Origin: Spirochaetes bacterium GWB1_36_13
Lineage (GTDB): Bacteria; Spirochaetota; GWB1-36-13
DNA: 44,087 nt
Assembly (NCBI GenBank): GCA_001829155.1
Contig: MIAO01000034.1
Location: 1,412-45,498 of the forward strand
Direction of reading: 5' to 3'
The notes beneath the pieces were generated by a model that worked only from the letters and a program-made list of their open reading frames with translations, ran no database searches and was not told where the DNA came from. Below are positions 1-44,087 of the stretch, piece after piece (position 1 is the stretch's first letter; each line of letters begins with the position of its first letter). The translations under genes were made by a program, and so were the position numbers.

Positions 1-1580
1 TATTTTCGCTTTTTATATACATTCACCTGATCGATTGTAATCTCTAATTGGTAATTTTTCTGAATATACTGGTAAAGTTCCGGGTATTTTTCAAGTGGGA
101 AACGGCTGTAGCCGTAGAAGTCGGCAGGCGCTGTATCAATAAAATAAAGAGGAGGATTTTTTTCTATATCTTCCCAAAAACTTTTCCAGACCCCTTCCAT
201 AGGTAAAGTCGTTTTCTGAGTATGGTCGGGTGTGCCGAAGATACGGCCTGTCAGAAAATCTGCCAGCAGAAACCGGGAAGAGCATTCTCTATCCGCATAA
301 TAATAAATAGGTGTGGCAAAACCCCATGCGAAAATCAGATCATTTTCTTTTGAGTTGTTTTGAATATAGACTCCGATTTTTTCGTAAACCATATTGGCAT
401 AAGTATAAAGATTATGTGTGACATTATAAAGAAATTTCTGACTGACACGAGGCACTGTGAAAATAAGCGGCAGGAGAATCAATAAAACAATCATCAGACT
501 CGTGATATTTTTTTTATTTTTCTGAAACAAGACCGGAATGGAAAAACCGGTTAAAACCGATAAGGGAAGAATAAGATGAATAAAATAATGCCCGTAAGCC
601 CTTTTCCCCAAAACAACCAGAATAAGAGAAAAAAACAGCCATAAAAGCGAAAAAACAATTCCGAGAAAAATTTGACTGGAAGGCGCTCTCTTTATGATCG
701 TTTTAATTTTATCCTTACTTTTGACCCATGCAGCTATTATCAAGAAGCAGACTGGAAAAGCAAAAGCAAAAAATAAAAAAAACCTGAAAAAAAATTGAAA
801 ATACGACACTGTATCAGAACCACTAGCCAAATAACTCATGTTATAAGTCCATACCCAGAAAAAATGAGCGTCAAAGATTCCTTTTTGAATCATATAAACA
901 AAAACCAGCCCCAGAAAAAAAACAGAGGAAACGCCTATGAGGGAGAGGGAAAACAGTTCTTTCTGAAAGAGCTTTTTCCGGTTTTCAGAAGGCGCAAAAA
1001 ATATCTTCGCAAGGGCATAAAAAACAAAAACCAGAAAAAGAAGAGCGGCTTGAAGCCGGATCAGACAGGAAATGGTAAAAAAAAATCCAATCAGGATGAA
1101 AGTGAGAAATCTCTTTTTTTGATCCGACTCATAGCGGACAAAGAGATAAAAAATAATCATAAAAAAGAAATTGATCAGCGTCTCCCCATTGGTTGAAATG
1201 TATTTGGGTTCGTGAATATGCGCCAGAAAAGCAAAAGCGAGTACAGACCAGAGAGCGCTCTTTCCGTCTTTCAGAATTCGAAGAGTTTTAAAAAGCAGTA
1301 AGGCTGTGCCTAAAACCATAAAAAGAGTAACCGTATGAACTGCCAGCATATTGTTTTTTCCAAAAAAGAAAAAAATCAGAGAAAAAAAAGAATAATTAAA
1401 AAAAGGCTTATTATCAATTGCATCAATATAGGCCTGTTTTCCCGATAATATTTTATTTCCGAATTCGGCGAAAACCGATTCATCGATATCAATGATCCCA
1501 TGATAGAGGGTTGGAATTCTTAAAACAAAAATAAAAGCCAGTAAATAAAGAAGGTTTTTTGTTTCATTTTCAAGTTTCAT
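1..1580 (-). CDS. GT39/ArnT-like membrane glycosyltransferase (3' end at window edge)
   Basis: The frame is open from ATG at 1580 to the window edge (526 codons). The last two visible bases read TA, so the stop codon probably falls on the edge. Family knowledge: GT-C (PMT/ArnT-like) enzymes move a sugar from a polyprenyl-phosphate carrier onto lipid A, glycan or protein on the outer face of the inner membrane. Seen: an acidic DIDE motif around residues 29-32 in the first periplasmic loop, then an AIDNKPFFNYSFF segment, the usual GT39 layout. About ten Phe/Leu-rich membrane segments follow, and a soluble tail ends in VYKKRK. No strong ribosome site precedes 1580. The acceptor is unknown, and no lipid A or O-antigen genes lie beside it. 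Confidence 0.72.
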   Translation of the reverse strand, partial: MKLENETKNLLYLLAFIFVLRIPTLYHGIIDIDESVFAEFGNKILSGKQAYIDAIDNKPFFNYSFFSLIFFFFGKNNMLAVHTVTLFMVLGTALLLFKTLRILKDGKSALWSVLAFAFLAHIHEPKYISTNGETLINFFFMIIFYLFVRYESDQKKRFLTFILIGFFFTISCLIRLQAALLFLVFVFYALAKIFFAPSENRKKLFQKELFSLSLIGVSSVFFLGLVFVYMIQKGIFDAHFFWVWTYNMSYLASGSDTVSYFQFFFRFFLFFAFAFPVCFLIIAAWVKSKDKIKTIIKRAPSSQIFLGIVFSLLWLFFSLILVVLGKRAYGHYFIHLILPLSVLTGFSIPVLFQKNKKNITSLMIVLLILLPLIFTVPRVSQKFLYNVTHNLYTYANMVYEKIGVYIQNNSKENDLIFAWGFATPIYYYADRECSSRFLLADFLTGRIFGTPDHTQKTTLPMEGVWKSFWEDIEKNPPLYFIDTAPADFYGYSRFPLEKYPELYQYIQKNYQLEITIDQVNVYKKRK

Positions 1581-1923
1581 TCATGACCGCTTGCTTGTTT
1601 AAAGTGATTTTAAATTTAAATATGAAACTTTAAAACTTTCTTTTTTTTCAAAAATCCGAGTAAGTTAAATTTTTCATTTATGATTTTCAATAAGCATTCC
1701 TAATATTTTTTAGTAAATTTAAAGGGATTATTCTTAATAGAAAATTTAAAGCGAGTTCTAAAAATTAAATATTCTTGTCATTTCGAACCAAGTGAGAAAT
1801 CTTAAGATATTGATCTTAAAAAAGATTTCCTTTACTCATTGAAATGACAATTTCTGCTATTTTTAAAACTCCCACGAAGTCAAAACAACAATTATTCAAA
1901 AGATAGAGAATAGAGGAGCGATT
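1581..1923. other. AT-rich intergenic region between divergent genes
   Basis: This 343-base gap separates the minus-strand glycosyltransferase from plus-strand gltX. It holds one long palindromic repeat (1775-1850). The rest is A/T runs, where promoters for both genes must lie, but I cannot assign -10/-35 boxes with confidence. No convincing ORF or RNA gene was seen. Confidence 0.5.
1775..1850. repeat. Palindromic dispersed-type repeat (76 bp hairpin)
   Basis: TTGTCATTTC (1775-1784) pairs with GAAATGACAA (1841-1850). Inside it GAAATCTT (1795-1802) pairs with AAGATTTC (1822-1829), and TTAAGAT pairs with ATCTTAA at the tip. The whole element can fold into one long imperfect hairpin. The GTCATT(T/C)C edge resembles the edges of the repeats at 7622, 19441 and 38621, which suggests related small non-coding elements. 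Confidence 0.65.
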
Positions 1924-3339
1924 ATGGAAGTACGAACACGGTTTGCCCCTTCTCCGACGGGGAGTATGCATGTCGGAAACGCAAGAACAGCGATTTTTAA
2001 CTGGCTTTTTGCCAGACACCATAATGGAAAATTTATATTACGGATCGAGGACACAGATCTGGAACGCTCTACCCGGGAAAACGAAGAAAAACTCATTGAA
2101 GACCTCAAATGGCTTAAGATCGACTGGGACGAGGAACCGGTAAGGCAGTCGGATCGGACAAAGATTTATGAAGAATACGCGCTCCGGCTGGTCAAGGAGA
2201 AAAAAGCGTTTTTCTGTTTTTGTACGGATGAGGTGCTTTCTTCTAAAAGAGAAAAAATGATGGCTGAAAAAAAGGCTCCCCACTATGACGGAAGTTGTTC
2301 AAGGCTTTCAGATCAGGAGATTGAAGAAAATTTAAAAAAAGGCGTTCCTTATTCGATCCGTTTCAAAGTGGATCAAAAAGATATTATTTTTCAGGATCTG
2401 ATTAAAGGCGAAGTCAATATCAAGGCTGGAATGTTTGGAGACTTTGTTTTGATCCGTTCCAATAAAATGCCGGTTTATAATTTTTCAGTAGTAGTGGACG
2501 ACGCTTTGATGAAAATAACCCATGTGATCCGGGCCGAAGAGCACCTTTCCAACACCGCCAGACAGATTATCCTCTATCAGGCGCTTGGATTTCCTGTTCC
2601 GTTTTTTGCCCATACCGCTTTGATTCTGGCCGATGACGGCTCAAAACTTTCGAAACGCCACGGCGCAACCAGTGTGGAAGAATACCGGAAAAAAGGATAT
2701 CTTTCCGACGGACTTTTTAATTACCTCTCCATTTTAGGATGGACGCCTCCCGAAGAAGGGAAAGATAAACTTTCACGAAAAGAACTGATTCAATTTTTTG
2801 ATACAGACCGGGTAGCAAAAAGCCCGGCCAAGTTTGATCTTTCTAAACTCAACTGGCTCAATGGCGAGTATATTAAAGAAATTCCTTTTGAAGAACTGCG
2901 GCCGGTTCTCCTTTCTTTGATGGGGCAAAACTACGATTTATTTTTTTACAATCAGGATGAGATTGAAAAAATCCTTTTGCTGGGCGCAAGGAGTTTAAGC
3001 TATTTATCTCAGATTATCAAAGAAGTGGAACTTTTTTTTATCTCTCCTGAAAATATTTCTAAACCGCTTTCTCTGGATGAATGGAAGCAGGAACCTCATA
3101 CCGCTCTGGTAAAAAGATTTTATGAGGAAGTATCCAAAGCAGAGACTTTGAATGAAGAGTTTTTCGGAACTTTACTTAAAAACCTGGGAAAAGAACTGGG
3201 CGCAAAAGGAAAAAATCTTTTTATGCCGATCCGCCTTTTTGCCACAGGGCAGGAACATGGTCCGGATTTAAATACGGTTCTAACCCTTCTTGGAAAAAAT
3301 AAAATTTTAAAGATTATAGAACAATGTCTGTCGTTTTAG
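1924..3339 (+). CDS. gltX: Glutamyl-tRNA synthetase
   Basis: Class I aminoacyl-tRNA synthetase that charges tRNA-Glu (or, if non-discriminating, tRNA-Glu and tRNA-Gln) in the cytoplasm. The 471 residues match the usual bacterial length. The N-terminus carries the APSPTG segment and the HIGH-type motif HVGN at residues 16-19. RIEDTD follows, and the KMSKS loop appears as KLSKR at 241-245. The C-terminal helical anticodon-binding region is complete. The start follows a gene-proximal GAGG-like site. The 3' end overlaps coaE by 16 bases, so the two are probably translationally coupled. Whether it discriminates cannot be decided here; gatCAB is not in the window. Confidence 0.97.
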   Translation: MEVRTRFAPSPTGSMHVGNARTAIFNWLFARHHNGKFILRIEDTDLERSTRENEEKLIEDLKWLKIDWDEEPVRQSDRTKIYEEYALRLVKEKKAFFCFCTDEVLSSKREKMMAEKKAPHYDGSCSRLSDQEIEENLKKGVPYSIRFKVDQKDIIFQDLIKGEVNIKAGMFGDFVLIRSNKMPVYNFSVVVDDALMKITHVIRAEEHLSNTARQIILYQALGFPVPFFAHTALILADDGSKLSKRHGATSVEEYRKKGYLSDGLFNYLSILGWTPPEEGKDKLSRKELIQFFDTDRVAKSPAKFDLSKLNWLNGEYIKEIPFEELRPVLLSLMGQNYDLFFYNQDEIEKILLLGARSLSYLSQIIKEVELFFISPENISKPLSLDEWKQEPHTALVKRFYEEVSKAETLNEEFFGTLLKNLGKELGAKGKNLFMPIRLFATGQEHGPDLNTVLTLLGKNKILKIIEQCLSF

Positions 3340-3938
3340 GAATTATGGGGCATTTTTGCAGCGGAAAATCCTACGCTGCTTCTTTTTTTAGGGGAAAAGG
3401 CTTTCTGGAGATTGATTTAGACCATATCGGGAAAGAAGCTTTGATCGAGAAAAAGAAGGAAATTACCGCTTGTTTCGGGGAAAAGATTCTGGATGAAAAT
3501 GAAATTTCGCCCAAAAAACTGGGCGCGGTTGTTTTTGAAGACGAGACCGAGATCAAAAAACTCAATCAGATCGTTCACCCATGGATGGTGGAAAAGACGA
3601 AAGAACTGATTCATCAGAATAAAGAAAGAAACATTTTACTGCACGCCGCTATTTTGATTCAGATCGGACTCAAACCTCTATGCAATTACACGCTTTATAT
3701 TGATGCGCCTCTGAAAACGATTGTGGAAAGGGGAATCGTGCGCAATCAATTTTCAAGAGAAAAAATTAAAACCATTTTAAAAATGCAGAAAAAAAATAAT
3801 GCTTATTCGAAACACGCCGATTTTATTATAAAGAATAATCAAAGTCTGAATGATTTTGAAAAAAAACTGAACCATTTTTATAATAAAATTACGGAGGAAA
3901 GCAATGATGATGCAAGAAGACAACAATCTATTCAGTGA
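3324..3938 (+). CDS. coaE: Dephospho-CoA kinase
   Basis: Last step of coenzyme A synthesis: phosphorylates the 3'-hydroxyl of dephospho-CoA using ATP. The 204 residues fit the family. The P-loop GHFCSGKS is at residues 9-16, followed by the DxDxIG-type segment (EIDLDHIG). The IVHPWM segment of the CoA-binding helix and the YIDAPL strand are also visible. The start lies inside the end of gltX. The 3' end overlaps the next gene by 35 bases. The P-loop has His-Phe-Cys-Ser where Gly-Ile-Gly-Ser is more common, but the key Gly-Lys-Ser is kept. Confidence 0.9.
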   Translation: MSVVLGIMGHFCSGKSYAASFFRGKGFLEIDLDHIGKEALIEKKKEITACFGEKILDENEISPKKLGAVVFEDETEIKKLNQIVHPWMVEKTKELIHQNKERNILLHAAILIQIGLKPLCNYTLYIDAPLKTIVERGIVRNQFSREKIKTILKMQKKNNAYSKHADFIIKNNQSLNDFEKKLNHFYNKITEESNDDARRQQSIQ

Positions 3939-4605
3939 GCCGACCCTATCCGGCGGAAACAGCCAGAAATCAGGAATCAGCATGGATAAAGGAAAAATTT
4001 TCTGGGTATTTGTAATCGGGATTCTGGTGTTAAGCTTTGTTTTCGTATTCGGCTATTGGATCGGACAAAACAATGCCAAGGATTTTTCATCTCTGGCAAA
4101 AAATGTAAATTCTTCTAAAAGCCTGTCTTTGGAAAATGAAGAGATCAAAGAAATCCTTTCAGAAGATAAGCAGGACAATCAAGTAGTACTGAATAAAGAA
4201 ACAAGTGATAATAAAACAATCAGCGCGGAAGAGCTTTTTAACAAAGAAGGCAGTGTTGAAAAACCTAAAACCAATCTGACTCATTTTGAGAAAGAAACGG
4301 TCAATTCAAAACAAACCACTGTCTCTAAAAACAATACAGGGAAAAAACAGAATCTTGCCAAGGGAAGCAAAAAATACGCGATCCAGCTAGCCAGTTTTAC
4401 CAGTGAAGCAAAAGCTTCAGCTTTGAAAGAACAGCTTTTGGCAATGGGCCTTAAAGGTTTTGTCACTAAAGACGGAAAAATCTATAAAGTCAGAATCGGA
4501 AACTATGATTCCTATAATCAGGCAACCGCTGTTTTATCAAAAGTCATCAATAAGTTTAAAATCAATGATGCTTTTATCTTTGTGAGAAAAACAGGAAACG
4601 CTTAA
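3904..4605 (+). CDS. SPOR-domain inner-membrane protein
   Basis: A single-pass inner-membrane protein with a periplasmic SPOR domain. Known of the family: SPOR domains bind peptidoglycan stripped of stem peptides and often bring proteins to the division site. Seen: a short cytoplasmic N-terminus, one membrane segment at about 33-54, a low-complexity Glu/Lys/Asn/Ser linker (about 55-155), and a SPOR domain at about 158-233 with YAIQLASF and a VRIGNY strand. GGAGG at 3893-3897 sits six bases before the ATG at 3904, which decides the start although it lies inside coaE. Its role in division is inferred only from the domain. Confidence 0.85.
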   Translation: MMMQEDNNLFSEPTLSGGNSQKSGISMDKGKIFWVFVIGILVLSFVFVFGYWIGQNNAKDFSSLAKNVNSSKSLSLENEEIKEILSEDKQDNQVVLNKETSDNKTISAEELFNKEGSVEKPKTNLTHFEKETVNSKQTTVSKNNTGKKQNLAKGSKKYAIQLASFTSEAKASALKEQLLAMGLKGFVTKDGKIYKVRIGNYDSYNQATAVLSKVINKFKINDAFIFVRKTGNA

Positions 4606-4620
4606 AGTGAGGCTATTTCA

Positions 4621-4953
4621 ATGACTATTCAGCCTTTAAACTCAAAACAGTATCAGTATCAAAACGAGACGGACCAATTAAACGGTCTGTCCCGTAAAAC
4701 CCAAGCTACAAAAGATCAAAATAAACTAAAAGATGTCTGCTCAGAATTTGAAGCGGTTTTTCTGGATCAGGTTTTTAAGGAAATGAGAAAATCTGTGAAG
4801 ATGGGAAATAAATCCCCTCTGATTGACGGCGGCATGGGTGAAGATATTTTTAAAGACATGCTTTATTCAGAATACACAAAAGTCTCAGCTAAAAACAACA
4901 GCATTGGAATCAGAGATATGATTTACAATTTTATCACAGAAAAAAGAGGCTGA
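4621..4953 (+). CDS. flgJ: FlgJ-type flagellar rod-binding protein
   Basis: At 110 residues this corresponds to the N-terminal rod-binding half of FlgJ; the C-terminal muramidase half found in enterobacterial FlgJ is absent. Such short stand-alone forms are normal in several phyla. The signature is the CSEFEAVFLDQVFKEMRKSV helix followed by GGMGEDIFKDMLYSEYTK. It would act as a rod-assembly scaffold or cap in the periplasm. No signal peptide is seen, as expected for a flagellar-exported protein. No other flagellar gene is nearby; it sits between the SPOR and OmpA genes, two bases before the latter. Confidence 0.8.
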   Translation: MTIQPLNSKQYQYQNETDQLNGLSRKTQATKDQNKLKDVCSEFEAVFLDQVFKEMRKSVKMGNKSPLIDGGMGEDIFKDMLYSEYTKVSAKNNSIGIRDMIYNFITEKRG

Positions 4954-4954
4954 T

Positions 4955-6100
4955 ATGAAATCGAAAATCCGTTTTTTATTCTCTTTATTTATCATTTTTT
5001 TTTTAACAGGATGCGCCTCGGAAGAACTGGCTAAAAAAGACAGTGAAATTCAGGCTCTCAGCAAAGATAAAAACGAGTTTGCTTCACAGGCAAAAGACTT
5101 GGCTTATCAACTTCAGCTGAAAGACCAGGAAATCGGGTTTCTTAAAGAGAAAATCAATGCCAATAATCAGGAAATAGAAGCTTTAAATCTGAAACTGGAT
5201 AAACTTTCCACAATTGAAAAAGACTTTGCTGTGCTTCAGTCTGAAAAAAAATCAGGCGAAGAGCTTTTAAATGAAAAAATCAAAAATCTGACCGATATCA
5301 ATACCGCCAACGAAGCTAGACTGAAAGAAAAGGATGATTCGATTCAGAAATTGGAAGAGATAGTCAAAAAACTCACCGATGACAATCTGAAACTGGCAAT
5401 GGAACTCGAGCAGAAAAAACAGGAAATTGAAAAAATCTCGCAGGATGTGAAAGCTCAGGAAACCGCTTTCAAAGCGTCCGCTCCCCAGCTTCAAAATATT
5501 CAAAATCTTGAAAATAAAGTACAGGAATTGGAAAAATCTCTGGCTGAAAAAAACAAAGAAATCGCAACCTTGAAAGAACAGGTGGCTGAACTGAAAAAAT
5601 TTCAGGAAGAAATGGAGAAAAACGGCGAAAAAATAAAAGAAGCGTTTAAAAACGAGATCAAAAAGGGTGAAATTATTGTTGAACACTCTGTAAAAAAAAT
5701 ACAGGTTGTCATGATGGAGCAGGTGCTTTTCAGAAAATCTGAAATTTCACTCACTCCTCAGGGTGAAAAAGTTTTAAAAAAAGTCGCGGCGATTTTGAAA
5801 GATGTCAGTGATAAGGAAATCTTTATTGTCGGGCATGCCGACTCCGATCCTGTGAAAGACCCGATTATTAAAAAGATTTTCCCGACCAACTGGGAGTTTT
5901 CAGTGATGAGAGCGGTCATGGTAGTGCGGTATCTGACGGAAATTCTCGATTTAAAACCATCTACGCTCACTGCGGCAGGATGTTCTTATTATAAACCAAT
6001 TATGCCTGAAACCTCTGAAAAAAACAAGAGCGTGAACCGGAGAACTGAAATTTTAATTTTTCCAAAATTTGATAAAGTAGCCAAAAAAGAAGAAAAATAG
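4955..6100 (+). CDS. OmpA-family lipoprotein with long coiled coil
   Basis: A lipoprotein signal peptide ends at FLTGC (Cys20). A long Lys/Glu-rich coiled coil (about 22-240) is followed by an OmpA/MotB-type peptidoglycan-binding domain (about 245-375). The domain shows the VGHADSDP strand-loop, the NWEFSVMRAVMVVRYL helix and the NRRTEI terminal strand. Inference: a lipid-anchored tether that spans the periplasm and grips peptidoglycan. A Braun-lipoprotein-like spacer or Pal-like function is more likely than a stator role, because no transmembrane helix is present. It starts two bases after the flgJ stop and ends just before murC, so it is probably co-transcribed. Confidence 0.85.
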   Translation: MKSKIRFLFSLFIIFFLTGCASEELAKKDSEIQALSKDKNEFASQAKDLAYQLQLKDQEIGFLKEKINANNQEIEALNLKLDKLSTIEKDFAVLQSEKKSGEELLNEKIKNLTDINTANEARLKEKDDSIQKLEEIVKKLTDDNLKLAMELEQKKQEIEKISQDVKAQETAFKASAPQLQNIQNLENKVQELEKSLAEKNKEIATLKEQVAELKKFQEEMEKNGEKIKEAFKNEIKKGEIIVEHSVKKIQVVMMEQVLFRKSEISLTPQGEKVLKKVAAILKDVSDKEIFIVGHADSDPVKDPIIKKIFPTNWEFSVMRAVMVVRYLTEILDLKPSTLTAAGCSYYKPIMPETSEKNKSVNRRTEILIFPKFDKVAKKEEK

Positions 6101-6109
6101 GGTTTGTCT

Positions 6110-7501
6110 ATGAAACAGAAAAAAATACACTTCATCGGAATCGGCGGAATCGGGATGAGCGGAATTGCCGAAGTTCTGGTCAATATGGGATACAGCATCA
6201 GCGGGTCTGATTTAAAGCAAAGCGAACTGACCGACCGTCTGAAAAAGATGGGGGTAAAAGTCTCTATCGGTCATGCCGAAGAAAATGTATCTGATGTTGA
6301 TGTAGTGGTGTATTCCAATGCTGTGCCTGAAGACAACCCTGAAATTATTGAAGCCAGAAAAAAATCGATTCCCATTATTCCAAGGGCAGAAATGCTCAAT
6401 GAACTCCTGAGAATCAAAAAAGGAATCGGAATTGCTGGAACCCATGGAAAAACCACCACCACATCCATGGTATCCTTTATTTTAAACGACGCGGGCTGGG
6501 ATCCGACCATGATTATCGGTGGAGTCTTAAATACGATTAAAAGCAACGCGCGGATGGGAAAAGGGGATTATCTGGTTTATGAAGCCTGTGAAGCGTTTGG
6601 GTCAATTCATTATTTTCACGGGGAAATTGTCTGTATCACCAATATTGACAAAGACCACATGGAATACTACAAATCTCTCAAAAAACTCAAAGAAGCTTTT
6701 TTAAGCTATATCAACCGGATTCCTTTCTACGGATTTGCTGTTTTAAATGGAGACGATAAAAATATCAAAACCCTGATTCCTAAAATCGGGAAAAAATATT
6801 TTCTTTTTGGGCTGGATCCAAGCAATCATGTGTATGCTTATGATATAAAAAAAGATAATTTTTCTACTGTTTTTAAAGTTTCATTTATGGGAAAACCTCT
6901 GGGAGAATTCAAACTCAATGTCCCTGGTATTCATAATGTTTACAATGCTTTGGCAGCGATTACGATCGCAATTAATCTAGGAATTACAAAAAGTCATATT
7001 GAAAAAAGCCTGATTCAGTTTGTCAATGCCAACAGAAGATTTCAGTTTATCGGCGAGGAAAATAACATTACGGTTGTAGATGATTATGCCCACCACCCCA
7101 CAGAAATTGCGGCAACCATCGATGCGGGTAAACAACTGGTGAACGGCAAGATAAAACGGGTCATCACTCTTTTCCAGCCCCACCTCTATTCCAGAACCCA
7201 GCTTCTTTATAAAAGCTTTGCAGAAGCTCTCTCAAAATCCGATTACACACTTTTGACCGAAATTTATCCGGCAAGAGAACTGCCCATTGAAGGAGTCAGC
7301 TCAAAACTGATTGTGGAGAGTTTCAAAAGAAGAGGATATAAAAATTATTTTTACTGCCCTCTTTTTGATGATGTTCTGGAAAGACTGGTTTCATTTTTAA
7401 AACCGGGCGACCTTGTCATCACGATGGGAGCCGGAAATGTCAACACCTTAGCTCCTTTGATTCTGGAAATGCTGAAAAAAAAATCAGAAAAAGCGGCTTA
7501 A
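6110..7501 (+). CDS. murC: UDP-N-acetylmuramate--L-alanine ligase
   Basis: Adds L-alanine to UDP-MurNAc, the first amino acid of the peptidoglycan stem peptide. The 463 residues and three-domain order match MurC: Rossmann start HFIGIGGIGMSGIAE (UDP-binding), ATP-binding P-loop GTHGKTTTTS, central EACEAFGSI and ITNIDKDHMEYY segments, then the C-terminal domain with DDYAHHPTEI and FQPHLYSRT. A Mpl ligase is the main alternative, but length and the C-terminal motifs favour MurC. ATG at 6110 is preferred over an upstream TTG (6104) because it places the Rossmann strand directly after the start. It is the only mur gene here and ends the run that began at gltX. Confidence 0.9.
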   Translation: MKQKKIHFIGIGGIGMSGIAEVLVNMGYSISGSDLKQSELTDRLKKMGVKVSIGHAEENVSDVDVVVYSNAVPEDNPEIIEARKKSIPIIPRAEMLNELLRIKKGIGIAGTHGKTTTTSMVSFILNDAGWDPTMIIGGVLNTIKSNARMGKGDYLVYEACEAFGSIHYFHGEIVCITNIDKDHMEYYKSLKKLKEAFLSYINRIPFYGFAVLNGDDKNIKTLIPKIGKKYFLFGLDPSNHVYAYDIKKDNFSTVFKVSFMGKPLGEFKLNVPGIHNVYNALAAITIAINLGITKSHIEKSLIQFVNANRRFQFIGEENNITVVDDYAHHPTEIAATIDAGKQLVNGKIKRVITLFQPHLYSRTQLLYKSFAEALSKSDYTLLTEIYPARELPIEGVSSKLIVESFKRRGYKNYFYCPLFDDVLERLVSFLKPGDLVITMGAGNVNTLAPLILEMLKKKSEKAA

Positions 7502-7621
7502 GAGAAGAATTGGGAAACTGAAACTAATAAAGATTCCAGCCTACCCAATCCTTCACAACAAAAATCAGCACCTTGGTTTTTATTTATTTTTGAGTTATTC
7601 TTTAAAAAGAATTGTATTTAT

Positions 7622-7726
7622 AACTGAATATAAAATGCAAAATTGTCATTCCGGTTTTTGCTTGCAAAAGACCGGAATCTGTTGCTAAAACACTTATTGT
7701 CGATAAATTACCGCTTTCGCGGGAAT
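7622..7726 (+). repeat. Dispersed hairpin repeat, copy 1
   Basis: About 105 bp, beginning AACTGAATATAAAATGC and continuing through a first hairpin (ATTCCGGT/ACCGGAAT) to a second, weaker one ending GCGGGAAT. It aligns over nearly its full length, in opposite orientation, with 38621-38726. Its first 40 bases also align with 19441-19496. Confidence 0.85.
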
Positions 7727-7770
7727 ACCAGCAAAACATTGCACCGCTTCCAAGACGGGAGTGCGGATTC

Positions 7771-7837
7771 AAATCCCAACCCCCTAACCCCCTTGTCTTT
7801 AAAAACTTAAGGATAAATGAGTTAGGGAGTTGGATTT
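7771..7837. repeat. Imperfect inverted repeat
   Basis: The left arm starts AAATCCCAACCCCCTAAC (7771). The right arm (7809-7837) reads, as its complement, AAATCCAACTCCCTAACTC. The arms are about 30 bases with several mismatches and a short loop. Related CCCAATCC-type tracts occur near 18911 and 19284. There is no T-run after it, so it is not a typical terminator. Confidence 0.5.
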
Positions 7838-8027
7838 AACACCCGCTGAAATAGTCTTGAAATAATGTGATTCGAGTCAAAACAGATTAAACATTCAAAA
7901 CACTTCAAAAAAAAATGTATTTATTTTCACCCGTTTATTGAACACATTCAAAAAAATATTTTTGCGTAAGATAGACTCATGAAGTAAATTTTAAATTATT
8001 ATATTCATTTTTATAAAGAGGTTAAAA

Positions 8028-8522
8028 ATGTATTACAATAATGAATCTTCACACTCATCCGAACCCGAAGGAATTGGGGGTTGGCTTATTTTACCTGCAA
8101 TCGGATTATGTTTGGCTCCATTTCGTATTCTTCTTTCATTCATTAAAGACACGCTTCCGACTTTTTCAGATGAGATTTGGATTCCTTTGACTCAGGAAAG
8201 CAGTTCAGTGTATCATCCTTTATGGAAGCCTCTTTTAATTGCAGAAGCCGCGTCGGATATTCTTTTAATGGCTATCGGAATTGTCAACCTGATTCTTTTT
8301 TTTCAAAAGAAGAAATTTTTTGTTAAAATGATTATTATTACCCTCATTTCAACTTTTTTATTCAATATTTTGGATATTTTTCTGGTTTCACTGATTCCCC
8401 AGGCATTTTCACTTGTGAAAGCAGAGGGTTTATATGGCATTGTTCGGAGTTTTCTTGCAGGAGCTATCTGGATTCCCTATTTTCTGATTTCCAAACGGGT
8501 TAAAAATACTTTTACAGAATAA
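8028..8522 (+). CDS. DUF2569-family membrane protein
   Basis: A 164-residue, four-helix membrane protein of unknown function. The family signature is clear: an N-terminal GIGGWLILPAIGLCLAPFR and a C-terminal segment ending IWIPYFLISKRVKNTF. Membrane segments lie at about 16-39, 68-90, 95-120 and 135-155. AAAGAGG precedes the ATG. It stands alone on the plus strand, its 3' end facing that of lptF with only three bases between. No function can be assigned; DUF2569 proteins are usually orphan inner-membrane proteins. Confidence 0.85.
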   Translation: MYYNNESSHSSEPEGIGGWLILPAIGLCLAPFRILLSFIKDTLPTFSDEIWIPLTQESSSVYHPLWKPLLIAEAASDILLMAIGIVNLILFFQKKKFFVKMIIITLISTFLFNILDIFLVSLIPQAFSLVKAEGLYGIVRSFLAGAIWIPYFLISKRVKNTFTE

Positions 8523-8525
8523 AGG

Positions 8526-9803
8526 CTACATCTTTTTTATTTTCAGATAATTAATCAATACAATAATCAGCGCAATCACCATATTCGGAAGCCAGGCTCC
8601 CGCAATGGGCGACATATACCCAAACTGCCATGCGAAATTTCCCGTGGTTAGAAGAGAATTATAAACCACATACATCAATATTCCGAAACCGAAAGCAATT
8701 TCCTTTCCCTTGCGTTTATTGATAATCCCAAGGGGGGAAGCGAGTAAAGCCATTAAAATAGCGCACACAGCATATGAAAATTTCCTGTGAAGAATATAGA
8801 TATCATTTTTGGGCGTAATCACGCTCCTCATTTTTTCCAGTGCATCCCGTTTATGGTTGGCAGCCGAAAGCTTCATCTGGGTAATCATGGTTTTCATGCT
8901 CTGAATCTGGTTTGCATCAGTGGTTTTAGACATCATGTCCTCTGTAGAGGCAGCGTCATAGTACTGCTGCATGGCATTGTGATAGGTCTTCATCTCAGCC
9001 ACAATATTGGCAAGCTCCACTTTTTTAATATTCCGGATCACTTCAATGATTCCTTCCATCTCAGCGCCACGGGGCATAATTTTTTTAATATCAAAATCGT
9101 TGATATAAAGCGTCATGGTATGATAAAAATCCTGAACCGTGTTTTTATCGATCTCCCGCCTGATATAGGGAAGCCCAATCACATTTTTAAGCACCAGAGG
9201 AAAAGCGTTGAGTTTTTCATCTTTCTGCAGAAAAAATCCCTCTTCGGCGATCAAGAGAAGGTTGTCTTTGTTATTAATAATCTTTAATTTATGAAAAATC
9301 TGTTTTTTTGTATCTGTCCGTTCCACCTGGATTTCAATATCACCCGCAATAAACTTTTTTTTACTTGCGATTTCAAGGGTCGGGTTCCGCCGGAGAAGCT
9401 CATATTTAGTAATGACATAGTTTTTATTTCCCCAAGGGAGGATATATTGAAAAAAGAAAAGATGAAAAACCATCACCATTACACCGAATAAAACAGCGGG
9501 ACGGAAAATATTAATCATTGGAAGACCGTTGGTTCTCATCGCTACAATTTCATAATTACCCGATAATTCTCCCATAGTCAGAAGCACGCCCATCAATACG
9601 CCGATTGGAATAGTAAAAGTCATGACAAAAGGGAGAATATAAAAAAGAAGGGTAAATATTTTAACAGTAGGAATATCGTGTTCAATAGCAAACGAAACCA
9701 AATCATAGAGAAATTGAATCAGGTTGACTAGACTGAAAATCAAAATCCCCAATAAAAAATTTGGGGTTATACTTTTGAAAATATACTTGTCAATTAATTT
9801 CAT
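8526..9803 (-). CDS. lptF: LptF/LptG-family LPS-export permease (YjgP/YjgQ)
   Basis: Inner-membrane component of the ABC exporter that extracts LPS and sends it towards LptD. The 425 residues start with the family-typical MKLIDKYIFKSITPNFLLGILIF. The order is three N-terminal membrane segments, a large periplasmic beta-jellyroll part (about 130-300), then three C-terminal segments (about 335-425) with YAVCAILMALLASPLG. LptF and LptG cannot be told apart by eye, so the symbol is provisional. The start overlaps cca by 14 bases. No second paralogue or lptB is in the window; lptD lies about 11 kb away. Confidence 0.85.
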   Translation of the reverse strand: MKLIDKYIFKSITPNFLLGILIFSLVNLIQFLYDLVSFAIEHDIPTVKIFTLLFYILPFVMTFTIPIGVLMGVLLTMGELSGNYEIVAMRTNGLPMINIFRPAVLFGVMVMVFHLFFFQYILPWGNKNYVITKYELLRRNPTLEIASKKKFIAGDIEIQVERTDTKKQIFHKLKIINNKDNLLLIAEEGFFLQKDEKLNAFPLVLKNVIGLPYIRREIDKNTVQDFYHTMTLYINDFDIKKIMPRGAEMEGIIEVIRNIKKVELANIVAEMKTYHNAMQQYYDAASTEDMMSKTTDANQIQSMKTMITQMKLSAANHKRDALEKMRSVITPKNDIYILHRKFSYAVCAILMALLASPLGIINKRKGKEIAFGFGILMYVVYNSLLTTGNFAWQFGYMSPIAGAWLPNMVIALIIVLINYLKIKKM

Positions 9804-11043
9804 ATTTTAAAAGTTCCTTTTTCAGCCATCTCAAAGCATCTTCCCTGTTATTGAGTTCATGTTCAAGCTGTAGATTTTCAATTTCATAAAGAAGTTTTTT
9901 AAAAACAGGAGAAGGAGAAAGCCCCAGTTCGATTAAATCTTCTCCATTAATCAGTTTTTCTAAATTTAAAGTATTTTTTTCTTTTTCGTATATTTTTTTT
10001 AGTTTTTTCAAAATATTTTTTCTTCCGGGATAAAATGATTTTTGAAACTGCTTTAAAAAATCAAGAAACTGGTCAAAATTTTCTGTCATAAAAATCCGTT
10101 TCAGTTCTGAAAGCCTCATAGAAGAAAGGTGTTTATAATGATCTAAAAGAGTCTTGAGCCTAAAAATAATTTCACTTTGCTTATTGGAAAATTTGAAAGA
10201 AAGACAAATCTCTTTGATCTTTTCAGGACTTTCCTGCCAGAAAAGAGCAGTAAAGCGGATTTCGGGTAAAATCGTATTTGAAATTTTATCGGCAAAGCGG
10301 ATATTTTTTTTCTGATAGGAAAAAGGGAAAACAATATCCCAGAGCCCTGATTGATAGATCAGCTTCAGATATTTCTTAATTTTAGAAGATTCAAAAAGCT
10401 TGAAAATCTCTTCCCGAATTCTTTCCCGGCTCACTGAAACAATTTTAGGCGCCATAAATTTCATGGCTTCAAGAGTTTTTTTCTCAATTTTAAACTTCAG
10501 CTTTGCGCTGAAACGAACAGCCCTGAGAATCCGCAGCTTGTCCTCTTCAAATCGTTCAAACGGATTGCCGATACACCGGATCACTTTTTTCCGTATATCA
10601 TGGATGCCGTTTGTGTAATCAATAATTTTTTCAGAAAAGGGGTCGAAAAACAACCCGTTAATCGTAAAATCCCTTCTTGCAGCATCTTCTTTCATTTCTG
10701 TAAAAGAAACGGATTCAGGTCTTCTTCCGTCTTGATACTGACCGTCTTTTCGAAAAGTGGCGACTTCAAAGGCTTCTCCCTCCTGAATCACCATGATCAC
10801 CCCAAACTGAGCTCCTATACTGACTGTTTTTTTAAAGATTTGAACAATCTCTTGTGGTTCGGCGGAAGTGGCGATATCAATATCTTTAATTTCCCTTTTG
10901 AGGAACGCATCACGGACACAGCCGCCCGCAAATACTACCTGATGCCCTTTTTCTTTGAGCCGGTTGGCTATCTGGAGAGCTTTCGGATATTTTTCAGTCT
11001 TCTTTAAAAAAGATATCATTTCTGTTGTTATTTCCTGAATCAA
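9790..11043 (-). CDS. cca: CCA tRNA nucleotidyltransferase / poly(A) polymerase family
   Basis: A class II nucleotidyltransferase that adds or repairs the tRNA 3' CCA end; a poly(A) polymerase or A-adding enzyme is the alternative. Seen in the 417 residues: GG at 40-41 followed by CVRD, catalytic DID at 54-56, RRDFTING at 123-130 (nucleotide-choice region), and ERFEEDKLRILRAVRFSAKL, the conserved neck motif. The C-terminal half is helical body and tail. A second in-frame ATG at 11019 could be the true start and would cut the overlap with the upstream gene from 50 to 26 bases. No HD domain is visible. Confidence 0.85.
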   Translation of the reverse strand: MIQEITTEMISFLKKTEKYPKALQIANRLKEKGHQVVFAGGCVRDAFLKREIKDIDIATSAEPQEIVQIFKKTVSIGAQFGVIMVIQEGEAFEVATFRKDGQYQDGRRPESVSFTEMKEDAARRDFTINGLFFDPFSEKIIDYTNGIHDIRKKVIRCIGNPFERFEEDKLRILRAVRFSAKLKFKIEKKTLEAMKFMAPKIVSVSRERIREEIFKLFESSKIKKYLKLIYQSGLWDIVFPFSYQKKNIRFADKISNTILPEIRFTALFWQESPEKIKEICLSFKFSNKQSEIIFRLKTLLDHYKHLSSMRLSELKRIFMTENFDQFLDFLKQFQKSFYPGRKNILKKLKKIYEKEKNTLNLEKLINGEDLIELGLSPSPVFKKLLYEIENLQLEHELNNREDALRWLKKELLKYEIN

Positions 11044-12187
11044 TTATTTTTATCGTCTGGCTGTCATCCGTTGTCACCAGATTTCCCGATGAGTTCATTC
11101 TGACAATCGTATTGGAAGCTTTAAAAGTATTTAAAATCGTTTCTTTGAGATCCTCAATGTTTTTTTGGATCATCATCTTCATGGTTTCAGGGAGTTTTTG
11201 ATCCAGTATTACCTTATAATATTCAATCGCATCATCCAGCCTTCTCTCTCTGACCAAAACAGCGGCTTCGTTAAACATATCTGAGTATTTCAAATAATAT
11301 TTATTAAAGAAAACATTATTAAAATTATAAGTCAACTGAACAGGCTTGACTTTTTCCACAAATTTTTCAGGAGGAGCTTTTATTTCTTCTTTTTTGGGTT
11401 CATTGTTTTCTATTTTTGCCGTCACTTCCAATTTTGAAGGGTCAAGAGGCGGGCTTTCAGACGATGAAGAAACCTGATTATTTGTTTCGCCTGAAGTCTG
11501 AGTTATTCCGCTTTTTTCGACACTCTCATTCTGATTCACCGTATTGTTTTTTTCTGAAACCTCGGTTTTTTCCGAAGTATTGAAAACCCCTTCACTTTTT
11601 TGGATTTCCTCTAACAGATTCAAAGCTTCGGATTGTTGAATCCTGTTATTTTCTATTTCCACACTGGATTGAGTTTCCCCGTTCTCCTGAATGATGAGAG
11701 ATTGTTCTAAAGCTTTCATTTTATCCAGCTCGCCCTGCCATTCTTTTTCATTGGCATCTTCAGAAATCTGATTGATTATTTTTTCTTTTTCTGATTCCTT
11801 ATTGGTCAACATTTTATGCAGGAGTTCTGTAACTGTTTTTTCACCGCTGAATTGAATGCCAGACAGGGAAATATTTTCTATCGTCAGTTGAAAAGGGGAA
11901 GAATCATTGGAAGGAAACTGCTTGTTTTCAGAAACCGGATTTTCTTTTTTTTCAGGCTCTTTTTTAGGATTTTTCAGATCATGGATATAATCAATATTTT
12001 TTTGAATCATTTCTTTTTCAGAAGGCAGGGTTACTGTTTTTTTTACTTTTTCAAAAAAAAACAATGACTCGGAATAAGACTGATTTTGAAAAGATTTCTC
12101 GGCTAATTCAAGCATTTTTTCCTGAGAAGCACGGATAGGAGATTGTTTTTTAACATCGGTCAAAGAAAAAGGAAGCTTGGAATTCAT
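10994..12187 (-). CDS. Unrecognised protein: two TPR-like segments around a disordered linker
   Basis: I do not recognise this 397-residue protein. Near the N-terminus (about 22-72) a helical segment ends in MIQKNIDYIHDL. Near the C-terminus (about 305-352) a similar one ends in MIQKNIEDLKETI; both look like one TPR-type helical pair, probably an internal duplication. Between them lies a long Ser/Thr/Glu/Asn/Lys-rich stretch, likely disordered. No signal peptide or membrane segment is seen. It is first of a minus-strand run with cca and lptF, its 3' end inside the start of cca. A function in tRNA or LPS biology cannot be inferred from position alone. Confidence 0.7.
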   Translation of the reverse strand: MNSKLPFSLTDVKKQSPIRASQEKMLELAEKSFQNQSYSESLFFFEKVKKTVTLPSEKEMIQKNIDYIHDLKNPKKEPEKKENPVSENKQFPSNDSSPFQLTIENISLSGIQFSGEKTVTELLHKMLTNKESEKEKIINQISEDANEKEWQGELDKMKALEQSLIIQENGETQSSVEIENNRIQQSEALNLLEEIQKSEGVFNTSEKTEVSEKNNTVNQNESVEKSGITQTSGETNNQVSSSSESPPLDPSKLEVTAKIENNEPKKEEIKAPPEKFVEKVKPVQLTYNFNNVFFNKYYLKYSDMFNEAAVLVRERRLDDAIEYYKVILDQKLPETMKMMIQKNIEDLKETILNTFKASNTIVRMNSSGNLVTTDDSQTIKIIDSGNNNRNDIFFKED

Positions 12188-12281
12188 TGCCTTTCCTTAC
12201 ATTTATTTTAACAATACTTTATAAATTTAATGAATAATATTTATAAATTCTATTTAGATTCAATAAATCGTTTTCTTTTGT

Positions 12282-12310
12282 TTGCAAAAAAAAATCAAAA
12301 TTGTTATATT
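12282..12310 (+). promoter_or_regulatory. Possible sigma-70 type promoter for rpmH
   Basis: TTGCAA (12282-12287), a 17-base spacer, then TATATT (12305-12310), about 60 bases before the rpmH ATG. It resembles a housekeeping promoter, but A/T-rich DNA makes such matches easy to find by chance. Confidence 0.35.
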
Positions 12311-12370
12311 TAATCGTGATTTTTTGCATTTTTAAAAGAAGAATATAAATAGCTTGAAGGAGATAAAAGC

Positions 12371-12544
12371 ATGAAAAGAACTTATCAGCCGAGTGATTTA
12401 AAAAGAAGAAGAAGATTCGGATTCAGAGAAAGAATGAAGGATGAAAATGGTCAGGATGTCATTAAAAGAAGAAGAAAAAAAGGAAGATACAAACTTTCCG
12501 CTTCTGATGAAAGAAAACTCCGCGGAACAAGAAGGCCGTTATAA
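12371..12544 (+). CDS. rpmH: 50S ribosomal protein L34
   Basis: The 57-residue product begins MKRTYQPS and continues with the Arg/Lys-rich GFRERM and [13 protein letters not shown] segments of L34. It is a small basic protein of the large subunit near the exit tunnel. It is somewhat longer than the 44-46 residues of most bacteria because of a C-terminal tail ending RGTRRPL. AAGGAG at 12356-12361 lies nine bases before the ATG. It heads the conserved rpmH-rnpA-yidD-yidC-khpB cluster, and its stop codon overlaps the probable AUA start of rnpA. Confidence 0.95.
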
Positions 12545-12867
12545 AATTTAAAAAGATTGACAATCAATCTGATTTTAAATTAGTAAAAGAAGATGGGAAA
12601 AAAACAGCAGGCCGATTTTATTTGGCTTCTTTTCTTCCTTCTTCTGAAAAAAAAATGGCGGTGATTGTTTCAAAAAAAACAGGGAACGCAGTTGTCCGCA
12701 ATTATGAAAAAAGAATTGTCAGAATTTTTTTAAGAGAATACTGGGATCTGCTTCCCGATGGTTTGTTTGTTTTGATTCGAATTCCAAAACGGACAGGAGT
12801 TTTTTTAGAAAAAAAGAACGATGTCTGGCATTTGATTAAAAGGACAAAAGAGAGTCTTTTGAAATGA
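12541..12867 (+). CDS. rnpA: Ribonuclease P protein component (probable AUA start)
   Basis: Protein subunit of RNase P, which trims the 5' end of pre-tRNA together with the rnpB RNA. The reading frame holds the N-terminal KFKKI segment, the [10 protein letters not shown] strand and the RNR-like helix [22 protein letters not shown]. The frame is closed by TGA at 12505 and 12508. Between those stops and the conserved N-terminus there is no ATG, GTG or TTG. ATA at 12541, overlapping the rpmH stop and five bases after AAGAAGG (12529-12535), gives a normal 108-residue protein. TTG at 12622 would remove about 27 conserved residues. ATT at 12556 is a poorer alternative. Confidence 0.85.
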
Positions 12868-13124
12868 AGATTTTAAATTTTTTCATGATTTTATTGATTC
12901 GTTTTTACCAAATGACCCTTTCCCGTATTTTTGGAAACAACTGCCGGTTTTATCCCAGCTGTTCAGAGTACGGACTGGAATGTTTTAAAAATCATCATTT
13001 TTTTAAAGCTTTCGGAAAAACAACCTGGCGGATTCTACGGTGCAACCCTTTTGGAAAGGGCGGATATGATCCTTGTACCTGCCAGACAAAAGATAATAAA
13101 AATAATAGAAAGAGTATTTTATAG
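12864..13124 (+). CDS. yidD: Membrane protein insertion efficiency factor YidD
   Basis: This 86-residue protein has the YidD pattern: an amphipathic N-terminal helix (ILLIRFYQMTLSRIFG), then CRFYPSCSEYGLECF, WRILRCNPFGKGGYDP and a short basic tail. YidD acts at the inner face of the membrane and helps YidC-dependent insertion. Its start overlaps the rnpA stop by four bases (ATGA). The three conserved cysteines of the family are present. Confidence 0.95.
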   Translation: MKILNFFMILLIRFYQMTLSRIFGNNCRFYPSCSEYGLECFKNHHFFKAFGKTTWRILRCNPFGKGGYDPCTCQTKDNKNNRKSIL

Positions 13125-13159
13125 TTTATCGAGTTTAATATCGAAAAAAGGGGAAATGC

Positions 13160-14860
13160 ATGCAAGAAAAAGATCCGGGAGCGGTGAAAAGAATTATTCT
13201 GGCTGTTGTCATCAGTGTAGGAATTATGCTGATTTATAATCTTGTCTTAAAAACGGAAGAAAAACCTTCCCAGCAGACTGAAATCAATCAGACTGAAAAA
13301 AAAGAAAGTCTTTTATCTGAATCCAGCCAAAAAGAACCAATAGAAAAAAAAGAAGTGAAACCTGAAAGCAAACCAGATGTCAATGCTTTGGAAAAAACAG
13401 CGCAGCAGGAAATCCTTCTTTCAAAAGAGACTGATGAATACAAACTCACCTTTTCAACAAAAGGCGGAACACTCAATAAAATTGAAATGAAAAAGATTTT
13501 CAACAAAGACGGCGCTCCGATAGAAATCACCCCTCAGCTTTCGCAAACCATGAATCCGCTTTTTTACCGGATCGGGAATTCAAAAGAAATAGACTACAAG
13601 ATTGAAAGCGAAACCTCAAAATCCATTGTCTTTGTTCAGGAAAATCCAGAATGGATCATTACCAAAAAATATTCATTTGAACCTCAAAGATACGATATTC
13701 TTCTTTCCATTACGGTTCAAAATAAAACAGACAAAGAAATTGCAACGACTGCTTCCTTATTTTTTGGAACCAGTTTAGGACCGATTATCGAAAAAGAAGA
13801 AAACAGAACCCGTTATGATGAAGAAGTACTCACAGCTTATTACAGCCGTATGGAAAAAGGCGAAACTGAAATAAGCGGGGAAACGGTCACTAAAAACAAT
13901 ATCCCTCTCAACTGGGTAGGAATGGACAACCGGTATTTTCTTGCCGCCATTATTCCCAATCAGGAAAAATCTTACGATGTTTATATCAAAAATGAATCAG
14001 AACTTTTTGACGAATCGATGGTTGTTTCTGAAAACATTGTCTTAAAACCGAAAAGTTCTTACGATAGTTCATTTACTGTCTATTTAGGACCGAAAAATGA
14101 AACTGAACTTGAAAAATACGGAAAAAAACTGGAGTCGGTAACTGAAAGAGGCTTTGCTCTCACCCGATTGATTGGAAAAGGAATTAAATGGCTTTTATTT
14201 AAACTCAATCTTCTTTTTTCCAATTTCGGAGTCAGCATTATTTTTATTGCCTTGATTTTCAAGGTTCTTCTCCATCCTTTGACTAAAAAAAGCATGGAAT
14301 CTGCTAAAAAAATGCAGAACCTGAAACCTCAACTGGATGCATTAAAGAAAAAATACACCGATTCCAAAGAACTCAACGCGAAAACATGGGAACTTTACAG
14401 AAGAGAAAAAATCAACCCTGCCAGCGGCTGCCTTCCTATGATTCTCCAGATGCCTTTTTTCTTTGCCCTTTATCAGGTTATTCCTTACACAGTCGAGCTC
14501 CAGAATGTGCACTTCCTCTGGATCAACGACCTTTCTTCCCCTGATACAGTGGCGTTTATCGAAGCTTTTAAAACCATCTTTTTTCTGCCTTACAAATTAA
14601 ACATATTACCTCTTCTTCTCACAGTCCTCTCTTTTGTGCAGACCAAGGTAACCCAGACAAGCGCAGCAGGTCAAAACAAAATGATGGAATATTTGATGCC
14701 GCTGATGTTTCTTTTTATCTTCTGGAACATGCCTTCCGGACTGGTGCTTTACTGGCTGATGCAGACTGTTTTTACCATTATTCATCAGATGATTGTGAAT
14801 AAACTCCCATCCCGAAACCAAGGTAAAAAAAAGGAAAAAGCGATTAAAATGAAAAGATAA
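13160..14860 (+). CDS. yidC: Membrane protein insertase YidC
   Basis: Inserts and folds inner-membrane proteins alone or with SecYEG. At 566 residues it is the long, diderm form. Seen: an N-terminal membrane segment (about 11-29), a Lys/Glu linker, a large periplasmic beta domain (about 80-330), and the five-helix core with FSNFGVSIIFIALIFKVLLHPLT, the PASGCLPMILQMPFFFALYQV hairpin and LFIFWNMPSGLVLYWLMQ. A basic tail ends the protein. It lies 35 bases after yidD and 16 before khpB, so co-transcription is likely. Confidence 0.97.
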   Translation: MQEKDPGAVKRIILAVVISVGIMLIYNLVLKTEEKPSQQTEINQTEKKESLLSESSQKEPIEKKEVKPESKPDVNALEKTAQQEILLSKETDEYKLTFSTKGGTLNKIEMKKIFNKDGAPIEITPQLSQTMNPLFYRIGNSKEIDYKIESETSKSIVFVQENPEWIITKKYSFEPQRYDILLSITVQNKTDKEIATTASLFFGTSLGPIIEKEENRTRYDEEVLTAYYSRMEKGETEISGETVTKNNIPLNWVGMDNRYFLAAIIPNQEKSYDVYIKNESELFDESMVVSENIVLKPKSSYDSSFTVYLGPKNETELEKYGKKLESVTERGFALTRLIGKGIKWLLFKLNLLFSNFGVSIIFIALIFKVLLHPLTKKSMESAKKMQNLKPQLDALKKKYTDSKELNAKTWELYRREKINPASGCLPMILQMPFFFALYQVIPYTVELQNVHFLWINDLSSPDTVAFIEAFKTIFFLPYKLNILPLLLTVLSFVQTKVTQTSAAGQNKMMEYLMPLMFLFIFWNMPSGLVLYWLMQTVFTIIHQMIVNKLPSRNQGKKKEKAIKMKR

Positions 14861-14876
14861 TAGACAGGGGGAATAC

Positions 14877-15584
14877 ATGGAATTCAAAGATTTTCAGGAT
14901 TTTGCCGGAAAAAATTATGATGAAGCAGTTGAAATTGCTTTAAAGACCCTGGGAAAAACAAAAGAAGAAGTCAATATCGAAGTTCTTCAGGAATCTTCGG
15001 GTAAAGCAAAGTTTTTTGGATTTTCCTTAAAAAGTTTTAAGATCAGAGTATTTTATCATCAGGATAAACCAGAGATAAAAGAAGATCAAAAAGAAGAAAC
15101 AGATGATTTTCAGGAAGTAGCCTATGACAATATGTCGGTGATTGGAAAAAAATCATATGATTTTTTAAAAATGACCCTCGGCTATCTTTTTAAAGACGCG
15201 GAAATTGAAAAAGTTCAGGAAAGTGACGAAGTAATTCAATTTTTCCTTCATTCTGAAAATCCTGATATGATTATCGGGAAAAGCGGAATCCTTCTCGAAT
15301 CTCTTCAAGTACTGACCTACCTGGTTGGAAATAAACATGAAGACAAGTGGAAAAGGATTTTGATCAATATCGATGACTACAGAGAAAAAAGAGAAACCGA
15401 TATTCATGATTTCATCAGAAATATTGCCGGGCGTGTCAAAAAAACAAGACGGCCTTTTCTGACCAGACCCTATTCGCCTTATGAAAGAAGAATCATCCAC
15501 ATGATCATTCAGGAAATTCCTGGGCTTGAAAGCGTAAGCGAAGGCAACGGACTTTATAAGAAGGTCTGGATCAAAAGCAGATGA
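14877..15584 (+). CDS. khpB: RNA-binding protein KhpB (Jag): Jag_N, KH and R3H domains
   Basis: A 235-residue RNA-binding protein with three parts: Jag_N (about 1-60, with KNYDEAVEIALKTLG and a KFFGF strand), a KH domain (about 85-165, with IIGKSGILLESLQ as the GxxG region) and an R3H domain (about 165-235, with RRPFLTRPYSPYERRIIHMI). Known of the family: KhpB with KhpA affects small-RNA and envelope-related expression, mostly studied in Firmicutes. AGGGGG before the ATG is a strong ribosome site. The stop overlaps hisH by four bases. Confidence 0.93.
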   Translation: MEFKDFQDFAGKNYDEAVEIALKTLGKTKEEVNIEVLQESSGKAKFFGFSLKSFKIRVFYHQDKPEIKEDQKEETDDFQEVAYDNMSVIGKKSYDFLKMTLGYLFKDAEIEKVQESDEVIQFFLHSENPDMIIGKSGILLESLQVLTYLVGNKHEDKWKRILINIDDYREKRETDIHDFIRNIAGRVKKTRRPFLTRPYSPYERRIIHMIIQEIPGLESVSEGNGLYKKVWIKSR

Positions 15585-16201
15585 TTGGAATTGTAAACTA
15601 TCAAAGAGGAAACCTCAATAATGTTTATCGGGCGTTTACCTCTTTTGGATTTGAAACAGAAATTACCGATTCTCCCGAAAATCTTGAACGCTATAACGGT
15701 CTTGTGCTTCCGGGAGTCGGAGCTTTTCAGGATGCGATGGAAACCCTGAAAAAAACAGGTTTTGATACTGCTATTAAAAATTATATTCAATCCGGACGCC
15801 CCTTTATGGGAATCTGTCTCGGTCTCCAGCTTCTTTTCGAAGAAAGCCTTGAGTTTGGAAAAACAAAAGGACTGGGAGTCTTAAAAGGAAAAGTAGTTCC
15901 TTTTCAAATCAGCCTGAAAGTGCCTCACATGGGATGGAATCAAATCCGGTTTTCCAAGCCTTCCCGATTTATTCAATCTGATTTAAACGGAGAGAGTTTT
16001 TATTTTGTCCACTCTTATTTCGTAGTGCCTGAAGAAAAAGAGATTATTCTTTCAACCACTTCTTATGAAATTGATTTTGTTTCTTCGATAGAAAAAGACA
16101 ATGTTTTTGCCTGCCAGTTTCACCCTGAAAAAAGCCAGAAAAAAGGCTTGAAAATGATTAAAAATTTTGGAGATGCCTGTGCTCGTTATACCAGCCATTG
16201 A
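15581..16201 (+). CDS. hisH: Imidazole glycerol phosphate synthase, glutaminase subunit
   Basis: Class I glutamine amidotransferase that supplies ammonia to HisF in histidine synthesis. In the 206 residues the nucleophile is Cys79 in GICLGLQLL, and the partners are His181 and Glu183 in CQFHPEKS. The start MIGIVNYQRGNLNNV is typical. It begins within the khpB stop (ATGA) and overlaps hisA by 29 bases, so all three are likely one transcript. The synthase partner HisF is not in the window. Confidence 0.93.
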   Translation: MIGIVNYQRGNLNNVYRAFTSFGFETEITDSPENLERYNGLVLPGVGAFQDAMETLKKTGFDTAIKNYIQSGRPFMGICLGLQLLFEESLEFGKTKGLGVLKGKVVPFQISLKVPHMGWNQIRFSKPSRFIQSDLNGESFYFVHSYFVVPEEKEIILSTTSYEIDFVSSIEKDNVFACQFHPEKSQKKGLKMIKNFGDACARYTSH

Positions 16202-16889
16202 TATTCTGGACGGAAAATGCGTCCGACTCTACAAAGGTGAATATGAAAATCAGACTATTTACAATGAAAGCCCTCTGGAACAAGCTCAAAAATTTGAACA
16301 ACTGGGGGTCAAAAGACTTCATATCGTCGATTTAAACGGCGCAAAAGAAGGAACCCCTGTCAATATAAAAATCATATCTGAAATCTGCCTGAAAACAAAA
16401 ATGCTGATTGAAGCGGGCGGAGGCATCCGGACAATAGAAACCGCAGACGCTTATCTTCAAAGCGGGGTTTCAAAAATTATTTTAGGCAGCCTTTTAGCCA
16501 AAAAACCTGAAATTATTCCTGATTTTATCCGTCTTTTCGGAAAAGAAAAGCTGATTGCCGGGATTGATTTTAAAAATAATCTTTTCGCCACCGACGGCTG
16601 GCTTGAAACCACTGGGAAAGACCCGTTGGACTTTGCCGTAGAACTTCAAAAACAGGGGTTTGGAGAATTTATTTTTACAGATATTTCTAAAGACGGCACA
16701 CTGGAAGGTCCCAATACCTTATTCTATCAAAAAGCTTTATCAAAATTAAAAACAGGCGTGATTGCATCCGGCGGGATCGGCAGCGATCAGCATCTGGAAG
16801 ATCTTTCCAGACTTTCTGATCTGACTGGGGTTGTGGTTGGAAAAGCCTATTATGAAAACAAAATCACTTTAAAAAACTGGCTTTCCTGA
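16173..16889 (+). CDS. hisA: ProFAR isomerase (phosphoribosylformimino-AICAR isomerase)
   Basis: A TIM-barrel enzyme of histidine synthesis that isomerises ProFAR to PRFAR, the HisHF substrate. Seen: MPVLVIPAIDILDGKCVRL with the first catalytic Asp, GGGIRTIETA, and FTDISKDGTLEGPN with the second catalytic Asp and phosphate-binding glycines further on (ASGGIGS). ATG at 16173 is chosen over an upstream TTG (16167) because HisA proteins begin right at the first strand. It overlaps hisH; the next gene is convergent, and no clear terminator lies between. TrpF/PriA dual function cannot be excluded by eye. Confidence 0.92.
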   Translation: MPVLVIPAIDILDGKCVRLYKGEYENQTIYNESPLEQAQKFEQLGVKRLHIVDLNGAKEGTPVNIKIISEICLKTKMLIEAGGGIRTIETADAYLQSGVSKIILGSLLAKKPEIIPDFIRLFGKEKLIAGIDFKNNLFATDGWLETTGKDPLDFAVELQKQGFGEFIFTDISKDGTLEGPNTLFYQKALSKLKTGVIASGGIGSDQHLEDLSRLSDLTGVVVGKAYYENKITLKNWLS

Positions 16890-16929
16890 TTTTGTCCCCT
16901 ACCCATTCTAGCACACTTTTAGTCCAATT

Positions 16930-18498
16930 TTATTTTTTCAATAATTCTTCCCGGATACACATGGGAATATCGGTAAAAATCCTCAAATCCATCAGCTTGG
17001 GCGTTCCTTTGATAATGGGAGTAAAATCCATATGAGGCAGAATCTGGGTCTTTATATCAATTCCAGGAGCAATTTCAATCAGTTCCAAGCCTTCCGGCGT
17101 GAGTTTGAATACCGCCCGCTCGGTAATATAAAGCACAGGCTGATTGACTTGATTGGCATACTCACCGCTGAAAGTTTTATGCTCCACCTGCTTGACAAAT
17201 TTTTTAACCTTGCCTTCTTTTACAATCACAAGTTTTCCGTTTTCCACAGCAACTTCGAGGTCTCCTGTAGTAAAAGTTCCCAGAAAATAAAGCTTTTTCG
17301 CATTTTGGGTAATATTGATAAATCCGCCTGCTCCCGCAAATTTCGGACCGAATTTACTCACATTCAGATTTCCCTGTTCGTCAGCCTGCGCCAATCCCAA
17401 ATAAGCTAAGTCTAACCCTCCTCCGTCGTAAAAATCAAACTGAGAGGGCTGATCCATCAAAGCCTCCATATTGGATGCAGCTCCAAAACTCAATCCGCCC
17501 GCAGGAATTCCTCCCACAGGTCCCGGTTCTACCGTGAGAGTAAAAAAATCCAGAACCCCTTCTTCGGCTGCTACCATCGCCACTCCTTCCGGCATACCGA
17601 TTCCCAGATTAACCACTGTTTCAGGTCTGAGTTCCATAGCAGCGCGGCGGGAAATAATTTTTCTCTCATCCAATGGGAGCTTTTTCATAGCAGAAACAGG
17701 AATCTTAATCTCAGAGCTATAGGCAGGATTGTATTTTTCCGCAAAAGTCTGCCAATGATTCTCAGGGCTGCCTACTACAATATAATCCACCAGAATAGAG
17801 GGAATAATCACATTTCGGGCAGGCAGACTTCCGCTTTCAGCGATTTGTTCCACCTGAACCATCACAATACCTCCTGAATTTTTCACAGCCTGAGCCATGG
17901 CCAGAGATTCTAAAACCAGCGTTTCTTTTTCCATGGTGATATTTCCCTTGCTGTCAGCGGTTGTTCCACGGATCAAAGCCACATGAACCGGTATCGATTT
18001 ATACCACAGATATTCTTTTCCTCCCAGTTGAATCAGTTCAACAATATCTTCCTGGGTTTTGGCATTGATTTTTCCCCCGCCGTTTCTGGGATCCACAAAG
18101 GTTTTTAAACCGACATGGGTAATATGCCCCGGACGCCCTCCTGCAATATCGCGAAATAAATGAGAAATACAGCCTTGGGGCAGGTTATAGGCTTCGATTT
18201 GATTATTCAATGCCATTTTGCCCAGCTTAGGAGCCAATCCCCAATGACCACCGATGACCCGTTTCACTAATCCTTCATGAGCAAAGTGATTTAAGCCTTT
18301 TTCCTTCCCATCGCCCTGCCCGGCGGCTAAAATAATGGTCAGATTTTTCGGTTCTGAAGTTTCAATATAGCGTTTTTCCAGCGCAATAGCCAGTTCTTCA
18401 GGAAATCCGTTTCCCACAAATCCTTCAGTGGCAACAGTCATTCCACTTTCTATCTTTTTGACCGCCTCGCCGGCAGAAATAATTTTATTTTTTTTCAT
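16930..18498 (-). CDS. Acyl-CoA:acetate/3-ketoacid CoA-transferase (family I, fused subunits)
   Basis: A 522-residue family I CoA-transferase in which alpha and beta halves are one chain, as in propionate CoA-transferase and YdiF-type enzymes. It moves CoA between short-chain acyl donors and acids such as acetate through a glutamyl-CoA thioester. Seen: the alpha-half [11 protein letters not shown] oxyanion region at about 26-36 and the catalytic Glu324 in [14 protein letters not shown], followed by FGAASN. The exact acyl substrate cannot be read from the sequence. It is a single gene with its own upstream region (18499-18779). The neighbours do not form a fermentation operon. Confidence 0.9.
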
Positions 18499-18779
18499 GG
18501 ATTGCCTCCTGCCTCATTTCAGAGATTTTTAACTCAATCTTTTTTCAAGTCTTTTACTCTCTCTGTTTAGAGACAATATTTTTAATATGTTAAATAGTTT
18601 TTTCATTCAACTGTCATAAAATTGAAATAACGAAGAATCATTTTCCTCTAAAAATATAATGAAAGCACTTTAAAAAAGAGATAATTTTTTCATTCTCTTT
18701 AAAAATTTATTTTTTCAGCAAAAAAATTGTTATCTTCTTTATAGACCGTTTTTATAAAAAAACTACAAGGAGTACTTTA

Positions 18780-18896
18780 ATGGCTAGAAAATGTTCTTAC
18801 TGCGGACACACAGAATGCAGCAAATGCGCCGATGAGCAGAAAAAAGGAAAAAAAGGCTACTGCTGCCAATGCCATAGAACCGATGTCATGAAATAA
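18780..18896 (+). CDS. 38-residue cysteine-rich (probable zinc-binding) protein
   Basis: This short ORF reads MARKCSYCGH, with Cys at 5, 8, 13, 16, 28, 29 and 31 and His at 10 and 32. The two CxxC pairs plus a CCxC cluster look like a compact zinc-ribbon or knuckle. AAGGAG lies at 18768-18773, seven bases before the ATG, and the basic middle (KKGKKG) fits a nucleic-acid or ribosome-associated role, but that is a guess. It has a long A/T-rich leader shared with the divergent CoA-transferase gene and is followed by a small hairpin. I do not recognise the family. Confidence 0.7.
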   Translation: MARKCSYCGHTECSKCADEQKKGKKGYCCQCHRTDVMK

Positions 18897-18910
18897 ACTG
18901 AAACCGCAGC

Positions 18911-18938
18911 GCAGGATTGGGTCATGGCTGAATCCTGC
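18911..18938. repeat. Small hairpin after the cysteine-rich gene
   Basis: GCAGGATT (18911-18918) pairs with AATCCTGC (18931-18938) over a 12-base loop. No run of T follows, so a terminator role is uncertain. The same GCAGGATTGGG word recurs inverted at 19291-19301. Confidence 0.45.
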
Positions 18939-18999
18939 AATCCCAATCCTTCCCTTATCTTTTGAAAAAATCTTTGATATTTTGCTTTGTCTTTTTGAC

Positions 19000-19278
19000 A
19001 TGACCGGCGCCTATTGGATTACATTTTGGGTCAGCCTGTATTTGTTATCAGGATTTACTTCTTTTTTTTACTATGAATTTTTTTATGCTGTGCTTTTGTT
19101 ACCCATTGCATATTACTTGGAGTATCTTTTCCACCTTTACTTAAAGGTTTTTTATGATTTTGCTCTTTTGCATGAAGTACATTTTTCAGCAAAGATAAAA
19201 CCGCTTGAAGAAAAGATAAATAGAAATATAATTAAATATTGTCTTCATTTATCACCTTTCACTCTCAATCCTTGTTAA
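19000..19278 (+). CDS. Doubtful small membrane protein
   Basis: An open frame of 92 residues from ATG at 19000 (a TTG at 18982 would add six). Two hydrophobic stretches (about 5-25 and 28-48) rich in Phe, Tyr and Leu precede a more polar tail. No clear ribosome site is seen. The 3' end runs into the repeat tract at 19266-19329, so the C-terminus is made of repeat sequence. It could be a real small membrane protein, a decayed gene or chance. Confidence 0.3.
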   Translation: MTGAYWITFWVSLYLLSGFTSFFYYEFFYAVLLLPIAYYLEYLFHLYLKVFYDFALLHEVHFSAKIKPLEEKINRNIIKYCLHLSPFTLNPC

Positions 19279-19329
19279 AACATGCCTCGTCCCAATCCTG
19301 CCTCGTCCCAATCCCCCGCAATCCTTGTT
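19266..19329. repeat. Tandem 16-bp repeat inside an 11-bp direct repeat
   Basis: Two 16-bp units that begin GCCTCGTCCCAATCC lie at 19284-19299 and 19300-19315. They are bracketed by CAATCCTTGTT at 19266-19276 and 19319-19329. Confidence 0.6.
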
Positions 19330-19440
19330 TTAATGGAATGTACTATCAAGGGACAAGGGTCAGGATACAAGATGCAAGGTAAAAAGAGTAGAGAAGAAGA
19401 TAGTTTTGAGTCTGTGAAAAAGAATGTTATATTATAATCT

Positions 19441-19496
19441 TGAATATAAAATGCAAAAATGTCATTCCAGTTTTTTACGAAGCATGAGACTGGAAT
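19441..19496 (+). repeat. Dispersed hairpin repeat, copy 2 (short)
   Basis: TGAATATAAAATGCAAAA then TGTCATTCC matches the start of the copies at 7622 and 38621. The hairpin itself differs in sequence (ATTCCAGT/ACTGGAAT) but keeps its position, a compensatory pattern. The second hairpin of the longer copies is absent. Confidence 0.75.
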
Positions 19497-19534
19497 GTAG
19501 TTCAAATCATGAATCAAATCAAGGATAGTAAAAA

Positions 19535-19894
19535 ATGATGAGAAAAATTGCTTCTATTTTGATGATGGGAGGGATTATTTCTTCCCTCTTTTTGATTTAT
19601 TTTGAAACCCGGACAGGCAGTTTCTGCCCCAGAATTTTTAATTTTCCAGCCTGCTTTCTGGTTTTAATTGCTTTTGTTCTGGTTTTTATTTCTGAAATCT
19701 TTACCCATTCTTCAAAAAAACTCTCTTATTTCTTCTTTTTTTCAGGGAATCTCCTTGGATTGGGGCTGGGAGCATGGTTTTCAATCCATAAACTTTTTTT
19801 GAATGGACACTGCCCTGTTTTTTTTCAAATTCCTCTCTGTTTTGTCTCGTTTTTGATTTTTTTATATCTCCTGATCTGGAAATTAAAAAAATGA
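19535..19894 (+). CDS. Four-helix membrane protein with duplicated Cys-Pro/Cys motif
   Basis: The 119 residues form four membrane segments (about 7-25, 38-56, 65-84 and 95-115). Two matching loop-plus-helix units are visible: FCPRIFNFPACFL (31-43) and HCPVFFQIPLCFV (92-104). Each has a Cys-Pro, an aromatic/Pro stretch and a second Cys at the start of a helix. This suggests an internal duplication and perhaps two disulfides or a redox or metal site on the outer face. It resembles small disulfide-related membrane proteins only in a general way; I do not assign a family. It may be co-transcribed with the following small gene. Confidence 0.7.
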   Translation: MMRKIASILMMGGIISSLFLIYFETRTGSFCPRIFNFPACFLVLIAFVLVFISEIFTHSSKKLSYFFFFSGNLLGLGLGAWFSIHKLFLNGHCPVFFQIPLCFVSFLIFLYLLIWKLKK

Positions 19895-19931
19895 TTCAAA
19901 TTTTCTTTGCTTTATCTCCGATAGTAAATAA

Positions 19932-20111
19932 ATGAAAACTCAATTTGACTTAAAAAACATTCAGGAGATTTATAATCTCTATTTTAAATTGCAGGCATTC
20001 TGCCACACTGCTTCTCCTTTTGAGAAAAAACTGGTTCAAAAAAACATGGATGAAATACAAAAATGGCTCCTTCAAAACATAAAAAAAATCAATTTCTTTT
20101 GCCAAGGCTGA
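19932..20111 (+). CDS. Small 59-residue hypothetical protein
   Basis: An ORF starting MKTQFDLKNIQEIYNLYF and ending NFFCQG, predicted mostly helical, with no signal peptide. It overlaps the start of the binding-protein gene by 49 bases and follows the membrane gene after 37 bases. Coding character (Lys/Gln/Leu balance, amphipathic helices) is plausible, but no ribosome site is strong. I do not recognise it. Confidence 0.45.
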   Translation: MKTQFDLKNIQEIYNLYFKLQAFCHTASPFEKKLVQKNMDEIQKWLLQNIKKINFFCQG

Positions 20112-20878
20112 TTTTTTTCATTTTAATTTCTTTTTTATTTCTTTCATGTGAAATAAATCAAAAAGAACATAAAGGTATTATTTCCCTGACTCCCGCTATC
20201 AGCTCTATTCTTTTTGATTTGGGAATAGACAAAGAAGTCATTGCCGTCACCTCTAATGATGAATTTATTTTAGAAACTTCTGTCGGCTCATTTATTCATT
20301 TTTCATTAGAAAAGATATTGAGTCTTTATCCTAAAACTGTTATTTATCAAGATTTTCAGGAAGAATGGATTAAACCGATATTAAACCATCCCAAGATTCA
20401 GTTTATAAAGGTCTCCCTCAATAATCTGAACTCAATTTTCCAAGCTGCTCAAAAAATTGGAAAAACTTTTGGGCTGAAAAATGAAGCGCTCCCCAATCCC
20501 GGCTTTATCCTCCCCCTGACTCAGGAGTTAAAACTCAAGCCTTTCCGTTATCTTGCTGTCGTGGATAGGGATAGAGAATGGAAAACTGTTTTCGCTGCTG
20601 GAAAAAGTTCTTACCTTGCAGAATTATTAGATTTTTTAGGCGGCACCAATCTTCTTAATAGTGAAAGAGATTATATTCAGGTTTCAGAAGAAATTTTTCT
20701 TTTAAAAGAAAAACCAGATATTATTATTTGCTTTACAAATAGAATTGATAATGAAACTTTTTACAAAAACATCCCTGTTATTTATCTTTCTAATCCGAAG
20801 CTTTCAATCCCTGATTTGAAAATTGAAAGTAAACTTCGCCTCATTCAAAAAGAAATCCGTTTTATTCTGAATCCATAA
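20063..20878 (+). CDS. BtuF/TroA-like substrate-binding lipoprotein
   Basis: A lipoprotein signal peptide ends FLFLSC (Cys29). The mature part has the helical-backbone metal-receptor (BtuF-type) pattern: ISLTPAISSILFDLGIDKEVIAVT, a LEKILSLYPKTVIYQD strand-turn, and a later IIICFTN strand. Such proteins bind cobalamin, haem or siderophores for ABC import, or are used by enzymes. Ligand residues cannot be assigned. No ABC permease or ATPase lies nearby; the next gene is lptD. At 271 residues it is complete. Confidence 0.7.
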   Translation: MAPSKHKKNQFLLPRLIFFILISFLFLSCEINQKEHKGIISLTPAISSILFDLGIDKEVIAVTSNDEFILETSVGSFIHFSLEKILSLYPKTVIYQDFQEEWIKPILNHPKIQFIKVSLNNLNSIFQAAQKIGKTFGLKNEALPNPGFILPLTQELKLKPFRYLAVVDRDREWKTVFAAGKSSYLAELLDFLGGTNLLNSERDYIQVSEEIFLLKEKPDIIICFTNRIDNETFYKNIPVIYLSNPKLSIPDLKIESKLRLIQKEIRFILNP

Positions 20879-20928
20879 AGTATTAAATTTGATTTTATTT
20901 TTTAAAAAAACAGAATGAAGAGACGGCC

Positions 20929-23595
20929 ATAAAACATTTAAGACAAAGCCTATTATTGATTTTTTTACTTTTTTTTCAATCCTCTGTCTTTTCGCAGGAA
21001 AAAGGGACTGAATGGGAAACCAGTAATTTTGAAACTCAGGAAATTCAAACAGGTGACTCAAAAAAATCCCTCGTCATTAAAAATGCGGATCAGATTTACT
21101 ACTCTGAAGAAAAAGACAGCACAGGATACACCACAGCCGAGCTTTACGGAAATGTTTATATTCTTTATGAAGAAAAACGAATTTTTGCAGACGAGATCAC
21201 AATCAAGTTTTTTGATCAAAGTATTAAAGAACTGGTTGCTTCAGGCAATATTATTATTGAAACGGATAAAAACATTACTATTGGAAAACTCCTTTTTCTT
21301 TACCCTGAAACGAAAAAAGGTCTTATTTATTCCGCTGAGACTTACAATAAACCCTATTTTATCCGGGGAGAATATTTCAAATTTCTGGGTGAAAACAAAC
21401 TGATTGTCAAAGATACGGAGTTTACAAACTGTGAATTCCAGCTTCCTCATTATGCTCTCGGAGCCAATAAAAGCTGGATTTATAAAGATGACATGGATAT
21501 GTTTTTCGGTTTTCATATCAAGGTCGGTGAAGATCCTATTTTTTATTTCCCTTTCATGTACCGTTCCTATTATGGCACCGGACTCATCACCGCGCTCGGC
21601 AATGAAAACGGTGTCGGTTTTTTCTTAAACAATACCTATCAGACAAAGGGTCAGTCTTATACATTAAAACTCATGATCGACCACTACCAAAAGACAGGAG
21701 AATACCTCGGTCTTGAACACACCAGAAGCGATATCGGAACCCTGACTTTAAAAACAGCATTGGTTTATGACCGTCATGTCAAGTATGAAGGGACTGAATT
21801 TAAAAATTTTTTCGAGGAAGTCAGCGGAGAAGGACCTGTTTCCGGTCGATCACTCCGTTACAAAATGGATATTGCTTTTGATAAAACGCTTTTATCGGGA
21901 GATAATTTTCTGGGACTGACCACAAGCATCAAAGGGAGCTGGTTTGAACCCACCGATCCTTATCTGACATCCCAATTTGAGTCCAGAAGAATGGATACTT
22001 TTGATATTAAAAAAATTCTTTTCCCGGAAGACTCCCCCTCTTCGCTTGCTGGAAGCTTTGCATCAGGTTCCGGACTAGGTCGGAAAATGGATTTTGCTAT
22101 AAACAGCTCTTTTTTAGGGTTTACGCTTTCAGTAACAGGAAATTTAAACTACAATATGTCTAAAACAGACAATGAAGAGAACGCCAAAAATCGTTACAAA
22201 CCGGATTATTACAAAAACTATAAGTCAAGCAGTACTTTTCCCAGTATTAATATCAGCCGCCCTTTTTCCCTTTTTGATCCGATTGCCCTCATTTTTGATC
22301 CCGCTTCTTTCGGCGAAGGGAATTCGATCACATTCCCCTTTAATCTTTCAACAGCAGCAGCCTATACTAAAACAAAAGGATATGACACTTCCGGTAAATT
22401 GACTTCCGAAACAATCAATGAATCCCTCAATTTAAATTTCACATCCCCCCTTACTTTCAACTTCAAGCCTTTTTCCGTTTCCCTTCCCTTCGGCATCAAC
22501 AACGGGAATCAGATTAACTATAATAAATCTTATTCCAACAGCATCTTATCCAATGATTATAAAAAAAACACCTATACTTTCACATTCAATTCTCCTTTTA
22601 ATTTTGCAATCGATGAAAAAGCATATAAAATCGCTTTTAATTTTCCGGTTTCAACTTCTTACACCCTCAATAAACAAAAAACCGCTTTTTCGACTTCAAC
22701 CAATACTTCATCATTGGACGCTTCCGCGACTTACAATTCGAAATCGACTTCTTTGGGAGGTACGGCTCAATTTGATTTTTTTAAAGAATACGAATACCTT
22801 CTCACCTCTCTTACTACCAATATTACCTACTCCAGCAGCGAAAAATACGGCGAAAACATAATCGATGATATTCAAAAAGGCAAAACCAAAAACTATACTT
22901 ATACTGCCAGCCTTTCTTTTCTTAAATCTTCCTTTTCACTTTCGACCAGTTCAAATCTCTCCGACAATACGGCAAAAGAAAGCCGAAAAGGTCCCTTAAA
23001 CCTCAATTTTTCTACATCCCTGATCCCTAATATCACAATTCAGGATTCTTTTTCCTACGACCGTTTTTTAAAAGAAAACAAGAGCAATAATTTATCCATC
23101 AACAGCAGCATTGCCACAAGAATTTTTATTACTGACAATTTCTGGATCAATTCTCTTTCTTTTAATACTTCATGGAACAGAAGTTATCAGGATTATAAAA
23201 GCAATTACCTCAGCTATTCATTCTCAATGAACTTTAATTATACGAAATTCTGGCAGTTCAGCCTCGTTTCCTCAGGAAGCAATAACAAGCTTTATTACTA
23301 TACCAAAAAAGTAGATGAAAGCATCCGCAGGGATTTCTGGAAAGACCTTTATAAATCGGTTAAACTCTGGAGCATTGAAGATCGTCAGAATACTTATTTT
23401 AAAATGAGCTCATTCGGTTTTAATATTAAACATGACCTCCATAAATGGATGCTGGAGCTTTCCTCCACTTTTACTCCTAAAATTGAGAGAAACGGCGCAT
23501 TTTATTTTGAAAGTTCCTTTTTATTTAAACTGACCCTCACCGAACTTCCAAGCTTGAACCCGACAGAAGTCAAAAAAACTTTCGGGCAGCAATGA
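20929..23595 (+). CDS. lptD: LPS-assembly outer-membrane protein LptD (probable AUA start)
   Basis: Outer-membrane barrel that inserts LPS into the outer leaflet. An N-terminal OstA jellyroll (about 45-190 of 888, with AELYGNVYILYEEKRIFADE and the ASGNIII strand) precedes a long barrel with PFMYRSYYGTGL at the junction and many alternating aromatic strands. Start choice: the frame is closed by TGA at 20890 and no ATG follows. ATA at 20929 gives KHLRQ plus a hydrophobic core ending VFS, a normal signal peptide. The TTG at 20956 leaves only a short uncharged stub. GAAGAG lies just upstream. It overlaps the next gene by four bases. Confidence 0.85.
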   Translation: MKHLRQSLLLIFLLFFQSSVFSQEKGTEWETSNFETQEIQTGDSKKSLVIKNADQIYYSEEKDSTGYTTAELYGNVYILYEEKRIFADEITIKFFDQSIKELVASGNIIIETDKNITIGKLLFLYPETKKGLIYSAETYNKPYFIRGEYFKFLGENKLIVKDTEFTNCEFQLPHYALGANKSWIYKDDMDMFFGFHIKVGEDPIFYFPFMYRSYYGTGLITALGNENGVGFFLNNTYQTKGQSYTLKLMIDHYQKTGEYLGLEHTRSDIGTLTLKTALVYDRHVKYEGTEFKNFFEEVSGEGPVSGRSLRYKMDIAFDKTLLSGDNFLGLTTSIKGSWFEPTDPYLTSQFESRRMDTFDIKKILFPEDSPSSLAGSFASGSGLGRKMDFAINSSFLGFTLSVTGNLNYNMSKTDNEENAKNRYKPDYYKNYKSSSTFPSINISRPFSLFDPIALIFDPASFGEGNSITFPFNLSTAAAYTKTKGYDTSGKLTSETINESLNLNFTSPLTFNFKPFSVSLPFGINNGNQINYNKSYSNSILSNDYKKNTYTFTFNSPFNFAIDEKAYKIAFNFPVSTSYTLNKQKTAFSTSTNTSSLDASATYNSKSTSLGGTAQFDFFKEYEYLLTSLTTNITYSSSEKYGENIIDDIQKGKTKNYTYTASLSFLKSSFSLSTSSNLSDNTAKESRKGPLNLNFSTSLIPNITIQDSFSYDRFLKENKSNNLSINSSIATRIFITDNFWINSLSFNTSWNRSYQDYKSNYLSYSFSMNFNYTKFWQFSLVSSGSNNKLYYYTKKVDESIRRDFWKDLYKSVKLWSIEDRQNTYFKMSSFGFNIKHDLHKWMLELSSTFTPKIERNGAFYFESSFLFKLTLTELPSLNPTEVKKTFGQQ

Positions 23596-24422
23596 AAAAA
23601 GTTTTAACTCAAGACGGTTCTTTTACCTTTTACTCAGAATTATTTCAGGAAAACTATCATACTCTGGCAGGCGCCGAAAAAGAAAGTCTGGAAAAATTTA
23701 TTATTCCTTCGAAAATACTCGAGGATGATTCTATTGTTTCTGTTCTGGATATTGGATTCGGCTTAGGATATAATACGCTCAAACTCATTGAGGAAACAAT
23801 GAGAAGGAATAAAAAAGTAGCAGTTACCGCTTTTGAGTTTCAAAAAGACCCTGTCATTCAATCCGCTTGTCAATTAAAAGGCTTTCAACAGGAAGTTTTA
23901 AAAACTCTCCTCGAAAAGAGTCATTTTGAAACAAATTTGATTGACCTTAAAATACTCTGGGGAGATGCGAGAAAAACGATTCATTTCATTCCCGATCATT
24001 CGATTCACTGTGTCTTTTTAGACCCTTTTTCGCCTCCTAAAAACCCTGAACTCTGGTCATTTCATTTTTTTAATCAAATTAAAAAAAAACTAACCCTCAA
24101 TGGAAAGATTTTAACCTATTCATCCTCTCTCCCGGTCATATCAGGACTGATCCAGTCTGGTTTTTATACCGGCTATACCAAGCCATTTGGAAGAAAACGA
24201 GGCGGTGTGATTGCATCCCTCAACCCAAAAGACATTGTTTTTCCGCTGACTCAAAAAGATCTTTTTTTACTTTATACTTCTATTGACGGGATTCCAAACC
24301 GGGATAAAAATTATGATTCTAAGGAAAAAATGATTTTTCAAAGAGAAAAACTCTGTCAATACCTCAAATACAATCATTTCAAACTTTCTCATAAAAAAGC
24401 TTTAAAGATTTTTGAAAAATAA
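23592..24422 (+). CDS. MnmC-like (DUF752) SAM-dependent methyltransferase
   Basis: The 276 residues match the methyltransferase half of MnmC. The N-terminus reads TQDGSFTFYSELFQENYH then GAEKES, the family signature. The SAM motif is VLDIGFGLGYNTL. The acidic motif LDPFSPPKNPELWS marks the catalytic region. MnmC(m) makes the last methylation of mnm5(s2)U34 in tRNA. The FAD oxidase half of the bifunctional enzyme is absent, as in many non-gamma-proteobacterial forms. It is translationally coupled to lptD. The substrate is inferred from the family only. Confidence 0.82.
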   Translation: MKKVLTQDGSFTFYSELFQENYHTLAGAEKESLEKFIIPSKILEDDSIVSVLDIGFGLGYNTLKLIEETMRRNKKVAVTAFEFQKDPVIQSACQLKGFQQEVLKTLLEKSHFETNLIDLKILWGDARKTIHFIPDHSIHCVFLDPFSPPKNPELWSFHFFNQIKKKLTLNGKILTYSSSLPVISGLIQSGFYTGYTKPFGRKRGGVIASLNPKDIVFPLTQKDLFLLYTSIDGIPNRDKNYDSKEKMIFQREKLCQYLKYNHFKLSHKKALKIFEK

Positions 24423-24440
24423 TTGGCACGCTTATTGCTA
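24423..24440 (+). promoter_or_regulatory. Sigma-54 (RpoN) promoter
   Basis: TTGGCACG (24423-24430), four bases, then TTGCTA (24435-24440) matches the consensus TGGCACG-N4-TTGCW. The invariant GG (24425-24426) and GC (24437-24438) are ten bases apart, as required. It starts right after the preceding stop codon and lies about 75 bases before the next ATG. Confidence 0.85.
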
Positions 24441-24513
24441 TCAATATCTTTAAATAATTAAAATGAGATTCAACTTAATATGTTTCCTTTTGTCTTGTTA
24501 TCAGGAGGATACC

Positions 24514-24858
24514 ATGAAAAATCTCATAGAAATAAACGCAATAGAAACGAATCAGAACTTTACCCATCCCTATGATGAAATAGAAAAAGAAATCAATTTC
24601 ATAGGATTGGAAGCCGAAAGAATAAAACCTAAAAAAGCGGTTTTAAAACACCTTTTTTTCCTGTTAGATAAAACAAGAGAAAAACTCTATCTTTATCACG
24701 ACTTAAAACAGGGTCTGATTTATTATCTGACAGGTGATTACTATTTAAAAAACGGCGAATATCAATTTGCCAAGTTCAGCTTGGAAATTGCCTACGAACT
24801 CCTGAAAAATTATAGGGGAATGAACGCCGGAATCAAAGAGACTCTGAAAAATCTTTAA
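24514..24858 (+). CDS. Sigma-54-driven orphan, 114-residue helical protein
   Basis: ATG at 24514 follows AGGAGG (24503-24508), a near-perfect ribosome site, and this decides the start. An in-frame ATG at 24463 would lie too close to the sigma-54 promoter. The protein has no signal peptide or membrane segment. It seems all-helical, with a TPR-like pair near the end (GLIYYLTGDYYLKNGEYQFAKFSLEIAYELL). The RpoN promoter suggests a regulated role such as flagellar, nitrogen or stress functions, but the sequence resembles no family I know. Confidence 0.75.
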   Translation: MKNLIEINAIETNQNFTHPYDEIEKEINFIGLEAERIKPKKAVLKHLFFLLDKTREKLYLYHDLKQGLIYYLTGDYYLKNGEYQFAKFSLEIAYELLKNYRGMNAGIKETLKNL

Positions 24859-24895
24859 GTAGTTTATTCAATAAAAAACCTCTTTTCTCTTCACA

Positions 24896-24929
24896 GCAGC
24901 CGGGAGTATCGCCCAATTCTCCCGGCTGC
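24896..24929. terminator. Strong hairpin between convergent genes, likely bidirectional terminator
   Basis: GCAGCCGGGAG (24896-24906) pairs perfectly with CTCCCGGCTGC (24919-24929) over a 12-base loop. A T-run follows on the minus strand after a short gap (TTTTTT at about 24873-24878), and a weak T-rich tract follows on plus. It sits between the ends of two convergent genes. Confidence 0.65.
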
Positions 24930-24948
24930 AAACAAACCACTTTTATCT

Positions 24949-26274
24949 TCAATTACTGATTGTGATAGGTCTGGATGTAGGCGCTATCGATAAGTTTGTC
25001 GTATCATAAACACCCTGATTATTCTGCTTATCATAAGCCACCAGCTTGACATGATAATCTCCATTCGGATAATCGGTTGTCTTTACTTCCCATTGGAAAG
25101 GCGCGTAAATCGCATCTCCCTTATCCACCCAGGTTGTTGTGCCCGGAGCCATCATATAAAGTTTGATTCTTGTGATATCATTTTCAATATTATCTGTCAC
25201 CAAAGAACTAGCCACAATATTTCCGCTGATTGTAGAACCGGCAGCCGGTGAATAAAGACTGACAATCGGAGCCACATCATCATTGATTGTCAGAAAGATA
25301 TTTTCAGTCTTGACATTATTCGGATCTGATATATCATAAGCTCTGAGAGTGATGACATGCATTCCATGAGCCGCTTTATACGCATCTTCCCAGTTATAAG
25401 TATAAGTGCCGCCGCTTACCACAGAGCCCGCTTCTTTTAAAGTTCCGTCTATCAGACATTGAATGACCATAGCAGAAGGTCCTGACGCTGTCACTGAAAT
25501 CGGCATCGGGGTATTATTTGCATAAACGCTTGAATTAAAAGTCTGATCAGCTGCTGGTGTCAAAGCCGAAAAAGTAATAGCGGTTGTGCCGACAGCATTG
25601 GATACTTTAACATAAGAACTGGAAACTTTTGTGCTTCCGCTGCTATCCGTTGCAATCGTTCTGACTGTGTAAAAAGCGTCAGGATACGAACCACTTGTTG
25701 TATTCCACTCATAATTATAAATATTCCCGGTTGCCGTCGTTTTTTCACCAAGCAGAGTATTATTAATATAAAATTCAACTTTGGAAATTGTTTTATTGGC
25801 TGTAATTTTTGCAGAAAGATTAACCTGCCCATTCACGACAAACTGATCCACTGGATAAACTATTTCAGAAGTAATCACAGATGGGTTATAAACTGTGATT
25901 CCTATGCTTTTTGACTCGCTTTTACCCTGCGCGTCAATACTTTTTAAAATTAAAGTATGCTGTGCATCGCTCACTGTCATTGTATCCCATGTGTAGGCAA
26001 AAATATTGTTAATTTTAATATCGTCCTCGCCTATTTTCGTTCCATCTACATAAAATTCCACTTTTTCTACTGTACTGGTAGAAGGAACCGTCGCCTCAAT
26101 CTTTATAACTCCGCCCACCGTTGCGTTTGCCTGAATATTGACGCTTTCTATTGTGAGTGTGGTTACAGGAACAACAGGAGCGGTATCGGTTGATTTACTT
26201 TTACATCCGATAAGAAATAAAAAAACAAAAGAAATTCCTGTCAGAAAAAGATAAACTCTCATTTTTTGTTTCAT
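24949..26274 (-). CDS. Surface or periplasmic lipoprotein with four Ig-like (Big_7-type) repeats
   Basis: The signal peptide ends FLIGC (Cys24). Four repeats of about 90-100 residues follow. They share patterns such as VEKVEFYVDGTKIG, KVEFYINNTLLGE and IKLYMMAPGTTTW and a closing Tyr-Trp/Ala-Tyr-Asp strand. This is the pattern of bacterial Ig-like domains. The repeats suggest a rod-like stalk anchored by lipid; a ligand or adhesion role is inferred only. No enzymatic domain is seen. The neighbouring esterase gene upstream has similar repeats, so the two may be related. AAGGAT precedes the start. Confidence 0.8.
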   Translation of the reverse strand: MKQKMRVYLFLTGISFVFLFLIGCKSKSTDTAPVVPVTTLTIESVNIQANATVGGVIKIEATVPSTSTVEKVEFYVDGTKIGEDDIKINNIFAYTWDTMTVSDAQHTLILKSIDAQGKSESKSIGITVYNPSVITSEIVYPVDQFVVNGQVNLSAKITANKTISKVEFYINNTLLGEKTTATGNIYNYEWNTTSGSYPDAFYTVRTIATDSSGSTKVSSSYVKVSNAVGTTAITFSALTPAADQTFNSSVYANNTPMPISVTASGPSAMVIQCLIDGTLKEAGSVVSGGTYTYNWEDAYKAAHGMHVITLRAYDISDPNNVKTENIFLTINDDVAPIVSLYSPAAGSTISGNIVASSLVTDNIENDITRIKLYMMAPGTTTWVDKGDAIYAPFQWEVKTTDYPNGDYHVKLVAYDKQNNQGVYDTTNLSIAPTSRPITISN

Positions 26275-26305
26275 TTGAAATCCTTTTTTGTGATCAGTAA
26301 AATTT

Positions 26306-26338
26306 AAAAAAGGGAAGCCTGAAAGCTTCCCTTTTTTT
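26306..26338 (-). terminator. Intrinsic terminator of the esterase gene
   Basis: GGGAAGC (26312-26318) pairs with GCTTCCC (26325-26331). A-runs and T-runs flank it on both sides, so in the minus-strand transcript a stable stem is followed directly by U-rich sequence. It lies about 50 bases after the stop of the 1051-residue esterase. Confidence 0.85.
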
Positions 26339-26389
26339 TAAATATTTTTACTTCTTATTCACTTTTTTTAAAATCTTCTCTCATTTTTA

Positions 26390-29300
26390 TTATTGAGGAA
26401 GCCCGTCTTTATCCACCCATGTTCCGGTAGAAGTCAGTTTGTAAAGAGTAAAAGCAGTTTGATATCCGTATTTTGCTCCGTAAGTTCCATAATCAGGATA
26501 CCAGTTAATTCTCTTTGCCAAAGCGTGATCCAAAACGGTTGCTGAAACTTCTTCAGAATAAACTGAAGTAATCGTGTAAGTTTTGGTCACAATATCAGCA
26601 GTGTTATTTGCATCATCTTTTGCTGTTACTTTTATCGTAGTAGTTGCAGTAAACTTCAGTGTGCTTCCAGCTGTATAGGTTTTCTTGGTAGAACTTGTAA
26701 CTGGGTCGCTTCCATCTGTAGTATAAAAAATAGCTGGGCTTGCAGTTACATTATCTGTAGCAGAAAGAACCACATCCACTGATCCAGAATAGCTTCCTGA
26801 ATCTTTGCTGACTGTTACAACCGGTTTAACACCATCAACCTGTCCGCCTGATACAGTAACCGATTTGGTTACTGTTTTAATATTTCCCGCTGCATCATAG
26901 GCTTTTACAGTAATAGTATAAAGTCCATCCTGAGCAACAGTCCAGCTTGTATTGTAAGGAGCTGTTGTATCTGTAGAAAGAGGAGTTGTTGAAGTCCCAA
27001 TATAGAACTCTACTTTCGTAACTCCGACATTGTCAGTCGCTGTTACATCAATAGAAACAGTTCCAGCTGTTATGGAAGAAGCTGGAGCTGTGATAACGGC
27101 TTCTGGTGGAGTTACATCAGAATTATCCAATCCGAAAAACTTTAATGCCCAGTAAGAAGAATAAAGGTCTTTGTCAACGGCAAATCCTGCTGTTGCACCA
27201 CCTTGAGCAGCGCCTGTCCCGGGGTCAACTGTGATCGCGTGTCCCATTCCGTTGATCAGATAAGTTTCAACCACAGAAACTCCTGCTGAGTTTTTATAAA
27301 TTTTATGTTCGTGTCCGCTTATAGTTTCAGTTCCATCCGCTGTTTTATCAGTTCCATGAACTCCTGTCCATTGAGCAACCAAATCATCCGCATTTCCTGG
27401 ATAGACTGTATAGTCAGAAGTTCCCTGAAATACAACCACTCTTGGTTTTTTGGTGTTCGCAGGAATTAACGCAGCCCATTCCGCATCTGTTTTATCGATC
27501 GCCGCTCTCATACAAGTGAAGCCATCGGTCATTGTGGTCGCGCATTTATAAGGAATACCTGCCATAACAGCGCCTGACGCGAAAACATCCGGATAAGCAG
27601 CCAGCATAACAGTTGTCATAGCAGCGCCTGCTGAAAGACCGGTTACAAACACTCTATCTGTGTCAATTTTTCCGCTCAAAGACATAACCATGTTATAGAT
27701 AGAGAGAGCTTCTCCCTGTCCTCGGGTAATATCGCCGGGTTCAAACCAGTTAAAACATTTGTTTTGATTGTTTGAGCTGTTTTGTTCTGGATAGATGACA
27801 TAGAATTTGTATTTATCTGCCAATACATTCCACTCAGTATCATGGGCGTAACCTGCTGCATCCTGAGTACATCCGTGGAGAGCGACAACCACAGGAGCGC
27901 TTGCAGAGATTCCGCTAGGGGTGTATCGGTACATAGCCAGATTTCCCGGGTTAGAGCCGAAACTGGTTACTTTTTCCATCACTCCCGGAGTGATTGGGTC
28001 AGTGTTATTATTAATATTGATGGTGTAAGTTTGTGATTGAACGGCTGAAGCGTTTCCAGCTGTATCTTTTCCAAAGTATTTTAAAGTAGTCGTAGCAGAA
28101 ATACTGATTGGTGAAGAATAAACTAAAGAAGACTCGGTCGGAGTACTTCCATTGATAGTGTAATAAATAGTTGCCGCTTCATTCGATGTCAAAGAAACAG
28201 TAATAGCAGCAGTAAAAGTTCCTGTTTCTTTATCAGCTGTAATGACTGGAGCTGTTACATCCTCTGCTGTAAATGTATAAGTTTTAGCTACAACCGCAGA
28301 TTCTGCTGTCGCAGATTTCGCAAAATATTTTAAGGTTTTGACTTCACCAGCTGCTCCGGTGATAGAAATAGCGGCAGTATATTTAGTGGAAGATACTGTT
28401 GGCGCTGTTCCGTCCACAGTATAGTAAATATCGGCTGTCTGATTGACAGAAAGAGTCACTTCAATGGCAGTTCCTGCAGTGAAGCTTCCTGTTTCCTTAT
28501 CGGCGGTAACCACCAGTTCAGTCGGCTGAGCGCTTAAAAGACCAAAAAATTCAGCCGCATAGTAGGAAGACCAGAGATCTTTATCCATTGCGTAAGATCC
28601 GGTTGCCCCGCCCTGCTTCTCGCCTGTCCCTGGATCAACTGAAATAGCGTGTCCCATACTGGAAATTGAATAATAAATAACGACCGCTTTTCCGTCTCCA
28701 TTTTTATAGGTTTTGACAGTATGGCTTCCGACAGCCGCAGTTGCATCTGCCGTTTGGTCAGTCCCATGAACTGCTGTCCATTGATCCACCAGTTCAGTCG
28801 CATTTAAGTTTTTTACAGTTGAGTCAGTCGCTCCATGAAAAATAGCCATGGTTGGATAAGTCCCGCTGTATGAATAAGCTGAAGTTACGAGAGTTTTCCA
28901 TGCGCTAGGAGTTTTATCAGCCCCTGGAGACATACAGGAAAACGCATTGCTCATAGAAGTCGCGCATTTATAAGGAATACCTGCCATAACAGCGCCGCTT
29001 GCAAACACATCCGGATAAACAGCCAGCATAACAGTTGTCATAGCAGCGCCCGCTGAAAGACCGGTTACAAATACTTTTGAATTATCAACAGTGTAGTCTG
29101 TTTTCATCTTATCTACCATTTGTTTGATAGAAAGAGCTTCTCCGGAATTTCTTGCGATATCCCCAGATTCAAACCAGTTAAAACATTTGCTTGAATTGTT
29201 TGAGCTGGTTGTTTCAGCGTAAACAACATAGAATTTGTATTTATCAGCCAGTACATGCCACTCCGTATCATGGGCATAGGCTGCCGCATCCTGAGTACAT

Positions 29301-29545
29301 CCATGAAGAGCGACCACTAATGGCGCATTTGCAGGCACATCAGCCGGTACATATTTGTACATGGTCAATGCTCCCGGATTGCTTCCAAAAGATGTTACCT
29401 TAGTCAAGGTAACGGCTTTACTTCCGGTTGTAGTAGTGGTTGTAGTAGTGGTTGGAAGATCAACTGTTGGTCCGGTAGCACATCCTACAAAAAACAGGAT
29501 AAATGCCACAATCCCCAAAGCTGTCAGTTTAAGACTTTTTTTCAT
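26390..29545 (-). CDS. Lipoprotein with two tandem PHB-depolymerase-type esterase domains
   Basis: The signal peptide ends FFVGC (Cys22), then a poly-Thr linker. Esterase domain 1 (about 45-340) has GLSAG with Ser164, Asp241 in GATDST, and His299 in MGHAI. Ig/chitobiase-like linkers (about 341-510) follow. Domain 2 (about 521-815) repeats the plan with Ser638, Asp711 and His769. More Ig-like modules come next, then a tail with TWVDKDGLPQ. Both triads look complete. Family: PHB depolymerase or feruloyl/acetylxylan esterase (alpha/beta hydrolase). The substrate (polyester, lipid or plant wall) cannot be told. AAGGAG precedes the ATG, and a terminator follows the stop. Confidence 0.88.
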   Translation of the reverse strand: MKKSLKLTALGIVAFILFFVGCATGPTVDLPTTTTTTTTTGSKAVTLTKVTSFGSNPGALTMYKYVPADVPANAPLVVALHGCTQDAAAYAHDTEWHVLADKYKFYVVYAETTSSNNSSKCFNWFESGDIARNSGEALSIKQMVDKMKTDYTVDNSKVFVTGLSAGAAMTTVMLAVYPDVFASGAVMAGIPYKCATSMSNAFSCMSPGADKTPSAWKTLVTSAYSYSGTYPTMAIFHGATDSTVKNLNATELVDQWTAVHGTDQTADATAAVGSHTVKTYKNGDGKAVVIYYSISSMGHAISVDPGTGEKQGGATGSYAMDKDLWSSYYAAEFFGLLSAQPTELVVTADKETGSFTAGTAIEVTLSVNQTADIYYTVDGTAPTVSSTKYTAAISITGAAGEVKTLKYFAKSATAESAVVAKTYTFTAEDVTAPVITADKETGTFTAAITVSLTSNEAATIYYTINGSTPTESSLVYSSPISISATTTLKYFGKDTAGNASAVQSQTYTININNNTDPITPGVMEKVTSFGSNPGNLAMYRYTPSGISASAPVVVALHGCTQDAAGYAHDTEWNVLADKYKFYVIYPEQNSSNNQNKCFNWFEPGDITRGQGEALSIYNMVMSLSGKIDTDRVFVTGLSAGAAMTTVMLAAYPDVFASGAVMAGIPYKCATTMTDGFTCMRAAIDKTDAEWAALIPANTKKPRVVVFQGTSDYTVYPGNADDLVAQWTGVHGTDKTADGTETISGHEHKIYKNSAGVSVVETYLINGMGHAITVDPGTGAAQGGATAGFAVDKDLYSSYWALKFFGLDNSDVTPPEAVITAPASSITAGTVSIDVTATDNVGVTKVEFYIGTSTTPLSTDTTAPYNTSWTVAQDGLYTITVKAYDAAGNIKTVTKSVTVSGGQVDGVKPVVTVSKDSGSYSGSVDVVLSATDNVTASPAIFYTTDGSDPVTSSTKKTYTAGSTLKFTATTTIKVTAKDDANNTADIVTKTYTITSVYSEEVSATVLDHALAKRINWYPDYGTYGAKYGYQTAFTLYKLTSTGTWVDKDGLPQ

Positions 29546-29958
29546 CGCTTTCTCCTTCTTCGTTTCTTAATTTTAATTTCAAGTTCTATTAATAAATAAA
29601 AAGCTTTTTGAACAAAAAAACAATCATACTTAAGTTTAATTTTTCAAAAATCTTTCTATCAATCAACTTCTAATTTTAAAAGATAGTTCTTTTTAATCAC
29701 CAAACCAATTATACCAAAGTTTAATTTTAAGGTCGAAATGCCTCACAAACACCTCGACTCCGCTCGGTGCACGGGTTAAATTACTTACTGACGCTTTACT
29801 TCTCGAAACATAGCTTTAAATTTATCTTATAATATAATAAGGATTGAAACCTCTTTAAAAAACTAAATTGAACAAAAATAAGAAATTTCCTTGCTATTCT
29901 GAGTAATTTTATTATTATATAATTTTATAAATTTAAATGATATTCATAAAGGAAACCT
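29546..29958. other. A/T-rich divergent intergenic region with one palindromic repeat
   Basis: This 413-base gap between the minus-strand esterase and the plus-strand kinase gene holds one repeat (29750-29769). No ORF or RNA gene is seen. TTGCTA (29891) with TTATAT (29915), 18 bases apart, could be a promoter for the kinase gene. AAAGGAAA precedes its ATG. Confidence 0.45.
29750..29769. repeat. 20-bp palindromic dispersed repeat, copy 1
   Basis: CACCTCGACTCCGCTCGGTG occurs here and, as its exact reverse complement, at 38417-38436. It is much more GC-rich than the DNA around it, and its ends (CACC/GGTG) are complementary. Confidence 0.75.
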
Positions 29959-32900
29959 ATGAAGAAAAAAATCGGGCATTATTTGATTCTTGAAACTTTA
30001 GGCAAAGGCGCTATGAGTGAAGTTTATCTTGCTCAGGATCAAGAAGCAGATAAAAAAATAGCATTGAAAAAGCTTTCCGGGTTTTCATCTGAAAATAAAA
30101 ATGAATCCCTTGTCCGATTTAAAAAAGAAGCGCATACCCTTTCACTGATTTCTCATCCAGGCGTACAAAAATGCTCTGAATTTTTTCAGGAAAAAGATTC
30201 TTTTTATCTGGCTATGGAATATTTTGAAGGAAAAAACCTGAAATACTCTTCTCATCTTTTTAATTTAAGAGAAAAAATCGAAATTATTTTAAAGATTTCA
30301 GAAATACTGGAATACATTCATCAAAAAGGAATTATCCACCGTGATTTAAAACCTGAAAACATTCTGGTAAAAAAAGAAAAAAAAGAAATCCAGGTAAAAA
30401 TGATCGATTTCGGACTGGCCTACCTCAATGATTTTTCAACCCTTTTCAGGCAGGGGCAGGGCATCGGGACTTTCTCCTATATTTCTCCCGAGCAGACCGG
30501 ACTTTTGAGAAGAAACATTGATCAAAGAAGCGATCTCTACTCTCTGGGCATTATGGCATATGAACTTCTGACCGGAGAACTTCCTTTTAAAGACAAATCG
30601 ATTTCCGCCCTCATTCACAAACATCTGGCAGTTATCCCCCAATCACCGGTTCTGATCAACGAAGAGATTCCCCCCGTTATTGAAAAAATAATCCTTAAAC
30701 TCCTTGAAAAAGAACCGGACGGACGATATCAAAGCGCAGAAGGGTTAAAAAAAGACCTTGAATTTTACTTGTCTGATTCTTCAAAAGAATTGAATCAGCT
30801 GGGATTAAATGATAAAACAAGCGGGATTCAGTTTCAGTTTAAAGCAGTGGGAAGAGATGAAGAGCTGGCTGAACTTGAAAAAATTTATGAAAAAACCTTA
30901 AAAAACAACTTTCAGATGTGTATTTTAGCTGGAAAATCAGGCGCTGGAAAAAGTAAGATTATGGAATCGTTCCGGGAAAATCACTTTTCAAGATCTACTT
31001 TATACCTTTTTTCAAAATGCGCCCAAAACACTTCCAATATCCCCTACTACTCTTTGATTGAATGGATCAAAAGCTTTGAAAAATATTTAAATTTTCAAAA
31101 CAAAACTTTTTTATCTTTTTTTTCTCAGGAAGAAAAACAAAAAATAATAAGTTTATCTAAAATTGTTCCTGAACTTTTTTACACTGAAAATAATTTCGAA
31201 AAATCTCAGGAAGAATTTTATTCTGAAGTCGAAAAATCAGAAATTTTTCAGGCTTTTACTGCCCTGCTTGACATCATAAGCGCAAAAGAAGAAAGCATTG
31301 TATTACTCATCGATGATATTCAGTGGGCAGATCAGGAGACTCTCAATAGTTTCGACTATTTTTTATCCGCCTGGCAGAAGAAAAAAATTCTGCTTCTTGG
31401 CACCTTGAGAGATGAAAAGAAAGATCTGCTGGATCCTTTCATGAAGTATAACAATTTTTATGTGCTCCCGATATTTTACTTCAACCGTAATAAAATAAAA
31501 GAACTGTGTAAAAAAATACTTTCTTCTGACTTTGAAATGGAAGAAGAATTTTATCAAATGATTGAAAAAAATACTTTTGGAAGCCCTTTTTATATTCAGG
31601 AAATTTTAAAAAATTTATTTCAAAATCAAATTTTATATAAAAACGGAACCCCCGAATGGAAAATAAACAATCAGAAATTTAAAAATTACCAATTTATTCA
31701 AGATTCGGCTGAAATAGCCTTTCACAGGCTGGAAGTTTTTTCAGAGCAGGAAAAAAAGATTCTGGCAGCCGCTGCAGTTATGGGAAAAAATTTTCATTCC
31801 GGCGCTCTTTATGAAATATTAAAAATTCTTCATTTTGAAAATCTGGAAAAAGAGAATTTTATCAGTCTTTTAGATAAGGCAAAACAGGAAATGATTCTTC
31901 AGGATCAGTTTTTGATAGGAGAGGGATATTATAGTTTTGTCCATGATAAAATTGTAGAAATGTTCAACAAAACAATAGACGAGAAGGAACGAAAAAAAAT
32001 ACACTCATCCATCGCTTTTTATCTTGAAAACTCAAGACAGGAAAAGATTCAATCTTCTATTTATGAACTGGCATATCATTATGATTTTACAGATAATCAA
32101 GAAAAAAAAGACTACTACAACCGTCTTGCCTATCAAAAAGCGCTTTCTCAATACGCTTTTCCAGATACGGTTTATTACATGAAAAAAATTGAAAAAAACT
32201 TTGATTATACCGCTTCTTTTACAGAAGAAAGCCTTGAATTTGTGATTTTTCTCTGTAAAATCATGCAGCAGATCGGGGAAATTAAAGAAAGTCTTTATTA
32301 TCTTGAAAAAATTAAAGAAAAGATTCAAAAATTTTCTTCTGAAAAACTAAAAATTGATTATTCTCTTCAGAGTGGAATTGCTTATTATTACATGAATGAC
32401 AATGTTTCTGCGCTTCAATTTTTTAATCAGTCTCTTATTTTATCCGAAAAGACTGGAAAAGAAATTAAAAACGGGATTCCTTACCGGCTGATAGGCTCTT
32501 CTTTCTGGTTCAGCGGTTTTATGAAGAAAGCGGAATATTATTTCAGCAAGGCAATCAAATATACCCCAAAAGATTCTCTGGATGAACTGCTCCCGATTCA
32601 TGGTCTTCGGGGCTGGTCTTTCGTTCTTTTAGGAGAAATTGAAAAAGCAAAAAAAGACATTGGTGAAATTGAAAAACATATCACAAAAATTACTCACCCA
32701 ATGATTCTTGCCCAGCTTTACCACTCGGCTGCCGTTTCTCTCATCTGGGGGGAAATCGATATTCAGAAAGGCTATAATTATGCCTTAAAAGCTTATGAAT
32801 ACGCTGAAAAAATCCACTATACTGTTTTTCAGTATTCGTCTTTAGCTTCACGATTTTTTGGAGAAATTTATCTTGAAGATTTTGAAAAGGCAGATAAAAC

Positions 32901-35070
32901 ATTTCATAAAATATCTGAATTTTCTGAAGAATACAAGATCAATATTGGAATCAATCTGATGTTAGCCTGGCAGGCAGAAAGTTTTTTCAGAAGAAAAAAC
33001 TTTTCAAAAAGTGTGCAGCTGGCTGAAAAAATTTATCAGAAAGAAGCGGCTGATAAAATTGCTCAAATTTTATCTCTTAGAATTTTAGCGATCGAAAGTT
33101 ATCGTTCAAAAGATTTGACTCAATTAGAAAAAATAATTGAGAAAGGGCTTGAAGTTTTTCAGGAAAGCGGAATACTGATGGAGGGAGCCTGTTTTATGGT
33201 TTTAAAAAAGCTCCTTCTGGAAAAAAAAGGAGAATCTTCTCAAGAAATAGATGATTTAATCAAGTCTTATAAAAAAGAAAATAAAGGTTCTGATGTTTTT
33301 TTCAACAGGGCTTACAAACTTTTACAACTCATTCAGGAAGAAAAACTCCCGGATACCAGCTCTATGTCTCTTTTTAAGGAAAATCTCCAACTGGAAAATA
33401 TTATTAAAATCAGCCAGATGGTTGCCGCTATATTTGATCTGGACAAACTTCTGGAAGCGATTGTCGAAAAAACGCTTGAAATAACCGGGGCTGAAAGAGG
33501 TTTTCTTTTTCTTTACCAAAAAGACAGACCCCTTGAATGCCAAGTCAAAAAAGGATGCTCCAGTAAAGGATTTCCCCCCATTTTTGATTTAATTTTGCAA
33601 TTTGTTGAAAAAAACAAGAAAGGAATTCTTTTTTCTTCTGAAACAGGCTTTTCTGAAAAAATAGAAATCAAAGACTGGGATCAATCAAAAATTGTTTCAA
33701 TGATTTCCATTCCCCTTCTTTTCAACGAAACACTGATCGGAATCCTTTATCTGGACTCAAGGCTTCTTAAATCTCTTTTTACAAAGGAAGATTTTAAGAT
33801 TCTTCAGGTTTTCACTGCTCAAGCCGCTATTTCCATTGTCAATGCGGAACGGACATCTATTATCAGGAAACAGTTTTTCAATCTGGTTGAAATTATTTCT
33901 TCTCTCATTTCAAATGCTTCTTCCCGAATTTATAACCGTACCCAGCAGACCGCTGTTTTTTCTGAACTCATTTCTCAAAAAATAGGCTTTTCACAGGAAG
34001 AAACAGAAAATGTAAGGATAGCCGCCCTGCTCCATGATCTGGGAATGATCGGGGTATTGGAAAAACTGGTTTATGAAAGAAATTTTCTCTCTGAGACAGA
34101 AAAAAAGATTTTAGAAAGCCACCCTGAAAAAAGTGTAGAATTAATCCAGGAACTTTATGGATCAGAAACAATCAAAAAAATCATTCTTCAGCACCACGAA
34201 AGATTTGACGGGAGCGGATATCCTTTAGGGCTGAAAGGAAAGGAAATCGAGACAGGAGCAAGGATTATTGCGCTTGCGGATGATTTTTCAGAACTCCTTG
34301 AAAAAAGAGATTTTCAGACTCTGGATAAAAAGGAAAAAATCATTCAAACTCTCAGGGAAGGAAAAAATACTTTCTATGATCCTGAAATTACAGAGGTTTT
34401 AATCCAGCTGATCGATGAAAAGAATCTGGTTTATCTTGCTGATGAAAAAGATATTTTTTATCAGGAGACTCCAGACGGATTTTTCTGGGAAATCCCTTCC
34501 AATATTTATTTTGAACCCATTATTGTCAGTAAAATTATTGAAAAAGCAGAACCATTTCTGGAAGACGCTGAAATTCTTTTTTCCATTGACTACAGTCTGG
34601 CAGAAGTCATCCGCAACGCTATTGTTCACGGCAATAAGTATAATGAAAAGAAAAAAGTAAAGATTTATTTTTCGCCCGTAAAATCGAGTTCAGGAGTGTC
34701 TTTAATATTTCGCATTCTGGACGAAGGCAGCGGGATGAATATCAAAGAACACAACCTTTTTTCAGAATCCAGGCGCGAACTTTTTTCTGTCATCCAGAAA
34801 CTGAAAGAATACAACCAGAAAGAATCGCCTGCTTCCCTGCTTCATTCCATTTACAAAGACTTAAACTTGTTTAAAGAAAAATATTATTCTGATTTCAACA
34901 CTTTCCGCCAGCTGGAAGAAGGAATTGAATTGACTGGAGGGGTAGGTCTTCTTTATGTCAAAAAAACATTTGACAATATTGATTTTAAAAATATTTTCAT
35001 CGGGAATAAAATCTGCGGAACCGAGGTGATTATGGAGAAAAAAATTGAGGATAGCCTAAAAAATCAGTAA
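29959..35070 (+). CDS. 1703-residue kinase / AAA ATPase / TPR / GAF / HD-GYP / RsbW-like ATPase protein
   Basis: One chain with, in order: a Hanks-type Ser/Thr kinase (7-270; G-loop GKGAMSEV 15-22, Lys37, Glu57, HRDLKPEN 127-134, DFG 150-152, SPEQ 176-179). Next, an AAA_16-type ATPase (about 295-690; Walker A GKSGAGKS 325-332, Walker B LLIDD 449-453). Then TPR-like helices (about 700-1125) and a GAF domain (about 1150-1298). Then an HD-GYP domain (about 1310-1485; HD 1359-1360, HHE 1412-1414, DGSGYP 1417-1422) and an RsbW/HATPase_c-like end (about 1530-1690; Asn1553 box, DEGSG 1588-1592, GGVGL 1660-1664). No membrane segment, so it is cytoplasmic. HisKA is absent. It probably links phosphorylation with c-di-GMP or partner switching. 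mutS follows at 35107. Confidence 0.9.
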   Translation: MKKKIGHYLILETLGKGAMSEVYLAQDQEADKKIALKKLSGFSSENKNESLVRFKKEAHTLSLISHPGVQKCSEFFQEKDSFYLAMEYFEGKNLKYSSHLFNLREKIEIILKISEILEYIHQKGIIHRDLKPENILVKKEKKEIQVKMIDFGLAYLNDFSTLFRQGQGIGTFSYISPEQTGLLRRNIDQRSDLYSLGIMAYELLTGELPFKDKSISALIHKHLAVIPQSPVLINEEIPPVIEKIILKLLEKEPDGRYQSAEGLKKDLEFYLSDSSKELNQLGLNDKTSGIQFQFKAVGRDEELAELEKIYEKTLKNNFQMCILAGKSGAGKSKIMESFRENHFSRSTLYLFSKCAQNTSNIPYYSLIEWIKSFEKYLNFQNKTFLSFFSQEEKQKIISLSKIVPELFYTENNFEKSQEEFYSEVEKSEIFQAFTALLDIISAKEESIVLLIDDIQWADQETLNSFDYFLSAWQKKKILLLGTLRDEKKDLLDPFMKYNNFYVLPIFYFNRNKIKELCKKILSSDFEMEEEFYQMIEKNTFGSPFYIQEILKNLFQNQILYKNGTPEWKINNQKFKNYQFIQDSAEIAFHRLEVFSEQEKKILAAAAVMGKNFHSGALYEILKILHFENLEKENFISLLDKAKQEMILQDQFLIGEGYYSFVHDKIVEMFNKTIDEKERKKIHSSIAFYLENSRQEKIQSSIYELAYHYDFTDNQEKKDYYNRLAYQKALSQYAFPDTVYYMKKIEKNFDYTASFTEESLEFVIFLCKIMQQIGEIKESLYYLEKIKEKIQKFSSEKLKIDYSLQSGIAYYYMNDNVSALQFFNQSLILSEKTGKEIKNGIPYRLIGSSFWFSGFMKKAEYYFSKAIKYTPKDSLDELLPIHGLRGWSFVLLGEIEKAKKDIGEIEKHITKITHPMILAQLYHSAAVSLIWGEIDIQKGYNYALKAYEYAEKIHYTVFQYSSLASRFFGEIYLEDFEKADKTFHKISEFSEEYKINIGINLMLAWQAESFFRRKNFSKSVQLAEKIYQKEAADKIAQILSLRILAIESYRSKDLTQLEKIIEKGLEVFQESGILMEGACFMVLKKLLLEKKGESSQEIDDLIKSYKKENKGSDVFFNRAYKLLQLIQEEKLPDTSSMSLFKENLQLENIIKISQMVAAIFDLDKLLEAIVEKTLEITGAERGFLFLYQKDRPLECQVKKGCSSKGFPPIFDLILQFVEKNKKGILFSSETGFSEKIEIKDWDQSKIVSMISIPLLFNETLIGILYLDSRLLKSLFTKEDFKILQVFTAQAAISIVNAERTSIIRKQFFNLVEIISSLISNASSRIYNRTQQTAVFSELISQKIGFSQEETENVRIAALLHDLGMIGVLEKLVYERNFLSETEKKILESHPEKSVELIQELYGSETIKKIILQHHERFDGSGYPLGLKGKEIETGARIIALADDFSELLEKRDFQTLDKKEKIIQTLREGKNTFYDPEITEVLIQLIDEKNLVYLADEKDIFYQETPDGFFWEIPSNIYFEPIIVSKIIEKAEPFLEDAEILFSIDYSLAEVIRNAIVHGNKYNEKKKVKIYFSPVKSSSGVSLIFRILDEGSGMNIKEHNLFSESRRELFSVIQKLKEYNQKESPASLLHSIYKDLNLFKEKYYSDFNTFRQLEEGIELTGGVGLLYVKKTFDNIDFKNIFIGNKICGTEVIMEKKIEDSLKNQ

Positions 35071-35106
35071 ATTTTGAAACCTAGATTAATCAAAAAAAGG
35101 TTTATT

Positions 35107-37665
35107 ATGGAAGATTCCAAACTTACTCCCATGCAGCAGCAGTATTTTGAGATTAAAAAAAAATATTCGGATTTTATTCTTTTTTTCAGACTCGGCGATT
35201 TTTATGAAATGTTTGAAGAAGACGCTGAGAATGCTTCCAGAATTTTAGACATTGCCCTGACACAAAGAAACGGGCAGAAAATGTGCGGCTTCCCCTACCA
35301 TGCGCTTGATAACTATCTTCATAAAATCATCAAAGCAGGAAGAAAAGCGGCTATCTGCGAGCAGGTGGAAGAGCCGGGCAAAGGAAAAATTGTAAGGCGG
35401 CAAGTGGTCGAGGTGATGACCCCCGGTACTTTCACGAGCGAAAAATACCTTTCCAGCGAAGAAGATTCTTTTCTCACCGCTCTTCATTTTTCAGAAGATA
35501 AAATCATCGCTGTCTGCGCAGACGCCTCAACAGGAAAGTTTTGGCTGATCGAAGAAAAAAGAAGCCCTGAAAGACTTTCATCCCTTTTAAAACTGGTCAA
35601 TCCCTCTGAAATTATTCTTTCAGAATACCCTAAAAATTTTGAATCTATTATCAAAAACTACTATTCCACTTTGGTACCTGAGTACTATTTTTCTCCCGCT
35701 GTCAATGAGATCATGCTTTTAGAACATTTTAAAGTAGGCACTCTCAAAGGTCTTGGGATTGAAAACCCTTTTTTTGCCGGAGCTTCTGCAGCTGTTTTAC
35801 GCTATTTAAAAGATAATTTATTAAAAGAAATCAAGCATTTAGACCATATCCGTTTTATCCGGCCGGAAGAATTTGTCTATCTTCCTGAAGCCACAGTCCG
35901 GAATCTGGAAATCCTTGAGCCTCTTTTCACCTCGCAAAAAAACACTTCGCTGTTTCAAAACCTCAACCAAACCCTGACCTCTATGGGAGCCAGAGAACTC
36001 CGCAACTGGCTGATTTACCCTCTCATGGATATTGAAAAAATCAACGAGCGGCTTTCGCAGACAGAGTTTTTAAAAGACAGAAGCGATATTTCCAATAAAA
36101 TCAGAACGATTCTTAAAAACATTCCTGATCTGGAAAGAATGCTCTCCCGGATCGGGCTTTTTAAAACCAATCCGAAAGAAGTGATTGCCTTCAAAGAAGG
36201 GCTTAAAAATCTGGAACTATTGAAAACTTTTCAAGAACTCCCTTTTGATGAGATGAAAACCCTTAACCCGCTTCTCAGTGTCATCAGTCAAATTGAAAAA
36301 ACGGTTTATGAGAATCCTCCCATTGATTTTTCTGAAGGAGGAGTCATTCAAGAAGGGATCGACCCAGAGCTGGATTCTCTTAAAAATATTACCCAGAAAG
36401 GAAAAGAGTATTTACTGGAAATAGAAAAAAGAGAAAAAGAAAAAACAGGGATCAATACATTAAAGCTCCGTTACAATAAAGTCATCGGCTATTATATCGA
36501 AATCACGAAAGCAAACCAGAATTCCGTACCCAAAGAATATATCCGTAAACAGTCTATGGTCAATGCAGAACGATATACAATTGAAGAGTTGATTGAATAT
36601 GAATCAAAAATTCTGGATGCAAAATCTTCTTTGATCGAACTTGAAAAAAAGATTTTCAATCAGCTTTTAATGAATATCATAGAACAAGTGAAAGAAATCC
36701 GGGCCAATATTATTTTTGTCAAAAAACTCGATATTATTGCCTCATTTGCAAAAACCGCCAAAGAGAGAAAATACACCCGCCCCCTGGTCAACGATGAATT
36801 AAAAATAACGATTGAAGAGGGTCGTCATCCGGTTGTCGAGCTTTTTACCGATCAATTTATTCCGAACTCAATCAAACTGGATGAAAAAGAAAACCGTCTC
36901 CTGCTGATCACAGGGCCCAATATGGCAGGAAAGTCCACTTATTTGCGTCAGGCGGCTTTGATTGTCCTGATGGCGCATATCGGATGCTTTGTGCCTGCTA
37001 AAAAAGCAGTGATAGGACTGACGGATCAAATTTTTACCCGTATCGGGGCATCCGACAACCTGGCTGGCGGCGAATCCACCTTTCTTGTAGAAATGACCGA
37101 AACATCCCAAATTTTAAGAAACTCGACTCAAAGATCCCTCATTGTCATGGATGAAGTGGGAAGAGGCACCAGTACCCATGACGGTCTTTCGCTTGCCTGG
37201 GCAATTGTCGAATACCTGAATAACCCTTCAAAAAACCGCGGTAAAACCCTTTTTGCCACTCATTACCATGAAATGACGGTTTTAGGTGAGGAACGGGGAA
37301 TTAAAAACCACCGGGTCGCTGTCAAGGAATGGAACAATGAGATTGTCTTTCTCCATAAAGTAGAAGAAGGCGCATCCGATAAAAGCTATGGAATTCATGT
37401 GGCAGAAATCGCAGGGATTCCTCTCCCCGTTATTGAAAGGGCAAAAGAGATTTTAGCCTCCATGGAAATCAGCCTGATTCAAAATGAAAATAAGTTTTTA
37501 AAAAAACGGGATGACAGCGAAAATATGCTTTTTTCAGTGGCTGAAGATCCATTTGAAAAAATTAAAACCAAAATTCTTTCGGTCGATATTCTTCAGACAA
37601 CCCCGATTCAGGCAATCCTGATCCTTGAGAATCTTCAGAAAGAAATCAGGAAAAATAAAGGGTGA
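35107..37665 (+). CDS. mutS: DNA mismatch repair protein MutS
   Basis: Recognises base mismatches and small loops and starts repair with MutL. The N-terminal mismatch-binding FxE motif lies in GDFYEMFEE. The ATPase motifs are GPNMAGKST (603-611) and VMDEVGRGTSTHDG (from about 680, with Asp682 and Glu683). At 852 residues it is a full-length MutS1. ATG at 35107 is preferred; an upstream TTG (35074) would add 11 residues not typical of the family. It begins 36 bases after the kinase stop. mutL is not in the window. Confidence 0.96.
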   Translation: MEDSKLTPMQQQYFEIKKKYSDFILFFRLGDFYEMFEEDAENASRILDIALTQRNGQKMCGFPYHALDNYLHKIIKAGRKAAICEQVEEPGKGKIVRRQVVEVMTPGTFTSEKYLSSEEDSFLTALHFSEDKIIAVCADASTGKFWLIEEKRSPERLSSLLKLVNPSEIILSEYPKNFESIIKNYYSTLVPEYYFSPAVNEIMLLEHFKVGTLKGLGIENPFFAGASAAVLRYLKDNLLKEIKHLDHIRFIRPEEFVYLPEATVRNLEILEPLFTSQKNTSLFQNLNQTLTSMGARELRNWLIYPLMDIEKINERLSQTEFLKDRSDISNKIRTILKNIPDLERMLSRIGLFKTNPKEVIAFKEGLKNLELLKTFQELPFDEMKTLNPLLSVISQIEKTVYENPPIDFSEGGVIQEGIDPELDSLKNITQKGKEYLLEIEKREKEKTGINTLKLRYNKVIGYYIEITKANQNSVPKEYIRKQSMVNAERYTIEELIEYESKILDAKSSLIELEKKIFNQLLMNIIEQVKEIRANIIFVKKLDIIASFAKTAKERKYTRPLVNDELKITIEEGRHPVVELFTDQFIPNSIKLDEKENRLLLITGPNMAGKSTYLRQAALIVLMAHIGCFVPAKKAVIGLTDQIFTRIGASDNLAGGESTFLVEMTETSQILRNSTQRSLIVMDEVGRGTSTHDGLSLAWAIVEYLNNPSKNRGKTLFATHYHEMTVLGEERGIKNHRVAVKEWNNEIVFLHKVEEGASDKSYGIHVAEIAGIPLPVIERAKEILASMEISLIQNENKFLKKRDDSENMLFSVAEDPFEKIKTKILSVDILQTTPIQAILILENLQKEIRKNKG

Positions 37666-37727
37666 AAGTCCGAAAATGATTGACCCATAGTCTTTTTTTG
37701 ATTAATTTAAATGATTCATATTTATAG

Positions 37728-37746
37728 AAAAAATGTTAGCACCATT
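37728..37746. repeat. Left arm of the 19-bp inverted repeat
   Basis: A perfect inverted copy lies at 38305-38323. This arm ends 24 bases before the lipoprotein ATG. Confidence 0.85.
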
Positions 37747-37770
37747 ATTATAAAAATTTAGGAGGAAAAA

Positions 37771-38274
37771 ATGAAAAAATTATTTTTTTTAATTTTCACT
37801 GTATTATTAATATCTTGTGGACCTAGCTTAAATGTAAAAGAAACTAAAAATGACGGAAAAATAGTTTATGAGATGGAAAATAATTATTTGTTTAGAGAAA
37901 ATAATAAAGAATTAATTATTGCATATCAATTAAATTTAAAAAAAGAAGGTAATAATTATTTTTTTGCATTTAGATATATTGATCCTGATCCATTGCCAGA
38001 AATTGGTAGCGGTGAAACATTTATCATAGAGATAAATAAAGAAGAAACAATAAAATTAACTGGGGAAGGAAGCGAAAAATACAGGGGACAATGGATGGGA
38101 AATAATGTAGAGACTGCTTATTATCCTGCAACGCTAGAATTAATTCAGAAAATGATCAATTCAGAACAAGATCTGTTTTTAACAATTATTGGTCAAAAAA
38201 GTAAAATGAGTATGTATTTTACATCTGATAATAAAAAAAGATTTCAAGCTTTTTTAGAACGGTATAATAAATAA
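37771..38274 (+). CDS. Unrecognised A/T-rich lipoprotein (cassette gene)
   Basis: A 167-residue lipoprotein: the signal peptide ends LLISC (Cys16). The mature part is mixed alpha/beta, rich in Asn, Lys, Glu and Ile; I do not recognise it. AGGAGG sits just before the ATG. Its codons are almost all A/T-ended (AAT, ATT, TTA, AAA), clearly more A/T-rich than mutS before it and pgi after it. With the inverted repeats that enclose it, this suggests transfer from elsewhere. Expression may start in or near the left arm. Function is unknown. Confidence 0.8.
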   Translation: MKKLFFLIFTVLLISCGPSLNVKETKNDGKIVYEMENNYLFRENNKELIIAYQLNLKKEGNNYFFAFRYIDPDPLPEIGSGETFIIEINKEETIKLTGEGSEKYRGQWMGNNVETAYYPATLELIQKMINSEQDLFLTIIGQKSKMSMYFTSDNKKRFQAFLERYNK

Positions 38275-38304
38275 GTTTTATTTACCACCAATAAATAAAA
38301 TTAA

Positions 38305-38323
38305 AATGGTGCTAACATTTTTT
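38305..38323. repeat. Right arm of the 19-bp inverted repeat
   Basis: Exact inverted copy of 37728-37746, 31 bases after the lipoprotein stop. Confidence 0.85.
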
Positions 38324-38416
38324 TATGCATTAATTTAACATAAATAAGGATATATAAAAACTTAATAATATAAGTCACTTATTCAGGCTGTCGATTATTA
38401 TTGAAATGAACTCGGA

Positions 38417-38436
38417 CACCGAGCGGAGTCGAGGTG
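38417..38436. repeat. 20-bp palindromic dispersed repeat, copy 2 (inverted)
   Basis: Exact reverse complement of 29750-29769. It extends to GACACC...GGTGTC (38415-38438) and is followed by a second related palindrome with GTCAC/GTGAC ends (38436-38458). Confidence 0.75.
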
Positions 38437-38620
38437 TCACTTCGGCTCCGCTCAGTGACCGTACGGCTTCGATTAATGACCAAAACAAAGCTATGAAAGA
38501 TTGCATCAGAAAAGACAATGACACTTTCTGATCAACTGACAAATATCAATGATAAGAAGAAGATTGATGGAAATATACTGAAATGAATTTAAATTGCAAA
38601 AAAAACGACTCTTTTCTGTC

Positions 38621-38726
38621 ATTCCCGCGAAGGCGGGAATCTATTGACAATAAGTGTTTTAAGTAACAGATTTCGGTCTTTTGCAAGCAAAAACCGGAAT
38701 GACAATTTTGCATTTTATATTCAGTT
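38621..38726 (-). repeat. Dispersed hairpin repeat, copy 3
   Basis: Read on the minus strand this repeats 7622-7726 over about 105 bases with few changes. Its second hairpin, ATTCCCGC/GCGGGAAT around CTTC, is perfect, unlike that of copy 1. Confidence 0.85.
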
Positions 38727-38853
38727 GTGTATAGTTTTCAATAATCGACAGCCTGATTAATTTATATTTTTTTTAAATGAATAATTTTATTCAATAATTT
38801 TTGAATTTTATATAATTTATATAAAGCTACAAATTAAATAAACGAGGTTTTTG

Positions 38854-40059
38854 ATGGAACTGGAACTTTATTTGACACCAAGAATGGTCAGAAAAACAAA
38901 ACGGATGGCAGAAACCATTGATTTTTTAGAAATCTGGGAATACATGAACCGTTATGGAATGACCGGATGGTACTATCAGCTCGGCAATATTGACGCTGAA
39001 AAAGTGTCCAAGCAGTTTGAAAAAATTGATTTAAATGTGGATTATATTATTTCTCTCGGTACAGGCGGCTCCTATCAGGGAGTGGAAATGCTGGTGGAAT
39101 TTTCCAAACATAAAGATAAATTTATTTTTGTCGGTCCCTCGCTGGATCCTGAAGAAATTGCCGCCATCACGAAAAAAGTGGAAGGGAAAAAAATTGGGTT
39201 CAACATTATCTCCAAAAGCGGAGGAACCCTAGAAATTATCATGTTTATCAATCTTTTTAAAGATGTGATCAAAAAATCTCAATGGATTACCATTGTTTCT
39301 TCCAATCCCGGTTTTTCTGATTTTATTATTGAGAGTTTTAAAGAAGTGAAAACAATTGAGACTTTTCTTCTCCCTGCCAATGTGGGGGGGCGGTTTGCGA
39401 TCGGAAGTATTATGGGGCTGGTGGTCTGTTACCTCACAGGACTGAATTTTCAAGATTTTATGAAAGGATTTCTGGATATGCGGGAAAGCCTTGAAAAAGG
39501 ATTTACCTTTATTCCGTTTGAAAGGGGAATTGCCCGCTACCTTCTTTTTTCAGACGGGAAAATTTTAGAAAACCTTGCTTCCAACCAGAAAAAAATCCGC
39601 CCCACTTTAAACTGGGCAAGGCAGCTTTGGGCCGAATCAAACGGCAAGGAACATAAAAGTATGTTTATTTCAGTCGGCACTTATCCTGAAGATGCTCATT
39701 CCGTAGGTCAAATCTGGAAAGAAGGCCCTAGAAAAGTGGCTGAAACTTTTTTTCTGGTCAAAAACAACCCTGACTACTTTTTTGAAAACAAACTGTCGAT
39801 TCAAAACATTCATATTAAAAAAAATAATTTGAATGAAATTAATAAAGATTTTACAGAATCGATTATTGAGGACCGCTTTGAGTCAGGAATTCCTGTCATG
39901 ATTTACCGTGTCAACGATTTTACCCTCGAAACCTGGGGAAAACTGGTTTTCAGCGAAATGGTGGCTGTGGTCATAGAAGCTTATTATCTGGGAGTTAATC
40001 CTTTCAACCAGCCGGGAGTGGAAAGTTACAAAGAAAAAGTGAAGGCACGGATCCTTTAG
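38854..40059 (+). CDS. pgi: Glucose-6-phosphate isomerase
   Basis: Interconverts glucose-6-phosphate and fructose-6-phosphate in glycolysis and gluconeogenesis. Seen in the 401 residues: the first sugar-isomerase motif SLGTGGSYQG, the phosphate-binding SKSGGTLE and the PGI signature PANVGGRFAIGSIMG. EGPRKV and NPFNQPGVESYKEK near the C-terminus provide late catalytic or binding residues. It is shorter than the usual 440-550, with loops trimmed. ATG at 38854 follows GAGG; an in-frame TTG just before it is unlikely. Its stop overlaps the stop of convergent topA. Confidence 0.88.
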   Translation: MELELYLTPRMVRKTKRMAETIDFLEIWEYMNRYGMTGWYYQLGNIDAEKVSKQFEKIDLNVDYIISLGTGGSYQGVEMLVEFSKHKDKFIFVGPSLDPEEIAAITKKVEGKKIGFNIISKSGGTLEIIMFINLFKDVIKKSQWITIVSSNPGFSDFIIESFKEVKTIETFLLPANVGGRFAIGSIMGLVVCYLTGLNFQDFMKGFLDMRESLEKGFTFIPFERGIARYLLFSDGKILENLASNQKKIRPTLNWARQLWAESNGKEHKSMFISVGTYPEDAHSVGQIWKEGPRKVAETFFLVKNNPDYFFENKLSIQNIHIKKNNLNEINKDFTESIIEDRFESGIPVMIYRVNDFTLETWGKLVFSEMVAVVIEAYYLGVNPFNQPGVESYKEKVKARIL

Positions 40060-42059
40060 TCTTTTTTCTTTTTAGCCTTAGAAGAAGATTTTCTGGGGAT
40101 AGACTGGGTGAATTTGCAGACAGGATACCCTTCGCAGCCCCAGAAAAAACCCCATTTGCTTTTTTTTCGGATCACTTTTTTCCCGCAGTCAGGACAAACT
40201 TCTTCCCGATAAACTTTTACTTCTTCTTTTTTTTCCAGATGTTTACATTTTGGATAGTCTTCACAGGAAAAGAAAAAACCATACTTTCCTTTTTTTTGGA
40301 CCATTCTTTTCCCGCAGACAGGACAGGGCTTATCATGATAAACCTTTGATTTTTCAAGATATTCGGTTTTGTTTTCACTGGAAAGGCTTTCTCCGGCTTC
40401 TTCCAGAGCTTTTTTGAGTTCTTTGAAAAAATTTTTCAAAACAAAAAGGCGCGAAGAATCATGGGTCTCAATTTTATCCAGCTCGTCTTCCATGGTAGCC
40501 GTAAAATCAACGCTGACAAGCGTATTAAAATGATTTACAAGCACCTGTGAAACAACCCGCCCGATCTGGGTCGGCTTGAGAGTGTTTTTCACTTTTTCGA
40601 TATAATTTCTCGCTAAAAGCAGTTTTAAAGTCGGTGCATAGGTAGAGGGTCGTCCGATTCCTGTTTTTTCCATTTTATCAATCAAACTGGCTTCTGTGTA
40701 ACGGGAAGGCGGCTTGGTTTCTTTTTTATTGATTTTCACTGATTCAGCATTGAGTTCTTCGTTGAGTTTGATTTCAGGCAGAATTGTTTCTTTATGATAG
40801 GTCGGATAAAACTTTTCAAACCCCTCAAAAAGTCTTTTCTTTCCCTTACATTCCCATAGACTTCCCTGATTTTCAAGACTTATTTTTAAATCCTCATAGA
40901 CAGCTTCTTTCATCTGGGAAGCCGTGAACCGCCTCCAGATCAAACTGTAAAGTTTATACTCATCGGGAGAAAGCCGGGTTTCAATAGACTTTGGAGTAAT
41001 AAAAATATTGACGGGACGGATCGCTTCATGAGCATCCTGCACTTTTGCGTTTTTCTGGTTTGAATAGAGTCTGGGGGAAGGGGAAAGAAGCTCGCCCATG
41101 TTCTTACGGATAAAGCCCCTGAGTTGTTCCAAAGCCTGTTCTGAAACCCTGACAGAATCCGTTCTCATATAGGTAATCAATCCGGTCAGTCCTTTTTCCA
41201 AATGAATTCCCTCATAGAGTTTTTGCGCCACCTGCATGGTTTTAGAAGAGTTAAAACCGTAATGATTGGCAGCGTCTTTTTGAAGCTCGCTGGTTGTAAA
41301 AGGAGGTTTTGGATAAACCCGGGTTTCTTTTTTCTCAATATTTGAGACCCGAAAGGTTTTTCCCAGTTTTTTTTTCAGGTTTTCTAAAAAAACTTTATCT
41401 TCAAACGGCGATTTTTTATCTTCCGCCTGAATCAATACCGCATCAAAAGAAATCTCGTTTTTTTTAAAAACCGCTTTCATTTCAAAATAAGTTTTTGATA
41501 AAAAAGCTTCAATTTCCAATTCTTTTTCGTAAATAAAGCGAAGAACAACCGACTGCACCCTTCCGGCCGAAAGTTTGTAGTTTTTGAGTGTTTTCCAAAG
41601 AAATGGTGAAAGATAAAACCCCATCAGCCGGTCAATGAGACGGCGCGTAATCTGGGATTCTACCTTGACTAAATCCACTTCTCTCGGCTGTTTTAATGCT
41701 TTTTCAATTTCCCCGGCTGTGATTTCATAAAAACAAAGCCTTTGAATCGGTATGTTTTTATGGGTTTCTTCAATGATTTTCTGGATATGATAGGCAATCG
41801 CCTCCCCTTCGCGGTCGGGGTCGGAGGCAAGATAGACTTTTTTGATATTTTTCAGGCTGTCTTTGATATACTCTACCGTTTTTGCCTTACCAGCCATGAC
41901 CGTCCATTCGGGAGTAAAAAGATTATCCACATCAATCCCGAGTTTTTTTGCAGGGAGGTCAATGATATGACCATAAGATGCAATCACACGATACTTGCTT
42001 TTCAAATAATGAGAAATAGTTTTCGCTTTATGCGGCGATTCGACTATAATCAAATCCAT
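40056..42059 (-). CDS. topA: DNA topoisomerase I
   Basis: Type IA topoisomerase that relaxes negative supercoils. The Toprim domain has Glu7 in VESPHKAKT and the DPDRE metal triad at 80-84. The active-site Tyr297 is in LITYMRTDSVRVS. GRVQS and TRRLIDR segments are in place. The C-terminus has two four-cysteine zinc fingers (CPVCGKRM... and CPDCGKKV...), followed by a Lys-rich tail. At 667 residues it is complete but has fewer zinc fingers than E. coli. It converges with pgi, sharing four bases at the stops, with no terminator between them. Confidence 0.97.
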   Translation of the reverse strand: MDLIIVESPHKAKTISHYLKSKYRVIASYGHIIDLPAKKLGIDVDNLFTPEWTVMAGKAKTVEYIKDSLKNIKKVYLASDPDREGEAIAYHIQKIIEETHKNIPIQRLCFYEITAGEIEKALKQPREVDLVKVESQITRRLIDRLMGFYLSPFLWKTLKNYKLSAGRVQSVVLRFIYEKELEIEAFLSKTYFEMKAVFKKNEISFDAVLIQAEDKKSPFEDKVFLENLKKKLGKTFRVSNIEKKETRVYPKPPFTTSELQKDAANHYGFNSSKTMQVAQKLYEGIHLEKGLTGLITYMRTDSVRVSEQALEQLRGFIRKNMGELLSPSPRLYSNQKNAKVQDAHEAIRPVNIFITPKSIETRLSPDEYKLYSLIWRRFTASQMKEAVYEDLKISLENQGSLWECKGKKRLFEGFEKFYPTYHKETILPEIKLNEELNAESVKINKKETKPPSRYTEASLIDKMEKTGIGRPSTYAPTLKLLLARNYIEKVKNTLKPTQIGRVVSQVLVNHFNTLVSVDFTATMEDELDKIETHDSSRLFVLKNFFKELKKALEEAGESLSSENKTEYLEKSKVYHDKPCPVCGKRMVQKKGKYGFFFSCEDYPKCKHLEKKEEVKVYREEVCPDCGKKVIRKKSKWGFFWGCEGYPVCKFTQSIPRKSSSKAKKKKD

Positions 42060-42068
42060 CGATTTCTT

Positions 42069-42118
42069 CTTTTTTTCTTTTGAAATTTATTGTTTTTAAA
42101 TCTTTTTTCCAAGAAGAA
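42069..42118. repeat. 50-bp direct repeat, copy 1
   Basis: Identical, base for base, to 43287-43336, exactly 1218 bases away. It lies directly after the stop of the omptin-like gene (minus strand). Confidence 0.9.
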
Positions 42119-42126
42119 AAGAGATT

Positions 42127-43110
42127 TCATTTAAAACTGATCCCAATTTTAAATCCTGCTGAAAATTGAATGCTTTTTAATTTTTTATCTGTTGTCGCGA
42201 TGTATCCGGCAGAACCTTCATTGTTTGTTTCATATCGGGTCTGCACATCTTTTCCGTCCGTTTGGATAGATTTAAAATCTGCGTTGATGGAAAAAATGAT
42301 ATTATTATAAGAATAGTCACCCTGAAAAGAGATGAGAAAAGCCTTACCTTTAGTATCTCCCTCTCCTTTCTTGCTTCTCATTTTGTGATCATCAAGATCT
42401 TCTGCTTTAACAAAAGGCGAAAAAGCCAGTTTTCCTTTGATTAATAAACCTTCGCTTAAATAGATTTCCGGAACCAGTTCAATATAAGGAATTGTATAAG
42501 TTACATCATAACTGCCTACTACTCCGCTTATATAATAATGGTCAGCTGTACTTGGAGTTAAATAAGTACTGTATTGAGAATAAGAAGGATACCATTGATT
42601 CAGATTACTGATTTCAAAAGAAAGTGAATGATAAAAAAACCCTGCCCCAAACGCAATCGAATAATTGGGCTGAATTGATATTTTATAATTTATATCGATA
42701 TCAATCTGGTACCATTTTTTTATTTTTGTATCGCTTTCTGAAAATACATCCAGACTGTTGGTTGTCGCGCCCGGAACTCCGCTTAAATACCAGATTCCAA
42801 AGTCTGAATCTTCTGTTTTTCCAGATTTCTGCTGGATATTTGTTTTAGTTTTTCCATTAATAGTCCATTTTTCTGATAATGGAAGAGAAAAATCCAAATT
42901 CAACGACAAGACATCCACCGGAAATTTCAATTCGCTCAAAGGAAAATGAAGATATCCGGTTTCTGACTCTGTTTCGATTTTTCCCCCGATTTGATAAAGA
43001 GTGTATCCGGTATTCCTTTCCACTCCCAGATCAATTTTTATTTCATCGGCTATAATCGATAAAGGACTTGAAAGTAAGAATAATAAAATAAAATTTTTTT
43101 TTAAATTCAT
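42127..43110 (-). CDS. Omptin-like outer-membrane protease
   Basis: A signal peptide (about 1-21, ending SIIADE) precedes a 300-residue beta-rich barrel. Compared with OmpT from memory, the order and spacing of key segments agree: GYTLYQIGG near the start, an Asp-x-Asp at 101/103 (OmpT Asp83/Asp85), IPYIELVPEI, and Asp240-Asp-His242 (OmpT Asp210/His212). The barrel ends in Phe-Lys rather than a final Phe. Omptins cleave between basic residues of host peptides or defence molecules. ATG at 43110 follows GGGAG; the TTG at 43122 lies before that site. It is flanked by a 50-bp direct repeat. A porin-like hypothetical barrel is the alternative. Confidence 0.65.
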   Translation of the reverse strand: MNLKKNFILLFLLSSPLSIIADEIKIDLGVERNTGYTLYQIGGKIETESETGYLHFPLSELKFPVDVLSLNLDFSLPLSEKWTINGKTKTNIQQKSGKTEDSDFGIWYLSGVPGATTNSLDVFSESDTKIKKWYQIDIDINYKISIQPNYSIAFGAGFFYHSLSFEISNLNQWYPSYSQYSTYLTPSTADHYYISGVVGSYDVTYTIPYIELVPEIYLSEGLLIKGKLAFSPFVKAEDLDDHKMRSKKGEGDTKGKAFLISFQGDYSYNNIIFSINADFKSIQTDGKDVQTRYETNNEGSAGYIATTDKKLKSIQFSAGFKIGISFK

Positions 43111-43286
43111 TTTTTCTCCCAATTATATATTTAAGTTTCTTAAATTAATATAAATTTCCTTAAAAAAACAATAGAACTCAGGGTGAATTTTTAAAAAACA
43201 TAAGAAACTTGAATAGATTTATTATTTTTATAAAAGTTTTAAGAATTTTTCAGGAAGCTCGGAAACGCCCAAAGCCTGCTGAAAAA

Positions 43287-43336
43287 CTTTTTTTCTTTTG
43301 AAATTTATTGTTTTTAAATCTTTTTTCCAAGAAGAA
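43287..43336. repeat. 50-bp direct repeat, copy 2
   Basis: Identical to 42069-42118. It lies 37 bases after the stop of the next upstream minus-strand gene. Confidence 0.9.
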
Positions 43337-43373
43337 GATAAAAAAATTGACTTATTGAGTCAACTTCAAATAT

Positions 43374-44087
43374 TTACCACATCAAACCTGCATAAAAAGA
43401 ACATGAAGCGCTGAACCATTTATAGGTCTTACCGTCTTCTGAGACATAATGAGTCGGGATAACAAGAATATTTGTGCCGAGTTGTAAAAACAATTTTTCA
43501 GTTATTCCTAACCCATATCCAAGTCCCATGCTCATGCCTATTCCACTGGATTTCATTGTTTTATCAGATTTTTCTTTCATGAGGTACAATTGAGCAAATC
43601 CAATCCCTGCATCGAGATAAAACCCTTTTCCAATCCTATCCCAAAAATACAGAATATGTATTCTAGCTAAAAACTGTTCTAGTCCAGTTTCTTCTACGAA
43701 TTCATCGTTTATTTCAGTCAGTTTTTCTTTTTTCAACAGGCTGTAAAAATAGGATCCATTGAAGCCGATCAGGTTATTTTTATCCTGAACCCAATAAACC
43801 CCGAAATCAAAATAATAGGGAATCCCTTTCTGATTGTTGTTTTCCTCAAATTGAACATTTCCAAACCCGGCATCGAGCCAGCCGCTTCCGGCACTGATTT
43901 TCAGGTAATAAAAATCAATTTCATCGGGAATATCCCGGTAAATAATTTTTTCAATCTCAGATTTTTGAATATAAACCGTTCTCTCTTTTGTTTTAATCCG
44001 AACCGTATCATTGGTTTTATCTTCAGAAAGAATGATTCCTTCTATTTTTTCTTTGTTTTTCAAATAAAAAATTTCAGAAAAACCGTT
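43374..44087 (-). CDS. Probable outer-membrane barrel protein (5' end beyond window)
   Basis: The frame is open to the right edge, so the true start lies outside; 237 residues are visible. The first visible part (IFYLKNKEKIEGIILSEDKTNDTVRIKTKERTVYIQKSEIEKI, residues split over about 7-50) is the common envelope motif of a small SH3-like strand set. The remainder has alternating aromatic and glycine strands (FDFGVYWVQDKNNLIGFNGSYF, GMSMGLGYGLGI) and ends GLMW, like a small barrel. I do not recognise a specific family. It lies upstream of the omptin-like gene on the same strand, and its 3' flank contains the second copy of the 50-bp repeat. Confidence 0.65.
   Translation of the reverse strand, partial: NGFSEIFYLKNKEKIEGIILSEDKTNDTVRIKTKERTVYIQKSEIEKIIYRDIPDEIDFYYLKISAGSGWLDAGFGNVQFEENNNQKGIPYYFDFGVYWVQDKNNLIGFNGSYFYSLLKKEKLTEINDEFVEETGLEQFLARIHILYFWDRIGKGFYLDAGIGFAQLYLMKEKSDKTMKSSGIGMSMGLGYGLGITEKLFLQLGTNILVIPTHYVSEDGKTYKWFSASCSFYAGLMW

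Follow-up and report, generated by a model that had tools for sequence, protein, structure and literature searches.

The window analysed here, a stretch of 44,087 nucleotides from Spirochaetes bacterium GWB1_36_13, carries on its plus strand a complete and uninterrupted open reading frame (29959..35070) that runs from an ATG start to a TAA stop and encodes a protein of 1703 residues. The ATG is preceded by AAAGGAAACCT, with AAAGGA upstream, so that the frame has a plausible ribosome-binding site. The protein joins, in this order, a Ser/Thr kinase, an AAA_16 NTPase, a TPR-like region, a GAF domain, an HD-GYP domain and an RsbW/SpoIIAB-like ATPase. This is the order that a sequence-only reading of the same DNA had proposed, and it is borne out by Pfam, with the ATPase end secured by homologues, PDB profiles and Foldseek and the TPR region by homologues, so that we regard the architecture as very well supported. 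No STAS, PP2C or sigma factor gene adjoins the reading frame, its neighbours being mutS (35074-37665, plus strand) and a divergent gene for a secreted esterase. The start of mutS lies 3 nt (TTG) or 36 nt (the likely ATG) past the stop codon, and given this short gap the two genes may be co-transcribed. The divergent gene (26390-29545, minus strand) encodes a secreted protein of 1051 residues whose two esterase domains resemble PHB depolymerases and whose C-terminal repeats are of the chitobiase type; it looks like the product of an internal duplication. The window also contains a homologue of the Omptin family of outer-membrane proteases (42127-43122, minus strand; E 6e-14) and an open reading frame of 879 residues (20956-23595, plus strand) without a Pfam match at E 0.001.

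The N-terminal part of the protein, whose domains, like those that follow, are given in plus-strand coordinates, starts with a Hanks-type Ser/Thr kinase (residues 10-264, 29986..30750; PF00069, E 1.4e-48) in which the catalytic motifs (K, HRDLKPEN and DFG) are intact. The AAA_16 NTPase that follows (residues 297-471, 30847..31371; PF13191, E 4.7e-19) retains Walker A (GKSGAGKS, 325-332) and Walker B (LLIDD, 449-453) motifs, and residues 295-871 match NCBIfam TIGR03903 below the cut-off of that family. The helical TPR-like region has approximate limits (residues ~740-1130, 32176..33348) and rests on homology and on sub-threshold Pfam matches (TPR_MalT, 17.5 bits; TPR_12, 16.5 bits), TPR_12 being strong in 35 of 40 homologues of this part of the protein. 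A GAF domain (residues 1160-1293, 33436..33837; PF01590, E 7e-10) completes what we term the chassis.

This kinase-AAA-TPR-GAF chassis is widespread in spirochaetes and carries exchangeable outputs. Homologues at E <= 1e-60 occur in 57 of 393 genomes of the phylum Spirochaetota, and the protein described here has the same kinase-AAA_16-TPR-GAF order, the TPR by homology only. When the C-terminal ends of 40 such homologues, chosen among the closest and at most two per genome, were scanned with Pfam, half of them (20/40) ended in SpoIIE, eight in AraC and five in GGDEF; the remainder comprised two histidine-kinase ATPases, one cyclase, one LuxR domain and three proteins without an output that are truncated by contig ends. 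Neither HD-GYP nor HATPase_c_2 was found in these 40 proteins among the matches listed (25 of 26 families), although a sample limited to the closest homologues may overlook rarer architectures. Similarly, the seven chassis paralogues inspected in the source genome end in a LuxR-type HTH (four, assigned by eye), in SpoIIE (two) or in GGDEF-GAF-HisKA-HATPase (one), and the HD-GYP/RsbW-like module is absent from all of them. The last of these paralogues (L179:3358-15340; G000 C151:1-16500), a protein of 2029 residues with the order kinase-AAA-TPR-GAF-GGDEF-GAF-HisKA-HATPase, lies near genes for an ECF-like sigma factor, a tandem STAS protein and an RsbW-like ATPase of 132 residues.

Behind the GAF domain lies an HD-GYP domain (residues 1312-1477, 33892..34389) whose match to PF13487 (HD_5) is highly significant (E 2e-31), as the sequence-only reading had anticipated, though the domain is degenerate. 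Its residues were compared by alignment to PmGH, to one cGAMP phosphodiesterase and to 114 other HD-GYP domains, together with those of five homologues that share the C-terminal 400 residues. The signature HHExxDGxGYP is present (HHERFDGSGYP, 1412-1422), and the HD pair, H1388 (H250 in PmGH), HH1412-1413, GYP, D1441 (D305) and R1450 are retained in all six proteins. The full PmGH set (H189, H221, D222, K225, H250, H276, H277 and D305) is nonetheless incomplete, the equivalents of H189 and K225 being missing. The position of the first metal histidine (H189) is occupied by R1327 and is never histidine in the six, whereas 98% of the 114 domains have it; the HDxGK lysine (K225) is replaced by M1363, and by Met or Leu throughout the six, against Lys in 91% of the others; and the K317-type substrate position, Arg or Lys in 94% of the others, is Q1453 here and Gln in every member. 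A recent Leptospira survey (PMC12943098) reports that the H189A mutant of PmGH has strongly reduced activity and that K225A disrupts it, that K317A alone has no substantial effect and that, according to work cited there, HD-GYP domains tolerate some substitutions. The turnover of c-di-GMP put forward in the sequence-only reading is hence not supported, since all three residues are lost in the six proteins, and the HD-GYP domain, judged from these alignments, most likely no longer hydrolyses c-di-GMP. That identical losses persist at 39-44% identity suggests a shared non-canonical role and not a fresh mutation.

The C-terminal end (residues 1500-1697, 34456..35049) is an ATPase of the Bergerat fold, and several lines of evidence place it with RsbW and SpoIIAB. 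In a Pfam scan of the whole protein, HATPase_c_2 matches residues 1536-1678 with E 7e-4 and 20.1 bits, under the cut-off of 27.4, and the ATPase end scanned alone reaches 26.6 bits, still under it; the three homologues scanned score 44-46 bits, over the cut-off. SpoIIAB and RsbW rank first when a profile of the six sequences is compared to the PDB, and the best NCBIfam match is spIIAB. An AlphaFold model of this end built from 32 sequences (mean pLDDT 84.6) adopts a Bergerat fold to which two helices are added, and its top Foldseek matches are SpoIIAB (1tid, E 1e-6) and RsbW (6m37); a model of the whole module from six sequences reached a pLDDT of 63 and was not used for conclusions. The N-box (EVIRNAIVHGN, with E1549 and N1553), the G1 motif (DEGSGM, D1588) and the G2 motif (GGVGL, 1660-1664) are intact. 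The N-box glutamate aligns with that of SpoIIAB, where it is the catalytic base, and no module member departs from this residue, the N-box asparagine or the G1 aspartate. HisKA has no match anywhere in the protein (Pfam, E 0.1), and no HisKA/DHp bundle was found ahead of the ATPase, the modelled segment that precedes it being a beta hairpin. The absence of HisKA and the RsbW-like character of the end, both claimed from the letters alone, thus stand; on profiles and predicted structure, the end is RsbW/SpoIIAB-like, not histidine-kinase-like.

Between G1 and G2 the alignments and the model reveal a two-helix insertion in the ATP lid (residues 1595-1649, 34741..34905), the helices of which (113-138 and 142-167 of the model) correspond to residues 1595-1620 and 1624-1649 and lead into a conserved YYxDFNxFR motif (1642-1650). 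The lid is short in ordinary RsbW-like ATPases, one of which (L152) is encoded in this genome, and of intermediate length in a family of stand-alone spirochaete ATPases of about 185 residues that is related to the ATPase end by profile (hhalign 98.2%, E 4e-14). This SpoIIAB-like family with an extended lid is spread across the Spirochaetota, and at two loci (L178:7795-10760, G000 C128; L180:4354-7336, G001 C12) its gene is followed by those for a REC-like/PilZ protein, CheW and GlyA, neighbours that suggest some connection with chemotaxis and c-di-GMP.

The HD-GYP and ATPase domains form an output module of about 400 residues (1298-1703, 33850..35067) that is 39-44% identical to its five homologues, so that six proteins of Spirochaetota carry both domains together. 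The homologues come from four genomes (G041, with two copies, G101, G200 and G218, G200 being JAFGJK010000109.1). Pfam detects a 7TMR-DISM 7TM domain in three of the five, and the N-termini of the other two resemble, by eye, those of these three. A scan of contigs returned, among the matches listed, one full module, which is the G200 protein, and otherwise the HD-GYP half only. The HD-GYP/ATPase pair is therefore a transferable module found on two kinds of receptor. Its combination with the kinase-AAA-TPR-GAF chassis was encountered once, and a search of open-access papers yielded no description of an HD-GYP/RsbW fusion, in agreement with the rarity of the exact order suggested beforehand. The transferable module, the helical lid insertion and the exchangeable chassis outputs within the same genome had escaped the earlier reading.

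A search for partner-switching genes in the rest of the genome, as that reading had advised, yielded 36 SpoIIE matches and, above cut-off, 12 STAS and 10 HATPase_c_2 matches, some of the latter being probably other GHKL ATPases. Thirty-six SpoIIE matches in a genome of 3.04 Mb (151 contigs) constitute an unusually rich repertoire, and the presence of all three families makes a partner-switching role possible. In G041:C9 and G101 the module gene has a STAS gene ~1.1-1.4 kb away, and none is found near the module genes of G041:C1 or G218. We regard this linkage as weak, for it is confined to species of one genus and an unrelated gene lies in between.

Taken together, these observations suggest a sensor that feeds straight into partner switching in place of two-component signalling. 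The kinase, the STAND-like AAA/TPR part and the GAF domain would constitute a cytoplasmic multi-input receptor chassis relaying signals to the C-terminal module, where the degenerate HD-GYP would most likely act as a gate through ligand binding or dimerisation. The ATPase end would most likely phosphorylate, or bind and release, a STAS-domain partner, counteracting SpoIIE-type phosphatases, some of which are carried by sister copies of the chassis. We infer the kinase activity of the end, its STAS partner, the gating by HD-GYP and the opposition to SpoIIE paralogues, and we assign even chances to the reading as a whole, in which a cytoplasmic sensor kinase signals through a Ser/Thr kinase of the RsbW type that is gated by a ligand and targets a STAS partner. 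Against it stand the lack of an adjoining STAS, PP2C or sigma gene, the HATPase_c_2 score under the cut-off and the lid, since an insertion this long is unlike the solved structures of RsbW and SpoIIAB and the end may not phosphorylate a STAS protein. The ATPase end could instead act as a GHKL-type ATP-dependent switch or adaptor that works through its lid helices, for instance on chemotaxis or c-di-GMP effectors, with no kinase activity. The unusual lid, the long-lid stand-alone ATPases that are its nearest profile relatives and the fact that one of these has a REC-like/PilZ protein and CheW as neighbours in two genomes speak for such a switch, but the retained N-box Glu and Asn and G1 motif, and the anti-sigma kinases as best structural matches, do not, and we consider it a tentative alternative.

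Less probable is that the two domains work as a pair of active enzymes, HD-GYP still hydrolysing a cyclic dinucleotide through a changed metal site while the ATPase reports ATP or controls the phosphodiesterase. The other metal ligands, GYP and R1450 kept in all six modules, and the tolerance of some substitutions noted in PMC12943098, would accommodate it, but the universal lack of the first histidine, the HDxGK lysine and the K317-type residue weighs against it, as do the PmGH mutants of the same survey, even though K317A alone has no substantial effect; after the alignment to PmGH and 114 HD-GYP domains, an active c-di-GMP phosphodiesterase is disfavoured. Least probable, and in our view quite unlikely, is that the parts were fused by accident and to little functional effect, with a vestigial end and all the work left to the chassis kinase. 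A domain order found only once and the want of a conserved adjoining partner gene speak for it, and yet the motifs are intact, the frame is uninterrupted, the same module is kept on a second type of receptor and the ATPase alignment retains 41 invariant columns in 211 positions at 34-42% identity.

The preferred reading of a ligand-gated RsbW-type kinase can be extended, speculatively, to a new type of module in which a non-hydrolysing HD-GYP senses a cyclic dinucleotide and gates the fused helical-lid RsbW-type kinase, on either receptor; we hold this to be possible but doubtful. If true, partner switching would report directly, inside one chain, on the second messenger and on the state of the sensor. 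In known cases, such as SiaABCD, partner switching and c-di-GMP are joined by separate proteins, as two reports describe (PMC8457831, PMC7647112), and a fused module of a degenerate HD-GYP and an RsbW-like kinase, shared by two unrelated types of receptor, would place that link within one protein. HD-GYP domains without catalytic residues are numerous, and the module would also offer a testable role for one of them.

Among known systems, the protein recalls the dual kinases that combine Ser/Thr-kinase, GAF and histidine-kinase domains, namely the cyanobacterial cbSTKIII, such as HstK, and the fungal Chk1, Mak2 and Mak3, with which it shares an N-terminal Ser/Thr kinase followed by GAF and by an ATPase-containing output, AAA_16 having been reported in Chk1 too (PMC2176072, PMC9069115). 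Those proteins, however, end in HisKA-HATPase_c, with REC added in fungi, and not in HD-GYP and an RsbW-like ATPase without HisKA. With the RsbW and SpoIIAB anti-sigma kinases it has in common the Bergerat fold (Foldseek E 1e-6), the N-box Glu and Asn, G1 and G2, but its ATPase sits behind HD-GYP, bears the two-helix lid insertion and has no adjoining STAS or sigma gene. Phosphodiesterases of the PmGH type share the HD pair, HHExxDGxGYP and most metal ligands, whereas the module lacks the equivalents of H189, K225 and K317. The spirochaetal chassis proteins, with their SpoIIE, AraC, GGDEF, LuxR, HisKA or cyclase ends, have the same chassis at ~25-35% identity over 600-1300 residues, but the module was seen in none of the 40 sampled and none of the seven paralogues, among the matches listed. 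The closest counterparts of the C-terminal module are the 7TMR-DISM/HD-GYP/HATPase_c_2 proteins of Spirochaetota, which at 39-44% identity have the same output module, residue losses and lid insertion, and in which the input is a membrane 7TM receptor in place of the kinase chassis.
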